Positions 1-64,000 of a stretch of 64,000 nt of DNA are shown here, one piece after another. Source of the stretch: Verrucomicrobium sp. GAS474 (GTDB lineage: Bacteria > Verrucomicrobiota > Verrucomicrobiia > Methylacidiphilales > GAS474). Within the stretch, counting starts at the first letter, position 1. Each line of letters opens with the position of its first letter. Under the pieces are notes generated by a model. It was not told the DNA's origin. It did not search any database and was given only the letters and a program-made list of their open reading frames with translations. The stretch covers positions 2,294,001 to 2,358,000 of the forward strand of contig NZ_LT629781.1 of assembly GCF_900105685.1 (NCBI RefSeq). Direction: 5' to 3'. The position numbers were made by a program, and so were the translations under genes.

Positions 1-346
1 CCTCCCCGCCTCCTTCGCCATCCTCTCCGGCGACGACGGCCTCACCCTGCCCTTCCTCAGCGTCGGGGCGGTCGGCGTCATCAGCGTCGCCTCGAACGTC
101 GTCCCGAAGGAAGTGGCCGACCTTGTCTCCCTCTTCGCCTCCGGGAAGACCGCCGAGGCCGAGGCCCTCCACCGCCGCCTCACCCCGCTCTTCCGCGACC
201 TCTTCGTCGAGACCAATCCGGTGCCGACGAAGTTCGCCCTCGCCCGGCGCGGGGCGATGACCGAGGAAGTCCGCCTGCCCCTCGTCCCGCTCAGCGCGGC
301 GGGCCGGGAGAAGGTCGGCAAGACCCTCGACGCCTTGGGTCTCTAG
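1..346 (+). CDS. dapA: 4-hydroxy-tetrahydrodipicolinate synthase, C-terminal part (truncated by window edge)
   Basis: Only the last ~115 codons are present; the frame is open from base 2 to the TAG at 344-346. The visible part matches the end of the DapA TIM barrel: SGDDGLTLPFLSVGA, then GVISVASNVVP, then NPVPTKFAL and RLPLVPLS. DapA condenses pyruvate with aspartate semialdehyde in the first committed step of diaminopimelate/lysine synthesis in the cytosol. dapB follows 30 bases downstream on the same strand, so the two consecutive pathway steps are probably co-transcribed. The catalytic lysine lies upstream of the window and cannot be checked. Confidence 0.93.
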   Translation, partial: LPASFAILSGDDGLTLPFLSVGAVGVISVASNVVPKEVADLVSLFASGKTAEAEALHRRLTPLFRDLFVETNPVPTKFALARRGAMTEEVRLPLVPLSAAGREKVGKTLDALGL

Positions 347-376
347 CTCTCTCCCCAGCTTCACACAGGAAATCGC

Positions 377-1111
377 ATGTCCCTCCTCTCCCTCGCCGTC
401 ATCGGCGGCCGCGGCCGCCTCGGAAGCGCCATCGTCCGCCTGGCCGAGGCCGACCACGCCTTCGATGACGCCACCGTCCCGGCGGGCCGGGTCATCCCGC
501 TCCTGAACGCCTTCGACGTCGTCGTCGACGTCAGCCACCATAGCGCCACCGACGACCTCCTCGCCCAGGCCGTGCTGGAGAAAGTCCCCCTCGTCATCGG
601 GACCACCGGCCACACGCCCGAGGAGCGGGAACGGATCGCGCAGGCCTCCGGGAAGATCGCCATCGTCCTCGCCTCGAATTTCTCCGTCGGCGTCAACGTC
701 CTCTTCCACCTCACGCGGAAGGCCGCCGAGATCCTCGGGGCCGAATACGACCAGGAAATCGTCGAGATGCACCACCGGAACAAGCTCGACGCCCCGAGCG
801 GGACCGCCCGCTCCCTCGCCGAGATCCTCTGCGAGGTGAAGGGGAAATCCTACGACGAGCTCGTCCAGGACGGCCGCTCCGGCGAGCCCGGCAAGCGGAC
901 CCGGGACGAGATCGGCATGCACGCCCTGCGCGGCGGTGACGTGATCGGCGACCACACCGTCACCTTCGCCGGAATCGGCGAGCGGATCGAGCTGACCCAC
1001 AAGGCCTCGAACCGCGACGTCTTCGCGATGGGGGCGCTCCGGGCCGCGAAGTGGGTCCAGACCGCCCAGCCCGGCCTCTATTCGATGCAGGACGTGCTGG
1101 GATTGAAGTAG
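377..1111 (+). CDS. dapB: 4-hydroxy-tetrahydrodipicolinate reductase
   Basis: The 244-residue protein reduces the DapA product with NAD(P)H in diaminopimelate synthesis. The N-terminal Rossmann loop is GGRGRLG (residues 10-16), GTTG is near 75-78, and ASNFSVGVN follows. The substrate-binding and catalytic block EMHHRNKLDAPSGTA lies near 130-144. It is shorter than the Escherichia coli enzyme (about 273 residues), mainly in the N-terminal domain between the first strand and DVSHHSAT. The start ATG follows AGGAAATCGC, a plausible ribosome site. It sits directly behind dapA, and a weak hairpin plus T-run overlaps its stop codon. Confidence 0.95.
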   Translation: MSLLSLAVIGGRGRLGSAIVRLAEADHAFDDATVPAGRVIPLLNAFDVVVDVSHHSATDDLLAQAVLEKVPLVIGTTGHTPEERERIAQASGKIAIVLASNFSVGVNVLFHLTRKAAEILGAEYDQEIVEMHHRNKLDAPSGTARSLAEILCEVKGKSYDELVQDGRSGEPGKRTRDEIGMHALRGGDVIGDHTVTFAGIGERIELTHKASNRDVFAMGALRAAKWVQTAQPGLYSMQDVLGLK

Positions 1112-1133
1112 AGCGACCTCGCTTCGCTCTTTT
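1111..1133 (+). terminator. Possible weak terminator after dapB
   Basis: A 6-bp stem (GAGCGA/TCGCTC) with a 7-base loop starts in the dapB stop codon and is followed by TTTT. A second, longer hairpin (CTCCCTC/GAGGGAG at 1137-1154) follows but has no T-run after it. The first hairpin is a short candidate Rho-independent terminator for dapA-dapB. Confidence 0.35.
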
Positions 1134-1167
1134 GCGCTCCCTCTTTCGAGGGAGTGAAAAGAGAAGG

Positions 1168-1199
1168 TTGACTTATTACGGTTAAAAGCGTAATAAGTC
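1168..1199 (+). promoter_or_regulatory. Near-consensus sigma-70 promoter overlapped by a perfect palindrome (operator candidate)
   Basis: TTGACT (1168-1173), a 17-base spacer and TAATAA (1191-1196) form a close match to a housekeeping promoter. An 11-bp inverted repeat, GACTTATTACG/CGTAATAAGTC (1170-1180 and 1189-1199) with the 8-base centre GTTAAAAG, covers the spacer and most of both boxes, so a dimeric repressor bound here would block polymerase. The 11-mer TACGGTTAAAA occurs at 1177-1187 inside the palindrome and again at 1218-1228, 41 bases on. The first in-frame ATG of the following small ORF (1210) lies only a few bases after the predicted transcription start. Confidence 0.6.
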
Positions 1200-1209
1200 G
1201 CCTCGTAGT

Positions 1210-1404
1210 ATGTCTCCTACGGTTAAAACAGCACAAATGGGTGAGCCGCCCCTGTCCCGGAACGTCTTTCCAGCGATTCTCCGGGCGGTGTTCGGCGTGG
1301 CGGTGCTTTGGACGGCGATGCATTTCTTCTTCGCATGGCAGGATGGCCGCCTCTCGGTCGTGATGGCGAAGATCATGCCCGCCGTGACGACGACTTCCCG
1401 TTAG
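1210..1404 (+). CDS. Small single-pass membrane peptide, unknown function
   Basis: An unrecognised peptide of 64 residues, or 55 if translation starts at the second ATG (1237). It has a polar N-terminus, one hydrophobic stretch at about residues 20-42 (FPAILRAVFGVAVLWTAMHF), then a charged turn WQDGR and a short tail. The reason to believe it is the promoter and palindrome immediately upstream, which otherwise have no target on this strand. With start 1210 the mRNA leader would be nearly absent; with start 1237 it would be about 30 bases and would contain the second TACGGTTAAAA copy. No homologous family is recognised. It could be a regulated small membrane effector or a spurious ORF. Confidence 0.4.
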   Translation: MSPTVKTAQMGEPPLSRNVFPAILRAVFGVAVLWTAMHFFFAWQDGRLSVVMAKIMPAVTTTSR

Positions 1405-1459
1405 GCCCCGCCCGGCTCCTGCCTTCCGCTTCTCCTGTTTCAGGAGGCGACGAGGGACG

Positions 1460-2425
1460 CTACCTCTTCCTCATCTTCTCGAGGAGACGCTCCGTCTCCT
1501 CCTTTTTCATCAATGCCGCCGAGATCGCCTCGGCCACGGCCGGGGCATGCCCCATGACGGTGAGGACCGACGGGGCCTTCGGGCCGACGACTTCCCCGAC
1601 GGCCCAGACATCGGGGGCCGAGGTGCGGTGGGAGGAATCGACCTCGATATACCCTTCCCCGGTGCGGTGGACCTGCCCGGCGGCGAAGGCGCTCCGGGGG
1701 ACGTAGCCGAGATTGGCATAGGCGAGGTTGCACCGCTCGATCCGTTCCCCGTCGGGCGTGTTGAAGCGGATCGCATGGTCGGGAAGGAACTCCGCGACCT
1801 CCCAGCCGGTGCGGAGGACGATGTTCGGCTGCGCGGCGGCCTCCTCCAGGATCTGGGCGCGGACCTTCGGGTGGGTTCCCCGGACGGCGATGATTACCCG
1901 GCCCGCGTGGCCCTCCTTCGCCTCGGTCACGGCGGTCGAGAAGGCGTTGTTCCCGCCGCCGACGATGAGGACGGTCCCGCCGGGAGGGGAGGCGGGCTCC
2001 GGAAGCAGCGGGGGCCGTTGCAGCAGCCAGCCGGCGGCCTCGGCCTCGGAGGCTCCGGGCGCGTCGCTCCGGCGGAAGGCGGCCCCGGTCGCGATGACGA
2101 GGGCCTCGTACGGGGTTTCGCCGCCGTGCCGGAGGGCGACGCGATGGCGGGCGTAGTCGAGGGAAAGGGCCTCGTCGACCCGGTGAGGAATGCCCGAGCG
2201 CCGGAAGCGGTCGGCGAGGCCTCGTCCGATCTCTTCCCCGCTTTGGTCATCGGCCCAGGGGGTCCAGATGGCGGGCCAGCGGGAGCGGACGATCATCCCG
2301 CCGAGGGCCTGGCCGTGCCCGTCGGCCGCCGAGTCGACGACGAGGGGGGAAAGGCCGATCTCCCGGCAGCACAGTGCGACGGCGATCCCCGCCGGGCCGG
2401 AACCGAGGATCAGGGGAGCGTTCAT
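1460..2425 (-). CDS. FAD-dependent NAD(P)-binding oxidoreductase, thioredoxin-reductase-like without CxxC
   Basis: The 321-residue flavoprotein has two Rossmann folds: an N-terminal FAD site (LILGSGPAGIAVALCC, residues 4-19) and a central NAD(P)H site (VLIVGGGNNAFSTA). The C-terminal FAD contact is DVWAVGEVVG, the usual ATxD/GD-type motif. The layout is that of the thioredoxin reductase/ferredoxin-NADP reductase group, but the redox-active CxxC between the folds is absent, so it is unlikely to be a true thioredoxin reductase. Candidate roles are a YpdA/Bdr-like or ferredoxin/flavodoxin reductase. The start at 2425 was chosen because the FAD loop begins right after it; a longer frame would run towards the tRNA gene. 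tRNA-His lies just upstream on the same strand. Confidence 0.8.
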   Translation of the reverse strand: MNAPLILGSGPAGIAVALCCREIGLSPLVVDSAADGHGQALGGMIVRSRWPAIWTPWADDQSGEEIGRGLADRFRRSGIPHRVDEALSLDYARHRVALRHGGETPYEALVIATGAAFRRSDAPGASEAEAAGWLLQRPPLLPEPASPPGGTVLIVGGGNNAFSTAVTEAKEGHAGRVIIAVRGTHPKVRAQILEEAAAQPNIVLRTGWEVAEFLPDHAIRFNTPDGERIERCNLAYANLGYVPRSAFAAGQVHRTGEGYIEVDSSHRTSAPDVWAVGEVVGPKAPSVLTVMGHAPAVAEAISAALMKKEETERLLEKMRKR

Positions 2426-2464
2426 GGCGTCGAAGAAGAGCCGAAGGGAGAAGCCAAGAAAAAG

Positions 2465-2540
2465 TGGGGCGACCAACGGGACTCGAACCCGCAACGTCCA
2501 GAATCACAATCTGGTGCTCTACCATTGAGCTATGGCCGCC
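2465..2540 (-). tRNA. tRNA-His (GTG)
   Basis: All four arms fold. The anticodon stem CCAGA/TCTGG encloses the loop TTGTGAT, giving anticodon GTG (His). The acceptor has the histidine-specific extra G at position -1 paired with C73, then 7 bp with one G-T pair. The D arm is GCTC...GAGC and the T loop is TTCGAGT. CCA is encoded in the DNA (complement at 2465-2467), unlike tRNA-Val at 38431-38502. Confidence 0.97.
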
Positions 2541-2728
2541 ATAGTTCCCGAGGCCTTGTCCGGGCTCGGGGGAAGTGTCACTAAAGCAAAAAGGTTCCGG
2601 GTACGCACGCGGTTTTTTGCGGGAAATAGAGGGGAAACCCGCCCGGAACGGGGGAAATGGCCGTTCGTCCCAACTTCGCCGCAACGTCCCCTTGTATTTG
2701 GATGGCGGAGTCCCTTTAATGCCCGCTC

Positions 2729-3685
<957 letters not shown>

Positions 3686-3706
3686 CCGGAACAGGAAAGA
3701 GAGCCG

Positions 3707-5260
3707 ATGCCGCTCCGTCGCACACTGCTGGTCGCGCTGGGGACCGTGCTGGCGGGCGGCATCGGCCTGGCCCAGACCGGGGCCCCGGCTCCCGCCGCGC
3801 CGCAGGCGCCCCAGTCGGCCCAGCCCGCCGCACCTGTTTCCCCGCCCGCCCCCGCTCCGGCGACGGCGGTGGTCGACGACGGCAGCGGGGCGACGCCGAG
3901 CGACGAGGCCTATCAGGCGACGCTCCTCTTCACGAAGGTCATCAAGCTGATCGGCGAGGACTACGTCAACGAGGCGAAGACCGGCTACAAGGACCTGGTC
4001 TTCGCCGCGCTGAAGGGGATGCTCTCCTCCCTCGATCCCCACAGCCAATTCCTCGACGAGGACGCCTTCGCCGAGATGCAGAAGGACACGAAGGGGGAGT
4101 TCGCCGGTCTCGGCCTCTCCCTCTCGCCCCGGGCGAACACGAACGAGCTGGTCGTCGTCTCCAGCTACGAGGACACGCCCAGCTTCCGCGCCGGAATCAT
4201 GCCGGGCGACCGCATCCTGAAGATCAACGACCTCTCGACCGAGCGGATGCCCTACGCCGCCGCCCTCAAGGCCCTGAAGGGAAAGCGGGGGGAAAAGGTC
4301 CGCCTGACCCTCTATCGCCCCTCGACGAAGGACGGAGAGAAGGCCGATACCAAGATTGATTCCAAGACCGATGCAAAGGCCGATCAAAAAGCGGATCAAA
4401 AAGCCGATCCCAAGGCCGACTCCAATCCGAACATCTACGAGGTCGAGCTGACCCGGGAGATCATCCGCATCAGCAGCGTCCGCGCGGCGAAGCTCCTCCC
4501 GCCCGAGATCGCGGGGGAGGAGAAGATCGGCTACCTCCGCATCGAGCAGTTCGGGGAGAACACCGCCTCGGAGTTCGACAAAGCCGTCGCCACGCTGAAG
4601 AAGGGCGGGATGCGGGCCCTCGTCGTCGACCTGAGGAACAATCCGGGCGGCCTGATCGACTCGGCGGTCGAGATCGCCGGGGCCTTCGTCCCCCCGGGGC
4701 AGGTCATCGTCTCGACGCAGGGGCGGCGGGCCGATTCGAAGCGGGAATACCGGAGCCACCGGACCCAGCAGAGCGTCACCGTTCCCGTCGCCCTCCTCAT
4801 CAACGGCTACAGCGCCAGCGGCTCGGAGATCGTCGCCGGGGCGCTCCAGGACTATCACGCCGCCGTCCTCGTCGGGGAGCGGACCTTCGGGAAGGGCTCC
4901 GTGCAGAGCGTCATCAACCTCGGCAACGGCGTCGGCGTCCGGCTGACGACGGCGAAGTATTACACGCCGAACCTCCGCGTCATTCACGAGAAGGGTGTCG
5001 ACCCCGACATCCCGGCCCCCGTCACCGCCGCCGAGGAGCGGAACCTCATCCGTTTCCGCACCCCGGTCCTCCTCACCCCCGAGGAAAAGATGGCCTTCAA
5101 GGATTTCCACGACACCCAGCTGGAGCGTTCCGTCGACGTCCTCCGCGCCCGCCTCCTCCGGGACGACCGGCAGAAGGGCGACAAGGCCGCGCCGCCTGTC
5201 GCCGCTCCGGGCCAGGCAACGCCGCCCGTCGCGACCTCCGTCCCGACTCCCACTCCCTGA
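3707..5260 (+). CDS. ctpA: C-terminal processing protease, S41 family
   Basis: The 517-residue exported protease has an N-terminal signal sequence (about residues 1-22), a Pro/Ala-rich linker, a helical region with SLDPHSQFLDEDAF, a PDZ domain (about 125-205) and the S41 catalytic core. The Ser is in GYSASGSE near 368-375 and the Lys in TFGKGSVQS near 395, forming the Ser-Lys dyad of Prc/CtpA enzymes, which trim or degrade periplasmic proteins. A Lys/Asp/Ala-rich repeat of about 30 residues is inserted after the PDZ domain. The C-terminal tail is Pro/Thr-rich. tsaD starts 5 bases after the stop, suggesting shared transcription. Confidence 0.92.
   Translation: MPLRRTLLVALGTVLAGGIGLAQTGAPAPAAPQAPQSAQPAAPVSPPAPAPATAVVDDGSGATPSDEAYQATLLFTKVIKLIGEDYVNEAKTGYKDLVFAALKGMLSSLDPHSQFLDEDAFAEMQKDTKGEFAGLGLSLSPRANTNELVVVSSYEDTPSFRAGIMPGDRILKINDLSTERMPYAAALKALKGKRGEKVRLTLYRPSTKDGEKADTKIDSKTDAKADQKADQKADPKADSNPNIYEVELTREIIRISSVRAAKLLPPEIAGEEKIGYLRIEQFGENTASEFDKAVATLKKGGMRALVVDLRNNPGGLIDSAVEIAGAFVPPGQVIVSTQGRRADSKREYRSHRTQQSVTVPVALLINGYSASGSEIVAGALQDYHAAVLVGERTFGKGSVQSVINLGNGVGVRLTTAKYYTPNLRVIHEKGVDPDIPAPVTAAEERNLIRFRTPVLLTPEEKMAFKDFHDTQLERSVDVLRARLLRDDRQKGDKAAPPVAAPGQATPPVATSVPTPTP
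4340..4422 (+). repeat. Low-complexity tandem repeat inside ctpA
   Basis: In-frame repeats of a 12-base unit of the type AAGGCCGATCAA encode a chain of K-A-D-x units (DTKIDSK, DAKAD, QKADQKAD, PKAD) at about residues 212-239. The stretch uses AAA, GAT and CAA codons that are rare in the flanking gene, pointing to slippage-type expansion rather than ordinary divergence. Confidence 0.75.
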
Positions 5261-5265
5261 CCCGC

Positions 5266-6300
5266 ATGCGCTGGCTCGGAATCGAAACGTCGTGCGACGA
5301 GAGCGCCGTCGCCGTGGTCGAGGTGGGCGGGGCCGGCGGCAAGGGCCTCCGCCTCCTCTCCTCGGTCGTCGGCTCCCAGATCGCCCGGCACCGGCCCTTC
5401 GGCGGCGTCGTCCCCGAGGTCGCCGTCCGGGAGCACCTGCGCAACCTCCCCCGCCTCGCCGAGGCCGCCCTGGCCGAGGCCCGGCTGGGGACGGGGGACC
5501 TCGACGGCATCGCCGTGACCCAGGGGCCGGGCCTCGCCACCTCCCTCCTCATCGGCCACGCCTATGCGCGGGGCCTCGGCCTCGCCACCGGCCTCCCCGT
5601 GCGGGGCGTCAACCACCTGGAAGGCCATCTCCTCTCCCCCTTCCTGACGGCGGAGGGGACTGTTCCTTTTCCCTTCCTCGGCCTGATCGTCAGCGGTGGC
5701 CACACCCTCCTCATCGAGGCGCGGGGCTGGAACGACTATCGCCGTCTCGGCGGCACCGTCGACGATGCGGCGGGGGAGGTCTTCGACAAGGTCGCCCGGA
5801 TGCTCTCCCTCGGCTATCCCGGCGGCCCCGAGATCGAGAAGGCCGCCGCGCAGGGCGATGCCGCCGCCCACGATTTCCCCCGGGCCTTCCCGGAGCGGGC
5901 CGATTTCCGCTTCAGCTTCAGCGGGCTGAAGACTTCGGTCCGTTACTTCCTGGAGAAGACCCCGGAGAAGCTCGCCGACCCCCGCTTCGTGGCCGACGTC
6001 GCCGCCTCGTTCCAGAAGGCGGTCGTCGATGTCCTGGTGCGGAAGGCCTCCGACGCGGCCCGGACGCGGAACCTGCGGACGGTCATCGCGGCGGGCGGCG
6101 TCGCCTGCAACGGGGCGCTGAGGGCCGCGCTGGAGCGGGAGAGCGGGCGGGCGGGCTATCGGCTTCTCCTTGCGCCTCCGGTCCTCTGCACCGATAACGC
6201 GGCGATGATCGCGGGAGTCGCCGCCTTGAAGGAAGAGGCCGGAGCGGCGCTGCCGCTCCCCGACGACATCGATCCGAATCTGCCGTTGGCGTCGGTGTAA
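5266..6300 (+). CDS. tsaD: tRNA N6-threonylcarbamoyladenosine transferase TsaD
   Basis: The 344-residue ASKHA-fold protein transfers the threonylcarbamoyl group to A37 of tRNAs that read ANN codons. The start IETSCDESAVAVVE is diagnostic. The metal-binding histidines lie in NHLEGHLLSP (about 117 and 121), followed by IVSGGHTLL, and the C-terminal CTDNAAMIA is present. The length is standard. It begins 5 bases after the protease stop and ends 3 bases before the convergent bioD stop, so no room remains for an intrinsic terminator. The partners TsaB, TsaC and TsaE are not in this window. Confidence 0.97.
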   Translation: MRWLGIETSCDESAVAVVEVGGAGGKGLRLLSSVVGSQIARHRPFGGVVPEVAVREHLRNLPRLAEAALAEARLGTGDLDGIAVTQGPGLATSLLIGHAYARGLGLATGLPVRGVNHLEGHLLSPFLTAEGTVPFPFLGLIVSGGHTLLIEARGWNDYRRLGGTVDDAAGEVFDKVARMLSLGYPGGPEIEKAAAQGDAAAHDFPRAFPERADFRFSFSGLKTSVRYFLEKTPEKLADPRFVADVAASFQKAVVDVLVRKASDAARTRNLRTVIAAGGVACNGALRAALERESGRAGYRLLLAPPVLCTDNAAMIAGVAALKEEAGAALPLPDDIDPNLPLASV

Positions 6301-6303
6301 AAC

Positions 6304-6936
6304 CTACCCGCCGAAGAGCCACGCCGCCTCGGGCAGCTCCCCGCCTTCCTTCAGCTCGACGATCGGCAGGCCGGTCCACTCCTCCAGGGCCTCCCGGTTC
6401 GTCGCCGCCGCCCGATCCCCCGGCGCGAGGCCGTGCCGGTTCAGGACGATCCCGAGAAGCGGCAGCCCCTCCCGGCGGATCGCCTCGATGGTGAGGAGGG
6501 TGTGATTCAGCGTCCCGAGCCCCGCCGAGGCGACGACGAGGACGGGAAGGCCGAGTTCCCGCGCCCAATCTCCGACGGTCTTTCCCGCCGCCAGCGGCAC
6601 CCGCCAGCCGCCGACCCCTTCGACGGCCACATGGGAGAACCGGGCGCGGGCGGCGGCGACGGCCCCGTTCACCGCGGCGAAGTCGATCGTCCGCCCCTCC
6701 TGCCGCGCGGCGACCTGGGGCGCGAGCGGCGCGGCGAGGTGGCAGGGATTGATTTCGTCGAGGGAAAGGAGGTTGCCTCCCGCTTCGCGGAGTAACAGGG
6801 CGTCGTCGCGATCTCCCGCCGCGATCGGCTTCAGGCCGACGGCCTCCGCGCCCCGCCGCCGTTGCGTCCTCACCCAGAGCGCGGTGACGCGGGTCTTTCC
6901 CACGCCCGTGCCGGTCCCGGTGACGAAGAGGTGCAT
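6304..6936 (-). CDS. bioD: Dethiobiotin synthetase
   Basis: The 210-residue P-loop enzyme closes the ureido ring of dethiobiotin from 7,8-diaminopelargonate, CO2 and ATP. It opens with VTGTGTGVGKTRVTALW (Walker A), followed by LKPIAAGDRDDALLL, which carries the lysine and substrate contacts. VEGVGGWRVPLA corresponds to the conserved E-G-AGG switch, here GVGG. It is slightly shorter than the Escherichia coli protein (about 225). No other biotin genes are adjacent. Downstream on the same strand it stops 3 bases before the tsaD stop. Confidence 0.95.
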   Translation of the reverse strand: MHLFVTGTGTGVGKTRVTALWVRTQRRRGAEAVGLKPIAAGDRDDALLLREAGGNLLSLDEINPCHLAAPLAPQVAARQEGRTIDFAAVNGAVAAARARFSHVAVEGVGGWRVPLAAGKTVGDWARELGLPVLVVASAGLGTLNHTLLTIEAIRREGLPLLGIVLNRHGLAPGDRAAATNREALEEWTGLPIVELKEGGELPEAAWLFGG

Positions 6937-6951
6937 CGGGGGCTGGAAGGT

Positions 6952-8076
6952 CTAGGGCTTGGGCCGGGTTTCGAGCTTCGGCTCGCTCTTCTCTTCCTCC
7001 CGGGGAACGCGCGGCAGGGCATCGACGTAGAACGAGACCAGGAGGAGGCCGTAAAGGGGGAGCGTCAACGAGGCGACGACGAGGGGGAGGACGATGTCGG
7101 CGGCGATCGTCATTTTCGCCGAGAGATGGAGGTGGGGGATGAGGGCCGAGACGACGAGGGCGAGGAAGATCTGGAGCGCGACCGCGGGGAGGACCATGAG
7201 GAAGAGCCGGAAATCGCCCTGGGAGATGAGGCCGCTGCCGTGGTTGAAGCGGACGAGGTCGTTCGAGCGGCTCAGGGCGGCGAGCCCTTTTTTTCTCTCG
7301 AGGAGGGTGATGACCGTCGAGGGCAGGTAGCGGAGGGCGAGGACCATCATCGGGAGCCCGGCGAGGGCTGCGAGGAAGTGGAGCGGCAGCTGGAGGAGGG
7401 GCGAGGGCGGGACCGAGCGGGCCGAGGCGATGCAGAAGAGGAAGAGGATGAAGAGGGAGGTGAGGAGCGCCAGCCGGAGGGTCAGGGTCCAGAGGATCGC
7501 CTTGGCCCGCCGGCCCAGGAGGCGGCCCCGTTCCGGGACGGTCAGGGGAGGCAACCCGGGACGAAGGGTCAGCGCCATGAAGCCGAGCCCGAACTCGAAG
7601 GCGATGAAGATGATCAGGATCATCCCCATGAGGAAGAGGCCGAACTTGCCCGACATCGCGCCGGTGTCGGGATCGACGTGGCCGGGAAGGGCGAGGGAAA
7701 GGAGGATGGCCGGGAGCTGGATCAGGGCGGCGACCCAGGCGAGTTGCCGCACCGCCTCGCCGTAGCGGGGCAGGGTCTCCATGATCAGCCGGGAGACGGG
7801 AATCGGAGCCTCGGCGGAGGGAGTCCGGAAGAGGGGCGGGACGGGAACGTCGGCCGCCGCGTCGGCTTCGGCCCTGATCTCCGGTTCACCCTGGGGAGCC
7901 GAGGCCGGGGCGGCGGCGAGGACCTCCTTCGCCGTGGTATAAACGCGCTCTCCTTCGGGGCAAAGCTTGGAATCGTCGCGGAGACGGCCCTCGGTGCGCC
8001 AGCGCCGGATCGTTTCGATCGGAACGGGGCCGTAGATGGCGGTCTCGGAGGCGTGGAAAAAATAACGGGCGGACAT
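6952..8076 (-). CDS. Membrane protein with N-terminal GYF_2/DUF4339-type domain
   Basis: The 374-residue protein starts with a short soluble module, MSARYFFHASETAIYGPVP, followed by IRRWRTEGRLRDDSKLCPEG. This is the GPVP...W...G.L...S...P pattern of GYF_2/DUF4339 domains, which are common in Verrucomicrobiota and Planctomycetes and thought to bind proline-rich peptides. A linker to about residue 95 leads into about six hydrophobic segments and a charged tail. The start at 8076 was chosen because the domain begins there; an upstream ATG at 8127 would add 17 unrelated residues. bioD lies 15 bases downstream, and the ferredoxin gene is divergent. The transported substrate or partner, if any, is unknown. 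Confidence 0.7.
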   Translation of the reverse strand: MSARYFFHASETAIYGPVPIETIRRWRTEGRLRDDSKLCPEGERVYTTAKEVLAAAPASAPQGEPEIRAEADAAADVPVPPLFRTPSAEAPIPVSRLIMETLPRYGEAVRQLAWVAALIQLPAILLSLALPGHVDPDTGAMSGKFGLFLMGMILIIFIAFEFGLGFMALTLRPGLPPLTVPERGRLLGRRAKAILWTLTLRLALLTSLFILFLFCIASARSVPPSPLLQLPLHFLAALAGLPMMVLALRYLPSTVITLLERKKGLAALSRSNDLVRFNHGSGLISQGDFRLFLMVLPAVALQIFLALVVSALIPHLHLSAKMTIAADIVLPLVVASLTLPLYGLLLVSFYVDALPRVPREEEKSEPKLETRPKP

Positions 8077-8187
8077 GGGAAAACGGGGGTAAATTCTATT
8101 TGGAATCGACGCGGCGCAGAAAAACATTGCGCCGGGGGGTTTGAATTAATAAAACGAGAATCAACCAACGACAACCAAAGAATTTCT

Positions 8188-8421
8188 ATGGCCTCCATTG
8201 CAGACCGCTACAGCGAAAACGTCACCGGCAAGTATTATGTCGATAGCCAGTGCATCGACTGCGATCTTTGCCGCGAAACGGCTCCGGCCAACTTCACCCG
8301 CCAGGACGACGGCGGCTACTCCTACGTCTACAAGCAGCCCGAGACGCCCGAGGAAGAAGCCCAGAGCAAGGAAGCGATGGAAGGCTGCCCCGTCGAGGCC
8401 ATCGGCAACGACGCCGCCTAA
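8188..8421 (+). CDS. Small single-cluster [4Fe-4S] ferredoxin
   Basis: The 77-residue acidic protein has CIDCDLC (Cys 22, 25, 28) and a distal Cys in EGCPVEAIG (near 69), enough for one [4Fe-4S] cluster. The second motif keeps only the single Cys-Pro of a mono-cluster ferredoxin. The N-terminus (ASIADRYSENVTGKYYVDSQ) carries Tyr/Asp-rich residues before the cluster. It is followed by a strong terminator at 8467-8504 and appears monocistronic. The donor and acceptor partners are not evident, though a flavin reductase lies about 6 kb upstream. Confidence 0.88.
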   Translation: MASIADRYSENVTGKYYVDSQCIDCDLCRETAPANFTRQDDGGYSYVYKQPETPEEEAQSKEAMEGCPVEAIGNDAA

Positions 8422-8466
8422 GTCTTTTTCCCCCGTCCGGGCCCGATTCGTCGGCCCGTTCCCAGG

Positions 8467-8504
8467 AAAAACCCTCCCGCGCCTGCGTGCCGGAGGGTTT
8501 TTTT
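8467..8504 (+). terminator. Rho-independent terminator after ferredoxin
   Basis: An 11-bp stem AAAAACCCTCC/GGAGGGTTTTT (8467-8477 and 8492-8502) runs directly into a T-run. It can act in both directions and also sits just beyond the stop of the convergent kinase gene (8526). Confidence 0.9.
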
Positions 8505-8525
8505 GCGCCTGTTTCCCGGGCTTTC

Positions 8526-9479
8526 CTAGCTTTGAGCCGGAACGGGAGCCTCGTCGAGGTGGCGCTTCGTCCAGGAGAAGGCGTGCATCAGCTCCTCGTA
8601 GGAGGGGAAGCGGTCGGCCGGATCGAGGGCGATGGCCCGGTGGATGAGGGCGGCGACGGAGGGATGGAGGTGGGGGGCGACCTCTTCGATCGGCGGCGGC
8701 GGCCCGGCCTCGTGGCAGGCGACGATCTTGCTCGGATCGCCCTCGGTGTAGGGCGGGCGTCCGGCGAGGGCGTGGTAGAGGGTGGCGCCGAGGCTGTAGA
8801 TGTCGCTCCGGAAATCCTCCGTCTCCCGTTTCAGCCGTTCCGGCGGAATATAGTAGGGGGTCCCCCAGACGACGTCGTTCGCCGCGTCCTGCTCCCCGAT
8901 GCCGATGCAGAGGCCGAAGTCGGTGATCTTGATCTGCCCGGCGGCCCCGATGAGGATGTGCTCCGGCTTCATGTCCCGGTGGAGGAGGCCGTGGCGGGCC
9001 AGCTGCCGCAGCGCCGAGGCGGCCTCGATGCCGATGTGGAGGGCCTCCTTCTCGTCGGGCCGGTTCCCGCTCCGGATCCGTTCCTCCAGCGTCCCGCCCG
9101 GGACATATTCGATGGCGAGGAAGCGGATTCCCTCGATCTCGCCGAATTCGACGAAGCCGACGATGTTCGGGTGGTGGAAGGAGGTCAGCACCTCGCTTTC
9201 CCGCAGGAGGGCCCAGAGGGCGAGGGCGTCGCGGGCCTTGTCGGGGTTCAGGAGCTTGATCGAGACCGGCGCGCCGCCGTTGGCCGAGTCATGGGCCAGG
9301 TAGACCCGCCCCGTCGCCCCTTCGCCGATCCGTTTCTCGATCTGGTAGCGGCCGACCCACGGATGGTAGGCGAAGGACTGGCCGCAGGAGGCGCAGGCGA
9401 GGTCGCTTCCGATCCGCACATCGCCGACCGACATGGGATGATTGCAGTGGGGGCAATAGACGGGCCACGGGAGCTGCAC
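8526..9479 (-). CDS. Ser/Thr protein kinase with N-terminal zinc ribbon
   Basis: The 317-residue, apparently soluble Hanks-type kinase has an N-terminal zinc-ribbon-like CPHC/CASC pair (Cys 9, 12, 29, 32). The kinase domain follows: GEGATGRVYLAHD (glycine loop), VSIKLL (ATP-site Lys), LLHRDMKPEHILI (catalytic Asp), KITDFGLCIG and GTPYYIPPERL (activation segment, PPE instead of APE). No membrane segment or sensor domain is present. The GTG start at 9479 is inferred: it is the first good start upstream of the zinc ribbon, preceded by AAGAAAGGG. An ATG at residue 16 would destroy the ribbon. It is divergent from rluD with a palindrome between them. Confidence 0.85.
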   Translation of the reverse strand: MQLPWPVYCPHCNHPMSVGDVRIGSDLACASCGQSFAYHPWVGRYQIEKRIGEGATGRVYLAHDSANGGAPVSIKLLNPDKARDALALWALLRESEVLTSFHHPNIVGFVEFGEIEGIRFLAIEYVPGGTLEERIRSGNRPDEKEALHIGIEAASALRQLARHGLLHRDMKPEHILIGAAGQIKITDFGLCIGIGEQDAANDVVWGTPYYIPPERLKRETEDFRSDIYSLGATLYHALAGRPPYTEGDPSKIVACHEAGPPPPIEEVAPHLHPSVAALIHRAIALDPADRFPSYEELMHAFSWTKRHLDEAPVPAQS

Positions 9480-9523
9480 GAACCCTTTCTTACGAATCTC
9501 TTTCAAAAAAGGCAAATGTATCT

Positions 9524-9548
9524 GTAAAACAGAGGGCCCCTCTTTTAC
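9524..9548 (+). promoter_or_regulatory. Imperfect palindrome/hairpin directly before rluD start codon
   Basis: GTAAAA-CA-GAGG pairs with CCTC-TTTTAC around a 3-base centre (a 10-bp stem with a 2-base bulge). The last paired base is immediately before the rluD ATG. It could be an operator in the kinase/rluD divergent region or an mRNA hairpin covering the rluD ribosome site. No Shine-Dalgarno sequence is visible outside it. Confidence 0.4.
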
Positions 9549-10499
9549 ATGCACTTTTCCACCGACCATCTCCGCCCCCATCGCGACTCCCGCGTCGATC
9601 TCTTCCTCGCGGCGGAGCTGGGCCGTTCCCGCTCCTTCGTCCAGGAGCTGATCGAGGCGGGCCGGGTCGTCCTCGCGCCGAACCCGGAGCGGTTGAAGGC
9701 GAGCTACAAGATCCGGGCCGGGGACGAGCTCTCCGTCGTCGACGAGGCCCTCGTCGCCAAGGAGCCGCCCGTCGTCCCCGAGGGTCAGGACATCCCCCTC
9801 TCGATCCTCTTCGAGGACGAGGCCGTGCTGGTCCTCGACAAGGCCCCCGGCCTCGTCGTCCACCCGGCGGCGGGCCATGCCGACGGGACCCTCGTCAACG
9901 CCCTCGTCCACCACTGCGGCGGGAGCCTGGCCGGACGGGGAGGGGACGCCCGCCTCGGCATCGTCCACCGCCTCGACAAGGACACCAGCGGCCTCATGGT
10001 CGTCGCCAAGACCGACCTCGCCCACGAGCGCCTCGCCGCCCAGTTCGCCGACCGGGACGTCCACAAGACCTACCAGGCCCTCTGCTGGGGCCAGTTCCGC
10101 CGCCCCGTCGGGACCTGCCTCAACAAGATGGCCCGCCACCGCATCCACCGGCAGAAGATGGCCGTCGTCTCCCCGAACAGCACGGCGGGGAAGGAAGCCC
10201 ACACCGATTACCGCGTCCTCCTCCAGGGGAAGCCCGGCGCGTGGGTCGAGTGCCTCCTCCACACCGGGCGGACCCACCAGATCCGCGTCCACATGACCCA
10301 CCTCGGCTACCCCATCGCGGGCGACCAGCTCTACGGCCGGGGCGGCCCGAAGCGGCTCTGGGACGGCGAGGAGGTCCCGCGCCAGATGCTCCATGCGGCG
10401 AAGCTCGCCTTCACCCATCCGATGACCGGGAAAGAAATTGAATTCGAGGCTCCCCTCCCGGAGGATTTCAAGCGGCTCCTCGCCCGCATCGGCGGGTGA
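9549..10499 (+). CDS. rluD: Pseudouridine synthase, RluA/RluD family
   Basis: The 316-residue enzyme has an N-terminal S4 RNA-binding domain (SRVDLFLAAELGRSRSFVQELIEAG) and the RluA catalytic domain. The latter has HRLDKDTSGLMVVAKT, which contains the catalytic Asp, GRTHQIRVHMTHLGYPIAGD, and the C-terminal LHAAKLAFTHP. It isomerises uridines in 23S rRNA. S4 plus RluA with this length fits RluD, but RluC-type specificity cannot be excluded from sequence alone. The uracil-DNA glycosylase gene follows within 15 bases and mnmA after it, so the three probably form one transcript. Confidence 0.92.
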   Translation: MHFSTDHLRPHRDSRVDLFLAAELGRSRSFVQELIEAGRVVLAPNPERLKASYKIRAGDELSVVDEALVAKEPPVVPEGQDIPLSILFEDEAVLVLDKAPGLVVHPAAGHADGTLVNALVHHCGGSLAGRGGDARLGIVHRLDKDTSGLMVVAKTDLAHERLAAQFADRDVHKTYQALCWGQFRRPVGTCLNKMARHRIHRQKMAVVSPNSTAGKEAHTDYRVLLQGKPGAWVECLLHTGRTHQIRVHMTHLGYPIAGDQLYGRGGPKRLWDGEEVPRQMLHAAKLAFTHPMTGKEIEFEAPLPEDFKRLLARIGG

Positions 10500-10513
10500 C
10501 CCTCCCTCGCGAC

Positions 10514-11518
10514 ATGACCACGCCCGCCCTCGACCCCCACCTCCAGAGCGAACTGAAGAAGGCCCTCGGCAGCTATGCCCGCCTCCTGAAGGCCCAGGGC
10601 CTCACCCACGTCCCCCTCGACCGCCGCGCCCGGGAGATCCTCCGGCACATGGAAGCCCCGGGGAAGGCGACGGCCCAGGCCCCGTCCACTCCCGCCTCCG
10701 CCCCCGTCCACCTCAAGGCAGAGCATGCCCCCGCTCCTGCGCCGGCTTCCGCTCCCGCCCCCCGTCCTGCCGGCTCGACTTCGGCTCCCGTTTCCGCTTC
10801 AGTTCCCGATCCCATGCCGCGTCGTCCCGCTCCTCCCGCCCCTGCCTCCACCTCCCTTTCCAGCGCCCAGACGGTGAAGGGGGAGGCCGTTTCCGCCGAC
10901 GGCACGAAGGCCGAGCGCCTCGCCCGCCTCCAGGCGAAGGCCTCCGTCTGCCGGAAGTGCGAGCACCTCGCCGCCTTCCGCCAGAACGTCGTCTTCGGCG
11001 AGGGGAATCCCGAGGCCGCCCTCATGTTCGTCGGGGAAGCCCCCGGCGCCGACGAGGACGAGCAGGCCCGCCCCTTCATCGGCCGCGCCGGGCAGATGCT
11101 CACGAAGATGATCCAGGCCATGGGCCTGACCCGGGAAGAGATCTACATCGGGAACATCCTGAAGTGCCGTCCCGACATGCCGAAGGGCGCCCCCGGCAAC
11201 CGGAAGCCGACCCCCGAGGAAATGCAGACCTGCATGCCCTACATCGTCTCCCAGATCGAGATCATCCAGCCGAAGGCGATCGTCGCCCTCGGCTCGACCT
11301 CGGTCGAGGCCCTCCTCGACGCGAAGATGCCGATCAGCCGCCTGCGCGGGAAATTCGTCGATTTCCGGGGCATCCCCCTGATGCCGACCTTCCACCCCTC
11401 CTACCTCCTCCACAACCCGACGAACGAGACCAAGCGCAAGGTCTGGGAAGACCTTCTCCTCGTCATGGAAAAGCTCAACCTCCCGATCAGCGAGAAGCAG
11501 CGGGGGTTCTTCCTATGA
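10514..11518 (+). CDS. Uracil-DNA glycosylase, family 4 (Fe-S)
   Basis: The 334-residue protein removes uracil from DNA. The catalytic part starts near residue 140, with CRKC (about 146, 149), GEAPGADEDEQARPFIGRAG (motif A), ILKCRPDMPKG and the later TCMPYI. The four cysteines are the family 4 [4Fe-4S] ligands. Motif B is HPSYLL near 294. Ahead of it is a helical start and a long Pro/Ala/Ser-rich linker (about 50-125) not needed for catalysis. An alternative GTG start at 10496 overlaps the rluD stop. The stop overlaps the mnmA start (ATGA), so the pair is translationally coupled. Confidence 0.92.
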   Translation: MTTPALDPHLQSELKKALGSYARLLKAQGLTHVPLDRRAREILRHMEAPGKATAQAPSTPASAPVHLKAEHAPAPAPASAPAPRPAGSTSAPVSASVPDPMPRRPAPPAPASTSLSSAQTVKGEAVSADGTKAERLARLQAKASVCRKCEHLAAFRQNVVFGEGNPEAALMFVGEAPGADEDEQARPFIGRAGQMLTKMIQAMGLTREEIYIGNILKCRPDMPKGAPGNRKPTPEEMQTCMPYIVSQIEIIQPKAIVALGSTSVEALLDAKMPISRLRGKFVDFRGIPLMPTFHPSYLLHNPTNETKRKVWEDLLLVMEKLNLPISEKQRGFFL

Positions 11519-12687
11519 GTGAGACTAACACTCCCGCGAGCAAGGGCCGCGTCCTCCTCGGCATGAGCGGCGGCGTCGACTCGAGCGTCGCCGCCTACCT
11601 CCTGAAGGAGGAGGGCTGGGAAGTCATCGGCGTCACGATGAAGGTCTGGCCGCAGGATTGCATGTCCCGCGCCGAGGACAAGTGCTGCGGCCCCCAGGCC
11701 GTCGCCGACGCCCGCTCCGTCGCCCACGCCCTCGGCATCCCCCATTACGTCGTCGACGAGGCCGATGAGTTCGAGAAGGTCGTCATCGACTACTTCGGCA
11801 GCGAGTACCGCCAGGGCCGGACGCCGAACCCGTGCGTCATGTGCAACGAGAAGCTCAAGTTCGGCCGCCTCCAGGACAAGGCCCTCGGCCTCGGCGCCAC
11901 CCACGTCGCCACCGGCCATTACGCCCAGATCGTTCACGAGAATGGCCGCTCCCGCCTTTTCCGCGCCAAGGACCGGAAGAAAGACCAATCGTACTTCCTC
12001 TTCAGCCTCCGCGACGGCCAGCTGGGCCGCTCCGTCTCCCCCCTCGGCCACCTGGAAAAGCCCGAGGTCCGCGCCATCGCGAAGAAACTCGGCCTGAAGA
12101 CCTACGACAAGGAAGAGAGCCAGGAAATCTGCTTCGTCCCCGGCAACGACTACGCCGCCTTCCTCAAGGGCCACTTCGGCGAGGAGACCTTCCACCCCGG
12201 CGGCATCTACCTCCGCGACGGCACCCGCATCGGCGAGCACGAGGGGATCGAACTCTACACCGTCGGCCAGCGGAAGGGGCTCCCCGGCGGCCAGGGGAAA
12301 CCCCTCTACGTCCTCGACATCGATCCGAAGGGCCAGCGCGTCATCGTCGGCGGCTACGAGGAACTGGAGCGCCCCGAGTGCTTCATCGACAACACCAATT
12401 GGCTGACCGCCGACGGCAAGCTCACGGTTCCGACCGAGATCGAGGTGAAGATCCGTTACAACTGGCCCGCCGTCCGCGCGAGGGTCGAGCCCATCGAAGG
12501 GCATCCCCACCGCGCCCGCATCGTTTTCGCCGAACCCCAGCGGGCCGTCTCGCCGGGGCAGGCCGCCGTCTGCTACATCCGCAGCCGGGAGGGTTCGGAC
12601 GACTTCGACGAAGTTCTCGGGGGCGGCTGGATCGAGCGGAGCGAGATCGTCGTCGAGGAAAAGACCGTTGCCGCTGCGGAGCGATAA
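11515..12687 (+). CDS. mnmA: tRNA-specific 2-thiouridylase MnmA
   Basis: The 390-residue ATP-pyrophosphatase adds sulfur to U34 of tRNA-Lys, Glu and Gln. The PP-loop GMSGGVDSSVAAYLL sits near residue 15. The first catalytic Cys is in NPCVMCN and the second in EICFVPGNDYAAFL. The conserved ATGHYA and DQSYFLF segments and the C-terminal beta-barrel (VGQRKGL, SPGQAAVCY) are all present. The start overlaps the glycosylase stop by four bases, which fixes the start codon. cutA follows 25 bases after its stop. Confidence 0.97.
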   Translation: MSETNTPASKGRVLLGMSGGVDSSVAAYLLKEEGWEVIGVTMKVWPQDCMSRAEDKCCGPQAVADARSVAHALGIPHYVVDEADEFEKVVIDYFGSEYRQGRTPNPCVMCNEKLKFGRLQDKALGLGATHVATGHYAQIVHENGRSRLFRAKDRKKDQSYFLFSLRDGQLGRSVSPLGHLEKPEVRAIAKKLGLKTYDKEESQEICFVPGNDYAAFLKGHFGEETFHPGGIYLRDGTRIGEHEGIELYTVGQRKGLPGGQGKPLYVLDIDPKGQRVIVGGYEELERPECFIDNTNWLTADGKLTVPTEIEVKIRYNWPAVRARVEPIEGHPHRARIVFAEPQRAVSPGQAAVCYIRSREGSDDFDEVLGGGWIERSEIVVEEKTVAAAER

Positions 12688-12712
12688 ACATTCAAGGGGA
12701 AGGTGAGGGGAG

Positions 12713-13030
12713 ATGACGCCGATTCTGGTGATGGTGACGGTGCCGAGCGCCGCCGTGGGGAAGAAATTGGGAAAAAAGCTCGTGAAGGAGCGCCTCGCGG
12801 CCTGCGTCCAGGTCGTTCCCGGCCTCACCTCGATCTACCGCTGGGAGGGAAAGATCGAGACCTCCAAGGAACACCTCCTCCTCCTCAAAAGTGCCGACGA
12901 ACTCTGGCCCTCCCTCCAGGCCGCCGTCCGGGAGAATCACCCCTACGACTGTCCGGAGATCGTCGCCGTCCCCCCGGGGCAGGTGTCGAAGAAATACGCC
13001 GCGTGGTGGCGCGAGGCGTTGGGGTATTGA
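12713..13030 (+). CDS. cutA: Divalent-cation tolerance protein CutA
   Basis: The 105-residue trimeric ferredoxin-fold protein shows the family pattern VTVPSAAVGKKLGKKLVKERLAACVQVVPGL...YRWEGKIE...E.LLLLKS, then HPYDCPEIVAVP. CutA is linked to copper and other divalent-ion tolerance and resembles PII-type signalling proteins; the exact role is unsettled. The ribosome site GGGAGATG leads directly to the start. It is the last gene of the rluD-udg-mnmA-cutA run, and the next gene is convergent with only 5 bases between the stops. Confidence 0.95.
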   Translation: MTPILVMVTVPSAAVGKKLGKKLVKERLAACVQVVPGLTSIYRWEGKIETSKEHLLLLKSADELWPSLQAAVRENHPYDCPEIVAVPPGQVSKKYAAWWREALGY

Positions 13031-13035
13031 TCCGG

Positions 13036-13230
13036 TCAGCTCAGCCGCACCGAGCGGGCCACCGCGCCCGTCATGAACGTCAGGATGAATCCGACGAGGA
13101 AGAAAAAGAGCGGGATCAGCCATCCCGGCCCGACGCCGATGCCGAAGCGCAGCAGGTCGGCGACGGCCTCGGTCAAAAACCAGATCCCGAGCAGCTTGGC
13201 CCCGGCGACGAAAAGAGAACGTGCATCCAT
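13036..13230 (-). CDS. Small two-helix membrane protein, unknown function
   Basis: The 64-residue peptide has two hydrophobic stretches: LFVAGAKLLGIWFLTEAVADLL (about 6-27) and WLIPLFFFLVGFILTFMTGAV (about 37-57). A Gly-rich turn (GIGVGPG) lies between them and a short basic end follows. It is predicted to sit in the inner membrane as a hairpin. No family is recognised. It is convergent with cutA, and the palindromic element begins about 50 bases upstream of its start. Confidence 0.6.
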   Translation of the reverse strand: MDARSLFVAGAKLLGIWFLTEAVADLLRFGIGVGPGWLIPLFFFLVGFILTFMTGAVARSVRLS

Positions 13231-13283
13231 CCCCTACTCTACCCCGGAATAGGGCGGCGCACAAAAACCGGATGCAAATGAGG

Positions 13284-13562
13284 CCTAGAGCCTGTCATGC
13301 ACTTTGGAAAGCCCGCGTTGCTCCTAAAACGGCCTCCATCAAGACGCGAGCGACGCTGCATGCCTGAATGGCACGCGAGGAGCGAGCAACGCCGAGGGAG
13401 ACCGTTTTAGGAGCAACCCTTCGGGCCGGGGTTCTACGCCCCTTCCCCGTCGTTCTGCGCCGCCTCACGGGCCATTCAGGCACGCTTCGGCGTCGCACGC
13501 CTAGGGGAGAGGGGCGCAGCCCCTCCGGCGCGGGCTTTCCAAAGTGCATGCCAGGCTCTAGG
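13284..13562. repeat. Palindromic repeat element, copy 1 (outer element)
   Basis: This fills the 327-base gap between the small membrane gene and the Nudix gene. The outer arms are 34 bases each (13284-13317 and 13529-13562), complementary at 33 of 34 positions with one T-C mismatch. The ends read CTAGAGCCTG. Inside are the family core GCCATTCAGGCACGC (13471-13485), the shared stretch CGGCGTCGCACGCCTAG (to 13504), the hairpin GGGGCGCAGCCCC and a second complete palindrome (13317-13417). The element at 55784-55905 has the same ends and core but different arms. The right end supplies the TAG stop of the Nudix gene. No protein is encoded, so it resembles a REP/MITE-type sequence. Confidence 0.85.
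13317..13417. repeat. Palindromic repeat element nested in copy 1, opposite orientation
   Basis: The arms are 13317-13340 and 13394-13417 (24 bases, 22 complementary; the outer 16, GTTGCTCCTAAAACGG, are perfect). The minus strand holds the family core GCCATTCAGGCATGC (13358-13372), followed by GCGTCGCTCGCG. It is therefore a third family member with its own arm sequence, lying inside the outer element and pointing the other way. Confidence 0.75.
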
Positions 13563-14100
13563 CTGTCCGGTACGCCTGGAAATCGGCCCACGCCGCCCGC
13601 ATCGAGGCAAAGGCGAGGTCGGCGGGATTCACCTCGTCGATCGGGGTGAGTATGATTTCATCGACCTCGTCCCGGGGAGTGGCCGTCTGGAAGGATGCGA
13701 CCCGCGCAAAGAAAAAGAGGTCGAGGACGGGATAGAGGATGCCCTTGTAGGGATAGAGATTGGAATGGGTGGCGAGGAAGTGGAGGCCCTCCAAGACGAC
13801 TCCCGTTTCCTCCAGCACCTCGCGCCTCGCCGCTGCTTCGGCCCGTTCTCCCGCGTCGATGAAGCCTCCCGGCAGGCCGAGGCTTCCCTTGGCCGGTTCG
13901 TGCTGGCGGCGAATGAGGAGGAGCCGCTCTTCCCCATCGACGACGAAGACCGTCGCGGCAGTCGCGGGGTTGAAGTGGTAGACGAAGCCGCAGGCGGGAC
14001 AGTCGAAGCGGTTGCCCTGCGTTTCAGGTTCCGCCGTCGCCGCGCAGCGCGGGCAATGGCGGAAGAGCGAGGCGGAGAGGGAAAGGAGGCTTTCGTTCAT
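13558..14100 (-). CDS. Nudix hydrolase with N-terminal zinc ribbon
   Basis: The 180-residue protein has a zinc ribbon (CPRC and CPAC, about residues 16-38), which NADH pyrophosphatase-like enzymes also carry. The Nudix box is GGFIDAGERAEAAARREVLEETGV (G-x5-E-x7-REVLEETG). LYPYKGILYPVLDLFF follows. It hydrolyses a nucleoside diphosphate derivative whose identity is not decided by the sequence; the protein is much shorter than NudC. The start at 14100 overlaps the stop of the upstream FMN reductase by four bases (coupled). The TAG stop is the first triplet of the palindromic element, so insertion probably changed the C-terminus. Confidence 0.88.
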   Translation of the reverse strand: MNESLLSLSASLFRHCPRCAATAEPETQGNRFDCPACGFVYHFNPATAATVFVVDGEERLLLIRRQHEPAKGSLGLPGGFIDAGERAEAAARREVLEETGVVLEGLHFLATHSNLYPYKGILYPVLDLFFFARVASFQTATPRDEVDEIILTPIDEVNPADLAFASMRAAWADFQAYRTA

Positions 14101-14636
14101 GGACGGGATAGGGTTTCCCGGAAGGCGGTCAGGGCGGTCCGCAACGGGAGGGCAATGGCCGGTTCGGCGAGCATCCCCGCCGCGTCGAGCCCCTTGTGGC
14201 AATCGAGGGCGATCAGCGGGGAGGCTGCCGGGACGATCCGGCCCATCATCACGGTGAGGGTCTCCGTCAGCGAGGCCTGGGCGTGGGTCGCCCGGGCGGA
14301 GGTGTTCAGGAGGGCGATCGGCTTGGCTTCGAGGTCGGTGGTGGCGACGAGCCAGTCGAGGGCGTTCTTCAGCACGCCGGGGACGCCGTGGGCATACTCG
14401 GGGCTCGAAATCAGGAGGCCGTCGGCGCGCCGGATCGCCTCGCGGAAGCGGGAGACCGGGGCAGGTTCGTCCTCCGCGTCGTCGGGATTGAAGGGGGGAA
14501 GGGTGGCGAGCCCCTCGTATGGGACGATCTCGATTCCCTCCAGCGTCGAGGCCACGGAAGCGGCGGCGCGAAGGAGCATCGTGTTCGAGGAACCCCTCCG
14601 CAGACTCCCGGAAATGGCGAGGATGCGGAGGGGCAT
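14097..14636 (-). CDS. NADPH-dependent FMN reductase-family flavoprotein
   Basis: The 179-residue flavodoxin-like protein has ILAISGSLRRGSSNTMLLRAA (phosphate loop, residues 5-25), LPPFNPDDAED and ISSPEYAHGVPGVLKNALDWLV, which is the family signature contacting the flavin. It probably reduces FMN or quinones/azo compounds with NADPH in the cytosol. It sits between glycyl-tRNA synthetase upstream (10-base gap) and the Nudix gene, which overlaps its stop, forming a three-gene run on the minus strand. The exact substrate is unknown. Confidence 0.9.
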   Translation of the reverse strand: MPLRILAISGSLRRGSSNTMLLRAAASVASTLEGIEIVPYEGLATLPPFNPDDAEDEPAPVSRFREAIRRADGLLISSPEYAHGVPGVLKNALDWLVATTDLEAKPIALLNTSARATHAQASLTETLTVMMGRIVPAASPLIALDCHKGLDAAGMLAEPAIALPLRTALTAFRETLSRP

Positions 14637-14646
14637 GGGGGAAGGC

Positions 14647-16017
14647 CTACGCGATGGCGGCGCAGAGCTTGGCGACGAGATCCTCGATCTTCACCCGCTC
14701 CTGCTTCATCGAATCGCGGTAGCGGAGGGTGACGGTGTCGGGCAGGCCCGCGTATTCGCCTTCCTTCGCGCCTTCGAGGGTCTCGAAGTCGATCGTGATG
14801 CCGAAGGGGACGCCGACTTCGTCGATGCGGCGGTAGCGGCGGCCGATGGCGCCGCTCTCGTCGTAGAAGACCGCCATGTGGGGGCGGAGGAGGTCGGTGA
14901 CGGCCTTCGCCTTCTCGACGAGGGCGGGCTTGTTCTTCAGGAGGGGGAAGATGCCGACCTTGATCGGGGCGATCCGGGGGGAGAAGCGCATGACGACGCG
15001 GATTTCCTCTACGCCCTTCTCGTCGACGGTCTTTTCCTCGTCGTAGGCCTCGCAGAGGACGGCCAGGAGGCAGCGGTCGGCCCCGGCGCTCGGCTCGACG
15101 ACGTGGGGGATGAAGCGCTCCTTCGTCTCCTCATCGAAGTAGTCGAGGGACTTGCCGCTCGCGTTCTGGTGCTGCGTCAGGTCGTAATCGGTGCGGTAGG
15201 CGATGCCTTCCAGCTCCTGGATGCCGAAGGGGAACTCGTATTCGAGGTCGTAGGTCTTCTTCGAGTAGAAGGCACGGTCGCCGTCCGGAATGTCGAGGAC
15301 GTGGATCTTCTTGCGCGGGATGCCGATCTCCTCGTACCAGCGGAGCCGGTCCTCGAGCCACTGGTCGACGAGGGCCATGCCCTGGTCGGGCTTACAGAAG
15401 TATTCGACCTCCATCTGCTCGAACTCGCGGGACCGGAAGATGAAGTTGCGGGGGTTGATCTCGTTGCGGAAGGCCTTGCCGATCTGGGCGATGCCGAAGG
15501 GGAGCTTCTTCCGGGAGACCTCGAGGACATTCTTGAACTGGACGAAGATCGCCTGGGCGGTCTCGGGCCGGAGGTAGGTCTTCGCCTCCTCGGTCGTGAA
15601 GGGGCCGACGTAGGTCTGGAAGAGGAGGTTGAACGCCCGGGGCGCGGTGAACTCCCCGCCGCACTCGGGGCAGGAGCCGGGTTTCTGGCCGGGCTTGTTC
15701 GGGGGGATCTGGTCGGCGCGGAAGCGGGACTGGCACTGCTTGCAGTCGACGAGGTCGTCGGAGAACTCCCGCTCGTGGCCGCTGGCCTGCCAGACGGCGC
15801 GGTTCATCAGGATCGAGCCGTCGAGGCCGACGATGTCGTCCCGGAAGCGGGTCATCGCCTTCCACCAGTGGTCCTTGATGTTGCGTTTCAGGTCGGCCCC
15901 GAGGGGGCCGTAGTCCCAGACGCCGTTGAGGCCCCCGTAGATTTCGGACGACTGAAAGATGAAGCCGCGACGCTTGCACAGCGCGACGATCTTTTCCATA
16001 AGCTGGTTTTCCGCCAT
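14647..16017 (-). CDS. glyQS: Glycyl-tRNA synthetase, dimeric class II type
   Basis: The 456-residue class II synthetase is of the alpha2 type found in eukaryotes and many bacteria, not the alpha2beta2 GlyQ/GlyS type. It shows FQSSEIYGGLNGVWDYGPLG near the start, a zinc-type CPEC and CKQC insertion (CKQCQSRF, CPECGGEF), YLRPETAQAIF, motif 2 (FRNEINPRNFIFRSREFEQ), motif 3 (PSAGADRCLLAVL) and the anticodon-binding domain (IAPIKVGIFPLL). It is transcribed away from the AsmA-like gene, with only 34 bases between the two starts. Confidence 0.97.
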   Translation of the reverse strand: MAENQLMEKIVALCKRRGFIFQSSEIYGGLNGVWDYGPLGADLKRNIKDHWWKAMTRFRDDIVGLDGSILMNRAVWQASGHEREFSDDLVDCKQCQSRFRADQIPPNKPGQKPGSCPECGGEFTAPRAFNLLFQTYVGPFTTEEAKTYLRPETAQAIFVQFKNVLEVSRKKLPFGIAQIGKAFRNEINPRNFIFRSREFEQMEVEYFCKPDQGMALVDQWLEDRLRWYEEIGIPRKKIHVLDIPDGDRAFYSKKTYDLEYEFPFGIQELEGIAYRTDYDLTQHQNASGKSLDYFDEETKERFIPHVVEPSAGADRCLLAVLCEAYDEEKTVDEKGVEEIRVVMRFSPRIAPIKVGIFPLLKNKPALVEKAKAVTDLLRPHMAVFYDESGAIGRRYRRIDEVGVPFGITIDFETLEGAKEGEYAGLPDTVTLRYRDSMKQERVKIEDLVAKLCAAIA

Positions 16018-16051
16018 AAAGAGGCGCTAGAGTAAGTGCCGCGTCCCGAAA

Positions 16052-18673
16052 ATGGAAGAAACAAAACCAGAACCCCCGGAACAGCCGAAGCCCCCCGGGC
16101 CGCCGACGCCCGAAAAGGCGAAGGAGGAGCAGGGCTGCGACGGCGCGGTCAACGCGGTTTCCCAGGAAGTCCACGAGGTCGTCGACCACATGCTCCGCGC
16201 CGGGAAGGCGGCGGAGGAGGCGACGATCGCGGCGACCCGCCGGACGTGGAGCCGCCTCCAGAAGTTCCTCGCCGGGCTCGGCCTCTCCACCCTCGGCGTC
16301 ATCGTCACGGCGATCCTCGTCGTGGTCCTCATCCTCCGCTTCTACGGCCTCCCGCCGCAGGTGAAGGCCTACGTGCTGAAGGAGCTGGAGGAGCGCGGCA
16401 TCGCCGTCTCCTTCGACAAGCTCCTCCTCGACCCTACCGGCGCGATCCTCGCGGAGCGGCTCTCCGTCTTCCGCACCACGGAGCGGCAGGACCTCATCCT
16501 CCAGGTCGACCAGGTCCGCCTCGGCATCGCCTGGTTCTCCTGGTGGCGCGGCCAGCCGCTGCTCCAGAGCGCCACGGTCCGCAACGCGGCGGTCCACCTC
16601 CCCCTCACGCCCGACAGCACCGTGAACCTCACCCAGGTCAACGCCCGGGTCGACTGGACCCAGGGCGGGAAGGGGATCGTCATCCGGCAGGCCCAGGCCC
16701 GGCTCCTGAACCTCGAGTTCGACGTCCGGGGCTCGATCCTGATCGACGGACCCCTTCCCGTGCGGAAGTCGGCGGTCGACGCCTCGGCCCGGGAGCGGAT
16801 CGACGCCCTCTGGCGGCAGGTCGTCGCCGTCGCCGACGACTTCGACACCCAGCGCCCCGTCCCCGTCCGCATCGACTTCGCCCTCGCCACCTCGACGCCG
16901 GAGAACGCCACCGTCCACGCCCTCGTCGCGACGAAGAACATCCGCTGGCGCGGCGTCCTCATCAACGAGGTCGAGGCCGGGGCCGACCTCCAGGACGGCG
17001 CGGCGACCCTTTCCGAATGCCGCGTGAAGCTGGCGCGCGGGGAATTCACCGCCTCGGGCGAGGCGAGCCTGAAGGACGCGACGGCGCGGCTCGAATTCTT
17101 CAGCAACCTCGACTTCACCCCGCTCGCCTCGGCCCTCTCCCCGAAGGTCGCGACCGTCGTCGGCCAGTTCCGCTTCGACGACCTCCCCGCCTTCAGCGGC
17201 CGGGCCTCGGCCTCGTGGAACGGCCCCCTGGCGCTCAACGTCCAGGCCGACGTCGATTGGGAGAACTTCTCCTGCGCCGGGATCTACTACGACCGCCTCG
17301 TCATCCCGCTCGCCTACGACGGGCAACGCTTCTTCATCCCCGAGGCCCGGCTGGAGCAGCGGAACGGCGGCCGAGGCACCCTCAGCCTCCTGTGGAACCG
17401 GGGCACGCCGCCCGCGCCGGGCGATACCGCCGCGAATGGCGGCACCAACGCTGCCGCCGCCGCCGTTTCCGTCGCTCCCTCGATCCGGGGCAAGGTCGAT
17501 TCGACGCTCGATCCGACGGTCTTCTTCGGCCTCTTCGGCCCCGCCGCCGACGCCTTCCTCGGGAGCCTCTGGTTCGACGGGCAGAAGAGCGCCCCCGTCC
17601 TCGCGGCGACGCTGGAGGGGGCCTCGGCCGATTACAACGACTGGCTCGTCTCCGGCCAGCTGAAGGTCGGCAAGTGCGAGTACAAGAAGATCGCCATCGA
17701 CTCCTTCGACGCCGCCTTCGCCTACCGGAACAAGGCGATCAACGTGAAGAGCTTCACTGTCCGGCGGAAGGAAGGAACCGCCACCGGCGCGGTGATCGAC
17801 GACTTCGCCAACCGCATGGTGAAGATCCCCGGCATCACCTCGACGGTGACCATCCAGGAGGTCGCCCCCGCCCTCGGCGTGAAGTTCACCGGCTACGTCG
17901 CCCCCTATGTCTTCGACAAGCCGCCGAAGCTGAAGGTCTCCGGCACCGTCGACCTCAACGAGACCCGCCCGAAGCTCGACACCGACCTCACCATCGCCGT
18001 CGATTCCGACGCGACGCTCTTCTACAAGATCTACAAGATCCCGTTCCCGGTCGAGAAGACGAAGGCGACGATCCGCATCGTCGACCGGACCCTCGACCTG
18101 AAGCTCGACTCGGCCCGCCTCTTCGACGGCGGCCTCACCGGGACGATCCGCATCCTCCTGACCGAGGAGCAGGCCCTCGACACCGCCCTCCGCATCACCG
18201 ACGGCGACTTCCACAAGGCGATGTACACTCTCTACAAGAGCGACAAGGAATCGGGTCGCCTCAACCTCCAGTTGAACCTCGCCGGGAAGCTCGGCGACAT
18301 CTCCTCCTTCAAGGGCGGGGGCGCCTTCACCGTCGACGACGGCTACGTCCTCTCGATCCCGTTCCTCGGCGGCCTCTCGAACCTCGTCAGCTCGATCATC
18401 CCCGGCTTCGGCACCAGCAAGGCCGACCAGGGGAAGTGCAGCTTCACGATCACGAACGGCGTTCTCCACACCGACGACCTCTCCATCGCCAGCGCCTTCT
18501 TCAACGTCCTCGGCACCGGCGACGTCGACTTCGCGAAGAACGCCGTCTCCCTCGACATGCGGGTCAACCTCCGGGGCATCATGAGCTTCCTCGGCTACCC
18601 GCTGAGCAAGCTCTTCGAGTACCACGGGAGCGGCACGCTCGAGTCGCTCGATTGGAAGTCGAAAAACCTATGA
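16052..18673 (+). CDS. AsmA-like inner-membrane-anchored envelope protein
   Basis: The 873-residue protein has a Pro/Glu-rich cytosolic N-terminus, one membrane helix (about 78-100, GLSTLGVIVTAILVVVLILRF) and a long periplasmic beta-rich region. That region begins with the typical VKAYVLKELEERGIAVSFDKLLLDPTG and continues with repeated strand pairs. The C-terminus (VLSIPFLGGLSNLVSSIIPGFG, NGVLHTDDLSI, GDVDFAKNAVSLDMRVNLRG) resembles the AsmA/TamB/YhdP repeat-groove family, which moves phospholipid or assists outer-membrane assembly. nfo follows 7 bases downstream. Assignment is by architecture; no lipid substrate can be inferred. Confidence 0.75.
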   Translation: MEETKPEPPEQPKPPGPPTPEKAKEEQGCDGAVNAVSQEVHEVVDHMLRAGKAAEEATIAATRRTWSRLQKFLAGLGLSTLGVIVTAILVVVLILRFYGLPPQVKAYVLKELEERGIAVSFDKLLLDPTGAILAERLSVFRTTERQDLILQVDQVRLGIAWFSWWRGQPLLQSATVRNAAVHLPLTPDSTVNLTQVNARVDWTQGGKGIVIRQAQARLLNLEFDVRGSILIDGPLPVRKSAVDASARERIDALWRQVVAVADDFDTQRPVPVRIDFALATSTPENATVHALVATKNIRWRGVLINEVEAGADLQDGAATLSECRVKLARGEFTASGEASLKDATARLEFFSNLDFTPLASALSPKVATVVGQFRFDDLPAFSGRASASWNGPLALNVQADVDWENFSCAGIYYDRLVIPLAYDGQRFFIPEARLEQRNGGRGTLSLLWNRGTPPAPGDTAANGGTNAAAAAVSVAPSIRGKVDSTLDPTVFFGLFGPAADAFLGSLWFDGQKSAPVLAATLEGASADYNDWLVSGQLKVGKCEYKKIAIDSFDAAFAYRNKAINVKSFTVRRKEGTATGAVIDDFANRMVKIPGITSTVTIQEVAPALGVKFTGYVAPYVFDKPPKLKVSGTVDLNETRPKLDTDLTIAVDSDATLFYKIYKIPFPVEKTKATIRIVDRTLDLKLDSARLFDGGLTGTIRILLTEEQALDTALRITDGDFHKAMYTLYKSDKESGRLNLQLNLAGKLGDISSFKGGGAFTVDDGYVLSIPFLGGLSNLVSSIIPGFGTSKADQGKCSFTITNGVLHTDDLSIASAFFNVLGTGDVDFAKNAVSLDMRVNLRGIMSFLGYPLSKLFEYHGSGTLESLDWKSKNL

Positions 18674-18680
18674 TCATTTT

Positions 18681-19562
18681 ATGAGTTCACCTTCATCCTG
18701 GGAAAAAGCATTCAAGGGCCGCCTTTTCGGCGCCCACACCTCGACGGCGGGCGGCTTCGTCCGCGCCGTCGAGCGGGCCGTCGCCTGCCGCTTCACCGCC
18801 GCGCAGATCTTCGTCAAAAACAACAAGCAGTGGATGGCCCCGCCCATCGCCGCGGAGGACGCGAAGGCGTTCAAGGACGCGCAGCAGAAAGCGGGCCTCT
18901 TCGTCTGCGGCCACAGCGGCTACCTGATCAACCTCGGTTCCGGCGCGGACGAGATGATCGAGAAATCGACCGCCTCCCTCACGGCGGAACTCGAGCGGGC
19001 CGAGCTGCTCGGTCTTCCCTTCGTCGTCCATCATCCGGGAAGCCCGGGCAAGGATGGCGAGGAAGCGGGGCTGGAGCGGATCACCGCGCGGATGAAGGAA
19101 ATCCTGAAGGCGACGAAAAAGGCGAAAGTCCGCGTCGCCCTCGAGTGCACCGCCGGGCAGGGCGGCCACCTCGGCTGGCGGCTCGAGCACCTCCGGGAAC
19201 TGCTCTCCCGGATCGATGTTCCCGACCGCCTCGGCGTCTGCCTCGACACCGCCCACCTCTTCGCGGCCGGGTACGACCTCCGCACCCGCGCCGACTACGA
19301 CAAGACCATGAAGGAGATCGAGACGGTGATCGGGACCGAGCGCGTCCTCTGCTTCCACCTGAACGACTCCAAAGTCCCCTTCAACTCCCGCAAGGACCGC
19401 CACGACAACCTCGGCGAGGGCGAAATCGGCCTCGACGCCTTCAAATGGCTCGTCGCCGATCCCCGCTGGAAGAAGACCCCCATGGTGCTCGAAACGCCGA
19501 AGGAAGAGGAGATGGCCGAAGACGTGGCGAACTGGGAGAAGCTGGTCCCGTTTGTGAAATAA
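18681..19562 (+). CDS. nfo: Endonuclease IV (AP endonuclease)
   Basis: The 293-residue TIM-barrel enzyme uses three zinc ions to cut DNA at abasic sites. It shows GAHTSTAGGF at the start, AQIFVKNNKQW, FVVHHPGSPG, VALECTAGQG, GVCLDTAHLFAAGYDL, CFHLNDSKVPFNSRKDRHDNLGEG and the final PMVLETPK. These carry all the metal-binding His, Glu and Asp residues. The family-4 uracil glycosylase at 10.5 kb makes such abasic sites, but the genes are not linked. The start is 7 bases after the AsmA-like gene stop. Confidence 0.97.
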   Translation: MSSPSSWEKAFKGRLFGAHTSTAGGFVRAVERAVACRFTAAQIFVKNNKQWMAPPIAAEDAKAFKDAQQKAGLFVCGHSGYLINLGSGADEMIEKSTASLTAELERAELLGLPFVVHHPGSPGKDGEEAGLERITARMKEILKATKKAKVRVALECTAGQGGHLGWRLEHLRELLSRIDVPDRLGVCLDTAHLFAAGYDLRTRADYDKTMKEIETVIGTERVLCFHLNDSKVPFNSRKDRHDNLGEGEIGLDAFKWLVADPRWKKTPMVLETPKEEEMAEDVANWEKLVPFVK

Positions 19563-19566
19563 AGAC

Positions 19567-20295
19567 ATGGGTTCGACTCTTTTCTACGTCGCTGCCGTTC
19601 TGCTTCTTCTTTGGACGGGCTGGACGCGTCTGCGCAAGGAAAGGCCGTGGAGCGGGTGGTTGTTGTCTTATCCGATTCTTGTTTCCGTTCTTTCCGGTCT
19701 ATGGGTTGCGGGACAAGTCCGTGATTCCATTATCCGATCCACCTCGTCGACTGCTGCGGTCGGCTATGCGTTTCTTCCGATATGGGCGGGATCGGCAGCG
19801 ATCATCGGATGGGTGGTGACGGCGGTTTTTCTGGAGGCATTGCTGGCCGCTCCTTGGCGCGGGCGCTGGAGTCATGCGGCCGGAATTTTGGCCGTCGCAG
19901 GGGCGGCGGCTCTCCTACTCTGCGGGTATCGTTTCCTGGAGTATAAGGACCGGGAAGCGTCACGCTTGGTCACGCTCGCGGCGGTCCAAGAGGCTCGCTC
20001 TTCCTCCCTTCAGCCAAACGATTTGAGTCGATTGCTCGGGCGAGCCAAGGCAACGCATGACTCGGATCTGATTCTCGCGCTGGCTGAAAATCCGGCCCTG
20101 ACCAACGGCACGGCCAATCTGTTCATGTATGTGAGGGATGTTCCTGACAGCGATCCGAAGAAAATCCTCATTCTTCAGGCATTGGCGCGAAATCCCGCGA
20201 CGCCGGAGTACTACTTGGAGCCTCTGACGAAAGATCGCAACCCGGCGATCAGAGATGCCGCGTTGGAAAGTCTGCGGCTGCGGAAGGGGCGGTAG
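19567..20295 (+). CDS. Four-helix membrane protein with C-terminal helical repeat, unknown function
   Basis: The 242-residue protein has hydrophobic segments near residues 3-18, 30-52, 66-92 and 100-122. A soluble part follows, with LQPNDLSRLLGRAKATHDSDLILALAENPALT and ILQALARNPATPEYYLEPLTKDRNPAIRDAALESL. The repeated L.LA.NP.TP..L...D.... pattern resembles HEAT or leucine-rich-variant repeats. Codon use stands out: CTT, GTT, TCT, TTG and GGT are frequent, whereas nfo and the grx gene end almost every codon in C or G. It starts 4 bases after nfo, so it would share its transcript, but the composition suggests later acquisition. No function is recognised. Confidence 0.7.
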   Translation: MGSTLFYVAAVLLLLWTGWTRLRKERPWSGWLLSYPILVSVLSGLWVAGQVRDSIIRSTSSTAAVGYAFLPIWAGSAAIIGWVVTAVFLEALLAAPWRGRWSHAAGILAVAGAAALLLCGYRFLEYKDREASRLVTLAAVQEARSSSLQPNDLSRLLGRAKATHDSDLILALAENPALTNGTANLFMYVRDVPDSDPKKILILQALARNPATPEYYLEPLTKDRNPAIRDAALESLRLRKGR

Positions 20296-20414
20296 GGCGT
20301 TCATGTCATGCTGAGGGAGGAAGCACCCTGGAGGGGTATCAGCCAGTAGTCGGTAGGCCGGAAGGGCGAAATTGAAGCTGGCGAAACCCCAAAAAAAGCT
20401 TACTTTACCCAATC

Positions 20415-20756
20415 ATGAGCACCCCGAAGATCATCGCTTACCTGAAGCCCACCTGCGGCTGGAGCCAGGGCGTCCGCGCCGTCCTTTCCAAATACCACCT
20501 TCCCTACGAGGACAAGGACATCATCAACAACCCCGAAAACCGGGCCGAGATGATCGCCAAGAGCGGCCAGCCCCTCTCTCCCTGCGTCGAGATCGACGGC
20601 AAGATGCTCGCCGACATCAGCGGCGAGGAACTCGAAGCGTGGATGGTCGACAACAACCTCGTCGGCAAGAGTAGCGCCGACGCGGGCGTCCCCCTCAACC
20701 AGCCCTGCGCCCACGAGATGATCCCCGCCAGCGCCGCGGTGAAGATCAACTTCTAA
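20415..20756 (+). CDS. Glutaredoxin-family protein, CxxS active site
   Basis: The 113-residue thioredoxin-fold protein has the active site KPTCGWSQGV (Cys 14) in the position of CPYC/CGFS, then YEDKDIINNPENRAEM and LSPCVEIDGKMLADISGEELE, the cis-Pro and GSH-binding region. The second active-site Cys is Ser, so it can act only by a monothiol mechanism or in Fe-S cluster handling. CGWS instead of CGFS separates it from classic Grx4. A further Cys occurs in the C-terminal extension NQPCAHEM. A strong terminator lies downstream. Confidence 0.85.
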   Translation: MSTPKIIAYLKPTCGWSQGVRAVLSKYHLPYEDKDIINNPENRAEMIAKSGQPLSPCVEIDGKMLADISGEELEAWMVDNNLVGKSSADAGVPLNQPCAHEMIPASAAVKINF

Positions 20757-20772
20757 GCGATCTTTTCTCACG

Positions 20773-20811
20773 AAAAAGCCGGACTGCCCTTGCGGGGAGT
20801 CCGGCTTTTTT
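20773..20811 (+). terminator. Bidirectional terminator between glutaredoxin and potassium-channel genes
   Basis: A 13-bp stem AAAAAGCCGGACT/AGTCCGGCTTTTT (20773-20785 and 20798-20810) with a 12-base loop. A and T runs on both sides let it serve both convergent genes. Confidence 0.9.
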
Positions 20812-20828
20812 GTCCCTTGATCCAGGGT

Positions 20829-21830
20829 CTAGGTTCGCTTCGCCATGACGTTCCCGTGGGAGAGGAGGACGACGACGTCGCCCCCCTCCAGGCGGTGGCT
20901 GCCGGGGGGGTGCTGGATCACGGTGCCGCCCGGCTGCCGCACGGCGAGGACGAGGCAATCGGACTCGATCCCCTGGAGGAGGCGCTGGACGGTCTTCCGG
21001 TCGTCGATGCCGTTCGGCTCGATGCGGTGCTCGATGATGTCGACGCCGAGTTCCTGGAGGTCGTTTTTCAGGTAGGGATTGGCTTCGCTGAGGATGCCGC
21101 CGAGGACGGGGCGGACGATGCTGTGGGCGATCTTCATGCCGCCGGTCAGGGCGGGAAGGATCACCTCGGTCGCCCCGGCCTGGCGGAGCTTCTTCTCGTT
21201 CGCCGGATCCTCGGCGCGGGCGATGATCCGCATGTCGGGCCGGACGTTGCGGGCGGTGAGGGTGATGAAGACGTTGACCATGTCGCTCGGCAGCACGGTG
21301 GCGAGGACGACGGCGCGCTCGACGTGGGCCTCCAGGAGGGTCTTTTCGTCGCCCGCGTCGCCCTCGAAGGCGAGCCAGCCGTGCTCGCGGGCCAGCTCGA
21401 CGCGCTCCAGCTCCTTGTCGATGATGACGAAGGGGAAGTGGGCCGCCTTCAGCTCCTTCGCCAGCGTCTGCCCGATCCGGCCGTAGCCGCAGATGATGGC
21501 GTGGTCGTGGATGAGGCCGATTTCTTTGCTCTTTTGATGGTCTTTCATGGCTTTGCCTATTTCTCCTTCGGTGATGACTTGGATGAGCGCGCCGACGAAG
21601 TAGACGGCGCTCGCCGACCCCATGACGATGATCAGCATCGTCGTGATGCGGAGTTCCAGCGTGTCGATGGGATGGACTTCCTCGAAGCCGACGCCGAAGG
21701 TCGTGATGACGACCATGTAGAGGGCGTCGGAAAGGGACCACCCGTGATGGTGGTAGTAGGCGAGGGTCCCGAGGAGGACGACGCTGAGGAAGAGGCCGGC
21801 CCCGATGTAGAGTTTGGTGAGGCTTTTCAC
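20829..21830 (-). CDS. Two-helix potassium channel with RCK (TrkA-N/TrkA-C) domains
   Basis: The 333-residue protein has helix 1 at residues 6-25 (LYIGAGLFLSVVLLGTLAYY), a pore loop with filter VVITTFGVGFEEVHP, and helix 2 (ITTMLIIVMGSASAVYFVGALI). It has an RCK_N Rossmann domain (AIICGYGRIGQTLAKEL...VIIDKE...FEGDAGDEKTL) and a C-terminal TrkA-C domain. This is the MthK/Kch-type ligand-gated K+ channel layout; FGVGF replaces the usual VGYG. The GTG start at 21830 has AGGAGAG about 8 bases upstream and begins right before helix 1. It lies 17 bases behind the Nudix gene on the same strand. Confidence 0.88.
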   Translation of the reverse strand: MKSLTKLYIGAGLFLSVVLLGTLAYYHHHGWSLSDALYMVVITTFGVGFEEVHPIDTLELRITTMLIIVMGSASAVYFVGALIQVITEGEIGKAMKDHQKSKEIGLIHDHAIICGYGRIGQTLAKELKAAHFPFVIIDKELERVELAREHGWLAFEGDAGDEKTLLEAHVERAVVLATVLPSDMVNVFITLTARNVRPDMRIIARAEDPANEKKLRQAGATEVILPALTGGMKIAHSIVRPVLGGILSEANPYLKNDLQELGVDIIEHRIEPNGIDDRKTVQRLLQGIESDCLVLAVRQPGGTVIQHPPGSHRLEGGDVVVLLSHGNVMAKRT

Positions 21831-21847
21831 GGGGGATCTCTCCTGGG

Positions 21848-22408
21848 TTACTCGCAGCAGCCGGGAACCGATTCCCCGGTCCCGCGGACGACTTTCATCC
21901 GGTGCTCGAGCATCTTCTCCCCGTCGAACCGGAAGCGGCCCTCGAAGCGGTCCCCCTCGATGAGGAGGGGAAGCCAGAAGATGTCGTCGGCCCACATCTC
22001 GTGGAAGGGGAGATCGTCGAGCGGGTGCCAGAGCGGGATCGCCTCGTCGGTCTCGACCGGCTCCCCGCAGCTGGCCCCGTTTTTCCGGGCGTAGCCCCCG
22101 GCGCGAAAGACGGTGCAATGGAGCTGGAGCCCCGCGCCGACGCCGGTCTCGTTGACGAAGCGGAAGTGGAGGTCGCCCATCTCCCGGAGGTCGGTCGGGG
22201 TGACGCCGATTTCCTCCTCGGTTTCCCGGACGGCGGCGGCGAGGGGAGTCTCCCCGGGCTCGACCTTGCCGCCCGGCCCGTTGATCTTCCCGGCGCCGAG
22301 GCCGCGCAATTTCCGAATGAGAAGGATGCGCCCCGCATCGGCATCGACGATGAAGCAGAGGACGCAGCGGATTGCCTTCGAGGGATCGGTGAGGGGGACG
22401 GAGGCCAT
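21848..22408 (-). CDS. Nudix hydrolase, MutT/MTH1-like
   Basis: The 186-residue protein has an AIRCVLCFIVDADAGRILLIRK start and the Nudix box GGKVEPGETPLAAAVRETEEEIGV. The NGPGGKVEPGE context and the later FHEMWADDIFWLPLLIEGDRFEGRFRFDGEKML closely follow mammalian MTH1 (NUDT1), which hydrolyses oxidised purine nucleotides such as 8-oxo-dGTP. That activity is inferred from the pattern only. The start at 22408 excludes a 17-residue upstream extension of low plausibility. It is upstream of and co-directional with the K+ channel gene. Confidence 0.85.
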   Translation of the reverse strand: MASVPLTDPSKAIRCVLCFIVDADAGRILLIRKLRGLGAGKINGPGGKVEPGETPLAAAVRETEEEIGVTPTDLREMGDLHFRFVNETGVGAGLQLHCTVFRAGGYARKNGASCGEPVETDEAIPLWHPLDDLPFHEMWADDIFWLPLLIEGDRFEGRFRFDGEKMLEHRMKVVRGTGESVPGCCE

Positions 22409-22507
22409 GCGGGGGGAGGGGGGGTGGCCGCAGGATAACGGTTCCCGAAAGGGGGGCAACCATCAAACGGCCTTGCTAGAAAGAAAACCGGAACTATCTT
22501 CTCGGGC

Positions 22508-23224
22508 ATGCCCGCTTCCTCCTCCCCCGCCGTCCCTTCGCAGAAGGAACCGAGGGTCACCCTCCTCGCCTGGTTCCGGGACCGCTTCCTGGCGGGACTC
22601 TTCACCATCCTCCCCCTCGTCCTGACGTGGTGGCTGATCCAGTTCACCTACAACCTGATCAACGGTCCCGCCGACCGCTTCATCCGGCAGCTCGTCGCCG
22701 CCCATAAGCTGCCGGGCTCCGATTACTTCCTCGCCCACCACGGGGGGACGATCCCCGGCGCCGGGTTCGTCATCACGATCCTCCTGATCCTCCTGGTCGG
22801 GATCCTCGCGGGCCACTTCCTCGGCCGCCAGTTCCTCGGCGGGGTCGAGGCCCTCCTCCTCCGCATCCCCGTGGTGAAGGGGATCTACCAGTCCCTGCGC
22901 CAGGCGGTGCAGGCCGTGCAGCAGTTCGGCGGGGACGGCAAGGAACAACGCTTCCGGCAGGTCGTCTACGTGAAGCTCTCCGGCATGGGGGAGCTGAAGC
23001 TGATCGGCTTCGTCACCGGCCAGTTCATCGCGCTCGACGGCACGGTCCAGGCCTCGGTCTTCGTTCCCCACGCGCCGTCGCCGCTCTCGGGGCTCCTCTT
23101 CGTCATCCCGCAGGATCAGCTCATCCCCGCGCCCGACCTCACCGTCGAGCAGGCGATGAAGATGGTTCTCTCCCTCGGCCTGATCACCCCGGGATCAGAG
23201 GAGTCAGCGTCCCCAGCGCACTAA
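22508..23224 (+). CDS. DUF502 family membrane protein
   Basis: The 238-residue protein has two membrane helices (about 27-50, FLAGLFTILPLVLTWWLIQF, and about 83-106, GFVITILLILLVGILAGHFLG). A conserved soluble part follows: RIPVVKGIYQSLRQAVQAV, RQVVYVKLSGMGELKLIGFVTG and VFVPHAPSPLSGLLFVIPQDQ. This is the DUF502 pattern, a family of unknown function widespread in bacteria and plants. Its 3' end overlaps the convergent GT9 gene by 41 bases. Confidence 0.92.
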   Translation: MPASSSPAVPSQKEPRVTLLAWFRDRFLAGLFTILPLVLTWWLIQFTYNLINGPADRFIRQLVAAHKLPGSDYFLAHHGGTIPGAGFVITILLILLVGILAGHFLGRQFLGGVEALLLRIPVVKGIYQSLRQAVQAVQQFGGDGKEQRFRQVVYVKLSGMGELKLIGFVTGQFIALDGTVQASVFVPHAPSPLSGLLFVIPQDQLIPAPDLTVEQAMKMVLSLGLITPGSEESASPAH

Positions 23225-24323
23225 GGACCTGCTTCACCCCGATCCCCTCCAGGCAGGGGTGGCCCTCCCGGTTGCAGACCGGGAGGCGGCAGGGGGAGCA
23301 GGTCGGCGGCGGCTCCACCGTCAGGACCGTCCCCCGTTGCAACGCTCCCACGGCGGCCCACCGGGCCGGATCGGTCGTCCCCGAGAAAATCTGGACCGTC
23401 GGCGTCCCCGTCAGCCACGCGTAATGGGCGACGGCGGTATCGAGCGTCACCACCGCCGCCGCCCCGGCGAGGCGGGTCAGCGTCTCCCCGATCGTCTGGG
23501 GGATGAAGACCACGCTGTCGGGCAGGCCGCAGATCCGGGCCAGGTCGAGGGCGTTGCCGCTCCGGTCGGAGCCCGCGAGGATCGTCACCGTCCGCTTCCC
23601 CACCGAGGGCCGGAGATGGATGATCAGGTCGCGCCATTTCGGCTGGGACCACTCCTTTGCCGTCTGCCCGGCGAAGGGGGAGACGATGATCTCCCCCGAG
23701 ATATCGGAGTCATGATGATGCAGCTCCGTCGGCATGAAGAGGGCGGGATCGCTCTCCCCCGTGATCCCCCATTCCCGGGGGAAACGGAGCGCCATCCGGT
23801 TTTTCTGATGGCCTTCGCCGAGGCTGTGTTTCTCGCTCAGGAGGAAATCGTATTTTCCCTGCAGGCCGGAGCGCCAGTCGCACCCGGCGGCGTAGAGCCA
23901 GATCTTCCCCCACGGATCATGGCGGGAGGAGGTCAGCTCGATCCCGTGCGTGTAGCCGCTGTACCGGAGGCCGAGGGCGGTGCGGAAGCCCGAGGCGGCG
24001 GGCTTCCGCGGGGGGAGCTGGGGAAAAGGGGTTGGATTCTGCGGCGTGCGGGGGAGGGGGAAGGGGGCCGGTACGCTTTGGGACGGCGTCGTCGGACGGG
24101 CGTAGCGGGAGTGCTCCACCTCGATCACCCGGGGGAACCAGGGGAGGATCTCCCCCCAGAAACCGTTCGGCCGCGAGGCGAGGATCGTGACGTTCTCCCG
24201 GCCGAAGCGCTCCACCACTTCCCAGATCACGGGAAGGGTGACGGCGAAGTCCCCGAGGTGGTCGGGCTTCACAATCAGGATCTTCGGTTTCTTCACCGGG
24301 AAAAGGTAGGGCCAAACCGCCAT
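23184..24323 (-). CDS. Glycosyltransferase family 9 (heptosyltransferase-like)
   Basis: The 379-residue protein starts PKILIVKPDHLGDFAVTLPVIW, the family 9 opening with the conserved Asp after HLGD. The C-terminal donor site includes VSPFAGQTAKEWSQPKW, ILAGSD, LTRLAGAAAVVTLDTAVAHYAWLTGTPTVQIFSGTTDP and a Cys-rich end, CSPCRLPVC. It should add a sugar, typically heptose, to a lipopolysaccharide core. Starts at 24350 or 24374 are also possible; 24323 keeps the family start and leaves more promoter space before the divergent FKBP gene. The 3' end overlaps DUF502. Confidence 0.82.
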   Translation of the reverse strand: MAVWPYLFPVKKPKILIVKPDHLGDFAVTLPVIWEVVERFGRENVTILASRPNGFWGEILPWFPRVIEVEHSRYARPTTPSQSVPAPFPLPRTPQNPTPFPQLPPRKPAASGFRTALGLRYSGYTHGIELTSSRHDPWGKIWLYAAGCDWRSGLQGKYDFLLSEKHSLGEGHQKNRMALRFPREWGITGESDPALFMPTELHHHDSDISGEIIVSPFAGQTAKEWSQPKWRDLIIHLRPSVGKRTVTILAGSDRSGNALDLARICGLPDSVVFIPQTIGETLTRLAGAAAVVTLDTAVAHYAWLTGTPTVQIFSGTTDPARWAAVGALQRGTVLTVEPPPTCSPCRLPVCNREGHPCLEGIGVKQVLSALGTLTPLIPG

Positions 24324-24415
24324 GAAGCCAAGGCCCCTCGGCGGCGTCATTGAAACTTTATGCTGGTTTAGCACTTGCCCCCTGATGCAGTATGTCCCTT
24401 CAAACCTTAACCAAA

Positions 24416-24432
24416 GGGATCGTAACGATCCC
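24416..24432 (+). promoter_or_regulatory. Perfect 8-bp inverted repeat before FKBP gene
   Basis: GGGATCGT-A-ACGATCCC, a 17-base palindrome, ends 12 bases before the FKBP start codon, in the divergent region shared with the GT9 gene. Its position over the expected ribosome site fits an operator or an mRNA structure. No known regulator motif is recognised. Confidence 0.4.
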
Positions 24433-24444
24433 CCTCTGCGCTGA

Positions 24445-25152
24445 ATGAAACAGCCTATTCACCTCATCACCTCAATCTGTATTGCCGCCTTGATGCTCAC
24501 GCTCTCCGGCTGCAAGCAGGGAAAGAACGCCATCAACTCCGACGACAAGAAAATCAGCTACGGCATCGGCCTCGACCTCGGCCGCAAAGCGAAACAGGAC
24601 GGCTTCACCGTCGATCCCGACGCCCTCGCGAACGGCGTCCGTGACGGCCTCTCCGACACGAAGAAGCAGGCCTTCGAGGACAAGGACATCGAAGCCGCGA
24701 TGATGGCGAAGCAGAAGGAACTCATGGCCCAGCGCGAAGAGAAGGCGAAGACCGCCGGTGCCTCCAACGGCAAGGCCGGCGAAGACTACCTCGCCGCCAA
24801 CGCGAAGAAGGACGGCGTGAAGGTCACCGCCAGCGGCCTCCAGTACAAGGTCATCAAGGCCGGTCCCGCCGGCGGCAAGAAGCCCCTGGCGACGAGCGAA
24901 GTCACGGTCAACTACCGCGGCACCCTCCTCGACGGCACCGAGTTCGACAGCTCCTACAAGCGGAACGAGCCCGCGACCTTCCCCCTGAACCGCGTCATCC
25001 CCGGCTGGACCGAAGGCGTCCAGCTCATGACCGAAGGCTCGACCTACGAGTTCGTCATCCCCGCCGCGCTGGCCTACGGCGCGCAGGGTGCCGGCCCGAT
25101 CGCCCCCAACTCGACCCTGATCTTCCAGGTCGAGCTGATCAAGGTGAAGTAA
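24445..25152 (+). CDS. FKBP-type peptidyl-prolyl isomerase, lipoprotein (Mip/FkpA-like)
   Basis: The 235-residue protein has a lipoprotein signal (hydrophobic 9-21, lipobox LSGC with Cys 23). An N-terminal helical dimerisation domain follows (KISYGIGLDLGRKAKQDG...ANGVRDGLSD), then a long helix and the FKBP domain (VTVNYRGTLLDGTEFDSSYKRNEPATFPLNRVIPGWTEG...GAGPIAPNSTLIFQVEL). It is likely a membrane-anchored periplasmic fold catalyst. It is followed by a strong terminator, so probably monocistronic. Confidence 0.95.
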   Translation: MKQPIHLITSICIAALMLTLSGCKQGKNAINSDDKKISYGIGLDLGRKAKQDGFTVDPDALANGVRDGLSDTKKQAFEDKDIEAAMMAKQKELMAQREEKAKTAGASNGKAGEDYLAANAKKDGVKVTASGLQYKVIKAGPAGGKKPLATSEVTVNYRGTLLDGTEFDSSYKRNEPATFPLNRVIPGWTEGVQLMTEGSTYEFVIPAALAYGAQGAGPIAPNSTLIFQVELIKVK

Positions 25153-25170
25153 CCGAGATCACGCGACAGC

Positions 25171-25206
25171 AAAAAGCCGTCTCCCGGAAGGGAGGCGGCT
25201 TTTTTC
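25171..25206 (+). terminator. Rho-independent terminator after FKBP gene
   Basis: A 15-bp stem AAAAAGCCGTCTCCC/GGGAGGCGGCTTTTT with one T-G pair and a short loop, followed by further T residues. Confidence 0.9.
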
Positions 25207-25515
25207 GTTTCGGGGTGTTGGGTGGGGGGAGCGGCCCGTTGGGGCTTGCGGGGTCAACCCGGTACAGCTGGAGGCGATCCGCTTTATAGCCCAAGAGGGG
25301 CTTCGCCCCTCCTGGAACCTCCTGTTCTGAGGGCCTGAACTAGGCGGACGCGCTTTGGCGGCGCCTTGTCTCCGAACTGTTTTAAAATCGGCTGCTTCCT
25401 GGAGCGTCCGAGGGTACGAACTATAGGGAGAGACGGGGTCAATACGCCCAGATTCCTATTGGGAGATCGAGCCGCTTTGGTTCCGCCAGCCTCCGGACGC
25501 GCTCGCCCGCTCGCC
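25207..25515. other. 309-base intergenic region, no gene recognised
   Basis: It lies between the FKBP terminator and the end of the convergent UDP-glucose pyrophosphorylase gene. It contains a 7-bp hairpin GAGGGGC-TTC-GCCCCTC (25295-25311) and two copies of CGGACGCGCT near its two ends. No convincing ORF, RNA fold or member of the palindromic family was seen. Confidence 0.5.
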
Positions 25516-26955
25516 TTAAAACTCGATCGTTCCGTCCGCGTACGTCCCGGGCGGGACCGTTTTCTCTTCCCCGGACGCGTTCACGAACGTCACGTCGCCC
25601 ACGATCTCGATTCCTTGCGAAAAGCGGAGCAGCCCCTGCACGCGGAGGCTGCGGCACTTCTTCAGCGACGGAGCGCGGCTCCCGAAGAGGTCGGTCAGCT
25701 GGTCGGTGAAGCGGTAGTGGGCGGGATCGAGCTCGATGAACGGGCCTTCCTCGCTGCCGGAGATTTCCTTGCGATCGGCGCGGAGCCGCAGGCTCGCGTC
25801 GGGGGTCACCTCGTAGGCGTCGGAGCGGAGGCCGAGGAGATCGTTCGTCGTCTTCACCGGGAGGAAGCGGGTGCGCGGCACCTCGATCGCCATCGCGCCG
25901 GGGAACGACTCGATCGCCGCGCCCATCGCGGTCTCCAGCTGGATGACCTTCGGCGTGTTCTTGTCGCGGGGATCGAGGGTCTTCGCGTTGAAGATCGCGG
26001 GGAGCGGGATCACCCCGTTCTGCCGGTCGAGTTCCTTCTTCAACTGGTGGAGGTTGATCCAGAGATTGTTCGTGTTGAAGTAGCGGTGGCGCTCGATGTT
26101 CTGGAAGGTGTCCATGTCCTCGGCGGGGCACTGGGCGCTCTCCCGCAGCCGGAGGTGGCCGCTTTCCTTGTCCCGGCAGAGGTGGCCGCCCTTCTTGTCG
26201 GCATGGGTCCGGTGGGTCACCTCCATCATGAAGGGGCAGCCGAGGGAGGAGAACTGGTCGAGGATCGCCGTGTCGAGGGTCGCGCCGAGGTTGTCCGAGT
26301 TCGAGACGAAGAGATAGCGGATCTCCCGCGCCAGCAGGGCGTCGAGCTTCCCGCCGCCGACGAGGACGGAGTAGAGGTCCCCGTGGCCCGGGGGACACCA
26401 TTCCAGCTCCGGCTCGGCGGGCCACGAGGCGGGGGCGAGGGTCTCGGCGAGAACCTTCGGCACCTTGTTCTGGATCATCTCCCAATCGGCGTCGGTCCCG
26501 AGGCTGGGATAGCAGCGGGCGATGAGGTTCCGGGTCTCCTCGCTCGTCGTGAAGCTGTCCATCAGGAGGAACTCGATCGGGCCGTGGACCTCGCGGAGAT
26601 GGAGGACCTGGCGGCAGATGAGGTCGAGGAAGGAGAGACCGTCCTTCAGGGTCAGGAGCGACTTGGCCCCGTTCATCCCCATCGAGGTGCCGAGGCCGCC
26701 GTTGAGCTTCAGGAGGCAGGTATGGGAGAGGAGTTTTTTCGTCCGCTTCGCCCCCGGACCCTGGGTGCCGACGACGGGAAGGGAGGCGACGGCCTCGATC
26801 GACGCTTCGGCGATCTTGCCCGTCTCGCCCGAGGACAATTGATGGAAGGAGCGCTCGAAGGCGGCGATGGCGGCCGGGGAGATCCCGGCAGCGGCCATCT
26901 TGTCGGCGAAGGACTGGAATGAGGGAGGGGCCGTACCCTCGGGGGCGCTCGTCAT
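25516..26955 (-). CDS. UTP-glucose-1-phosphate uridylyltransferase, eukaryotic UGP type
   Basis: The 479-residue enzyme forms UDP-glucose for glycan synthesis. It has the UGP signature LKLNGGLGTSMGMNGAKSLL (about 82-101), EWCPPGHGDLYSVLVGGG, FVSNSDNLGATLDTAIL, and the late FLPVKTTNDLLGLRSDAY and C-terminal left-handed beta-helix. These are features of the eukaryote-like UGP/UAP group, not the bacterial GalU (about 300 residues). Lys and Gly in the first motif are the nucleotide-binding residues. The gene is divergent from the tannase-family gene, with about 200 bases between. Confidence 0.93.
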   Translation of the reverse strand: MTSAPEGTAPPSFQSFADKMAAAGISPAAIAAFERSFHQLSSGETGKIAEASIEAVASLPVVGTQGPGAKRTKKLLSHTCLLKLNGGLGTSMGMNGAKSLLTLKDGLSFLDLICRQVLHLREVHGPIEFLLMDSFTTSEETRNLIARCYPSLGTDADWEMIQNKVPKVLAETLAPASWPAEPELEWCPPGHGDLYSVLVGGGKLDALLAREIRYLFVSNSDNLGATLDTAILDQFSSLGCPFMMEVTHRTHADKKGGHLCRDKESGHLRLRESAQCPAEDMDTFQNIERHRYFNTNNLWINLHQLKKELDRQNGVIPLPAIFNAKTLDPRDKNTPKVIQLETAMGAAIESFPGAMAIEVPRTRFLPVKTTNDLLGLRSDAYEVTPDASLRLRADRKEISGSEEGPFIELDPAHYRFTDQLTDLFGSRAPSLKKCRSLRVQGLLRFSQGIEIVGDVTFVNASGEEKTVPPGTYADGTIEF

Positions 26956-27151
26956 CAGGAAGGGGTACAGAGGGGGGGAGGTGAAGTCGAGCGGATAACG
27001 CGTGATTAAGTAAAATGTACTACAGGCCCGGCTGAAGGCAAAAGAAGGAGATCGGATGCTTAACAGGGGAGATCGTCCGGGCCGGGGGCCTAAAATCGGG
27101 GGGAATCCCGATTAACGGCTTTGAAAATGACGGGTTACGGGGAAAGTGGGA

Positions 27152-28735
27152 ATGATCGGCGCGAAAATGAATTCTGGAATCCTCCCTTTCTGTCGCGCCA
27201 TGCTGGTGGCCTCCCTCTCCTTCCTCCCCTGCCTTCCCATGTTTAGCCAAGAATCCCCCGGCAATGCTTCCGCCGCCCCCGCCCCGTCCGACGACGAGGC
27301 CCTCCTCGCCCCGATCCGGGCGCTGAAGATCGAGGGGGCGATCACGCAGCTCACGCACGACGTCTCCCCGACGATGACGACGCCGGACGGGAAAATCCAC
27401 GATCACCTGGTCCCGCGGACCATCGTGAATCTCGTCCTCACCCCCGCCCCAGGTTCCCATATCAACGTCGAGCTGTGGCTGCCCGACGCCGCGAAATGGA
27501 ACGGCATCCTCGTCGGCAACGGCAACGGCGGGGCGGCGGGCAACATCAATCCGATGTCGCTCGCCTGGGGGCCGGGCCAGGGCTATGCCATGGTGACGAC
27601 CGACATGGGGACCGCGCCGAACTCCGACTCGGGCGTCGGGAACCCCGAGGTCTGGAAGGACTTCGGCTTCCGCGCCACCCACCTCATGACGGTCGTCGCG
27701 AAGCAGATCGTCGCCGCCTATTACGGGAAGGGGCCGACCTATTCCTATTTTGTCGGCGGCTCCACCGGCGGGCAGCAGGGGCTCCAGGAGGCGCAGCGTT
27801 ATCCCGAGGACTACGACGGGATCGTCGCCAATGTCCCGGCCCATTGCCGCACTCCGCTGCACGCCTACTTCCTGTGGAACTACCAGATCCTCCACAAATG
27901 CCCTTTCACCGAGTCGCAGGAGAAAAGCGTCGTCGCCGCGGGGAACGAATACATGGCCCCTCGGGAGGCGCCCGCCGTCGCGGGGAAATTCGTCTCCGAT
28001 CCGCGCGGCGATGCCAAGGACACCGAGGCGGTGATCGCCCTCGCCCTGAAGAACGACCCGACCCTGACGCCCGCCCATGCCGAGGCGCTCCGCAAGCTCT
28101 TCGCCGGGCCGACGAATTCCCTCACGGGGGAGCGCATCTTCGACGGCCTTCCCATCGGCGCCTCCTTCGCGGGCGCGACGGGGAATCTCTACCTCTTCAA
28201 GTGGGCCTTGGGCGCGAAGAAGCCGCTGGAGGAGATCGATTTCGGCCACGACTTCGACACCTACACCCGACTCCTCGGTCCCTATCTCAACGCGGAGAAT
28301 CCCGATCTCAGCCGATTCGAGGCGCGGGGCGGAAAGCTGGTCATGATGGCCGGTTCCTTCGACGCCTGCGTCCCCTATCACGTCTCGATCGATTACTACG
28401 AGCGGGTGATCGAGCGTCTCGGCGGGCTCGAGAAGGTCCAGTCGTTCTTCAAGTTCTACCTCATCCCCGGCATGGGCCATAGCGGGGGGCCGGGAATCCA
28501 GCAAGCGCCCAACATGTTGGAGGCCCTCCGGGCATGGCGGGAGAAGGGGACCGCGCCCGAGGCGCTCCGCGGCGTCCGCCAGGAGGAGGGGAAGACGGTG
28601 CTCGAGCTGCCGCTCTACCCCTATCCCCGGAAGGCCGCCTGGGATGCCGCCTCGGCCAGCTTCAAGCCGGTGGAGGGGCCGCGCGGCGGCGTCGGTCGCG
28701 TCTCGGACGCGGCCCTGCCCCCCGCCGCCGAATAG
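27152..28735 (+). CDS. Tannase/feruloyl-esterase family hydrolase, exported
   Basis: The 527-residue alpha/beta hydrolase has a signal peptide (about residues 12-32). The nucleophile is in VGGSTGGQQG (Ser 204), the acid in GSFDACVPYH (Asp 404) and the base in PGMGHSGGPG (His 443). ATHLMTVVAKQIVAAYYG before the nucleophile and FFKFYLIPGMGH are typical. Family members include fungal tannases, feruloyl esterase B and MHETase. The usual Cys before the Ser and Cys after the His (CS-D-HC motif) are Gly and Ser here. The start at 27152 was chosen for the GGGGAAAG ribosome site; GTG 27146 and ATG 27167 are alternatives. The substrate is unknown, probably an aromatic ester. Confidence 0.88.
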   Translation: MIGAKMNSGILPFCRAMLVASLSFLPCLPMFSQESPGNASAAPAPSDDEALLAPIRALKIEGAITQLTHDVSPTMTTPDGKIHDHLVPRTIVNLVLTPAPGSHINVELWLPDAAKWNGILVGNGNGGAAGNINPMSLAWGPGQGYAMVTTDMGTAPNSDSGVGNPEVWKDFGFRATHLMTVVAKQIVAAYYGKGPTYSYFVGGSTGGQQGLQEAQRYPEDYDGIVANVPAHCRTPLHAYFLWNYQILHKCPFTESQEKSVVAAGNEYMAPREAPAVAGKFVSDPRGDAKDTEAVIALALKNDPTLTPAHAEALRKLFAGPTNSLTGERIFDGLPIGASFAGATGNLYLFKWALGAKKPLEEIDFGHDFDTYTRLLGPYLNAENPDLSRFEARGGKLVMMAGSFDACVPYHVSIDYYERVIERLGGLEKVQSFFKFYLIPGMGHSGGPGIQQAPNMLEALRAWREKGTAPEALRGVRQEEGKTVLELPLYPYPRKAAWDAASASFKPVEGPRGGVGRVSDAALPPAAE

Positions 28736-28762
28736 GCGCGCCCGGGTCTTCCCCCGAAAACA

Positions 28763-28792
28763 AAATGCCCGCCGGGAGGCCGGCGGGCATTT
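28763..28792. terminator. Bidirectional terminator between tannase-family and Spy-like genes
   Basis: A 13-bp perfect stem AAATGCCCGCCGG/CCGGCGGGCATTT (28763-28775 and 28780-28792) with a 4-base loop GAGG, located between convergent stops. Confidence 0.85.
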
Positions 28793-28830
28793 CGAGGGAT
28801 CAGGAATCGCGCAGGAGGAGGCGCAGGTCC

Positions 28831-29280
28831 TTACTTCGCCGCGGGGGCGTCGCTGCCGGGACCGCCAGGACCGCCGGGGCCGCCCGGGCCGCCGTGGGGC
28901 TTCATCGCCTTGAACTTCTCGAGCTGGGCGGGGGTGAGGATCGCCTGGATCTTCGGCAGATCGGCGTCGCGGAGGGCCTTCATCTGGGTCTTCTTTTCCT
29001 CGTCGGTTAGGGAGGTGTTCTCGCGGATCGCCTTGCCCGAGGTGTGTTCGGCCTCGAAGATCACCTTGAGCTTCGCGACCTGGTCGTCGGTGAGGGAGAG
29101 ATCCTTCTGCATCCGTTCGAGCATGTGGCCGCCGCCATGATGCTCGCCTTCACCGGGAGGGGGAGGGGTGCCGGCTGCGGGAGCGGCGTCGGCGGCCTTG
29201 GCCGAGCCGGTGAACGAGGCGACGGCGAGGATCATCAGTCCCGCGCCGAGGTGGCGAATCGATTTGAGTGTGGATTTCAT
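28831..29280 (-). CDS. Spy/CpxP-like periplasmic protein
   Basis: The 149-residue protein has a signal peptide ending near SAKAAD (about 29) and a His/Gly-rich stretch (EGEHHGGGHM). The helical body carries two LTxxQ motifs, LTDDQVAKLK and LTPAQLEKFK, the mark of Spy/CpxP-family periplasmic chaperones and metal-sensing proteins. The C-terminus is a GGP repeat (four units). The His-rich segment suggests metal binding. The start at 29280 (MKSTLK) begins a proper signal peptide; an upstream ATG adds an implausible 24 residues. Confidence 0.85.
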   Translation of the reverse strand: MKSTLKSIRHLGAGLMILAVASFTGSAKAADAAPAAGTPPPPGEGEHHGGGHMLERMQKDLSLTDDQVAKLKVIFEAEHTSGKAIRENTSLTDEEKKTQMKALRDADLPKIQAILTPAQLEKFKAMKPHGGPGGPGGPGGPGSDAPAAK

Positions 29281-29444
29281 GGTGTGGGTTTCGGGTTGGT
29301 TGGACAAAGTGCTTCGGTGAGCGTTAACAAGCCAGATGCGCGAGAGGGGCATGCGGTTACAATAATTTTCATTTTCAGGGTGTTTTCGTGGGCGCGCCTC
29401 TGTTTTTCACTGGTGATCGGGGGGCGGTTTGACATTCTGGCGGG

Positions 29445-30815
29445 GTGAACGGCTCCCATCTCGACGATTTCCTCCGGTTTCTCTCCTTCCCCAGCGTCTC
29501 GGCCGATTCGGCCCCGGCCTACCGGCAAGGGGTGAAGGAATGCTCCGAATGGCTGGCCGGCCGGCTCCGGGCGGCGGGCCTCGTTCCCGAGATCCACGAG
29601 ACGCCCGGCAACCCGATCGTCGTCGCCCGGAACGCCCACGCGGCGGGCCTCCCCACCGTCCTCATCTACGGCCACTACGACGTCCAGCCCGTCGATCCCC
29701 TCGCGCTCTGGCACCACCCTCCCTTCGAGCCCCATGTCGAAAACGGCATCGTGACGGCGCGCGGCTCCGCCGACAACAAGGGGCAGATCCTCGCCCACAT
29801 CCTCGGCGTCGAGGAAGGGCTGAAGGAAGGGAACGGGAAACTCCCCGTGAACCTCATCTTCCTCATCGAAGGGGAGGAGGAAATCGGGAGCCCGAACCTC
29901 GCCCCCTTCCTCGAAGCCCATAAGGAAGCCTTCCGCTGCGACGGCGTCGTCATCTCCGACAGCCCGATGATCGCCCCCGGAGTCCCGACCCTCACCTACG
30001 GCCTCCGGGGCGTCGCCGCCATGGAAGTCTCCGTCTACGGCCCGGCCAAGGATCTCCATTCCGGCATGTACGGCGGCGCGGTCGAGAACCCCGTCACCGT
30101 CCTCGCCCGCCTCGTCGCCTCCCTCCACCAGGCCGACGGCTCCGTCGCCGTCCCTGGCTTCTACGACGGCGTCGAGCCCGTCGCGGCCTGGGAACGCGAG
30201 GAGTGGGCGAAGCTCCCCTTCGGCGCGGCGGAGCTCCTCGCCGCCAGCGGCGCCCCCGCCCTCGGCGGGGAGAACCATCTCGGCGTCCACGAGCGGCTCT
30301 GGGCCCGCCCCACCGCCGAGGTCAACGGCCTCTACGGCGGCTACCAGGGCGAGGGCTCGAAGACCGTCCTTCCCGCCGAGGCCCACGCGAAGCTCACCTT
30401 CCGCCTCGTCCCCGGCCAGGACTCCGCCTCGGTCCTCGCCGCCGTCGAGGCCCACCTCCGGGCGAAGGCCCCCGGGAGCGTCCGCCTCGTCGTCACCCCC
30501 GGCCATGCCGGGGAGGCCTACGTCACCTCGCCAATCACCGGCTGGGGGGCGGCGGCCCAGTCGGCCCTCCGGATCGCCTTCCCCGGAAAGGAGATCGCCC
30601 TGACCCGGGAAGGGGGGAGCATCCCCATCGTCGGCGACTTCCGCCGCATCCTCGGCGTCGATACCCTCCTCCTCGGCCTCTGCCTTCCCGATTGCAACGC
30701 CCATTCGCCCAACGAAACCTTCCCCCTCGCCAACCTCGAGGCCGGGATCCGGCTGAACCGGGCCCTCCTCCCCGAATTGGGGGCGATCGGGGGAGGAAAA
30801 CCCCCTATAAAATAA
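29445..30815 (+). CDS. M20 family metallopeptidase (dipeptidase type)
   Basis: The 456-residue dizinc peptidase shows YGHYDVQPVDP (His and Asp ligands), ARGSADNKGQI (bridging Asp), EGEEEIGSPNL (catalytic Glu-Glu) and SDSPM. The dimerisation domain carries GLRGVAAMEVSVYGPAKDLHSGMYGG, and the C-terminal His ligand is in CNAHSPNE. This matches the CNDP-like M20 subgroup that cleaves short peptides in the cytosol. The start is GTG at 29445, the first in-frame start with a GGCGGG ribosome site; NGSHLDDFLRFLSFPSVS is a typical N-terminus. rplY follows after 66 bases. Confidence 0.93.
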   Translation: MNGSHLDDFLRFLSFPSVSADSAPAYRQGVKECSEWLAGRLRAAGLVPEIHETPGNPIVVARNAHAAGLPTVLIYGHYDVQPVDPLALWHHPPFEPHVENGIVTARGSADNKGQILAHILGVEEGLKEGNGKLPVNLIFLIEGEEEIGSPNLAPFLEAHKEAFRCDGVVISDSPMIAPGVPTLTYGLRGVAAMEVSVYGPAKDLHSGMYGGAVENPVTVLARLVASLHQADGSVAVPGFYDGVEPVAAWEREEWAKLPFGAAELLAASGAPALGGENHLGVHERLWARPTAEVNGLYGGYQGEGSKTVLPAEAHAKLTFRLVPGQDSASVLAAVEAHLRAKAPGSVRLVVTPGHAGEAYVTSPITGWGAAAQSALRIAFPGKEIALTREGGSIPIVGDFRRILGVDTLLLGLCLPDCNAHSPNETFPLANLEAGIRLNRALLPELGAIGGGKPPIK

Positions 30816-30881
30816 GGTATTGCCATTTCCCCCGAAGCCGATAGGCTCGCCCCTCCTCATTTTTAACAAGGTAGAACTCTT

Positions 30882-31580
30882 ATGGCCAAGACCATCTCAT
30901 TGAAAGCCAGCACGCGCACCCAGTTGGGCCGCAACGCGATCAAATCCCTCCGCAAGTCGGGCGTCATCCCCGGCGTCATTTACGGCAAGAAGGGAACCCA
31001 CCCCGTTTCCATCGACAAGAAGGAACTCAAGGAAGCCCTCCACGGCGTCTCCAGCGAGAACGTCCTCGTCGATCTCCAGTTCGCCTCCGAAGGCAAGACG
31101 GAAGCGAAGTTCGTCTTCCTCCAGGAAGTCCAGCACGACTTCCTCCTGAACGTCATCACCCACGTCGATCTCCACGAGATCGCCGCCGATGAGGAACTCC
31201 ACGTCGACGTCCCCGTCCTCGAAGTCGGCGAAGCCCCCGGCGTCACCGTCGCCGGCGGCCTCCTCGACACCGTCCTCCGCCGCCTCCACGTCGCCTGTCT
31301 CCCGAAGAACCTGCCGGAGAACATCGTCGTCGACGTCTCGAAGCTCGAAGTCGGCCAGGCCATCCACGTCGGCGACATCGAGCTCCCCGCCGGTGTCCGC
31401 GTCCTGAACCCGAAGGACCAGATCATCGTCGTCGTCCACGCCCCGAAGACCGAGGAAGAAGCCAAGGCCGCCGAAGGCACCGCCGACGCCGCCAAGGAAC
31501 CCGAAGTCATCAAGGAAAAGAAGGTCGACCCCGCCGCGGCCGCCGCCGACCCCAAGGCCAAGGACGCGAAGAAGAAGTAA
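30882..31580 (+). CDS. rplY: 50S ribosomal protein L25 (CTC/TL5 type)
   Basis: The 232-residue protein binds 5S rRNA. The N-terminal L25 domain shows RTQLGRNAIKSLRKSGVIPGVIYGKK, then QVHDF-like VQHDFLLNVITHVDLHEI. The beta-rich CTC domain contains GVTVAGGLLDTVLRRLHVACLPKNLPE and a Lys/Ala-rich tail of about 40 residues. This is the long TL5/CTC form found outside Enterobacteria. It is followed by a strong terminator, then pth, the pairing seen in many bacteria (L25-Pth). Confidence 0.96.
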   Translation: MAKTISLKASTRTQLGRNAIKSLRKSGVIPGVIYGKKGTHPVSIDKKELKEALHGVSSENVLVDLQFASEGKTEAKFVFLQEVQHDFLLNVITHVDLHEIAADEELHVDVPVLEVGEAPGVTVAGGLLDTVLRRLHVACLPKNLPENIVVDVSKLEVGQAIHVGDIELPAGVRVLNPKDQIIVVVHAPKTEEEAKAAEGTADAAKEPEVIKEKKVDPAAAAADPKAKDAKKK

Positions 31581-31605
31581 TTCTTCTCCCTCCGGTTCCT
31601 TCAAG

Positions 31606-31642
31606 AAATCTCCCCGTGCCTCTGGCCGGGGAGATTTTTTTT
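31606..31642 (+). terminator. Rho-independent terminator after rplY
   Basis: An 11-bp stem AAATCTCCCCG/CGGGGAGATTT (31606-31616 and 31627-31637) with a 10-base loop and a run of T residues. Confidence 0.92.
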
Positions 31643-31666
31643 GGCTAGATTCCCTTCCGGCAACCC

Positions 31667-32236
31667 ATGTCCGAATCCTCCTTCCAGTACCGCCTCGTCG
31701 TCGGCCTCGGCAATCCCGGGAAAGAATACGACGGCACCCGCCACAACATCGGCTTCGCCGTCCTCGACAGCCTGGTCTCCGGTTTCACCCGGGACACGAA
31801 GGGCCCCTCCGACGTCGCCCGGGATGGGGAGATCCGCTACGTCAAGCCCCGGACCTACATGAACCTGAGCGGCAACGCCGTCCTCTCCTGGCTCTCCTGG
31901 CTGAAGCTGCGCCCCTCCGACCTCCTCGTCGTCGTCGACGACTTCGCCCTCCCCCTTGGCGAGGTCCGCCTCCGGGAGCGGGGGAGCCACGGAGGCCACA
32001 ACGGCCTCCGCTCCATCGAGACCGTCCTAGGAACCCGGGAATACGCCCGCGTCCGGTGCGGCATCGGCCCGGTGCCGGAGCGGTGGGCCGTCGAGGACTT
32101 CGTCCTCGCCCGGTTCACCCCCGAGGAGCGGGAAAAGACCGCCAAATTGACGGCGACGGCCGCCGATGCGATTCAGTATTGCCAGAGCAGGGGGATTTCG
32201 CTAGCAATGACCTCCTTCAACGGAAAAACGGACTGA
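31667..32236 (+). CDS. pth: Peptidyl-tRNA hydrolase
   Basis: The 189-residue enzyme frees tRNA from drop-off peptides. It shows VVGLGNPGKEYDGTRHNIGFAVLD with the catalytic His, YVKPRTYMNLSGNAV, VVVDDFALPLGEVRLRERGSHGGHNGLRSIE and YARVRCGIG. The length is standard. It sits between rplY and rpsF. Confidence 0.97.
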   Translation: MSESSFQYRLVVGLGNPGKEYDGTRHNIGFAVLDSLVSGFTRDTKGPSDVARDGEIRYVKPRTYMNLSGNAVLSWLSWLKLRPSDLLVVVDDFALPLGEVRLRERGSHGGHNGLRSIETVLGTREYARVRCGIGPVPERWAVEDFVLARFTPEEREKTAKLTATAADAIQYCQSRGISLAMTSFNGKTD

Positions 32237-32299
32237 TATAAGATACAGCCCTTTTCCGAAAGATTTACAAAAACCGCAGCACTAGAAAGAAGTAATCAG

Positions 32300-32617
32300 A
32301 TGAGCAATCGCTACGACGGCCTCTACATCCTTGATGGCCAGCAGAAAGACGCCAAAGACGACCCGATCAAGGCCACCCTTGACCTGATCGAAAAGGAAAT
32401 CACCACCCTCGGTGGCACGATCCTCGGCACCCAGAAGATGGACCGCCGCCGCTTCGAGCGCATCGCCGACGACAAGGTCGACTCCGGCTTCTACGTCAAC
32501 ATCCAGTTCAGCCTCGCCCCCGCGAAGCTCGCCTCCCTCCAGGCGAAGCTCAAGCTGACCAAGGGTGTCTTCCGCCAGTTCTATCTCAAGGCCAAGGCCG
32601 AAGCGGCCGTCGCCTAA
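32300..32617 (+). CDS. rpsF: 30S ribosomal protein S6
   Basis: The 105-residue protein has the S6 ferredoxin-like fold: YDGLYILDGQ, LGGTILGTQKMDRRRFERIADDKVDSGFYVNIQFSLAPAKLASLQAKLKLTKGVFRQFYL. S6 pairs with S18 on the platform of the small subunit. A ribosome site AGAAAGAAG precedes the ATG. ssb follows after 50 bases in the usual S6-SSB order. Confidence 0.93.
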   Translation: MSNRYDGLYILDGQQKDAKDDPIKATLDLIEKEITTLGGTILGTQKMDRRRFERIADDKVDSGFYVNIQFSLAPAKLASLQAKLKLTKGVFRQFYLKAKAEAAVA

Positions 32618-32667
32618 GTTGGAATTCGCCTCAGTCCTCCCTCCCAACGCCCCACGACGCCCTTCCC

Positions 32668-33174
32668 ATGGCCGACCTCAATAAAGTCCTGCTCATCGGG
32701 AACCTGACCCGCGATCCCGAGATCCGCTACACCCCGAAGGGGACCGCCGTCGGCGACCTCGCCATCGCGATCAACAGCACCTACAAGACGCAGGACGGGC
32801 AGACCAAGGACGAGGTTTGCTACGTCGACATCGTCGCGTGGGGCCGTCAGGCCGAGACCTGCAAGGAGTTCCTCCAGAAGGGGGCCCCGATCCTCGTCGA
32901 CGGACGCCTCCAGCTCGACCAGTGGGAGACCAAGGAAGGCGAGAAGAAGAGCCGCCTCCGCGTCCGCGCCGAGCGCATCCAGTTCCTCGGCCGCCCGAAG
33001 GGCGAGGGGCAGGGTGGCGGCGGCGGCGCGCCTTCCTCCTCCGGTGGCGGCTATCGCCGTCCCGAAGGCGGTGCGCCCTCTTCCTCCTCCTCCCGCCCCC
33101 CCGCGTCGGAACCCCCGCACCATCCCGCGGACGACTTCCACGACTCGCACCCGGACGACGACGTTCCGTTCTAG
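32668..33174 (+). CDS. ssb: Single-stranded DNA-binding protein
   Basis: The 168-residue protein has an OB fold at residues 1-108 (LNKVLLIGNLTRDPEIRYTPKGTAVGDLAIAIN...YVDIVAWGRQAETCKEFLQKGAPILVDGRLQ). A Gly/Ser/Pro-rich linker and the acidic tip DDDVPF follow, which recruits partner proteins. It follows rpsF. A terminator directly after it separates it from rplI, and no rpsR gene is present where it is often found. Confidence 0.97.
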   Translation: MADLNKVLLIGNLTRDPEIRYTPKGTAVGDLAIAINSTYKTQDGQTKDEVCYVDIVAWGRQAETCKEFLQKGAPILVDGRLQLDQWETKEGEKKSRLRVRAERIQFLGRPKGEGQGGGGGAPSSSGGGYRRPEGGAPSSSSSRPPASEPPHHPADDFHDSHPDDDVPF

Positions 33175-33195
33175 GACGGCAGCGATCGAGAAAAG

Positions 33196-33221
33196 CCGAA
33201 CGGGGAACCGTTCGGTTTTTT
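33196..33221 (+). terminator. Rho-independent terminator after ssb
   Basis: An 8-bp stem CCGAACGG/CCGTTCGG with a GGAA loop (33204-33207), followed by six T residues, ending the rpsF-ssb transcript before rplI. Confidence 0.92.
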
Positions 33222-33318
33222 CGTTTCTATCCCCCGATTGGGATTAGTTGACGATTAGATTTGACGACGCCCCGATTTTTGGGAAAGTAACTCCCCTCCA
33301 TTTTTACGAAGGAATATT

Positions 33319-33846
33319 ATGCCCGTTGAAGTCCTGCTGAAGAACAAAATTGATAAATTGGGTGCCGAAGCCGACGTCGTGTCGGTCCGCCCCGGTTACG
33401 CCCGGAATTTCCTCGTCCCCCAGGGGCACGCGGTCCTCGCCACGTCGGCCACCAAGCGCCAGATCGAGCAGCTCCGCCAGAAGCGCGCCGCCCGTGAGGC
33501 CGCCGAGATGAACGCGGCCCAGGAAGTCGCCGGCAAGCTGAACAAGCTGAAGCTCGCCTTCGTCCTCACCGCCGGCCAGGGCCAGGACAAGGTCTTCGGC
33601 TCCGTCACCGCCCACGACATCATCGAGAAGCTCAAGAGCGAAGGCTACGAGGTCGACCGCAAGGCCCTCAAGCTCGAGAAGGCCATCAAGGAAACCGGCG
33701 ACCATGAAGTCATCGTCGCCCTCCACTCCGAGGTCCAGGCCAAGCTCAAGATCAATGTTTCCGTCCCCGCCGCCGAAGTTTCCGAAGAGGAAGAGGGCAA
33801 GGGCAAGAAGGGCTTCGCCCGGAAGACCAAGAAGTCGTCCGAGTAA
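33319..33846 (+). CDS. rplI: 50S ribosomal protein L9
   Basis: The 175-residue protein has the N-terminal L9 domain (VEVLLKNKIDKLGAEADVVSVRPGYARNFLVPQGHAV), the long connecting helix and a C-terminal domain (KVFGSVTAHDIIEKLKSEGYEVDRKALKLEKAIKETGDHEVIVALHSEV). A Lys/Glu-rich tail of about 20 residues extends beyond the usual end. The ribosome site GAAGGAATATT precedes the ATG. With terminators on both sides, it is transcribed alone. Two TTGACG boxes upstream (33248, 33261) are candidate -35 elements, but no clear -10 was found. Confidence 0.96.
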   Translation: MPVEVLLKNKIDKLGAEADVVSVRPGYARNFLVPQGHAVLATSATKRQIEQLRQKRAAREAAEMNAAQEVAGKLNKLKLAFVLTAGQGQDKVFGSVTAHDIIEKLKSEGYEVDRKALKLEKAIKETGDHEVIVALHSEVQAKLKINVSVPAAEVSEEEEGKGKKGFARKTKKSSE

Positions 33847-33865
33847 GTTTTGACGCTTTTCTAAG

Positions 33866-33907
33866 AAAAATCCCGGCGGGGCCCGAAAGCCTCCCGGGAT
33901 TTTTTTT
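33866..33907 (+). terminator. Rho-independent terminator after rplI
   Basis: An 11-bp stem AAAAATCCCGG/CCGGGATTTTT (33866-33876 and 33894-33904) with internal GC-rich loop sequence and a T-run. Confidence 0.9.
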
Positions 33908-34045
33908 GATCCATCCCCATCGGGGACTTCGGGTTAACGGAATAGGACGGCGAAACGACGTACTTTCCCTTGACGAAATCGAGGTTGGTCAGCAGTCTCC
34001 CACGAGCCACACCCGGTCGGGTGGGCAAACCTAGGATACGATAAC

Positions 34046-36565
34046 GTGAACAATATCAGGCATAAAGAGCAGCTTTTACAGCGTATTAGCGTAAAAAGCG
34101 GATCGCTTCTTTTTCTCTCCCTTTCTTTGAGCCTTCTTCTGGCCGCCGCTCCGTTCCGGGCGCTGGCGCAGACGCCTGCTCCCGCTCCGGGCGTGACGCC
34201 CGCGCCCGCGGCGATGCCTGCCCCCGCCGCGCAGCAGCAGGAACTCAACGTTCCCCAGGTCTCCGATTCCGAAAAGAAAACCGTCGATTCGACCGGCGCG
34301 CTGAAGCAGAAGGAATACGGCCCCACCGTCAAGGAAGTCGAAGTCGTCTACTTCAACGGCCAGCCCTCGGTCAACAAGACCGTCATCCTCTCCAACATGC
34401 GGACCACGGTCGGCCAGCCCTACTCGCCCGCCGCCGTCGAGGAAGACGTCAAGAACCTCTACGCCACCGGCCTCTTCGTCAACCTCCGCATCACCGACGA
34501 GCCCATGGGTGACGGCGTCAAGGTCGTCATCGTCGTCCAGCCGAAGCCCCTCATCAAGGACGTCGTCTTCATCGGCAACTCCAAGGTGAAGCAGAGCCGC
34601 CTCCGCAAGGAAGCGAAGACCAAGGTCGGCGAGCCCCTCAGCGAGCACCAGGTCGCCGAGGACCAGCAGAAGATCCGCGAATACTACCTTTCCAAGGGCT
34701 TCAATAACATCCAGGTCACCTACAAGATCGACGTGAACGAGGAGGCGAACCGCGCCGTCGTCACCTTCACCGTCAACGAAGGGGACAAGTCGTTCATCCG
34801 CGAGGTCGACTTCAAGGGGAACACCGCCTTCACTGAGAAGGAACTCCGCAAGATCTTCAAGAAGACCAAGAAGAAGAACTGGCTCTCCTTCATCAACAAG
34901 TCGGGCCTCTACAAGGACGACGAGTTCAAGGAAGACCTCGACAAGCTCAAGGAATTCTACCAGAACCACGGCTACATCGACTTCGAGGTCAAGGACACCC
35001 AGGTGACCTACCCCGAGTCGGGCGACATCCACATCGCCATCACGATCTTCGAGGGCATCCAATACAAGGTCGGCAAGCTCGAGCTCGACGGCGAGACCGT
35101 CTACGACGAGAAGACCGTCCGCAAGGCGCTCACCATGAGCGAGGGCGGCGTCTTCTCCCCGAAGGGCCTCGACGACAACGAAAAGGCGATCCGCGACCTC
35201 TACGGCAAGAAGGGCTACATCGACACCGAGATCAAGGTCGAGCGCACCGCCAATGTCGAGAGCGCCCAGATCGACCTCAATTACCACCTCGCCGAAGGGG
35301 CCCAGACCTACGTCGACAAGATCGTCATCCAGGGCAACACGACGACGAAGGACAAGGTCATCCGCCGCGAAATCGCCGTCGCCCCGGGCGAGGTCTACGA
35401 CAGCGTCCGCGTCGACGCCAGCAAGAAGCGCCTCGAGAACATCGGCTACTTCGAGAAGGTCGACATCACCCCCGAGGACACCTCGGTCCCGAATCGCCGG
35501 AACATGGTCATCAATGTCTCCGAAAAGAAGACCGGCAGCGTCACCTTCGGCATCGGCTTCAGCTCCGTCGACAGCCTCCTCGGCTTCGTCGAGCTGCAGC
35601 AGGGCAACTTCGACATCGCCAACTTCCCGAACTTCACCGGCGGCGGCCAGAAGTTCCGGAGCCGCGTCCAGTATGGCTTGACCCGCAAGGATCTCACCAT
35701 GAGCGTCGTCGAGCCCTGGTTCCTCGACAAGCCGCTCTCCCTCGGCTTCGACATCTTCGCCCACCAGCTGACGAACAACTACCAGACCAACCTCTGGGGC
35801 ACCGACAACTACGGCGCCTCCGTCTACCTCGCGAAGCAGCTGACCCCCTTCTGGACGGCCTCGATCAAGTATCAGCTCCAGCAGACCAGCCTTTACGACT
35901 TCGACGCCTCCGTCCCCGTCTACCTGCCCGGCCTCTACCAGGAGCGCGGCACCCGGTCGGAGAGCGGCGTCACCGGCACCCTCACCTACGACACCCGCGA
36001 CAGCGTCTTCCTGACCCGCCACGGTGAGAAGGTCTCCTTCTCCGCCATGGGCGCGGGCGGCCCGCTCTGGGGCCAGACGAACATCTATTCGATGAACGTC
36101 ACGGCGACGAAGTGGTTCCTCCTCCCCTACGACCTCATCTTCTCGGTGAACGGCGGGACGGGCGTCGTGAACCGCTACGGCGGCTCCGATCGCGTGCCGA
36201 TCTACGAGCGGCTCTTCCTCGGCGGTTCCCGCAGCGTCCGCGGCTTCGACAACCAGCAGGTCGGCCCGAAGTACGACACGGGCGAGCCCGCGGGCGGTCT
36301 GACCGACGGCTACGCCAACTTCGAGTTGACCTTCCCCATCATCGACCGCGTCCGCGGCGCCGTCTTCTACGACGCCGGGTTCGTCGACGCGAAATACGGG
36401 GAGTTCACCCACATCGGCGGCGACTACAATTCCGCCGTCGGCATCGGCCTCCGCCTCAATCTCCCCATCGGTCCCCTTCGCTTCGACTACGGTGTCCCTC
36501 TGAAGCATGACCAGTGGAATGGCGGCAGCGGCAAGTTTGCCTTTGACGTCGGCTACCAGTTCTAA
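34046..36565 (+). CDS. bamA: Outer-membrane assembly factor BamA
   Basis: The 839-residue Omp85 protein inserts beta-barrel proteins into the outer membrane. A long signal peptide (about 42 residues) and a Pro/Ala linker precede five POTRA domains (about 90-480), each with the GN/GN..T...L/V pattern (VFIGNSKVKQSRLRKE, VDFKGNTAFTEKELRK, IQGNTTTKDKVIRREI). The 16-strand barrel contains FLGGSRSVRGFDNQQVGP (lid-loop motif VRGF) and ends with Phe (VGYQF), the barrel signal. The GTG start has AGGA about 9 bases upstream. A GC-rich hairpin at 34006-34025 lies in the leader. skp and lpxD follow, as in many Gram-negatives. Confidence 0.96.
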   Translation: MNNIRHKEQLLQRISVKSGSLLFLSLSLSLLLAAAPFRALAQTPAPAPGVTPAPAAMPAPAAQQQELNVPQVSDSEKKTVDSTGALKQKEYGPTVKEVEVVYFNGQPSVNKTVILSNMRTTVGQPYSPAAVEEDVKNLYATGLFVNLRITDEPMGDGVKVVIVVQPKPLIKDVVFIGNSKVKQSRLRKEAKTKVGEPLSEHQVAEDQQKIREYYLSKGFNNIQVTYKIDVNEEANRAVVTFTVNEGDKSFIREVDFKGNTAFTEKELRKIFKKTKKKNWLSFINKSGLYKDDEFKEDLDKLKEFYQNHGYIDFEVKDTQVTYPESGDIHIAITIFEGIQYKVGKLELDGETVYDEKTVRKALTMSEGGVFSPKGLDDNEKAIRDLYGKKGYIDTEIKVERTANVESAQIDLNYHLAEGAQTYVDKIVIQGNTTTKDKVIRREIAVAPGEVYDSVRVDASKKRLENIGYFEKVDITPEDTSVPNRRNMVINVSEKKTGSVTFGIGFSSVDSLLGFVELQQGNFDIANFPNFTGGGQKFRSRVQYGLTRKDLTMSVVEPWFLDKPLSLGFDIFAHQLTNNYQTNLWGTDNYGASVYLAKQLTPFWTASIKYQLQQTSLYDFDASVPVYLPGLYQERGTRSESGVTGTLTYDTRDSVFLTRHGEKVSFSAMGAGGPLWGQTNIYSMNVTATKWFLLPYDLIFSVNGGTGVVNRYGGSDRVPIYERLFLGGSRSVRGFDNQQVGPKYDTGEPAGGLTDGYANFELTFPIIDRVRGAVFYDAGFVDAKYGEFTHIGGDYNSAVGIGLRLNLPIGPLRFDYGVPLKHDQWNGGSGKFAFDVGYQF

Positions 36566-36623
36566 CAGAGTCTGGAACCCGGTCGCAGGACCCTCAACCC
36601 CCCAGCACCCAATCTTTAATCAG

Positions 36624-37283
36624 ATGAAATTCCCCCGTACGCTCCGCCGCTTGGCCGTCGCCCTCCTCGTCTCTTCCGTCCTCGCGCTCCCCATCGCCGC
36701 CCACGCGGAGACGAAGCTCGCCATCGTCGACCTCCAGAAGGTCTTCGAGAACTACTACAAGAAGAAGGAAGCCGACGCCCGCCTCCAGGAAGTGGTCGGC
36801 CGCCTCCAGAAGGACAAGGAAGCGATGGTCGGCGATTACCAGAAGCTCGTCGACGAGACGACGAAGCTCCGCGACGCCGCCCAGGACACCACCCTCTCCC
36901 CCGCCGCCCGCGCCGAGAAGCAGAAGGCCTTCGAGACGAAGGTGCAGGACGTCCGCAACGCGGAACGGATCATGCAGGAGTTCAACACCACGAAGGGCCG
37001 CGCCGTCGAAGACCAGAAGATGCGTCTCCAGCAGGACATCGTGAAGGACATCACCGGTGCCGTGAACAGCGTCGGCAACCGCGACAAATACAATCTGATC
37101 CTCGACAAGGCCGGTCCCTCGGTCAACGGCACCCCCGTCGTCCTCTTCACCCAGGACATGAAGGACATCACCGACGACGTGATCAAGATCCTCAACGCCA
37201 CGCAGCCCGCCGCTTCCGCCGCCTCCTCCTCGGCTGCCGCGTCGACGGCGGCTCCCGCTCCGGCCCCGGCTGCCAAGCCCTAG
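36624..37283 (+). CDS. skp: Periplasmic chaperone Skp/OmpH family
   Basis: The 219-residue protein has a signal peptide (cleavage after AHA, about 25) and the OmpH opening ETKLAIVDLQKVFENYYKKKEADARL. The central coiled coil runs to about residue 150, then NLILDKAGPSVNGTPVVLFTQDMKDITDDVIKILN. A Ser/Ala/Pro-rich tail of about 25 residues is extra. It holds unfolded outer-membrane proteins for BamA. The start at 36624 gives a proper signal peptide 58 bases after the bamA stop. Confidence 0.93.
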   Translation: MKFPRTLRRLAVALLVSSVLALPIAAHAETKLAIVDLQKVFENYYKKKEADARLQEVVGRLQKDKEAMVGDYQKLVDETTKLRDAAQDTTLSPAARAEKQKAFETKVQDVRNAERIMQEFNTTKGRAVEDQKMRLQQDIVKDITGAVNSVGNRDKYNLILDKAGPSVNGTPVVLFTQDMKDITDDVIKILNATQPAASAASSSAAASTAAPAPAPAAKP

Positions 37284-37328
37284 GGTTGCCAGGGGTCTTC
37301 GTTCGTCAACGTCGGCGGGGTCGATGCG

Positions 37329-38378
37329 ATGAGTGTGTTTGCCCTGCGCGATCTGGCCGCCAAGGTCGGCGGCGAGATCGTCGCGAAGCCGGGCGATCAG
37401 GCCTCGGCGGCCTCGCTCCCCGATCTCCAGATCTTCGGCGTCGCCGATCTCGCCGGGGCGCGGGAAGGGCAGCTCTCCTTCCTCGGCAATAGCCGCTACC
37501 TCCAGGCCGCCCAGCGGACCAAGGCCTCGGTCATCCTCGTCTCCCCGGAAGACCGCCGGGTCGGCGGCTTCCCCTGCGCCGTCCTCGTGGTCGCCTCCCC
37601 CTCGCTCGCCTTCTCGCAGGTCGCCGCCCTCTTCGCGCCGGAGCCGATCCGGTTCCCCGTCGGCATCCATCCCACCGCCGTCATCGCCCCGGGCGTCGTC
37701 GTCGGGGAGGGGGCCTCGATCCAGCCCTACGCGGTCATCGAGGCGGGGGTCCGCATCGGCGCTCGGGCCGTCATCGGGGCGGGCAGTTACATCGGCCATG
37801 GCTCGCTCCTCGGCGACGATGTCTTCATCCACCCCCGCGTCACCGTCCGGGACAGCTCGATTCTCGGCAGTCGGGTGGTCCTCCACAGCGGCACTGTCGT
37901 CGGCTCGGACGGCTTCGGCTACGAGTTCAAGGGCGGCGCCCATCAAAAAATTCCGCAGACCGGCTACGTCCAGATCGACGACGATGTCGAGATCGGGGCC
38001 AACGCCGCGATCGACCGGGGCCGCTTCGGCCGCACCTGGATCGGGAAGGGGACCAAGATCGACAACCTGGTGCAGATCGCCCACAACGTCGTCGTCGGCG
38101 CCCACTCGATCATCGTCGCCCAGGCGGGGATCTCCGGCAGCACCATCCTGGGGAACCACGTCACCCTCGCCGGCCAGGCGGGCCTCGCCGGCCATCTGAA
38201 TATCGGCGACGGGGCGACGATCGCCGCCCAGTCGGGCATCGCGAAGGACGTCCCCGCGAAGACCGTCGTCGCCGGACGCCATGCGCTGCCGCTGCGGGAA
38301 AGCCTCAAGATCGAGGCGCTGCTGCGCCGCCTGCCCGAACTCTTCGGGCGCGTGAAGGCGATCGAGGAAAAGAAGTAG
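37329..38378 (+). CDS. lpxD: UDP-3-O-acylglucosamine N-acyltransferase LpxD
   Basis: The 349-residue lipid A enzyme adds the second acyl chain to UDP-acylglucosamine. The N-terminal uridine-binding domain shows GVADLAGAREGQLSFLGNSRYL. About nine hexapeptide repeats of left-handed beta-helix follow (from IHPTAVIAPGVVVGEGASIQPYAVIEAGVRIG). The catalytic His is in NLVQIAHNVVVGAHSIIV, and HSGTVVGSDGFGYEF is conserved. A C-terminal helix closes it. It follows skp by 45 bases; fabZ and lpxA, often next, are absent and tRNA-Val follows. Confidence 0.96.
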   Translation: MSVFALRDLAAKVGGEIVAKPGDQASAASLPDLQIFGVADLAGAREGQLSFLGNSRYLQAAQRTKASVILVSPEDRRVGGFPCAVLVVASPSLAFSQVAALFAPEPIRFPVGIHPTAVIAPGVVVGEGASIQPYAVIEAGVRIGARAVIGAGSYIGHGSLLGDDVFIHPRVTVRDSSILGSRVVLHSGTVVGSDGFGYEFKGGAHQKIPQTGYVQIDDDVEIGANAAIDRGRFGRTWIGKGTKIDNLVQIAHNVVVGAHSIIVAQAGISGSTILGNHVTLAGQAGLAGHLNIGDGATIAAQSGIAKDVPAKTVVAGRHALPLRESLKIEALLRRLPELFGRVKAIEEKK

Positions 38379-38430
38379 GGGCTCTCCGGGGGGCTTGCCT
38401 CGCGGGGGGGACAAAAAGGGGAGGGAAGTC

Positions 38431-38502
38431 TGCGCGATAGTGGGTTCGAACCACTGACCTCTCGCGTGTGAAGCGAGCGCTCTACCACTAAGCTAATCGC
38501 GC
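38431..38502 (-). tRNA. tRNA-Val (CAC)
   Basis: A 72-base cloverleaf on the minus strand: acceptor GCGCGAT/ATCGCGC with A73, D arm GCTT...GAGC, anticodon stem CTCGC/GCGAG around loop TTCACAC (anticodon CAC, reading GUG), and T arm with TTCGAAC. CCA is not encoded; the bases after A73 read GAC. Confidence 0.96.
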
Positions 38503-38618
38503 TAGGACCATCGCCGTTCCGGCGGAACCGAAGCGGGAGGATCGTGTTAGCAACATTTCCGTGACGTTGCAAGGGCGGGCTTGTGTGTCCCCCCGTTCTG
38601 CGGAATATTTACCCCCCT

Positions 38619-39530
38619 ATGACGGCATCCACCCCGCAGAGCAAGACCAAGGTGAAGCTCGGTCTCGTCCAGACCCACGCGTCGAGCGATCCCGCCGACA
38701 ACCTCGCCCGGCAGCTCGCCCTCATCGAGAAGGCGGCCGATGCCGGCGCCCAGATCGTCTGCACCCAGGAACTCTTCCGTTCCCAGTACTTCTGCCAGTC
38801 GGAAGACCACGCCCACTTCGGCTTCGGCGAGGAAATCCCCGGCGGCCCCAGCACCCAGGCCCTCCTCGCCCTGGCGAAGAAGCGCGGCATCGTCCTCATC
38901 GGCTCCCTCTTCGAGCGTCGCGCCGCCGGGCTCTACCACAACACGGCGGTGATCATCGACGCCGACGGCTCCCTCCTCGGGATCTACCGGAAGATGCACA
39001 TCCCCGACGATCCGCTCTTCTACGAGAAGTTCTACTTCACCCCCGGCGACACCGGCTTCCGCGCGTGGCAGACCCGCTTCGGTAAGATCGGCGTCCTCGT
39101 CTGCTGGGACCAGTGGTACCCCGAGGGGGCCCGCCTCACCGCCCTCCAGGGCGCGCAGATCCTCTTCTACCCGACGGCGATCGGCTGGCATCCCTCCGAG
39201 AAGGCCGAGCACGGCGCGAACCAGCACGGCGCGTGGGAGACGATCCAGCGTTCCCATGCCGTCGCCAACGGCTGCTACGTCGCCTCGGTGAACCGGGTCG
39301 GCCACGAGGTGATCGACTCGGTCGGCGGCGCGGGGATCGAGTTCTGGGGCCAAAGCTTCGTCGCCGGAACCTCGGGCCAGATCCTCGCGAAGGCCTCGGT
39401 CGACAAGGAAGAGATTCTCGTCACCGAGATCGACCTCGCGAAGGTCGACGAGACGCGGACCCACTGGCCTTTCTTCCGCGACCGCCGGATCGACGCCTAC
39501 GGCGATCTCACGCGCCGCTTCATCGATTGA
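38619..39530 (+). CDS. aguB: N-carbamoylputrescine amidase (nitrilase family)
   Basis: The 303-residue carbon-nitrogen hydrolase converts N-carbamoylputrescine to putrescine, CO2 and NH3. The catalytic triad is Glu in CTQELFRSQYF, Lys in GIYRKMHIPDDP and Cys 162 in GVLVCWDQWYPEGAR. The YFCQSEDHAHFGFGEEIPGGPS and ESSMTP-like HPSEKAEHG stretches fit AguB. aguA follows at once and makes its substrate. The start at 38619 follows the tRNA-Val gene on the other strand. Confidence 0.95.
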   Translation: MTASTPQSKTKVKLGLVQTHASSDPADNLARQLALIEKAADAGAQIVCTQELFRSQYFCQSEDHAHFGFGEEIPGGPSTQALLALAKKRGIVLIGSLFERRAAGLYHNTAVIIDADGSLLGIYRKMHIPDDPLFYEKFYFTPGDTGFRAWQTRFGKIGVLVCWDQWYPEGARLTALQGAQILFYPTAIGWHPSEKAEHGANQHGAWETIQRSHAVANGCYVASVNRVGHEVIDSVGGAGIEFWGQSFVAGTSGQILAKASVDKEEILVTEIDLAKVDETRTHWPFFRDRRIDAYGDLTRRFID

Positions 39531-39556
39531 TTTGCGATTGATCCGCGATTGATTCC
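39524..39556 (+). repeat. Three 11-base tandem repeats across the aguB stop codon
   Basis: CGATTGATTTG, CGATTGATCCG and CGATTGATTCC follow one another. Each contains GATTGA; the first TGA (39528-39530) is the aguB stop. Because the unit is 11 bases, the three TGA triplets fall in all three reading frames. Confidence 0.8.
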
Positions 39557-39578
39557 ACCCTCCGACCCTCCGCTCCCC

Positions 39579-40658
39579 ATGTTCCGTATCGAGACCGGTA
39601 CCCCGGCTGCCGCCGGTTATCAGATGCCCGCCGAATGGGCGCCCCACGCCGCCACGTGGCTGACGTGGCCCCGGCCCGAGGGGATCAGCTTCCCCGGCCG
39701 CTACGACGGCATCGTCCCGCCGATCTGGGCGCGGCTCACCGCCTTGCTTGCCGAGGACGAGGAAGTCCACATCAACGTCTTCTCCGCCGGCCACCGCGCG
39801 GCGGTCGAGGAAGCCCTCCGCGCGGCCCGGGTTCCCTTCGGGGAGGGGACTCGGGTCCGGCTCCACGACTTCCCGGCCTATGAGCCGTGGTGCCGCGATC
39901 ACGGCCCGATCTTCGTGACGAAGGAAGGCGGGGAGCGCGCCATCGTCGATTGGGGTTACAACGCCTGGGGCGGGAAGTATCCTCCCTGCGACCTCGACGA
40001 CCACGTCCCCGTCGAGGTGGCGAAGTTCCGCGGCCTTCCCCTCTACCAGCCGGGCATCGTCATGGAAGGGGGCTCCCTCGACGTGAACGGCGCGGGGACG
40101 CTGCTGACCACCGAGTCGTGCCTTCTCAATCCGAACCGCAATCCCCATCTCACCCGTGCCGACATTGAGAAATACCTGGCCGATTACCTCGGCATCCAAA
40201 AGGTCCTCTGGCTCGGCGACGGCATCCTCGGCGACGACACCGACGGCCACGTCGACGACCTCACCCGGTTCGTCAGCGTCGATACCGTCGTCACGGTGGT
40301 CGAGGACGATCCGAACGACGAGAACTACGCCCCCCTCCGCGAGAACCGGGAGCGGCTCGCGACGATGACGACGGCCTGCGGCCTTCCCCTCCGCGTCGTC
40401 GACCTGCCGATGCCGAAGCCCCTCCATTGCGAAGGCCAGCGCCTCCCGGCCAGCTACGCGAACTTCTATATCGCGAACGGCAAGGTCCTGGTCCCCGTCT
40501 TCAACGACCCCGCCGACGCGAAGGCTTGCGCGATTTTGCAGGAACTTTTCCCCGATCGCCGGGTCATTCCCTTCGACGCCAGCGACCTGATTTGGGGTCT
40601 TGGCGCCCTCCACTGCATCACGCAGCAGGAGCCCTCCGGGGCGGTTGCGAAAAAATAA
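39579..40658 (+). CDS. aguA: Agmatine deiminase
   Basis: The 359-residue guanidino-modifying enzyme turns agmatine into N-carbamoylputrescine. It shows MPAEWAPHAATWLTWP, AYEPWCRDHGPIFV, VMEGGSLDVNGAGTLLTTESCLLNPNRNP, LGDGILGDDTDGHVDDLTRFV (catalytic Asp and His) and the nucleophile Cys 346 in GLGALHCITQQEP. With aguB it gives a complete agmatine-to-putrescine route. The start at 39579 begins the conserved domain; an upstream TTG adds ten residues. Confidence 0.96.
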   Translation: MFRIETGTPAAAGYQMPAEWAPHAATWLTWPRPEGISFPGRYDGIVPPIWARLTALLAEDEEVHINVFSAGHRAAVEEALRAARVPFGEGTRVRLHDFPAYEPWCRDHGPIFVTKEGGERAIVDWGYNAWGGKYPPCDLDDHVPVEVAKFRGLPLYQPGIVMEGGSLDVNGAGTLLTTESCLLNPNRNPHLTRADIEKYLADYLGIQKVLWLGDGILGDDTDGHVDDLTRFVSVDTVVTVVEDDPNDENYAPLRENRERLATMTTACGLPLRVVDLPMPKPLHCEGQRLPASYANFYIANGKVLVPVFNDPADAKACAILQELFPDRRVIPFDASDLIWGLGALHCITQQEPSGAVAKK

Positions 40659-40701
40659 GGTTAAAATAGGGGCCAATTCCCTGTTTTCGCCGTAAAAAGT
40701 T

Positions 40702-40731
40702 TTGACCGCAAACGGTACGTAACGGTAGAGT
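40702..40731 (+). promoter_or_regulatory. Candidate sigma-70 promoter of the secretin/Amuc_1100-like operon
   Basis: TTGACC (40702-40707), an 18-base spacer and TAGAGT (40726-40731). The spacer contains AACGGTA twice (40711-40717 and 40721-40727), a possible regulator half-site pair. The first gene of the operon starts 55 bases downstream. Confidence 0.55.
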
Positions 40732-40786
40732 TGCAAGATTCCAGACACTCGCCACAGGCGCGTGTTCAAAATCGACGTTAAACTCT

Positions 40787-41461
40787 ATGAACTGCCGTAT
40801 TCCCTCTCTGAGCGCCGTGGTTTTGACCCTTGCGGTCAGCGTCGGCGCTTTTTCCTCTCTTTTGGCTCAGAGCGACGACGTTTCGCTCAAGTTCAAGGAG
40901 GGAAGCGACGGCCTCAAGGCTGAATTCGTCGATCCCCCCTCGGGCGGTGCCGTCGGGGGTTCCACTGGGTACATCGATTCCCGGAAATGGCTGAAAATCG
41001 ACGCGCAGTACATGGTTAACACGCCTAACGAGGTCCTCCCGGAGGCCAAATTCAAGGTTTACGTCGAGGTCTATGACCTCCAGAAACCGCGGGACAGCCG
41101 GGGCGACAAGGTCGCCATCCTGACCGGCGAGGCGACCTACGTGAACCTCCCGAACGTCCCCTCGGGCCGGGAGCTCCATGTCACCTTCTTCGTCCATCCC
41201 TACACGATCAATCGCTTCGGCGGCGAGAAGAACTTCCATTTCGAGCCCCGCCAGAACATTCACATCGATGCTTACGCGGGTGAGCAGAAGATCGCCTCGA
41301 AGGACGCCTTCGATGTCCCCGCCGCCGACAAGAACTGGTATCAGTCCGAGTCGGAGCGGAAGATTTCCGGCATGATCCTGACCCGGGAGCAGAGCCCCTG
41401 GTCGATGTCCGACACGATCACCTATCCCCAGGCCAAGCTGAAGGCTTCGGCGGCGGAATAA
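40787..41461 (+). CDS. Amuc_1102-like periplasmic protein
   Basis: The 224-residue exported protein has a signal peptide (about 1-27, ending SLLAQS). The body is all-beta in pattern (FKVYVEVYDLQKPRDSRGDKVAILTGEATYVNLPNVPSGRELHVTFFVHPYTINRFGG). By position it corresponds to Amuc_1102 of Akkermansia muciniphila, first gene of the same five-gene order; I recall an immunoglobulin-like fold for that protein. The function is unknown. It is the first gene after the candidate promoter, with the PilM-like gene 24 bases downstream. Confidence 0.72.
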   Translation: MNCRIPSLSAVVLTLAVSVGAFSSLLAQSDDVSLKFKEGSDGLKAEFVDPPSGGAVGGSTGYIDSRKWLKIDAQYMVNTPNEVLPEAKFKVYVEVYDLQKPRDSRGDKVAILTGEATYVNLPNVPSGRELHVTFFVHPYTINRFGGEKNFHFEPRQNIHIDAYAGEQKIASKDAFDVPAADKNWYQSESERKISGMILTREQSPWSMSDTITYPQAKLKASAAE

Positions 41462-41485
41462 TCCTTTTTCCCGGTTCGGTTTTCC

Positions 41486-43201
41486 ATGGCTGCCACTTCT
41501 CCGATTCTCGCGCTCGATATTGGTTCCCACACGGTCAAATTCGGGGAGTTCACCGCAACGAAGGAGGGGGCGCTCACCCTCCACCGTTTCGGGACCGCTC
41601 CCCTCGGCCTCGATCCGAACAAGGACGAGAACCGCTATGCCGCCGTCACCGCCGCCCTCCGCCAGGTGACGGGGAAGGCGACGAAGAGCGGCCAGACCTT
41701 CTTCTCCCTCGCGGGCCATGCCGTCTTCATGCGCGGGGTGAAGCTCCCGCCCGTCGATGCGATGCAGCTCGACCAGATGATCGCCTTCGAGGCGCAGCAG
41801 ATCGTCCCCTTCCCCCTCAGCGAGGTGGTCTGGGACTTCCTCACCCTGTCGGGATCGGGCTCCGAGAAGGAGGCGATCATCGTCGCCGTGAAGACCGACC
41901 TCCTGGAGAGCGAGTACTCCGCCGTCCGGGGCGCGGGACTCCAGCCCTCCCTCGTCGACGTCGGCCCGCTCGCCCTCTACAACGCCTACCGCTACAACTA
42001 TACGCCGACCGACCACTGCGTCCTGCTGGTCGACATCGGCGCGCGTTCGACGAACCTCCTCTTCATCGAGGGGGACCGCCTCTACACCCGCATCCTCCCC
42101 CTCGCCGGGAACACGATCACGCAGACCATCTGCAACGAGTTCCAGGAACCCTTTTCGGTCGCGGAGAAGCTGAAGATCGAGCGCGGCGGCGTCCACCTCG
42201 GCGGCGGCTACGCCCAGCCGGACGACCGGGACAGCGCGCGCCTCTGGAAGCTCGGGCGGACCCTCCTCGGGAAGATCCAGACCGAGATCAACCGCTCCAT
42301 CATCTTCTACCGGAACCAGCAGGGCGGCAGCGCCCCGCAGCAGATCTACCTCACGGGCGGCACCTCGCGCCTTCCCTACCTCGATCATTTCCTGGCGGAG
42401 AAATTCTCCGTGCCGGTCGAGTTCTTCAACCCCCTCCGCAACGTCACCCTCGGCGGCGGCCTCGACCGGAACGGCCTTTCCCTCGCGGGACATGCCTTCG
42501 GCGAAGTCGTCGGCCTCGCCCTGCGCGGCACCGGCCCGACCCCGGCGGCGATCTCGCTCAAGCCGAAGTCGGTCTCCGAGTCGGAAAAGAACAAGAAGCA
42601 GGGGCCGGTCGTCGGCGCCGCGCTCTTCGCCCTCGCCCTCCTCTTCGCCGTCCCGGCGCTCGCCATCTACCTGAAGATGGGGGCCGTCGAGGAGACCGGC
42701 CAGGCCCTCGGCGGCAAGATCGCCGGCCTGAAGAAAGCCGCCGACGCGGTGATCCCCCTCGAAAAGGAGAGCGACGACCTCCAGCGCCGCTTCAAGGCCG
42801 CCGACCGCGTTCTCGAGCAGCGCGACCAGTGGCTCCGCTTCATGAACACGGTGAACGGGAAGCTCCCCGTCGGTGTCTGGATCACCCAGTTCACGCCGAC
42901 GAGCAACGGCCAGTCCCCCGACGCCGAGGGCGGCGACGTTCCCGCCCCCAAGGGGAAGAAGCCCGGCAAGGGGCCCCAGCTCACCCAGGTCGAGATCAAC
43001 GGCATCTGCGAGAAGGACCTCACCCTCGGCACGCTGACCGATTTCGTCCGCTCCCTCGCCGAGACCGGCCTCTTCGACCTGAAGCCCGACCAGGCCTCCA
43101 ACGCCATCGTGAAGGGCGATCCCACCGAGGGGAGCACCCAGCTCGGATGGAGCTTCGTGCTGAGCCTCAAGCTCAAGAACCCCATTGATCTCGCCCCCTA
43201 A
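41486..43201 (+). CDS. PilM-like actin-fold protein fused to a PilN-like membrane part (Amuc_1101-like)
   Basis: The 571-residue protein has a PilM/FtsA-type actin domain at residues 1-350: LALDIGSHTVKFGEF (phosphate 1), LLVDIGARSTNLLFIEGDRL (phosphate 2) and IYLTGGTSRLPYL (adenosine). A basic linker, one membrane helix (about 373-395, VGAALFALALLFAVPALAIYL), a coiled coil and a periplasmic ferredoxin-like part (VEINGICEKDLTLGTLTDFVRSL) follow. In classical type IV pili these are two proteins, PilM and PilN. Akkermansia Amuc_1101 occupies the same place in its cluster. The product would link a cytosolic ring to the periplasm. Confidence 0.88.
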   Translation: MAATSPILALDIGSHTVKFGEFTATKEGALTLHRFGTAPLGLDPNKDENRYAAVTAALRQVTGKATKSGQTFFSLAGHAVFMRGVKLPPVDAMQLDQMIAFEAQQIVPFPLSEVVWDFLTLSGSGSEKEAIIVAVKTDLLESEYSAVRGAGLQPSLVDVGPLALYNAYRYNYTPTDHCVLLVDIGARSTNLLFIEGDRLYTRILPLAGNTITQTICNEFQEPFSVAEKLKIERGGVHLGGGYAQPDDRDSARLWKLGRTLLGKIQTEINRSIIFYRNQQGGSAPQQIYLTGGTSRLPYLDHFLAEKFSVPVEFFNPLRNVTLGGGLDRNGLSLAGHAFGEVVGLALRGTGPTPAAISLKPKSVSESEKNKKQGPVVGAALFALALLFAVPALAIYLKMGAVEETGQALGGKIAGLKKAADAVIPLEKESDDLQRRFKAADRVLEQRDQWLRFMNTVNGKLPVGVWITQFTPTSNGQSPDAEGGDVPAPKGKKPGKGPQLTQVEINGICEKDLTLGTLTDFVRSLAETGLFDLKPDQASNAIVKGDPTEGSTQLGWSFVLSLKLKNPIDLAP

Positions 43202-43210
43202 TCCTCTTCC

Positions 43211-44134
43211 ATGAGCGCGAAAGTTTCCCTTACCCCCCTCCAATGGATCGCCGCCGGCGGCGCCCTCGGCATCGCCCTCCTCGGCGGCGCGGGGCTCTTC
43301 GTCCTTTCGGGCAAGCTCGGCGACGCCCAGGCGGCGCTGGAGCAGCAGTCGTCCGAGTACAAGGGCCTGGTCGGCCGCCGGACCTTCCCGAACGAGCAGA
43401 ACATCGCTACCCTCAAGGCCAACAACGAGGCGGTGAAGCAGGCCGTCGCCGTCGCCGAGAAGCGGCTCCGGGGCGACGACTCCGAGCTCGCCAAGATCAC
43501 CGAGCAGGACCCCATCGCCTTCAAGGAGGTCATCGCGGCCCAGGTCGAGAAGATCCGCCAGGCCGCGGCCAAGGGCGGCGTGAAGATCGAGCCCGCCGCC
43601 AACGAGTTCGCCTTTGCCGCCTACAAGAGCGGCAAGCCCTCCGGCGCTCCGGCGACGAAGGTCCTCGCCAAGCAACTCTTCGCGATCCGCGAGATCTCGA
43701 CGGCGCTCATCGATTCCCACATCGCGGCGATCACCGCCGTCCGACGGACGATGGACGAGGACAAGCCCGGCAATCCCTCGACCCTCGGCTCGTCGAGCCC
43801 CGAGGCGCTCCACGGCGTCATCACCCCCTCGGACGACCACCTCTACACCGTCTACCCTGTCGAGTTCGAGTTCACCGGGACGGAGCGTTCCCTGCGCGAC
43901 GCCCTCGCGGCGCTCTCCCAGAACGGGGCGATCTTCGTCCCCCGCTATCTCACCGTCTCCAGCCTCCGCGCGACGGCCCCCGCGCTCAACCAGCTCGAGA
44001 CCGACTCCCAGCAGACGAACGACAAGGGCAAGCGGCGCACCTTCATCGTCGCCATGGGCGGCGAGATGGTCCATGTCCGGCTCCGCGTCGACCTGATCGA
44101 CTGGGACGGCGGCGCCGCCCCCAAGAAAAAATAG
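43211..44134 (+). CDS. Amuc_1100-like (PilO-like) membrane protein
   Basis: The 307-residue protein has a short cytosolic start and one membrane helix (about 11-33, WIAAGGALGIALLGGAGLFVL). A long coiled coil (LGDAQAALEQQSSEYKGLVGRRTFPNEQNIATLKANNEAV) and a C-terminal mixed domain follow (LYTVYPVEFEFTGTERSLRDALAALSQ, RTFIVAMGGEMVHVRLRVDLIDW). Layout and gene place match Amuc_1100 of Akkermansia muciniphila, known as a TLR2-signalling envelope protein, and the PilO role of type IV pili. Sequence identity could not be measured. It starts 9 bases after the PilM-like gene. Confidence 0.8.
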   Translation: MSAKVSLTPLQWIAAGGALGIALLGGAGLFVLSGKLGDAQAALEQQSSEYKGLVGRRTFPNEQNIATLKANNEAVKQAVAVAEKRLRGDDSELAKITEQDPIAFKEVIAAQVEKIRQAAAKGGVKIEPAANEFAFAAYKSGKPSGAPATKVLAKQLFAIREISTALIDSHIAAITAVRRTMDEDKPGNPSTLGSSSPEALHGVITPSDDHLYTVYPVEFEFTGTERSLRDALAALSQNGAIFVPRYLTVSSLRATAPALNQLETDSQQTNDKGKRRTFIVAMGGEMVHVRLRVDLIDWDGGAAPKKK

Positions 44135-44167
44135 GCCCCCCCTTTCATCCTTTAAACGAAATCGAAC

Positions 44168-45187
44168 ATGGCAGCCGCAGCATCTTGGCATCGCGTCTTT
44201 CTCCTCTCCTCCCTCGTCCTCGTGATGGGCGTGGCGGGATGGGAGATCTATGATTATCCCGGTTCGGTCGGGGAGATCCGCACCCTCGGCACCGGCGGCG
44301 GCACCGGCAAGGCGCTTCCCGCGCTCAACCTGGAGAAGCTCGCGCCGAACCGGGGCGAGTGGGTTTCCCCCACGCCGTGGACCCTGCCCGAGGCGAAGAA
44401 CCAGCTGTTCACCGCCCGCCGCTTCATCTACTTCGCCGACACGAAGGCGGTGAAGCTCGTCGACGACACGGTCCTCATCGCCAACGTCCTTCCCCTCCAG
44501 TGGCTCATCCAGCACGGGATCGACTCGAGCGATCCCGATGTCGCGACCCTCGACACCGACGGCGACGGCTTCGATACCCTGGCCGAGTTCAAGGCCGGAA
44601 CCGACCCGCGCGATCCGAAGAGCCACCCCAGCTACTCCCAGCTCCTCCGCCTGAAGGGCGTCGACTCGAAGTCGTTCCACATGACCTTCGCCAGCCGCAA
44701 CGCGGGCGCGACCGCCGACGACGATCTCTACCAGGTCAACACCCCCGACGGGAAGAAGAGCTCCTACATGGTGAAGATCGGCGACTCCTTCGAGGGTTTC
44801 AAGGTCATCGCCTACCGCCAGAAAGAGGGCGACAAGAAGATCGGCACGATGACCGTCACCGGCGACATCTCCGAATTGGAGCTGAAGAAGGAGGGAACCG
44901 GCGAGACCGTCATCCTCCTCATCCGCGAGGACAAGGACGTGCCGAACCTCACCGCCACCTTCCTCGTCCTCCTGCCCAATTCCTACAACAAGCCCTTCAA
45001 TGTCGCCAAGGGCCAGGAATTCAGCATGGACGTCACCCCCTCCGCCTCGATTCCGGCGGAGACGCTCCACTACCAATTTGTTTCCTCCGACACGGCGGGC
45101 GCCTCCCTCGTGAACCCGGAAACCAAGCAGACGCTCGTCGCCCCGCAGTTGCAGCCGGATGAGTTGAAGCGGTTCAGTGCTAAGTAA
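44168..45187 (+). CDS. Amuc_1099-like exported protein with an EF-hand-type loop
   Basis: The 339-residue protein has an N-terminal hydrophobic anchor (about 8-26, VFLLSSLVLVMGVAGWEIY). A segment with WLIQHGIDSSDPDVATL leads into DTDGDGFDTLAE (residues 129-140), which has Asp at 1, 3, 5, Gly at 6 and Glu at 12 of a canonical calcium loop, then FKAGTDPRDPKS. This is the thrombospondin-type-3/dockerin-like repeat common in exported Verrucomicrobia proteins. The second half is beta-rich (SSYMVKIGDSFEGFKVIAYRQKEGDKKIG). It occupies the Amuc_1099 position between the Amuc_1100-like and secretin genes. Function unknown; calcium binding is inferred. Confidence 0.75.
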   Translation: MAAAASWHRVFLLSSLVLVMGVAGWEIYDYPGSVGEIRTLGTGGGTGKALPALNLEKLAPNRGEWVSPTPWTLPEAKNQLFTARRFIYFADTKAVKLVDDTVLIANVLPLQWLIQHGIDSSDPDVATLDTDGDGFDTLAEFKAGTDPRDPKSHPSYSQLLRLKGVDSKSFHMTFASRNAGATADDDLYQVNTPDGKKSSYMVKIGDSFEGFKVIAYRQKEGDKKIGTMTVTGDISELELKKEGTGETVILLIREDKDVPNLTATFLVLLPNSYNKPFNVAKGQEFSMDVTPSASIPAETLHYQFVSSDTAGASLVNPETKQTLVAPQLQPDELKRFSAK

Positions 45188-45250
45188 GCGGGACTGGTGT
45201 GATTTAAGTTGATTATTACTTTTTTAATTGAAAATATAGTTTCGCCCTAT

Positions 45251-47845
45251 ATGGAAAATATTGTGAGGCCTCTTTCTCGTTTTCGGATTCTTTTCTTCCT
45301 CTCCCTCGCGTCGGGGGCGGGAATCGCTTTTGCCTCGGCCCAGACCACGCCCGCCGTGGCGAAGGTCGAGCAGAGCGAGGAGGCCTATCGCGCCGAACGC
45401 ATGGATCAGATTCGGAAGGCGATCGACGCCGCCGACATCTTCGCGATGAACGGCGATTATGCGAAGGCGGAGGATCGTTACCTCTACGTCATCAAGAACG
45501 TCGACCGCAATTCCCCCATCGGCCAGTCGGCCTATAATCGGGCCGTCGTCAGCATCGCCCAGGTAAACATGCTCGAAGGGCAGGAGGCCGAAAAGAAGGG
45601 CGATTTCGATGGCGCCATTCTCTTTTACAAGAAGGCCCTGGCCGCCGATCCGTCCAACGAAAAGGCCGTTCGTCGCGCCCTGGCCCGCCTCGACGACGCG
45701 AAGCAGCACGACAAGATCGTCCGCCGCGACCCCGAGAAGTCGGAGAAGAACCCCGTCATCACCCCCGAGTTCAAGCAGCAGGTCGCCGACGTGCAGCGCC
45801 TCCTCTTCGAGGGGGACCGCTTCTTCGAGACCGGCCAGTATGCCGAGGCCGACGTCCGCTACCGCAACGTGCTGACGATCGACCCCTACAACAAGGCGGC
45901 CCAGCAGAAGATCGAGCGCCTCGAGAAATACCGCTACCACGCCGCCGAAACGGCGCGGGACGCCACCCGGAAGGAAGCGATGTACCAGGTCGACGCCCGG
46001 TGGACGGAGCGCGAGATCGCCGAGTCGAAGGCCAGCGCGCAGGATCCCGTTTCCGTCTCGGACACGAACATCGTCCGCATCCAGAAGAAGCTCAACGAGA
46101 TCATCATCGACAACGTCTCGTTCAACAACACCCCCGTCGACGATGCCTTCAGGCTCCTCGCCGAGAAGGTCCGCGCCGCCGATCCCGACAAGCAGGGCCT
46201 CAACTTCGTCCTGAAGCTCCAGCCCACCGTCGCCTCCGCCTCGCGGGGCGGCGATGCGGGCGCGCCCGCGAAGAAGGGGGCGGCCCCCGCTCCCGCTCCC
46301 GCCGCCGCGGCCCCGACGCCGGTCACCTTCACCCTGAACAACTCGTCCCTGGCCGAGGTGCTCCGCCTCCTCACCCAGCTCGCCCACATGCGCTGGAAGA
46401 TCGACGAGTACGCCATCAACGTCTACCCCGAGAAGGACGCGCCCGACGTCATGTCGACCCGCACCTTCGTCGTCCCCACCGGCTTCTTCCAGGCCCGCTC
46501 GACCGGGGCCGGGGCGCCCGCCTCCGGCACCGGCGGCAGCGACGCGAGCAAGGTTTCCTTCGACGTGAAGCAGCAGCTCATCGACCAGGGCGTCGACTTC
46601 CCCGCCGGGGCGACGGCGACCTTCCTCGCCGAATCGAGCCGCCTCATCGTCTCCAACACCTCCGAGCAGATCGACCTCATCGACGCCCTCATCCAGGCCC
46701 AGAGCAAGGAAGAGACCCCGATGGTCGAGATCGAGACGAAGTTTGCCGAGTTCACCGACGACGCGATGCGGGAACTCTCCTTCAACTGGGCGACGAGCTT
46801 CCAGGGGCCGACTTCGGCTTTGGCCCTCAATCAGGGGCTGAGCGGCGTTGGAGTCACTCCCACCACGCTGACTTCCTCCAGTAATAACAGCCTGCACAAG
46901 AACGAGCCCGGCGTGCTTGCCCAGACCGCCTTGCGGGGGCACAACGACATGAGCGGCAGCACGCTCGACAGCCTCCTCGCCGCGAACGGCGGGAATGCCG
47001 CCAGCCAGACCAATTCGGGCGCTTCCCTCCTGTTGGGTGGGACGATTCAGGGCCAGGGCGTCGCGCTTCTCGTGAACATGATCGACCAGCTCAAGGGGGT
47101 CGACCTCCTCCTCGCCCCGAAGGTGACGACGAAGAATGGCAGCAAGGCCCGCGTCGAGGTCACCCGGGAAATGACCTATCCGACCCGGGTTGAGAAGCCG
47201 AGCTACTCGAGCACCGGTTTAGCCTGGGATCAGAGCGAAGGTACCGCCCAAGTGATCGTGGTAACGCCCCCCGCCCTTTCCGAATTCAAGACGCCGAAGG
47301 CCGATCTCGGTGCCGATGTCGGCATCCAGATGGAAATCAAGCCGACGGCCTATCCCAATCGCCTGATCGATCTCGAAATTACGAAGCTGACGGTCGTCGA
47401 TTTTGAGGGATTCGTGAACTACGGCTCGACGATCAATCAGGGTGATTCTCTGACCTCGAACATCGATATTCTCTCGACCTACAAGATTCCGAAGCCGGTC
47501 TTCAACTCCCGCTCGTTGACGACCCAGCTGCAGGTCCTCGACGGTGAGACGATCGCCCTCGGCGGCCTCATCCGCGAGGAGACCGAGAAAATCAACGACA
47601 GCGTGCCGGTTCTCGGCGATATCCCCGTGGTGGGCCGCCTCTTCCAGAGCAAGGTCGATCGAAAGATCAAGAAGAACCTGATCGTCTTCGTCACGGCCCG
47701 GATCGTCCGGTCGACCGGCAAGCCGAAGTATGCCGAAACCATCGTGGCGGCCCCCGTGCCTGCCCCGGCGCAAACGCAGACGATGACGATGAACGCGGCG
47801 GCGACCCCCGCCGCCACCCCCGTCTCGGCGACGGCGACTCCCTAA
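45251..47845 (+). CDS. Secretin 1 (PilQ/GspD family, Amuc_1098-like)
   Basis: The 864-residue outer-membrane channel protein has a signal peptide (to about residue 30) and TPR-like helices (about 40-240, with NGDYAKAEDRYLYVIKN and TGQYAEADVRYRNVLTIDPYNKAAQQ). N-domains follow (FNNTPVDDAFRLLAEKV, TLNNSSLAEVLRLLTQLAHMRWKI). The secretin core begins at MVEIETKFAEF and includes LLAPKVTTKNGSKARVEV and the signature VPVLGDIPVVGRLFQSK. The C-terminus is Ala/Pro/Thr-rich. The ATG at 45251 follows an AT-rich 60-base stretch without a clear ribosome site; an in-frame TTG at 45209 would extend it by 14 residues. Confidence 0.9.
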   Translation: MENIVRPLSRFRILFFLSLASGAGIAFASAQTTPAVAKVEQSEEAYRAERMDQIRKAIDAADIFAMNGDYAKAEDRYLYVIKNVDRNSPIGQSAYNRAVVSIAQVNMLEGQEAEKKGDFDGAILFYKKALAADPSNEKAVRRALARLDDAKQHDKIVRRDPEKSEKNPVITPEFKQQVADVQRLLFEGDRFFETGQYAEADVRYRNVLTIDPYNKAAQQKIERLEKYRYHAAETARDATRKEAMYQVDARWTEREIAESKASAQDPVSVSDTNIVRIQKKLNEIIIDNVSFNNTPVDDAFRLLAEKVRAADPDKQGLNFVLKLQPTVASASRGGDAGAPAKKGAAPAPAPAAAAPTPVTFTLNNSSLAEVLRLLTQLAHMRWKIDEYAINVYPEKDAPDVMSTRTFVVPTGFFQARSTGAGAPASGTGGSDASKVSFDVKQQLIDQGVDFPAGATATFLAESSRLIVSNTSEQIDLIDALIQAQSKEETPMVEIETKFAEFTDDAMRELSFNWATSFQGPTSALALNQGLSGVGVTPTTLTSSSNNSLHKNEPGVLAQTALRGHNDMSGSTLDSLLAANGGNAASQTNSGASLLLGGTIQGQGVALLVNMIDQLKGVDLLLAPKVTTKNGSKARVEVTREMTYPTRVEKPSYSSTGLAWDQSEGTAQVIVVTPPALSEFKTPKADLGADVGIQMEIKPTAYPNRLIDLEITKLTVVDFEGFVNYGSTINQGDSLTSNIDILSTYKIPKPVFNSRSLTTQLQVLDGETIALGGLIREETEKINDSVPVLGDIPVVGRLFQSKVDRKIKKNLIVFVTARIVRSTGKPKYAETIVAAPVPAPAQTQTMTMNAAATPAATPVSATATP

Positions 47846-47866
47846 TACTTTCTTCCATCCCTCTCC

Positions 47867-50800
47867 ATGAACCTCGCCCGCCTCTTCCGCACCGCGCCGG
47901 CCTCGCTGGCTTTTCTGGCCCTGCCCTTGAGCCTTAGCTTGACGCTGACTCTGCCGGGAAGCCTCTCGACCGCGTTCGCCGCCGATCCGGCTTCCGCCGA
48001 TGTCGCCGCCGCGCTCCAGAACCAGCTGTCCCAGTATCAGGCCTCCCTCTCCCAGGCGGCCGATCTCGAGAAGCAGAAGGCTCCCGAGAAGGCCCGCGCC
48101 ATCTATTTGACCCTCCTCGGCACCGTGCAGCCCGCCGGGGCGACCGCGCCCGTCTACAAGCAGGCGGCCCAGGGCCTTTTCCGGACGAATTCCGGCCTGA
48201 TCCTTCAGGCCCGCGACCGGAACGACCTCGCCGCCATGGAGACCTACCTCCAGAGCAGCCTCGCCTACGCGCCGAACGACGCGGGCCTCAAGGCCTCGCT
48301 CGCCAAGGTCCAGGCGGCCCGGCAATACGCGGCGACCCAGTCGGCCGCGCCCGCCGCCGTGGCGGCCGCCGCGCCCGCCTCGTCGGCCGCGACGGCGCTG
48401 GCGCAGGCCAGCGACGCCGAGAAGGCCGGTCAGACCGATGCCGCCCGCACCGCCTACCTCTCGATTCTCAAGACGAGTTCGCCGAGCGGAGACAACGCTG
48501 CCGTCTACAAGCAGGCCCAGCTCGGCCTCTTCCGGACGAATTCGGCCCTGATCGTTCAGGCCCGCAGCCGGGGCGACCTCGCCGGGATGGAAACCTACCT
48601 CCGCAGCAGCCTCGAATATGCCCCGGACGATGCCGGGTTGAAGGACGCCCTCGCCAAGGTGCAGGCGGCCCAGGCCCAGGCCCGCTCCACGGCGGCGAAT
48701 GCCCAGCCTCCGCTTCCCACGGCCACGGCAACGATCACTCCCGCCACCGCGGCGGCCACGGCCCCCGCTGACAGCAGCCCCGCCGGCCTCGCCGCGGCCC
48801 GCGAAGCGATCCAGAAGGACAAGGAACTCCGCCAGCTCCTTCCCACCCTCGACCAGGCAGCCCAGCTCGAGGCTCAGGGTCAGTGGGACAAGGCCCGGCA
48901 GATTTATCTGACGGCGCTGACCTCGCTGACGCCCGCCCCCGCGACCGCCGCCGCCTATGACCGGGCCGAGCAGGGGCTCCTCCGGGTCAACGCCCAACTG
49001 ATCGACCAGGCGCTCGCCAAGGGCGATCTCGCCACGGCCGAGATGCTCCTCCAGAACAGCATCGTCTACGCTCCCGACGACCGGAGCCTGAAGGCCTCCC
49101 TGGCCAAGGTCGAGGCCGCCCGACGCGATCCTCAGGACACCCAGACCTTCGTCAACACCGCCAACACCCCGGCCCTCGCCGAGAAGGTCGACCGCGTCGA
49201 GTCGCTCTTCGCCGAGGCCGAGCAGGCTCGGAAGACCGGTCAATACGATCTGGCGACGACCAAGCTCAAGGCGATCCTCCAGATCGACCCGTCGAACGAG
49301 GCGGCCCAGGGGCGGCTTGCCAAAATTTCGGCTGAAAAAGAGGCCTACGCCGCCACGGCGATCTCGGCGAATCGCGAGCGTCGCCTCCGCGAGGTCGAGG
49401 GGAAGTGGAACGTCCCCGTCCAGGGCCCGACGAACCAGCCCGGTCCCGACGCGAACGGGGGGCCGATCACCCGCTCGAACGACTTCAAGATCACCCAGAA
49501 GCTGAAGTCGATCATGATTCCCCAGCTCGACCTCTCCGAGCAGAGCCTCCAGAGCGCGATCGACTTCCTCAACGACAAGGTGCGCCAGCTCGATCCCGAG
49601 CGGATCGGGGTCAACTTCATTCCCCGTCCCGACGCCCTCCGCCAGTCGAAGCCGATCACCCTCAGCCTCCGCAACATCCCGCTCGGCGAGGCGATCCGCT
49701 ACATCGCCCAGAACGCGCAGGTGAAATACAAGGTCGATCAGGCTGCGGTCTTCTTCATCCCGCTGACCGACTCGACCGAGAATCTCCTCAGCCGCGACTT
49801 CGTCCTCCCGCCCGGCTTCTTCAGCTCGGCCTCGGCCGGAAGCGCGGCAGGCGGCGATAGCGGATCGACCCGCCGCCGCGGCGCCGCCGCCGACGCCTCC
49901 GCCGCCGCGAGCGGCGGTTCCCAGGACGTGAAGGAACAGCTGATCGCCAAGGGAGTCGAGTTCAACGCCGAAGGGGCGAACGCCACCTACCTCCCCGCCG
50001 CGAGCGTCCTCCGGGTCCGCAACACCTCCTCGCAGCTCGATCTCCTCGAGGCGATCGTCAACGCGACGAGCAAGCAGACCCTGATGGTCAACATCGAGGC
50101 GAAGTTCGTCGAGATCAACCAGACCGACCTCAACGACCTCAGCGTCGACTGGTCTCTCTCCCCGCTGACGGGGGTGATGAAATTGAATTCTCCCTTCTTT
50201 GCGACCTCGTTCCGGGGAGCCAACGGGATGAACGCCAACAACCTCGACTACCTTGAGAAAATCGCCGGGACCGGTTCGGGCGGGAGTTCCTCTTCGACAG
50301 GATTGGCCACAGGGGTACGCAATCAGGCTCTCTTCAGCGGCCTCCTGAGCTGGCAGAAGTATCTGGCGGCGCTGAACGCCCTCTCCCAGAAGACGAGCAC
50401 CGACCTTCTCTCCAGCCCCTCGCTTCGGGCGAAGACCGGTAACGTCTCGAAGATCGCGATTAGCCGGACGTTCTTCTATCCGACCCGGTATGATCCGCCG
50501 ACCGCGCTCTCGATCTCGGTCCCCAGCGGCAGCGCCAGCGGCACGACGCTTATTCCTCCTCCGGCGGTCATTCCCTATGTCCCGACCGAGTTCGATCACC
50601 GGGAAATTGGCGTCGAGTTGGCGGTGACGCCGACCGTCGGCGGTGACAATCGAACGGTCGACCTGAGCTTCGATACGATCCGGACGACCGACTTTGAAGG
50701 GTTCATCAATTACGGTTCTCCGATCCAGATTCCGGCCGCGAATCAAGAACCGGTGACCCTTTCCGACAACGTCCTGCTCCAGCCGGTCTTCGCGATCCGC

Positions 50801-51067
50801 AATGTGCAGACGAAGGTGGCGCTGCGGGACGGCTACACCGTCGTCCTCGGCGGCCTGATCCGGGAAGATATCCAGACGATCAACGACAAGGTGCCGTTCC
50901 TCGGCGACCTGCCCGCCGTCGGCCGGTTCTTCCAGTCGAAGGCGAAGCAGAGCGTGAAGCGCAACCTGCTGATCTTCGTCAATGCCCGGATCGTGCGGCC
51001 CGACGGGCAGCCGCTCAATCCGCTTGAGAGCGACGCCCCCCCGGCGACCTCGACGGCGGCGCGGTAG
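47867..51067 (+). CDS. Secretin 2, long paralogue with three N-terminal repeats
   Basis: The 1066-residue outer-membrane channel protein has a signal peptide to about residue 38. Three repeats of about 92 residues follow (about 62-152, 178-269, 328-421), each running ...A.LE..G..DKAR.IYL..L...P......VYK.A..GL.R.N..LI.QA...DLA..E..L..S..YAPDD..LKASLAKVEAA, joined by Ala/Pro-rich linkers. A fourth half-repeat lies near 446-490. N-domains (LSLRNIPLGEAIRYIAQNAQV) and a secretin core (NIEAKFVEINQTDL, LLSSPSLRAKTGNVSKI, VPFLGDLPAVGRFFQSK) complete it. It starts 21 bases after secretin 1 and probably shares its transcript. Confidence 0.9.
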   Translation: MNLARLFRTAPASLAFLALPLSLSLTLTLPGSLSTAFAADPASADVAAALQNQLSQYQASLSQAADLEKQKAPEKARAIYLTLLGTVQPAGATAPVYKQAAQGLFRTNSGLILQARDRNDLAAMETYLQSSLAYAPNDAGLKASLAKVQAARQYAATQSAAPAAVAAAAPASSAATALAQASDAEKAGQTDAARTAYLSILKTSSPSGDNAAVYKQAQLGLFRTNSALIVQARSRGDLAGMETYLRSSLEYAPDDAGLKDALAKVQAAQAQARSTAANAQPPLPTATATITPATAAATAPADSSPAGLAAAREAIQKDKELRQLLPTLDQAAQLEAQGQWDKARQIYLTALTSLTPAPATAAAYDRAEQGLLRVNAQLIDQALAKGDLATAEMLLQNSIVYAPDDRSLKASLAKVEAARRDPQDTQTFVNTANTPALAEKVDRVESLFAEAEQARKTGQYDLATTKLKAILQIDPSNEAAQGRLAKISAEKEAYAATAISANRERRLREVEGKWNVPVQGPTNQPGPDANGGPITRSNDFKITQKLKSIMIPQLDLSEQSLQSAIDFLNDKVRQLDPERIGVNFIPRPDALRQSKPITLSLRNIPLGEAIRYIAQNAQVKYKVDQAAVFFIPLTDSTENLLSRDFVLPPGFFSSASAGSAAGGDSGSTRRRGAAADASAAASGGSQDVKEQLIAKGVEFNAEGANATYLPAASVLRVRNTSSQLDLLEAIVNATSKQTLMVNIEAKFVEINQTDLNDLSVDWSLSPLTGVMKLNSPFFATSFRGANGMNANNLDYLEKIAGTGSGGSSSSTGLATGVRNQALFSGLLSWQKYLAALNALSQKTSTDLLSSPSLRAKTGNVSKIAISRTFFYPTRYDPPTALSISVPSGSASGTTLIPPPAVIPYVPTEFDHREIGVELAVTPTVGGDNRTVDLSFDTIRTTDFEGFINYGSPIQIPAANQEPVTLSDNVLLQPVFAIRNVQTKVALRDGYTVVLGGLIREDIQTINDKVPFLGDLPAVGRFFQSKAKQSVKRNLLIFVNARIVRPDGQPLNPLESDAPPATSTAAR

Positions 51068-51156
51068 CGCCTCTCTTCCCGATCGCGTTGAAGATGACGG
51101 GGCAAGGATTTCGATCCTTGCCCCGCGTCGTTTCATCTGCCTGAATCGGATCGACG

Positions 51157-52977
51157 ATGAATGAGATTCGCCGGATATTCGGTTTCCTGAAACCCTGGCT
51201 CCTTCCCTACCGGGAGCGGCAGGTGGCGGGGATTGTCTTCGGGATCCTGTTCGGCCTTTCCAACGGGCTGATCATCGGCGCGATCAAGGTCGTCGGCGCC
51301 CATCTCTCGGCCGACCCCTCCGCCGGTCCCGCGCTCGCCTCCGGCCAGGGCTTCCTCGATCACGCCCAGGCGTGGCTCGACGCCTGGATTCCGAAGATCG
51401 GCGCGCCGCTCGATTGGCGGCAGACGACCGGGGTCCTTCTCTTTCTCCCCGTCCTTGCCGGAATCCGGGGGTTGTTCTCCTACCTGAGCTCCTACTGCAT
51501 CAGCTGGGTCGGCGAGAACGTGACGAACGATCTCCGCGTCGCCGTCATGCGGAAGCTCGGGGGGCTTTCGCTCGATTACTTCGACCGGGCGAAGATGGGG
51601 GACATGATGACCCGCGTGCAGGGCGATACCGCCGCCATCCAGAACTGCCTCGACCGGGGCGTCTCCGACGGGATCAAGGAGCCGTTCACGATCCTCTTCG
51701 TCCTCGGCGGCCTGCTCTGGGCCGATTGGCGGCTGACCCTGATCTCCCTCGTCCTGATCCCGCTCTGCATCATCCCGGTCCGCATCCTGGGCAAGAAGGT
51801 GCGGCGGGCGAACCAGGGGACGATCGGCCAGACGGTGCTCCAATCGTCGCTCCTGGTCGAATCGCTCGGGGCAATCCGCGTCGTGAAGGCCTTCGGGCTG
51901 GAGGAGACGCAGGCAGCCCGCTTCGCCGGTCATTCGTCGGAGCTGAAGCGGTTCAACCTGAAGCGGGTCCAGGCCCGGCAGCTGGTGAATCCGATCATCG
52001 AGGTGATCTCGATGTTCGGGCTCGGCGTCCTCCTCCTCTATATTTTCTCCGAGAAGGTGCCGGTGGCGAACATCATCGCCTTCCTCTTCGGGGTCGTCGC
52101 GTTCCAGAATTCGTTCAAGAAAATCGCCCTGCTCCACGTGATCGTGAAGGAGGTCGGCGTGGCGATCTCCCGGCTGGAGGAGGTGTTGCAGATGGAGCCG
52201 ACGGTGCGGGAGAAGGCGGAACCGGTCCGCCTGCCCGAGTTCGGCCGGGGCCTGTCCTTGCGCGGGGTCCGCTTCGGATACGGCGAGGCGGAGATTCTCA
52301 AGGGCCTCGACCTCGAGATCCCGAAGGGAACCCGCCTCGGCATCGCCGGGGAGAGCGGGAGCGGCAAGAGCACGCTCCTGAATCTCCTGCTCCGCTTCTA
52401 CGATCCGACGGCGGGGGCGGTCTCCCTCGACGGGATCGACCTGCGGGACGCCTCGATGCGCGACCTGCGCGCCCGGATCGGCCTGGTGAGCCAGGAGGCG
52501 GTCCTCTTCGACATGACGGTCGCCGGAAACATCGCCTGCGGGAGGTCGGGTTCCCCCGCGACCCGGGCCGAGGTCGAGGAGGCGGCGCGGGCGGCCCATG
52601 CCCACGATTTCATCCTCGGATTGCCCCAGGGATATGAAACGCAGATCGGGGAGCGGGGCGTCCGCCTCTCCGGCGGGCAGCGGGCGCGGCTCGCCATCGC
52701 GCGGGCCTTCATCCGCAACGCGCCGATCCTGATCCTCGACGAGCCGACGGCGGCCCTCGACGCCGAGGCGGAACGGGAGGTGCAGAAGGCCCTGGAGCGG
52801 CTCTCCGAGAACCGGACGGTGATCTGCGTGGCCCATCGCCTCGCGACGCTGCGGGCGATGGACCGGGTGATCGTCCTTTCCCAGGGAAGGCTGATCGAGG
52901 AGGGCTCGTTCGACGCATTGCTGGCGCAGGGCGGCACCTTCGCCCGGATGGCCGCCCAGCAGGGGATCAGGGCCTAG
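51157..52977 (+). CDS. ABC transporter, MsbA-type lipid/lipopolysaccharide exporter
   Basis: The 606-residue half-transporter has six membrane helices in the first ~330 residues. The ATPase has Walker A GESGSGKST, the Q-loop region LVSQEAVLFDMTVAGN, signature LSGGQRARLAIARA, Walker B ILILDEPTAALD and the H-loop CVAHRL. The early stretch DYFDRAKMGDMMTRVQGDTAAIQNCL is typical of MsbA/peptidase-free exporters. It lies at the head of the glycan locus, which supports flipping of lipid A-core or another glycolipid. The stop shares the bases CTAG with the convergent GT10 stop. Confidence 0.88.
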   Translation: MNEIRRIFGFLKPWLLPYRERQVAGIVFGILFGLSNGLIIGAIKVVGAHLSADPSAGPALASGQGFLDHAQAWLDAWIPKIGAPLDWRQTTGVLLFLPVLAGIRGLFSYLSSYCISWVGENVTNDLRVAVMRKLGGLSLDYFDRAKMGDMMTRVQGDTAAIQNCLDRGVSDGIKEPFTILFVLGGLLWADWRLTLISLVLIPLCIIPVRILGKKVRRANQGTIGQTVLQSSLLVESLGAIRVVKAFGLEETQAARFAGHSSELKRFNLKRVQARQLVNPIIEVISMFGLGVLLLYIFSEKVPVANIIAFLFGVVAFQNSFKKIALLHVIVKEVGVAISRLEEVLQMEPTVREKAEPVRLPEFGRGLSLRGVRFGYGEAEILKGLDLEIPKGTRLGIAGESGSGKSTLLNLLLRFYDPTAGAVSLDGIDLRDASMRDLRARIGLVSQEAVLFDMTVAGNIACGRSGSPATRAEVEEAARAAHAHDFILGLPQGYETQIGERGVRLSGGQRARLAIARAFIRNAPILILDEPTAALDAEAEREVQKALERLSENRTVICVAHRLATLRAMDRVIVLSQGRLIEEGSFDALLAQGGTFARMAAQQGIRA

Positions 52978-53918
52978 TTCCCGCGGGGAGCGTACTTATC
53001 CCGCTTGGCCAGCGTCCAGCGTCCGAACAGCCCCTTCTTTCCCGCCGAGACCGGCGGATGCGGATCGGTCACGATCTTCTCGAAGAACTCGCAGAGGGGG
53101 ACGGGATCAAACGCGACGTTCGGGACATTTCCGTGGAAGAACGGCGCGGCCAGCATCTTGTGGTAGAGCTCCGGGTCGTTGTCGACCTCGATGATTCGGG
53201 CGACGGCCATGTCGGGGGTGCGGAAAGAGGAGGCGTTGATGAAGCTCTCCGGGTTGAAGTCCTTCACGACCTCGGGCGTCCCCCAGTAGATCGGGATGCA
53301 GCGGGCCTCCATGGCGTCGTAGATCTTCTCGGTGACGTAGCCGGGATGGTTGCCGTTCTCGAAGGCGATCATGAACTTGTGTTTCCGCAGGAAGGAGAGC
53401 TTGTCCTCCCGCGTCGGACCGAGCGGGCCGCCGACGTTGTTCAGGATGCGGCCGCCCGAGTTCACTTTCTTGTACTTGGAAAGGCGGTGGAAGAAGTTGA
53501 TCCGGTTCGCGGTCTTCCTCCCGTGGTCCTGGCTGACGACGAAGGCGCAGAACTCGGTCTGCCGCGCGGCGATCCGCTCGACTTCCTCCGGCGTCCGTTC
53601 CTTGATGAGCTTCGCCGGGTCGCCGAGGAGGGCGTAGTAGGGGAGGCGGAAGTTCCGCTCGCCGTCGGACGGGAACGAGGTGAGCGCGTAGTCGCACTGG
53701 CCGCCCGCGAAGTCGGCGGGGGTCGATTCGTTGGTGTAGTAGACTTTCTTCGTCGCGTAGAGGCGGTGCCGGTGGCCGAAGTCGGAGTAGATCAGGACGT
53801 CGGGCTCGTCGGTGATGCGGACGTCGAAGCGGGTCGAGAGGAAGCGGACGAAGAGGTTGTCGTTCTTGTCGAAGTTGCCGAAGTCGGCGAAGTCGATGCG
53901 GAGGAGGGGCTTGCTCAT
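52974..53918 (-). CDS. Glycosyltransferase family 10 (alpha-1,3/4-fucosyltransferase-like)
   Basis: The 314-residue protein has the GT10 signature FENGNHPGYVTEKIYDA, followed by GCIP-like RCIPIYWGTPEV, preceded by NNVGGPLGPTREDKLSFLRKHKFMIAF. N-terminal LLRIDFADFGNFDKNDN and DVLIYSDFGHRH fit bacterial (Helicobacter-type) fucosyltransferases, which use GDP-fucose on N-acetylglucosamine or glucose. It overlaps the upstream GT2 gene by four bases (ATGA), fixing the start. No GDP-fucose synthesis genes are in the window, so fucose as donor is an inference from the family. Confidence 0.87.
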   Translation of the reverse strand: MSKPLLRIDFADFGNFDKNDNLFVRFLSTRFDVRITDEPDVLIYSDFGHRHRLYATKKVYYTNESTPADFAGGQCDYALTSFPSDGERNFRLPYYALLGDPAKLIKERTPEEVERIAARQTEFCAFVVSQDHGRKTANRINFFHRLSKYKKVNSGGRILNNVGGPLGPTREDKLSFLRKHKFMIAFENGNHPGYVTEKIYDAMEARCIPIYWGTPEVVKDFNPESFINASSFRTPDMAVARIIEVDNDPELYHKMLAAPFFHGNVPNVAFDPVPLCEFFEKIVTDPHPPVSAGKKGLFGRWTLAKRDKYAPRGN

Positions 53919-54709
53919 TCTGAGGCGGAGCTCGATGCGAGCTCGGATTCGTACAGCCGCGCGTAGCGGATGAAGGTTTCGTAGGCGACGGCGACGGCGA
54001 CGACGAGGCCGGGATAGCCGTCGAGGAAGCCCCGCTTCAGGACGTAGCCCCGGAAGAAGCGCCAGGGAGGACGGATCACGGCCTGGAGGAGGTGCCAGCG
54101 GCGGCCCCGTTCCCGGCAGGTGCGGACGAAGTTGTCGGCATGGAAGGGGGTCTTCCTCACGAGGCTGGCGAGGTCGGGGAACGAGGCGTGATCGAGATCG
54201 CTCCGGAATCGGTGGATCGGGCCCCGGCCCTCGGCGACGAGCTTGCAATGGTCGTGCGCGCCGGTCCAGCGGGCCTGGCCGCGCCGGACGAGGCGGAGGC
54301 CGCGGTCGGGATACCAGTCGCCGTGGCGGATGGCCCGCCCGAGGAAGGTGACGAGGCGGGGGGATTCGGCGGCGAGGCTTTGATCGGCGTCGGCTCCGGC
54401 GAGGAAGGCGACGATCTCCCCGCGCAGGGCGGGGGTGATCCGCTCGTCGGCGTCGAGGGCGAGGATCCACGGCTGGGTGGCCTGGGCGAGGGCGACGTTT
54501 TTCTGTTCCCGGAAGTTTTCCCACGGATGGGGGATGACCCGGGCGCCGTAGCGGCGGGCGATCTCCTCGGTCCCGTCGGTGCAGTCGTTGACGACGACGA
54601 CGATTTCCCGGACCCATCCGGCGACGGCGTCGAGGCAGGTCGGCAGGTTCCGGGCCTCGTTCCGGGCGATGAGGACGACGCTCAGGGGGAGGGAGGAAGG
54701 GGTGTCCAT
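53915..54709 (-). CDS. Glycosyltransferase family 2 (WaaE/KdtX-like)
   Basis: The 264-residue GT-A enzyme starts LSVVLIARNEARNLPTCLDAVAGWVREIVVVVNDCTDGTEEIARRYGARVIPHPWENFREQKNVALAQATQPWILALDADERI. It ends with a hydrophobic stretch near FLDGYPGLVVAVAVAYETFIRYARL. The DADE motif corresponds to the metal-binding DxD. HGDWYPDRGLRLVRRGQARW is typical of LPS-core beta-1,4-glucosyltransferases of the WaaE/LgtF group. It overlaps the GT10 gene and is followed upstream by the GT11-like gene (38-base gap). Confidence 0.9.
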   Translation of the reverse strand: MDTPSSLPLSVVLIARNEARNLPTCLDAVAGWVREIVVVVNDCTDGTEEIARRYGARVIPHPWENFREQKNVALAQATQPWILALDADERITPALRGEIVAFLAGADADQSLAAESPRLVTFLGRAIRHGDWYPDRGLRLVRRGQARWTGAHDHCKLVAEGRGPIHRFRSDLDHASFPDLASLVRKTPFHADNFVRTCRERGRRWHLLQAVIRPPWRFFRGYVLKRGFLDGYPGLVVAVAVAYETFIRYARLYESELASSSASE

Positions 54710-54747
54710 CGGAAAGGGGTGCGGATGATCCAACCGAAAAGGGAGCC

Positions 54748-55773
54748 TTACTGCAAGAGCCGGCCGAGGGCGGCGTGGAAGTCGGCGGCCTCGAAGGCCC
54801 CGTCGTCGTTGACGGGGAGCCAGTGCCTCATCGGCTTGTGCCAGAAGGGGTGGTAGGCGATGACGGCGCGGCGGTTCAGGACGGCGGAGAGGTAGCTGAA
54901 GGAGGAATGGCTGGTGATGAGGATGTGGGCGGTGGCGAGGCGCTGAAGGCTCTCGAGGGGATCGGTGTTGATGAATTTCGAGAGGCGGGGAAGGGTGTCG
55001 AATTCCTCGATGCGGTCGGCGGCGGGATCGAGGAGGGTCTGCTTTTCCGGAAGGCCTTTCTTCAGCGGCATCCCGGCGTGGTGGTTGGCCATGACGAAGG
55101 CGCGGGTCGGGAGCTCGGTGTGGAGCTCGAAGCGATAGGGGATGGCGAGGCGGTCGAGGAGCGCGGCGAGGTTCCGGGCGAGGGCGAGGTAGTAGCGATT
55201 CGGCAGGATCCGCTTCGGGTCGAGGGCGGCGAGGTCGCCCCGGCGGACGTGGAGGGCGATGCGGAGCGGGGGGACGGGCTCGTTGACGAAGGGGGAGATG
55301 CGGGTGGTCTCGGCGTAGGCGTCGGGGAAGAGGTCGAGGATGCGGTGGGGCTCGGTGATGCGGGCGAGGAGGAAGCCTCCGGGACCGAGGCGCTCCGCGT
55401 CGCGGCGGAGGGCGGCGGCACCTTTCAGGGTGAGGACCGGAAGGGTGCGCGTCTCGTGGCGCTCCGGCAGGGAAATGTCGGACGGGGGGGCGAAGAGGGC
55501 GTTGGCGCGGTCGACGAGGGTGGCGTCGATCTCGTTGTTCTCATGGGCGGCGAGGCCTCCGTAGTCGACGCGGAGGAGCGGGGTGTGGACGTAGGGGATG
55601 TGCAGGAACCCGGAGAGGGCATGGAGGCCGTAGAGGCGGTGGACCTGGGAGCCGACGCCGTCGGTCTTCTGATCGTTGGCGTAGGTCAGGGCGAGGTTGG
55701 CGGCGGGGGCGCGGAATTTCCCCCGATACCAGAGGGAATAGGCGAGGCGCTGCTTAACCTCTTTAAAATTCAT
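54748..55773 (-). CDS. Glycosyltransferase, GT11-like (alpha-1,2-fucosyltransferase type)
   Basis: The 341-residue protein has the acceptor/donor motif LHVRRGDLAALDPKR, the HxRRGD motif of GT11 and other GDP-fucose enzymes. An N-terminal DGVGSQVHRLYGLHAL stands where GT11 has GGLGNQ..QY. The C-terminal ILITSHSSFSYLSAVLNRRAVIAYHPFWHKP parallels the S.SSFSWW.A.L segment. The fold assignment is good; donor identity is inferred. Its start is only 10 bases from a palindromic element, so its promoter must lie in or beyond that element. Confidence 0.78.
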   Translation of the reverse strand: MNFKEVKQRLAYSLWYRGKFRAPAANLALTYANDQKTDGVGSQVHRLYGLHALSGFLHIPYVHTPLLRVDYGGLAAHENNEIDATLVDRANALFAPPSDISLPERHETRTLPVLTLKGAAALRRDAERLGPGGFLLARITEPHRILDLFPDAYAETTRISPFVNEPVPPLRIALHVRRGDLAALDPKRILPNRYYLALARNLAALLDRLAIPYRFELHTELPTRAFVMANHHAGMPLKKGLPEKQTLLDPAADRIEEFDTLPRLSKFINTDPLESLQRLATAHILITSHSSFSYLSAVLNRRAVIAYHPFWHKPMRHWLPVNDDGAFEAADFHAALGRLLQ

Positions 55774-55783
55774 GAAGAGAAGC

Positions 55784-55905
55784 TAGAGCCTGTCATCCAT
55801 TTTGGGAAGGCCGCGTTGCCTGACATGCCATGCAGGCACGCGGCGGCATCGCACGCCTAGAGGGCCCCTCCGGCGCGGCCTTCCCAAAATGGATGACAGC
55901 CTCTA
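55784..55905. repeat. Palindromic repeat element, copy 2
   Basis: The arms are 55784-55815 and 55874-55905 (32 bases, 31 complementary, one C-C mismatch). The ends read CTAGAGCCTG as in copy 1. The core GCCATGCAGGCACGC (55827-55841), then GCATCGCACGCCTAG, matches copy 1 closely. The arm segment CATCCATTTTGGGAAGGCC replaces CATGCACTTTGGAAAGCCC of copy 1, and both arms changed together. It occupies nearly the whole 146-base gap between the divergent GT11-like and SGNH-like genes. Confidence 0.85.
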
Positions 55906-55919
55906 CAGTGCCCCCTTCG

Positions 55920-56675
55920 ATGCGACGATTCAAAAATGGGGAGCCTGAGACGGTGCTTTATTGCATCGGGGACAGTCATGTCTCTTTCTTTTCGGGACAG
56001 GACCGTCTCGTGCCGGTCTGGCCGGAGCGCTCGGTCGATCGGCTTCCCTGTTTCCGCACGTTCCGCGTCGGGCCCGTGCTGGCGTGGAGCCTGGCGCGGG
56101 AGGGGAGCAGCACGGCGGGACGGGAGAAGGTCGGGGAGGTCCTCGCCCGGGCGGTGCCGCCGGGCGCGGCGGTGCTGTTTTGCTTCGGCGAGATCGATTG
56201 CCGGTTTCATATCCTGAGGCAGGCGGAGCGGCAGGGGCGGCCTTTTGCCGCGCTGGCGGCCGAGTGCGCGGAGGTCTATTTCGATGCCGCCCGCGATCTG
56301 GCGGGGCCGGGCCGCACGGTCCTGTTTTGTTCCGTGCCGCCGTCGACCCGATTGGGCGAGGTGCTGGAAGGGGAGTATCCGCGGCTCGGCTCGTGCGCGG
56401 TGCGGAACGAGGTGACGCGGGCTTTCAATCGTCGCCTGCAGGCTTTGTGCGGGGAGCGCGGCCTTGCCTTCGTCGATTATGACGGGGCCCTGGTCGATGG
56501 GGAGGGGTTGAGTCGCGCGTGTTTTTTCCGGGACGAGGTCCATCTCGGGCAGGTGGCGATGGGCGCGTTCGTCGCCGCGCTGCGCAGGGCGTGGCCCGAC
56601 TTCCGGTGGCATCCGCCGCTCCGTTACCGAATGCAGGTCGCCCTTTCCCGGCTCTTCGGGATCAAGGTTCGATAG
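55920..56675 (+). CDS. SGNH/GDSL-like hydrolase
   Basis: The 251-residue protein shows CIGDSHVSFFSGQD (GDS block, Ser near residue 17), GEIDCR (a weak block III) and FFRDEVHLG (DxxH, the catalytic Asp and His). The order is that of SGNH hydrolases, which act as esterases or O-acyltransferases. In a glycan locus it may add or remove acetyl groups, but the substrate is not evident. It is the only plus-strand gene in this locus. No signal peptide is seen, and the start at 55920 lies 14 bases after the palindromic element. Confidence 0.65.
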   Translation: MRRFKNGEPETVLYCIGDSHVSFFSGQDRLVPVWPERSVDRLPCFRTFRVGPVLAWSLAREGSSTAGREKVGEVLARAVPPGAAVLFCFGEIDCRFHILRQAERQGRPFAALAAECAEVYFDAARDLAGPGRTVLFCSVPPSTRLGEVLEGEYPRLGSCAVRNEVTRAFNRRLQALCGERGLAFVDYDGALVDGEGLSRACFFRDEVHLGQVAMGAFVAALRRAWPDFRWHPPLRYRMQVALSRLFGIKVR

Positions 56676-56677
56676 CT

Positions 56678-57484
56678 TTAGGGCAAGGGAGTCAGGACGT
56701 CGGGAAGCGGATGGCGCTTGCGGTAGGTCCGGCCCCGCCGCTTGAGGAAGCTGCGCCAGAAGCGATTCAGGAATCCGGCCTGGAAGGGGGCGCAGGGGCG
56801 ATAGGCGAAGTTCGGACGGAGACCGCGGGCGTGGCAGAGGGCTTTCCCCTCGGGGAGCCATAGCCCACCCCGGATCGCCTGGAGATAGGGGAGGACGCGG
56901 GGGCCGGTCTCGGTGAGGGTGTGGAATTTTCCGGGGTGGGCCCGCGCGGCCTCGTTCATTACCCCTTCGGCATGCCATGGCGTCCAGCCCGGCGTGATCA
57001 GGGCGGCCATCCCTTCCTTGTCCCAGAACGCGGCCTGGAAATCGAAGACCCATTCGTTTTCCGGGGCGCAGGCGACGAGGCCGGGCGTCCCCGACGGGTG
57101 GGCGGGATCGGCGACGGCCTTCCGGTTCCAGAGGGAGGTGGCGAGGGCCTCGGAGGCGATGTGGTGGCGGGCGAGGAGGCGGATGCCGGCGGGATCGACC
57201 GGCGCGGTGAGGAAGTAATCGTCCTGGAGGTAGAGGACCGTCTCGGCGGGGATCTGGGCGAGGGCTTCGAGGGTGTTGCTGGCCCAATGGCGGTCCCGGC
57301 CCAGGGCGAGGGTGGCGACGCGGGGGTCGGCATAGGTCCGCTTGTCGGAGACGAGGTAGACGGGCTGCGGGATCCCGGGCCAATGGGTGAAGAGGAGATG
57401 GAAGAAGAAGGGCCAGAGGTCGGCGTAGGCGTCGCACGAGGAGACGACGACGCGGAAGTCGGGGGTGGCGGTCTGGGGGGTCAT
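56678..57484 (-). CDS. Glycosyltransferase-like protein, GT-A type
   Basis: The 268-residue protein has FRVVVSSCDAYADLWPFFFHLL at the start, PQPVYLVSDKRTYADPRVATLALG, and then TLEALAQIPAETVLYLQDDYFLTAPVD. The LQDDYFL block fits the metal-binding DxD of GT-A enzymes. The C-terminus is basic (RRGRTYRKRHPLP). It resembles LPS-associated glycosyltransferases of undefined family. It overlaps the upstream GT2 gene by four bases and ends 2 bases from the SGNH-like gene stop. Confidence 0.7.
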   Translation of the reverse strand: MTPQTATPDFRVVVSSCDAYADLWPFFFHLLFTHWPGIPQPVYLVSDKRTYADPRVATLALGRDRHWASNTLEALAQIPAETVLYLQDDYFLTAPVDPAGIRLLARHHIASEALATSLWNRKAVADPAHPSGTPGLVACAPENEWVFDFQAAFWDKEGMAALITPGWTPWHAEGVMNEAARAHPGKFHTLTETGPRVLPYLQAIRGGLWLPEGKALCHARGLRPNFAYRPCAPFQAGFLNRFWRSFLKRRGRTYRKRHPLPDVLTPLP

Positions 57485-58446
57485 GAGGGCAGGAGGAGTC
57501 GGGGGAGGGAACGGACGATCTGGGCGACGTAGCCGCCGGAACGGGCGGCCCGCAGGAGGGTCTTCCGCGCCGTGTCGGTCCGGTTGAGGCCGTTCAGGAA
57601 GAGGGCGGCGAGGAGGAGCAGGAGGCCGCGCGGGAGATGGAGGAGAAGGCGGCTGAGGCCGTAGGCGAGCTTCGCTCCCCGGCTCCGTTCCGGGTCGGCG
57701 AGGGATTCGAGGACGCGGGAGCGGGAGGAGTCGTAGCCGTGGCGGCAGACGTAGCCGAGATTCATCCGGGAGGCGGGGAACTGGTGGTCGACGGCGGCGG
57801 CGGGGACGAACCAGACGGCCAGGCTTCCCTGGCTGTCGCCCCGATGGAGCCGTTTCAACATCTCGGTCTCGCCGCCGGAGAGGGCGTTCTTGCCGTTGCG
57901 GTCGAGCTCCGGGCGGAACAGGCCGAAGCGGTCGAAGACCGATTTGCGGAAGGCGACGTTGGCCCCCATCGGCATTTGGCGGGGGGTGAGGGGGCCGGGG
58001 TCGGCGCGGTGGGCGAGGGGGGTGGCCCATCCTTCGAGCCAGAAGGGGCACCCCTCGGGGAAGACGGGGATGACCTCGCCGCCGACGGCCCCGATGGCTT
58101 CGCCTCCCTCCGAGGGGCGATCCCACGGGGAGAGGAGGGCGTCGAGCCAGCCGCGATGGAGGAGGACGTCGTCGTCGAGGAAGACGAGGATTTCTCCCCG
58201 GGCCTCGCGGACGGCGCGGTTCCGGGCGTGGTTGAGGCCCTGCTCGGTCTCGACGAGGTAGCGCCAGCCGGGGCGGTCGAGGTGGGGGCGGACGATTTCC
58301 GCCGTGGCGTCGGTCGAGGCGTTGTCGACGACGAGGACTTCGAGCTGATCGGCAGCGAGGGAGTGCCGATGGGCCGCGAGGGAGGCGAGGGTCTCCGCGA
58401 GCCAGCGGGACCGGTTGTACGTCGGGATGGCGATGGTGACGCGCAT
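57481..58446 (-). CDS. Glycosyltransferase family 2
   Basis: The 321-residue GT-A enzyme starts VTIAIPTYNRSRWLAETLASLAAH. It has VLVVDNASTDATAEIV, the DxD motif EILVFLDDDVLLHRGWLDAL, and MPMGANVAFRKSVFDRFGLFRPELDRNGK, followed by GGETEML. A hydrophobic region near residues 265-290 (LLLHLPRGLLLLLAALFLNGL) suggests membrane attachment. It lies between the GT9 gene (8-base gap) and the GT-A gene, which overlaps its stop. The sugar and acceptor are unknown. Confidence 0.92.
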   Translation of the reverse strand: MRVTIAIPTYNRSRWLAETLASLAAHRHSLAADQLEVLVVDNASTDATAEIVRPHLDRPGWRYLVETEQGLNHARNRAVREARGEILVFLDDDVLLHRGWLDALLSPWDRPSEGGEAIGAVGGEVIPVFPEGCPFWLEGWATPLAHRADPGPLTPRQMPMGANVAFRKSVFDRFGLFRPELDRNGKNALSGGETEMLKRLHRGDSQGSLAVWFVPAAAVDHQFPASRMNLGYVCRHGYDSSRSRVLESLADPERSRGAKLAYGLSRLLLHLPRGLLLLLAALFLNGLNRTDTARKTLLRAARSGGYVAQIVRSLPRLLLPS

Positions 58447-58454
58447 GGCAGACT

Positions 58455-59570
58455 TCAGCTTGGGAGGGCAGCCAAGACGGCGGCGACGACTTCGTCGATC
58501 CCGATCCGGGCGATGCAGCGGGTGGTGTAATCGTTCTCGGGGCGGCAGGTCTCCGGCGCGAGACAGGCCGTGCCGCAAGGGAGGGGAGGCTGGAGGAGGC
58601 GGTGGCCGGTGCCGACGGGGGCCCAGAGCGTCGTCGATTGGGAGCCGAAGAGGGCGACGATCTTTCCCGTGGGCGGGAGGGCGGCGGCGGCGAGGTGCAT
58701 GGAGCCGGTGTCGTTGCCGAGGTAGACGGCGGCTTTCTCGCAGAGGGCGGCGAAGAGCTCGAGCGGCAGGGCGGGGAGCGCCGGGAGGGAGAGGCCCCGT
58801 TTTTTAAGCAGGGCCGCGATTTCCTCCAGGAGCGGCTCCTCGCCGGGGCCGCAGACGAGGAGGAGGTCGGCCCGGTTCTCGGCATGGAGGCGTGCGGCGG
58901 CCTCGGCGAAGGCGGCGGCGGGCCAGCGTCGCGAGGGAAGGCGTGCCCCCGGATGGATGAGGACGAGGGGACGGCAGGAACAGGGGAAGGCGCGACGGAG
59001 ACGCTCGGCGGCCTCGTCCCGGGCGTCGTCGAGGAAGAAGAAGCGGCAGGGGCGGCAGGCGTCGTCGTCGAGGGGGGCGATGCCGAGGGGTTCGAGGAGG
59101 CTGAGGTAGAGGTCGACGATGCCGCGGCTTTGGAAGAAGGCGGCGGGGCGGACGACGGGATCGGTGAGGCCGTCCTTGCCCGCCGCCTTGGCGTCGCCCT
59201 CGGTGCGGAGGCCGATGACGCGGCCGATGCGGGCGAGGCGGAGGAGGAGCCGGACACGGAAGCCGGGGCTGATGTTGACGGCGGTGTCGAAGCGGTGGCG
59301 GCGGAGCTTCCAGAAGGTGGCCGCCGTGCGGAGGACGTAGGAGAGGACCGATTCGGCGGGGCGCTGTCGGGGAAGCTCGACGATGTGGTCGAGGGCCGGA
59401 TGGCGGGCCTGGATCGGGCCGTAGCCCTCGTCGACGAGGAGGGTGAGCTGGAGTCCGGGGAGGGCGTGCCGCAGGGCGCGGAGCAGGGGATCGAGGAGGA
59501 CGATGTCTCCCAGGTAGCGGCGGCGGACGAGGAGGAGGCGCTGCGGCGGCCTGGGAGGTGAGGGGTTCAT
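58455..59570 (-). CDS. Glycosyltransferase family 9 (heptosyltransferase-like)
   Basis: The 371-residue protein has LLLVRRRYLGDIVLLDPLLRALRHALPGLQLTLLVDEGY (family 9 N-terminus with RxxxLGD). VLIHPGARLPSRRWPAAAFAEAAARL and the donor site VYLGNDTGSMHLAAAALPPTGKIVALFGSQSTTLWAPVG are the WaaC/WaaF/WaaQ pattern (NDTGxMHLAAA). It should add heptose or a related sugar to the lipopolysaccharide core. It is distinct from the GT9 protein at 23184-24323, which has DTAVAHYA in place of DTGSMHLA. Confidence 0.93.
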   Translation of the reverse strand: MNPSPPRPPQRLLLVRRRYLGDIVLLDPLLRALRHALPGLQLTLLVDEGYGPIQARHPALDHIVELPRQRPAESVLSYVLRTAATFWKLRRHRFDTAVNISPGFRVRLLLRLARIGRVIGLRTEGDAKAAGKDGLTDPVVRPAAFFQSRGIVDLYLSLLEPLGIAPLDDDACRPCRFFFLDDARDEAAERLRRAFPCSCRPLVLIHPGARLPSRRWPAAAFAEAAARLHAENRADLLLVCGPGEEPLLEEIAALLKKRGLSLPALPALPLELFAALCEKAAVYLGNDTGSMHLAAAALPPTGKIVALFGSQSTTLWAPVGTGHRLLQPPLPCGTACLAPETCRPENDYTTRCIARIGIDEVVAAVLAALPS

Positions 59571-59594
59571 GGAGCCGAAGCCCTGCGAGCAGAA

Positions 59595-60236
59595 CTAAGC
59601 GTCGGGGGTGACCCGGATGATGTCGTCGGCGACCTCGAAGCGCCACTTCGGCCCGCCCTTCTCGGCGATGAAAGCCTGGAGGCGGTCGAGGGTGGGGTAG
59701 TGGCTGTCGACGCCGCCGAAGTCCCGGGCGTCGTCGATCAGGATGACGTGGTCGAAGGGGCTCCGGGAGAAGATCGTCTCCAGTTCCATGAAGATCGGCG
59801 TGTTGAGGTCGCCCTGGGCGGTCTCGCCTGCCGAGTAGTGGCCGTCGAGCCAGAAGAGGGTGGGACCGGCGAGGCGGGGGAGGACTTCCTTCATCTTCGC
59901 GCCGCTATCCCCCTGGATCAGGTGGACGTGGGGGAAGGGCCGGAACCGTTTCTGCGCCTTGGCGTGGAGTTCCTCCGAGAGCTCGATGGAATAGAGGGCG
60001 TCGAAGTCCCCCAGGAGGCGGAAGAGGGTGTCCCCGTGCAGGGTGCCGGTTTCGAGGAGGGTGCGGACGCCGTATTTTTTCCCGTATTCGCGGAGGGTCT
60101 GCTGCTTGAACGCGCCGGGAGGCGGCACGGGGCGGCCCCGCTTGTCCCAGCGTGCGACCTTGTGGCGGCCGCGGAGGTCGACCCAGCAGCGGTAGAGTCG
60201 GAAGCGTTCGAAGAAACGGGGAGCCCGGATGCGCAT
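59595..60236 (-). CDS. Class I SAM-dependent methyltransferase-like protein
   Basis: The 213-residue protein has a basic N-terminus. A SAM-type Rossmann start, YGVRTLLETGTLHGDTLFRL (motif I with G-x-G), is followed by LYSIELSEELHAKAQKRF (acidic end of strand 2) and HLIQGDSGAKM. LFWLDGHYSAGETAQGDLNTPIFMELE and VILIDDARDFGGVDSHYP follow. The DGHYS block resembles glycan- or macrocin-type methyltransferases. At the upstream end of the glycosyltransferase run it may methylate a sugar. Moderately sure of the fold, not of the substrate. Confidence 0.68.
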   Translation of the reverse strand: MRIRAPRFFERFRLYRCWVDLRGRHKVARWDKRGRPVPPPGAFKQQTLREYGKKYGVRTLLETGTLHGDTLFRLLGDFDALYSIELSEELHAKAQKRFRPFPHVHLIQGDSGAKMKEVLPRLAGPTLFWLDGHYSAGETAQGDLNTPIFMELETIFSRSPFDHVILIDDARDFGGVDSHYPTLDRLQAFIAEKGGPKWRFEVADDIIRVTPDA

Positions 60237-60248
60237 GACGACTGAGAG

Positions 60249-61325
60249 CTAGAGACTCTTGAGCCCTTCGTCGAGCCAGCCGAGGAGCTGCTCGATGTTG
60301 GCGGTGCTCTCATCGCCCATGTGCGAGATGCGGAACGTCGTCCCCTTGATCTTGCCGTAACCGCCGTCGATGACGGCGTGGTGGTTGGCCTTCAGGTGGG
60401 AGATGACCTTCGCGATGTCGACATTGCGGACGTTGCGGACGCAGGTGAGGCCGATCGACTCGTAGCCCGCGTCGGGGAAGAGTTCGAAGCCGTGGTTCTT
60501 CGCCCAGGCGCGGGTGATCGTGGCGTTCTTCAGGTGGCGGGCGTGGCGGGCCTCGACGCCCTCGGCCTCCATGTCCTCCAGCTTGCTCTGGAGGGCGTAG
60601 AAGTGGGCGATGGAGGGGGTCGTCGGGGTCATCGACGACTCGTGGTTCTTCCTGAACTCGAGGAAATCGATGTAATAGCCGCGGTCCTTCTGCTTTTCCG
60701 CCTTGGCGAAGGCCCTTTCCGAGACGGAGAAGACCGAGGCGCCCGAGGGAAGGGCGAGGGCCTTCTGCGTTCCGGCGAGGAGGACGTCGAAGCCGAGGGC
60801 GTCGAAGTCGATCGGAAGGACGGAGAGGGAGGAGACGACGTCGACGATGAAGGAGACGTCGGGATAACGGCGGGCGACCTCGGCGATCTCCTCGATGGGG
60901 CTCATGGTCCCGGTCGAGGTCTCGTTATGGATGAGGGTGACGGCGTCGAATTCGCCGGTCTTCAGCTTCTCCTCGATGGCGGCGCCGCGGATCGGCTGGC
61001 CCCACTCGACCTGGAGCTTCTCGGCCTGCTTGCCCGCCTTCAGGGCGACGTCGTACCACTTGTCGGAGAAGGCCCCGTTCATGCAGGTCAGCACTTTTTT
61101 GGCGACGAGGTTGCGGATCGCCCCCTCCATCACGCCCCAGGCGGAGGAAGTGCTGACGAAGACGGGCTGCCGCGTCATGAAGAGCTTCTGCAGGCCCGGC
61201 TGAATCGAGGCGTAGAGATTCTGGAAGTCCTTGCTCCGGTGGCCGATCATCGGCTTGGAAAAGGCCGCCATGGTCTTGGCGGAGACTTCGACCGGGCCGG
61301 GGATAAAGAGCTTTGTATGTGACAT
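60249..61325 (-). CDS. Class V aminotransferase (serine-pyruvate/phosphoserine type)
   Basis: The 358-residue PLP enzyme starts TKLFIPGPVEVSAKTMAAFSKPMIGHRSKDF, the alanine-glyoxylate/serine-pyruvate opening. FVSTSSAWGVMEGAIRNLV contacts PLP phosphate, LIHNETSTGTMSPIEEI and FIVDVVSSLSVLPIDFDALGFDVLLAGTQKALALP carry the PLP Asp and Lys. This group includes alanine-glyoxylate, serine-glyoxylate and some phosphoserine aminotransferases; the sequence does not choose. No serA or serB is adjacent. It lies 12 bases upstream of the methyltransferase gene and is divergent from the periplasmic protein gene, with 25 bases between starts. Confidence 0.88.
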   Translation of the reverse strand: MSHTKLFIPGPVEVSAKTMAAFSKPMIGHRSKDFQNLYASIQPGLQKLFMTRQPVFVSTSSAWGVMEGAIRNLVAKKVLTCMNGAFSDKWYDVALKAGKQAEKLQVEWGQPIRGAAIEEKLKTGEFDAVTLIHNETSTGTMSPIEEIAEVARRYPDVSFIVDVVSSLSVLPIDFDALGFDVLLAGTQKALALPSGASVFSVSERAFAKAEKQKDRGYYIDFLEFRKNHESSMTPTTPSIAHFYALQSKLEDMEAEGVEARHARHLKNATITRAWAKNHGFELFPDAGYESIGLTCVRNVRNVDIAKVISHLKANHHAVIDGGYGKIKGTTFRISHMGDESTANIEQLLGWLDEGLKSL

Positions 61326-61350
61326 GGCCAAAAGAGAGTATAGTTTTCGC

Positions 61351-62115
61351 ATGAGAATGCAATGGCTGCGCTCCTCCTGTCTGTTTCTTTTCGTTGGTGG
61401 GACCTTTTTTGCCGGGGTCGGGGCGGTGAGGGCCACCGACCTTACGGTCGACCAGATCGTGGCAAAGGGCCTCGAAAAATCGGAGGCTGACGAGAAGAAC
61501 CTCTCCCGCTTCGAGTACCACCAGAAGGTGACGTTCGACAAGATCAAGGCGAACGGGGAGGCCGAGTCGGTCTCCAACCTGGAGATGCAGGTTTCCCCGG
61601 GGGCGCAGTCGGAGTTCACCGTGGTCGGCCAGGCCGGGAAGGTGACGGAGGAGCAGCAGAAGCAGGCCCGCCTGAGCCAGAAGTTCAAGATGACATTTTC
61701 GCTGCGGAAGATGGCCCCGCGCTTCAACGTGAAGCTCGACGGCAAGGAGACGTGGGACGGGCGGGCGGTCTACCGGATCGCCTTCTCCCCGAAGCCCGAC
61801 CAGCCGTTCAACAACCGGGTCGAGAAGATATCCAACCACTTCGTCGGCTTCATGTGGTTCGCCGCCGATGATTACACCCTCTTGCGGGCGAAGGCCCACC
61901 TCGACGCCCCCGTCGACATGGCGTGGGTGCTGGCCGAGATGGAGGCCCTAGATTTCTCCTATGATAGCTGCGCCGTACCGGGAGGGGCCGCGCCGTCGAA
62001 GTTCCTGATCGATTACCGGCTCGGCTTCGTGGTGGGGGAACTCCACAACCGGAACGAGATCACGACTTCCGATTTCAAGGAAAAGGCGGCCGCGCCGGTC
62101 GCCGGGAAGAATTGA
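61351..62115 (+). CDS. Exported protein, LolA/DUF-type beta fold, unknown function
   Basis: The 254-residue protein has a signal peptide (about 1-28, ending AVRATD). DLTVDQIVAKGLEKSEADEKNLSRFEYHQKVTFDKI and alternating strands follow (FKMTFSLRKMAPRFNVKLDGKETWDGRAVYRIAFSPKP, HFVGFMWFAADDYTLLRAKAHL). The pattern resembles the LolA-like outer-membrane lipoprotein-sorting folds, where the body forms a half-barrel. The C-terminus has DFSYDSCAVPGG. No family is recognised with confidence. It is convergent with queH, 9 bases apart. Confidence 0.7.
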   Translation: MRMQWLRSSCLFLFVGGTFFAGVGAVRATDLTVDQIVAKGLEKSEADEKNLSRFEYHQKVTFDKIKANGEAESVSNLEMQVSPGAQSEFTVVGQAGKVTEEQQKQARLSQKFKMTFSLRKMAPRFNVKLDGKETWDGRAVYRIAFSPKPDQPFNNRVEKISNHFVGFMWFAADDYTLLRAKAHLDAPVDMAWVLAEMEALDFSYDSCAVPGGAAPSKFLIDYRLGFVVGELHNRNEITTSDFKEKAAAPVAGKN

Positions 62116-62124
62116 GGCGCGGTC

Positions 62125-62823
62125 TTAACCGCCCTCGCCCTTGGAGTCGGCTCCGTACCAGTCTTTTCCGATGACGACCTTGTCCCGGCCCTGGCTGGTC
62201 CGCCATTTGTTCGTGTCGCGGAGGGAGTAGACGCAGCCGCAGTACTGCTGGGCGTAGAATTCCTCCCGCTTGCTGATGTCGAGCATCCGGTCGGCGCCGC
62301 CCTTCTTCCGCCAGTTGTGGGTCCAGTAGCTGACGTCGGCGTAGCGGGCCGCGGCGCGAACGCCGCTGGCGTTGATCTGGTTCATGTCCTTCCAGCGGGA
62401 GAGGCCGAGGCAGCTGGTGATGACCTTGAAGCCGTTCTCGTGGGCGTAGAGGGCGGTCCGCTCGAAGCGCATGTCGAAGCAGGCGGTGCAGCGTTCGCCC
62501 TTCTCGGGGGCCCATTCCATTCCCTTGACGCGGGCGAACCAGTTGTCGGTGTCGTAGTCGGCGTCGACGAAGGGGATGCCGAGTTTCTCGGCGAAGCGGA
62601 TGTTCTCGGTCTTCCGCAGCTCGTATTCCTCCCGGGGGTGGATGTTCGGGTTGTAGAAGTAGATGGTGTAGCGGATCCCCGAGGCGAGCATCGCCTCCAT
62701 CACCTCCCCGGCGCAGGGGGCGCAGCACGAATGGAGCAGCACGTCCTTTTCCCCGCCGGGGGCGTGGAGGACGGGACGCTCGAAGTCGGGAACGGGCGGG
62801 GGCTGGGGCGCTTCGGAACTCAT
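62125..62823 (-). CDS. queH: Epoxyqueuosine reductase QueH
   Basis: The 232-residue enzyme does the last step of queuosine synthesis in tRNA, replacing QueG. It has the DUF208 signature [17 protein letters not shown] (Cys-Cys-x-x-Cys near 33-37), [42 protein letters not shown] and [11 protein letters not shown], with the Cys residues for the Fe-S cluster and disulfide. The length and all motifs agree. It stands between the exported protein gene and the FMN dehydrogenase gene, 43 bases away. Confidence 0.95.
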
Positions 62824-62866
62824 GGGACGGAGGAACCTACCTCCCTTGGGCTCCCTTTACGAGTCC

Positions 62867-63958
62867 TTACTTTTTCCAGAGAACCGACGGGGAGATATCG
62901 GCGATCCGGGCGCAGCCGGTGAGGGCCATCGCCATCGCCAGCTCGGTGCGGAGGATGGTGACGGCGTGGGCGACGCCGAGCGGGCCCGCCGCCGCGAGGG
63001 CAAAGAGATAGGGACGGCCGATCAGGACGGCGTTCGCGCCGAGGGCCAGCGCCTTCACGATGTCGGTGCCCCGCCGGATGCCGCCGTCGAGGAGGAGGGG
63101 GATCTGCCCCGCGACGCGGTCGGCGATCGGGGGGAGGGCCTCGATGGTGGCGGGGAGGGTGTCGAGGGTCCTCCCGCCGTGGTTCGAGACGACGAGGCCG
63201 GAGACGCCTTCCTTCAGCGCCAGGGCGGCGTCGTCGGGGGAGAGGACGCCTTTCAGGAGGATCGGCAGCGGGGTGAGGGAGCGGAGCCACGCGATGTCCT
63301 TCCACGTCGGGGCGAAGGCGAGGAGTTCCTCCAGGCCGCCGCCGGCGAACGTGGGGGCGGGGGGATAGCCCGCCAGGTTGGCCGCGCCGACGCCGGGCGG
63401 GAGGGCGAAGCCGGCCCGCTGCTGCCGGTTCCGGGGGCCGTTCACCGGGGCGTCGACGGTGACGACGAGGGCCTGGTAGCCCGCCGCCTCGGCGCGGCGG
63501 ACGAGGTCGGCGGTGACGGCGCGGTCGGGCCGGAAATAAAGCTGGAACCAGAGCGGCGAGGGCGCCTCGGCCTGGCGGGCGATTTCCTCCAAGGGGACGC
63601 TGGCCTCGGTGCTGACGATCATCCCGGCCCCGCCGGCCGCGGCCCCGAGGGCGGTGGCGAGTTCCCCGTCGGGATGGGCCATCTTCTGGTAGGCGACGGG
63701 GGCGAGGAGGAGCGGGGCGGCGTGGATCTTCCCGAAGAGGGTCGTCCGCGTGTCGATGCCGGGGAGGTCGACGAGGGCGCGGCCCTGGAGGAGGAGGGTG
63801 TCGAAGGCCTCGCGGTTCCGCCGCAGGGTGATCTCGTCGGCGACGCCGCCCGCGTAATAGGCCCAGGCTCCCTCGGAGAGGCGCTCCCTGGCGAAGGGCT
63901 CGTAATCGGCGACGGCGGCGATCTGGGCCGGGATGGGGTTGAGGAAGGGGAGGGACAT
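62867..63958 (-). CDS. FMN-dependent 2-hydroxy-acid dehydrogenase/oxidase
   Basis: The 363-residue TIM-barrel flavoprotein resembles glycolate oxidase and lactate dehydrogenase LldD. It starts with AWAYYAGGVADEITLRRNREAFD (substrate Tyr) and AAPLLLAPVAYQKMAHPDGELATA. It has WFQLYFRPD (Tyr contact), VTVDAPVNGPRNR, LVVSNHGGRTLDTLPATIEALP (catalytic His) and LLDGGIRRGTDIVKALALGANAVLIGRP (FMN phosphate). The length fits a soluble oxidase rather than membrane LldD. Substrate, glycolate or lactate, is undecided. It is the last gene before the window end and starts 42 bases from it. Confidence 0.93.
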   Translation of the reverse strand: MSLPFLNPIPAQIAAVADYEPFARERLSEGAWAYYAGGVADEITLRRNREAFDTLLLQGRALVDLPGIDTRTTLFGKIHAAPLLLAPVAYQKMAHPDGELATALGAAAGGAGMIVSTEASVPLEEIARQAEAPSPLWFQLYFRPDRAVTADLVRRAEAAGYQALVVTVDAPVNGPRNRQQRAGFALPPGVGAANLAGYPPAPTFAGGGLEELLAFAPTWKDIAWLRSLTPLPILLKGVLSPDDAALALKEGVSGLVVSNHGGRTLDTLPATIEALPPIADRVAGQIPLLLDGGIRRGTDIVKALALGANAVLIGRPYLFALAAAGPLGVAHAVTILRTELAMAMALTGCARIADISPSVLWKK

Positions 63959-64000
63959 GGCGGGGCGGAACTTAGCGCGTGGGTTGGGGGGAGGGAGGGG

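Follow-up and report, generated by a model that had tools for sequence, protein, structure and literature searches.

The window analyzed here, a 64,000-nucleotide stretch (2294001-2358000) of the Verrucomicrobium sp. GAS474 chromosome, carries six open reading frames on the plus strand that encode proteins of 224, 571, 307, 339, 878 and 1066 amino acids. All six are present where the earlier note had placed them, in one direction and with short gaps of 24, 9, 33, 63 and 21 bases. The fourth gap, between genes 4 and 5, is 63 bases with a start at ATG 45251 and 21 bases with a start at TTG 45209. GC content at the third codon position is 81-94% across the six genes, supporting real coding, and many other genomes carry orthologues of each gene in an identical order, which excludes a chance arrangement. 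The claim of one promoter gained no support, as the sole sigma-70-like site (40702-40731) is no commoner than in shuffled sequence (1 found, 1.0 expected). Directly after gene 6 and ahead of an ABC transporter gene, the intergenic sequence contains a perfect inverted repeat with 10-bp arms and no assigned strand, GGGGCAAGGA-TTTCGA-TCCTTGCCCC (51099-51124), which has no T run and possibly marks the end of the transcript.

Gene 1 (40787-41461, plus strand) encodes a 224-aa Amuc_1102 (MUL2A)-like secreted protein with a hydrophobic segment at its N-terminus. It matches NCBIfam NF042424 at E=3.7e-9, under the equivalog cut-off, and its orthologue profile matches the solved Amuc_1102 structure (PDB 7dsz) at 3e-53. 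Gene 2 (41486-43201, plus strand, 571 aa) is Amuc_1101 (MUL2B)-like and combines PilM (PF11104 PilM_2, 2.6e-37; NF045709, 3.8e-145; TIGR01175 cut-off exceeded) with a transmembrane segment at residues 371-402 and a PilN-like C-terminal part. A PilN match was obtained for 6 of the 18 gene 2 orthologues, the best at 1.1e-4, and a search of the genome returned gene 2 as its sole PilM. Gene 3 (43211-44134, plus strand, 307 aa) is Amuc_1100-like with an N-terminal membrane anchor and lies in the PilO/GspM position; it matches NF038287 at 8.6e-28, and its orthologue profile matches the Amuc_1100 structures (PDB 6lad/6kny/6laf) at 3e-72. Gene 4 (44168-45187, plus strand, 339 aa) is Amuc_1099-like, matching NF042425 over the cut-off (1.9e-28), and is assigned to the PilP position from gene order only. 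Neither a convincing PilO match for gene 3 nor a PilP match for gene 4 was found in Pfam across 18 orthologues of each gene. Residues 129-140 of gene 4 form an EF-hand-like loop, DTDGDGFDTLAE, which occurs in 26 of 37 orthologues versus 0 of 2321 other ORFs. An AlphaFold model of gene 4 was discarded (pLDDT 33, from an alignment of two sequences). When genes 1 and 3 were searched singly against solved structures, no match was obtained, so that orthologue profiles were required, and the alignments behind these profile matches take in Akkermansiaceae members. Together with the NCBIfam matches, the profiles bear out the proposed Amuc_1102-1101-1100-1099-1098 identity and order, and they establish genes 1 and 3 as homologous to the solved Amuc_1102 and Amuc_1100.

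The last two genes encode secretins. Gene 5 (45209-47845, plus strand), the first Amuc_1098-family secretin, has an N-terminal TPR part and is 864 aa long from ATG 45251 or 878 aa from TTG 45209. It matches NF042912 at 4.7e-153 and PF00263 at 1.3e-27. Gene 6 (47867-51067, plus strand, 1066 aa) matches the same models at 4.3e-158 and 7.7e-28, and a tree places it in the T2 clade of the order, confirming that the second secretin is a further member of the Amuc_1098 family. Its length is due to triplication of an N-terminal 82-aa unit, which starts at residues 70, 187 and 337 in copies that are 50-65% identical. Both genes retain the secretin core motif, and their identity is ∼19-48% per 100-residue block. 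A fusion of two secretins was rejected, the 1954-aa open frame equaling the summed lengths of both genes plus one.

Publications on the MUL2 locus cover Akkermansiaceae as well as other Verrucomicrobiota (PMC13174399, PMC5332112), and its reported requirement in glycan (mucin) acquisition comes only from A. muciniphila genetics (PMC13174399). Judged by sequence, the operon belongs to the MUL2 type as a distant relative of Akkermansia Amuc_1098-1102: it has the same five families in the same adjacent order, including the PilM-like Amuc_1101 and a TPR-bearing secretin. It differs from the A. muciniphila locus in its tandem second family secretin, and from the published MUL2 range in its apparent origin from Methylacidiphilales. 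A further difference is that only the Amuc_1099-like gene 4 reaches its NCBIfam equivalog cut-off (100 vs 50 bits), while the remaining five proteins are significant but fall under theirs (36/55, 485/650, 98/180, 511/750 and 528/750 bits). We therefore treat the locus as homologous and its proteins not as certified equivalogs.

The earlier note saw no PilB, PilT, PilC or pilin gene, and this is correct for the window, in which we found no match to PF00437 (PilB/PilT), PF00482 (PilC) or PF07963 (pilin N-terminus). It is not correct for the genome, which appears complete and was searched as a single 3.76-Mb contig. Outside the window, a PilC gene on this contig accompanies a pair of neighboring genes for PilB-like ATPases, and the genome also has two PilT-family ATPases (both over the TIGR01420 cut-off), a prepilin peptidase gene and 39 type IV pilin-like N-termini, among which no major pilin was identified. 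All of the pilin-like genes could function in the T2SS or encode unrelated pseudopilins, a possibility that counts against a pilus reading. The PilB copies score slightly under the equivalog cut-offs for PilB and for GspE. Their assignment therefore rests on an ATPase tree, from which some loci dropped out and in which they branch away from GspE, and on the separate T2SS cluster (GspE, GspF, GspD and pilin-like genes at 2.087-2.100 Mb), which lies apart from the PilB-PilB-PilC cluster. The suggestion of a secretin machine of unknown cargo is thus not supported, given that the contig carries motors, a prepilin peptidase and pilin-like genes and that the genome has no PilM besides that of the operon. 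A pilus locus elsewhere relying on these alignment genes, which the earlier note had set against its own reading, is found in substance, but its genes are scattered and form no single locus.

Comparison with type IVa PilMNOPQ of Pseudomonas and Myxococcus reveals a PilM over the TIGR01175 cut-off, a PilN-like part, a secretin and PilB, PilC and PilT in the genome as shared features. In contrast to that system, PilM and the PilN-like part are fused into a single polypeptide, no convincing PilO or PilP match was obtained for genes 3 and 4, the secretins are doubled and TPR-bearing, and the genes are scattered. The T2SS (GspCDEFGHIJKLM) has a related secretin and platform logic, but Amuc_1098 is a far better match to the operon secretins than is GspD (for gene 6, E=4e-158 versus 7e-32). 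The genome contains a further GspD-like secretin besides the T2SS, and its GspD-type secretins form a separate clade distant from the Amuc_1098 family. A T2SS role for the operon was rejected, since the T2SS has its own cluster elsewhere and the window contains no GspE, GspF or pseudopilins.

Within the order, most of the families sampled have tandem Amuc_1098-family pairs, as do several families outside it, and the pairing of the second copy with genes 1-5 is conserved across families; none were found in the sampled methanotrophs of the order. A 2026 report did not detect MUL2 in Methylacidiphilales (PMC13174399). Our survey qualifies this absence: the methanotroph family lacks the family secretin, but every other sampled family of the order has it. 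A scan of the genome collection with one protein as query returned one relative only. Phylogenetic analysis rejected a single T2 clade, and with it one shared duplication (AU test, p=9.7e-5, and p=0.0018 for the two main groups). Therefore, secretin doubling arose several times in Verrucomicrobiota. The description of the operon as extended by a second secretin is right in that the gene is real, but doubling is usual in the order and recurrent elsewhere, and the extra length reflects the triplicated unit. A search of the open-licence literature found nothing relevant on paired secretins, and we provisionally regard the doubling as a new element of the operon. A single ancient duplication, made to look recurrent by later gene conversion, is an unlikely account: conversion-like mixing does occur in the family (see below), but the AU tests argue against it, and in neither main group do the copies mix, each forming a clade of its own.

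The mixing is seen in Akkermansiaceae. An A. muciniphila-type genome has a second Amuc_1098-family secretin that is unlinked to the operon, giving one PilM versus two family secretins, and no second set of genes 1-4 was found near the unlinked gene. Across three genomes of Akkermansiaceae, the secretins group by genome in their periplasmic TPR parts and by copy in their pore parts. A clade of linked copies is rejected in the tree of N-terminal parts (p=0.006) and supported in that of pore parts (97/95), where a within-genome pair is rejected (p=0.02). This pattern suggests that two channels may share one inner-membrane platform. The TPR homogenization does not extend to the genome studied here, since the TPR parts of genes 5 and 6 are just 19-25% identical.

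The likeliest reading is that the operon provides a type IVa-like pilus machine, encoded by scattered genes, with its only alignment and outer-membrane module. We consider it probable that this MUL2-type module, with its motors elsewhere, supports two secretin rings on one kind of platform. In such a machine, gene 2 would provide a cytoplasmic PilM and a PilN-like part in the periplasm, connected by its transmembrane segment, while genes 3 and 4 would occupy the PilO and PilP positions, and gene 1 would be a secreted accessory protein (Amuc_1102/MUL2A). The PilB pair, PilC, PilT pair, prepilin peptidase and pilins would be supplied from other loci on the same chromosome. We infer that genes 5 and 6, the two TPR-bearing secretins, most likely form two separate homo-oligomeric outer-membrane rings, which would dock through their TPR and N-domains, alternately or on different machine copies, onto an inner-membrane platform of a single, shared kind. 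If the analogy with Akkermansia holds, the assembled machine would bind glycans and assist in their uptake.

Heteromeric rings arising from duplicated genes are known for some other paralogous rings, and the two secretins could likewise be an obligate pair in one mixed ring. The genes are adjacent and presumably co-transcribed, the duplication is recurrent with copies that remain tandem across families, and the core motif is intact in both. However, identity per block is low for interchangeable subunits, the Akkermansiaceae secretin genes are unlinked and, to our knowledge, all solved secretins are homo-oligomers, making a mixed ring improbable.

The distribution of motors across genomes also counts for the pilus reading. 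PilT and an Amuc_1098-family secretin are both present in 105 of 141 genomes and both absent from 12 of 12 methanotroph-family genomes and two 0.9-Mb genomes, a co-occurrence that depends mostly on a single loss by the methanotroph family. Orthologues of the PilB pair are found in genomes that have MUL2, among them the A. muciniphila-type genome, and the tested methanotroph genome, which has no MUL2, has one distant ATPase only. In five genomes (G278, G425, G434, G456 and G113), family secretins are present but no PilT was matched, indicating that retraction is not strictly needed. These five genomes, together with the lack of a defined major pilin and of motor or pilin genes in the window, would fit a pilus-free attachment or uptake apparatus independent of PilB/PilT and pilins. 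We find this quite unlikely, because the genome has PilB, PilC, PilT, a prepilin peptidase and pilin-like genes and no other PilM, the PilT-lacking genomes searched retain PilB-type ATPases, and the tested methanotroph genome lacks MUL2 and the PilB pair alike. Lastly, it is highly improbable that the second secretin serves another machine, such as T2SS-like export, with its operon location incidental: secretins serve many machines, and a T2SS and a further GspD-like secretin are present, but gene 6 is nearer Amuc_1098 than the distant GspD-type clade, one member of which already lies within the T2SS cluster, and its pairing with genes 1-5 is kept across families.

The repeated doubling and the second A. 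muciniphila-type secretin raise the question of whether a pilus platform has two outer-membrane channels. More tentatively, one type IV pilus platform might possess two gates, or one gate of two paralogues, an arrangement that would have arisen repeatedly, would have gone unrecognized in Akkermansia muciniphila as well, and in which the second secretin could be specialized, for example for glycan uptake versus pilus passage. Under the pilus module reading, Amuc_1100 and its neighbors, studied as host-signaling proteins, would be the alignment module of an old and widespread pilus-type machine whose motor genes sit elsewhere in the genome.

The six genes form a real operon of an already described type. 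Six open reading frames lie on the + strand at window 40787-51067, separated by gaps of 24, 9, 33, 63 (or 21) and 21 bases, the fourth gap depending on which start of gene 5 is chosen. As the earlier note had proposed, genes 1-5 belong in order to the NCBIfam families Amuc_1102, 1101, 1100, 1099 and 1098; gene 6 again belongs to the Amuc_1098 family, with a match slightly better than that of gene 5. Since only the Amuc_1099 match reached its equivalog cut-off and the other operon proteins scored below theirs, the remaining genes are distant relatives. Profiles of gene 1 and gene 3 orthologues matched the solved structures of Amuc_1102 (7dsz, 3e-53) and Amuc_1100 (6lad, 6kny and 6laf, 3e-72), respectively. 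Because both profile alignments take in Akkermansiaceae members, these matches show membership of one family and are not a detection made independently from the window's sequence. Gene 2 encodes a PilM with a transmembrane segment at residues 371-402, and the PilN-like C-terminal end of its family was recognised in 6 of 18 orthologues. The single promoter proposed for all six genes was not demonstrated by a promoter scan. Gene 6 is followed by a perfect inverted repeat (10 bp arms, 6-base loop, no T run; window 51099-51124) and then by an ABC transporter gene. The upstream genes at window 34214-38378 resemble, by eye, BamA, a Skp/OmpH-type chaperone and LpxD, and have the look of an outer-membrane assembly neighbourhood.

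The Akkermansia locus of this type, MUL2 (amuc_1099-1102), has been described across Akkermansiaceae; it is frequently conserved in further families of the Verrucomicrobiales and less so in Chthoniobacterales, and was not detected in Methylacidiphilales (PMC13174399). A 'secretion system channel protein' is listed among the MUL2 neighbours in the synteny figure legend of that study (PMC13174399).

The earlier note had suggested a machine without pilus motor or pilin. PilB, PilT, PilC and pilin genes are indeed absent from the window, which sits within one 3.76-Mb contig (99.9% complete). The same contig carries two adjacent PilB-like ATPases with PilC (3.069-3.073 Mb) and two PilT-family ATPases, both above the curated cut-off (1.698-1.701 Mb), and the genome has one prepilin peptidase and 39 pilin-like N-termini. 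Thus, the absence concerns the window only, and a motor-less machine is unsupported. A type II secretion cluster with its own GspE, GspF, GspD and pilin-like genes lies at 2.087-2.100 Mb. In the ATPase tree both PilB copies cluster with copies of other MUL2-bearing genomes, apart from GspE, and the first clusters with one from genome G111. As the linked secretin of G111 has the published length of Amuc_1098, 907 aa (PMC4960237), G111 was taken as an A. muciniphila type-strain genome.

Across the class, 141 genomes were scored for PilT and for the Amuc_1098-family secretin (counted at E up to 1e-40): 105 had both, 14 had neither, 5 had the secretin without PilT and 17 PilT without the secretin. 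Twelve of the 14 double absences belong to one family, which argues against many independent losses; methane/ammonia monooxygenase was found in all three genomes tested of this family, which we therefore took as Methylacidiphilaceae. The PilT-less genomes keeping secretins that were searched still have PilB-type ATPases. Three loci (L039, L044 and L045) come from genomes with no PilT match yet retain tandem secretins; gene 1 could not be recognised in two of these loci, nor gene 3 in one of the two.

The length of gene 6 (1066 residues) reflects an 82-aa unit near the N-terminus, present in three copies that are 50-65% identical (window 48074-49120). The counterpart in a same-genus relative is 800 aa, 266 residues shorter. 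In the same-genus genome (L026 9851-12416) the first secretin is split in two overlapping frames, a frameshift or assembly error. The gene 4 family carries a predicted EF-hand-like loop, DxDxDxFxxxxE (window 44552-44587), found in 26 of 37 relatives; 2321 other ORFs contained no instance of it. This candidate calcium-binding site also occurs in the Amuc_1099-type protein of the A. muciniphila-type genome (L048 5363-6376), and no report of it in Amuc_1099-type proteins was found in the literature searched.

Its doubled secretin makes this operon a genuine variant of the described type and raises a testable question; we found no report of such doubling in the open-licence papers searched. In the A. 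muciniphila-type genome a single PilM match stands against two Amuc_1098-family secretins, both above the NCBIfam cut-off: one linked (L048 2568-5291) and one unlinked (L049 7147-9672), beside which no second set of genes 1-4 was found. Linked and unlinked copies were compared in three Akkermansiaceae genomes (L048-L053). For the N-terminal TPR parts a clade of linked copies was rejected (p=0.006), whereas for the pore parts that clade was supported (97/95) and a within-genome pair rejected (p=0.02). The TPR parts thus evolve jointly within a genome and the pore parts track the copy, a pattern expected from gene conversion. Within the A. muciniphila-type pair, identity reaches 63% in the best TPR block and is 24-41% in the blocks that begin at residue 401 or later. 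A simple interpretation would have the TPR parts of both Akkermansiaceae secretins constrained to fit the same partner. TPR homogenisation is absent from the window's own pair (19-25% identity), so it is from the single PilM in its genome (PF11104 finds exactly one, the operon's own) that we infer a platform shared by two secretins there.

Behind genes 1-4, Amuc_1098-family secretins stand as tandem pairs in the window's genus, in families f83-f87 of its order, and also in families f7, f11, f15, f17 and f95 of the class. In f88 the two copies are on different contigs; in an f93 genome the stretch read contains a pair but no homologue of genes 1-4. Akkermansiaceae (taken as f4) and f8 each combine one linked copy with one or more unlinked ones. 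In a tree built from the C-terminal 560 residues, both copies of each main tandem group adjoin each other and not their counterparts elsewhere. A constraint placing every second copy in a single clade was rejected (p=9.7e-5), and so was a clade uniting the second copies of the two main groups (p=0.0018). Tandem doubling has therefore recurred, at least twice and probably more often, unless gene conversion in the stems imitates this pattern.

Within the window's order, the methanotroph family gave no secretin match in 13 of 13 genomes. Of the remaining 45, 35 had at least two matches, 2 had one and 8 none, many being fragmentary assemblies; in all these counts a match may cover only a portion of a gene. 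If this order equals that of PMC13174399, these counts refine the published non-detection in Methylacidiphilales.

Follow-up and report, generated by a model that had tools for sequence, protein, structure and literature searches.

Introduction

Secretins are usually regarded as homo-oligomers. A distribution over two genes is found for RhcC1/RhcC2 of rhizobial type III secretion, which are one secretin split into two pieces.

TPR lipoproteins of the PilF/TadD kind act as pilotins on secretins, according to the part of PMC10499894 available to us. In Akkermansia, Amuc_1098 is described as an abundant outer-membrane protein and its N-terminal TPRs are likened to pilotins (PMC4960237, available in part), while both Amuc_1100 and Amuc_1098 have been studied as bioactive Akkermansia proteins (PMC13119276, likewise available in part). 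Both the TPR-secretin architecture and the cluster of Amuc_1098-1102 genes have been described before. On the other hand, a literature search that covered few subscription journals found no report of paired paralogous or hetero-oligomeric secretins, nor of such a pair in Verrucomicrobia.

Here, we analysed a stretch of 64,000 nt from Verrucomicrobium sp. GAS474 (contig NZ_LT629781.1, positions 2,294,001 to 2,358,000), called the window in the following, which holds two adjacent TPR-secretin genes encoding SecA and SecB. We read them as a type IV pilus gate of two obligate secretin paralogs, in which the arm of SecB is a lineage-specific docking extension, and give this reading a probability of roughly 0.48.

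Operon and genomic setting

The operon comprises six genes on the + strand (40787-51067), i.e., Amuc_1102-, 1101-, 1100- and 1099-like genes followed by the two secretins. SecA is the adjacent first secretin that a preliminary description of the window had pointed out.

40787..41461, +, Amuc_1102-like gene, 224 aa (NF042424 E 3.7e-9, under cut-off; position matched in relatives)
41486..43201, +, Amuc_1101-like PilM gene, 571 aa, with C-terminal extension (PilM_2 E 2.6e-37; NF045709 E 3.8e-145)
43211..44134, +, Amuc_1100-like gene, 307 aa (NF038287 E 8.6e-28, under cut-off)
44168..45187, +, Amuc_1099-like gene, 339 aa (NF042425 E 1.9e-28, above cut-off)
45209..47845, +, SecA, first TPR-secretin, 878 aa as called (Secretin E 1.3e-27; NF042912 E 4.7e-153)
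47867..51067, +, SecB, second TPR-secretin, 1066 aa (Secretin E 7.7e-28; NF042912 E 4.3e-158)

This gene order is kept in relatives. The Amuc_1099- and Amuc_1100-like proteins have no Pfam match, and for the latter no solved relative was found by sequence. Directly upstream lies an ORF (39549-40658, +, 369 aa) for a putative agmatine deiminase, judged by its motif, and downstream follows an ABC transporter gene from 51157 on.

The genome (G000) is a single contig of 3.76 Mb in which PilB-, PilC- and PilT-type genes are present, which is a statement on presence alone. A separate secretin at about 2.09-2.10 Mb adjoins T2SSE/T2SSF-type genes. Outside the window, two adjacent PilB-type ATPase genes are located beside a PilC-type gene (G000:C1:3070295-3073136). 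Such a close pair of PF00437 genes occurs in 6/6 genomes of one comparison. In another, 12 genomes were searched and 10 had matches, 9 of which show the pair within about 3 kb; it is found equally with one or two operon secretins.

Domain layout of SecB

In SecB, three units of about 95 residues are followed by R4, which is a fourth, degenerate and shorter TPR, and then by the N0, KH and secretin barrel domains, with the Pfam secretin domain at residues 838-1044 (E 7.7e-28).

47987..48346, +, SecB unit R1, residues 41-160, five helices, read as extra copy (alignment, model, unit profile)
48386..48697, +, SecB unit R2, residues 174-277, five helices, read as extra copy (alignment, model, unit profile)
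48698..48778, +, Ala/Pro/Thr-rich linker 2, residues 278-304, pLDDT mostly <50 (model; fast-changing compared to congener G002)
48779..49126, +, SecB unit R3, residues 305-420, five helices, read as ancestral unit (alignment, model, unit profile)
49169..49408, +, R4, shorter TPR and long helix, residues 435-514 (Pfam, model; aligns with the SecA TPR)
49481..49771, +, N0-like domain, residues 539-635 (match to EscC N0 3gr5; weak STN, E 0.0085)
49778..50074, +, KH-type N domain (N3-like), residues 638-736 (GspD matches from about residue 638 of the model onward)
50078..51010, +, secretin barrel and gate, residues 738-1048 (Pfam, model, structure comparison)

The three internal repeats in front of the channel domain, as proposed in the preliminary description, are borne out. 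Alignment scores for R1/R2, R1/R3 and R2/R3 are 283, 240 and 207, compared to shuffle maxima of 69, 60 and 57 (300 shuffles per pair), and protein identities amount to 60/96, 55/101 and 46/98 columns, respectively. On the DNA level, copies are located at 48136-48320, 48487-48671 and 48937-49121; over 185 bases, the second shares 79% and the third 69% identity with the first. For R4 versus R1-R3, the shuffle comparison is marginal (scores 43-52, shuffle maxima 50-57). Internal duplication and the Ala/Pro-rich linkers between the units had been correctly recognized, and the units are probably TPR-like, as proposed. The expected two to three helices per repeat have to be revised, since the structure model confidently predicts five, with low-confidence stretches between R1 and R2 as well as between R2 and R3. 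The suggested binding of peptidoglycan finds no backing, i.e., no AMIN, LysM or SPOR domain is listed for SecB (Pfam, E up to 0.1).

This AlphaFold2 model of SecB was computed from 70 sequences and has a mean pLDDT of 78.6 and a pTM of 0.38, which is too low to fix how the units are arranged with respect to the barrel. An arm reaching into the periplasm is plausible. For the AlphaFold2 alignments, 68 and 47 locus proteins were chosen among the 101 secretin ORFs of 78 loci, where the later start was used for one ORF.

SecA has the same order with a single TPR unit (residues 63-166, unit profile) that is followed by a TPR. While its TPR_2 and TPR_11 matches are above the Pfam cut-off, the best TPR matches of SecB stay below the gathering score (20.5 vs 23.5 bits) and cover mainly R4. 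Structural comparison of the SecB units with TPR chains yields Z values of about 9-10, which helical repeats also reach by chance. The N0-like domain aligns to EscC N0 (3gr5, VIA-align) with Z 9.6 and an rmsd of 2.5 over 85 aligned residues.

Conservation of the secretin pair

An Amuc_1101/PilM-like gene (E up to 1e-20) was found in 25/40 relatives, and strong Amuc_1098-family secretins occur in those same 25. All 25 PilM-bearing relatives have two secretin genes and each operon has one PilM gene; within this count, contig ends or apparent frameshifts interrupt one or both secretins in G001, G002, G005, G006, G008, G017, G022 and G029. The preliminary description would have been refuted by a second secretin that is a recent local copy lacking from most genomes with the operon, which is not the case in these 25 relatives. 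Genes split over two frames, by a real frameshift or an assembly error, are secA of G001 (L036:7852-10417), secB of G005 and secA of G029.

The 15 relatives without a PilM gene include all 8 genomes of family f8 within the set (G009, G014, G019, G023, G027, G031, G035, G038). These are near-complete and carry neither the secretin pair nor the PilM gene; apparently, f8 lost the operon as a whole. For two of them (G031 and G038) there is also no PF00437 match at E 1e-90. In two further genomes without the operon (G011:C178 and G025:C190; loci L031 and L032), several ORFs of 912-1093 aa match the N-domain part of the Amuc_1098 profile only (about 245-460), some of them repeatedly.

Within a sample of the class, 166/189 genomes show a family match (E 1e-30). 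Many loci of other families have a single operon copy, i.e., the machine itself does not require two secretins. In families f11 and f32, additional secretin copies lie apart from the operon.

Ancestry of SecA and SecB

We computed a tree for the region from N0 onward using 90 rows, i.e., the 91-row secretin set without L041_A. Outside the 91-row set are secretin frames below 600 aa, split or at contig ends (G001, G002, G005, G006, G029); outside the tree are also G008, G017, G022 and a further tandem secretin pair observed in family f20 (G053). One row labelled unlinked (L087_U) is on a 3.5 kb contig, which makes its label unsure.

The A copies (19 rows) and B copies (20 rows) of the window's order form separate branches with an SH-aLRT of 99 each, and together they are one clade (100/99, mixture model). 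Two further clades are formed by the 12 A and the 12 B copies from other tandem families, with f23 standing apart. A common origin of all tandem pairs was rejected by AU tests on 33 and 23 chosen rows, with p-values of 1.7e-5 (A with A) and 2.6e-5 (B with B) for LG+G4 and of 3.5e-4 and 5.6e-4 for the mixture model. The A and B copies of the other families as one clade give an AU p of 0.159. This implies either two or more origins of tandem pairs or their separate homogenisation; an ancient duplication with subsequent gene conversion in each lineage may give a like pattern. A mirror-tree comparison did not single out the A-B combination (partial r 0.225 and 0.189).

Divergence between the paralogs

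To describe what tells SecA from SecB, we compared 17 rows each of A and B from the order, leaving out six partial or lone rows and the f23 pair. This results in 20 paralog-diagnostic columns, compared to a maximum of 1 for label shuffles, which ignore relatedness. Eight of these 20 fall on two strands that the model predicts for the barrel:

50096..50134, +, residues 744-756, paralog-diagnostic strand (selected post hoc)
50387..50398, +, residues 841-844, paralog-diagnostic strand (selected post hoc)

The hypergeometric p of 2e-9 for this clustering is descriptive only, since the stretch was picked post hoc. The columns are mostly at even positions, i.e., on one face of the strands. Three residues (Q752, Q841, P937) are invariant in 19/19 single-copy operon homologs. 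SecB retains them and SecA for the most part does not; at other diagnostic columns, it is SecB that departs. Such paralog-specific conservation implies that SecA and SecB are different parts, and a mixed or an alternative gate, as suggested in the preliminary description, may apply. For the other tandem families, we obtain 39 diagnostic columns, many in the TPR unit and none on strands 744-756/841-844. A repetition of the barrel-strand divergence in that lineage was rejected (0/32 core columns on those strands).

The two genes are close cistrons. The intergenic distance is -4 in 9/17 intact order pairs (window counted) and 5-27 bases in 7 more; for locus L038 a distance of -53 was obtained, where the start has probably been called too early. 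No Shine-Dalgarno-like sequence was seen in the 21-base gap before the window's SecB.

These data bear on two other explanations. According to the first, which is the main rival and which we consider possible and yet doubtful, SecA and SecB form two separate homomeric channels on one shared inner-membrane platform of the PilM type, each used for a different state or cargo. Both secretin domains are complete and confidently predicted, the paralogs are constrained differently, and the second copy off the operon in f11 (Akkermansia-like) and f32 fits independent use. However, strict pairing throughout the order together with close cistrons fits a fixed ratio better than alternative use, and there is only one PilM gene per operon. 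The second and rather improbable explanation makes SecA an assembly or regulatory partner of SecB, e.g., a TPR pilotin-like chaperone, that has lost its gate function. This would agree with the loss from SecA of residues that are invariant in single-copy relatives, with a SecA barrel modelled at lower confidence than the SecB barrel, with TPR lipoproteins being pilotins on other secretins (PMC10499894, available part) and with the likening of the Amuc_1098 TPRs to pilotins (PMC4960237, available part). SecA nevertheless keeps a full secretin domain (E 1.3e-27) and evolves at a pace that equals that of SecB (mean distances 2.15 and 2.20), and no clear lipobox pattern was found, with a loose match in 7/91 secretins.

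Age of the three-unit arm

To relate the SecB units to other family members, each was scored against the N-termini of 89 homologs. Unit 3 reaches the best mean local score in all four homolog groups (63.6, 69.3, 68.5, 66.0), while units 1 and 2 range from 35.9 to 54.8. Judged by these scores, R3 is the ancestral unit, present in nearly all relatives, and R1 and R2 are extra copies.

The stretch before N0 spans 539 aa in the window's SecB compared to at most 352 in the other secretins of the 91-row set, where the short value of L051_B is due to a truncated frame. Searching 215 proteins (the same genes being counted under two locus names) with a profile of the unit from which the window's SecB was left out, we find three full units in the latter only. 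Two matches are present in 17 proteins, where most second ones are weak (13-25 bits) and over the R4 region; 11 proteins, mostly cut frames, show no match. A contig-end fragment of congener G002 (L120) contains units 1 and 2 completely as well as the start of unit 3, while congener G001 has a single unit (L036_B, 275 aa before N0). Units 1 and 2 thus arose within the genus, before the split of G000 and G002, such that the duplication called recent in the preliminary description is recent at the genus level only. From this distribution, the triple arm is a local elaboration that is far younger than the secretin pair.

Two secretins of genus g17 (L183 and L184 from G172 and G104; 1032 and 1027 aa) have an extra N-terminal TPR unit with unit-profile scores of 27.9 and 30.3 bits, respectively, which suggests a separate duplication of the unit in that genus. 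The SecB of genus g12 (L046, L050, L053, L054) has 335-352 aa before N0 with one TPR unit; its long stretch is a low-complexity Pro/Thr/Ala-rich tail that holds no extra unit. Taking the window's arm and this tail together, the N-terminus of B, not of A, was lengthened in two ways within the order.

We also compared replacement and silent changes with regard to G002. For R1, R2, SecA and linker 2, the pN/pS values are 0.235/0.509, 0.229/0.631, 0.168/0.468 and 0.432/0.561, respectively. The deficit of replacement relative to silent changes implies that R1 and R2 are constrained, linker 2 much less so. Within the window's SecB, R1 and R2 differ by a pS of 0.438, i.e., below the 0.509 and 0.631 observed between G000 and G002, which hints at homogenisation between the units.

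That SecB is a recent, dispensable local copy with neutral repeats is very hard to uphold. R1 and R2 are indeed confined to two of three congeners and the linkers change fast, but R1 and R2 are constrained, and the presence of SecB in 25/25 operon-bearing relatives, in a clade of its own, rules out a recent local origin of the gene.

Proposed working of the paired gate

Returning to the gate of two obligate paralogs, the operon would supply a verrucomicrobial type IV pilus with its alignment-and-gate complex, made up of PilM, further pilus-like parts and a secretin. SecA and SecB would stem from a tandem duplication in the stem of the order, be read from adjacent cistrons and split the gate job. 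SecB would be the more canonical pore former, as it keeps the residues invariant in single-copy relatives, while SecA has diverged there.

Our leading guess is that both are part of one channel complex, which may be a mixed ring or two stacked rings. The more specific notion of a hetero-oligomeric secretin with mixed or stacked rings and a B-only three-unit TPR skirt, where tandem doubling took place more than once in Verrucomicrobiota, is put forward only tentatively. The N-terminal TPR unit, found in place of the AMIN domains of classical PilQ, would dock the gate to periplasmic partners. By two duplications of the SecB unit in the window's lineage, a flexible three-unit arm would have emerged that probably serves the existing docking role with more reach or valency and brings no new activity.

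Compared to the triple arm, we consider the paired gate the more interesting half of the finding. A paralog pair kept across the order, with a separate parallel elsewhere, is a natural test of mixed secretin rings, and the same pair could show which barrel residues set subunit identity. The triple arm in turn illustrates how the putative periplasmic dock of a gate can grow longer inside one genus. Knowing the role of the parent machine in relatives would help to interpret Amuc_1100 and Amuc_1098.

Comparison with known secretins

Amuc_1098 (PilQ, NF042912) of Akkermansia muciniphila has N-terminal TPRs before the secretin domain (PMC4960237, available part), and SecA and SecB show the same layout of TPR unit, N domains and secretin. 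Their NF042912 scores (SecB 527.8, SecA 511.1 bits) are under the 750-bit equivalog cut-off, such that homology over the whole profile makes them relatives rather than equivalogs. Amuc_1098 is encoded beside the Amuc_1099-1102 genes and the window's secretins likewise directly follow Amuc_1102-1099-like genes. In contrast, Amuc_1098-like operons of f11 have one secretin with a second copy elsewhere, while the window's operon has two, and Amuc_1098 does not show the triple unit of SecB.

Type IVa PilQ (V. cholerae 6w6m, P. aeruginosa 6ve2/6ve4) has N0, KH and barrel fold in common with the window's secretins, and Foldseek ranks 6w6m first among its matches (E 2e-21). A PilM-type gene along with PilB/PilC/PilT in the genome (presence only) is a further likeness. 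The difference is in the N-terminus, where type IVa PilQ has AMIN domains and SecB TPR helices. Neither the PilQ model TIGR02515 (91.9 and 91.6 bits for the two secretins, cut-off 284.35) nor the GspD model TIGR02517 (110.6 and 107 bits, cut-off 351.35) is reached.

PilF and TadD are separate lipoproteins, while here the TPRs are fused to the secretin N-terminus. Finally, RhcC1/RhcC2 likewise distribute secretin function over two genes; instead of two pieces of one secretin, the window encodes two full-length paralogs.
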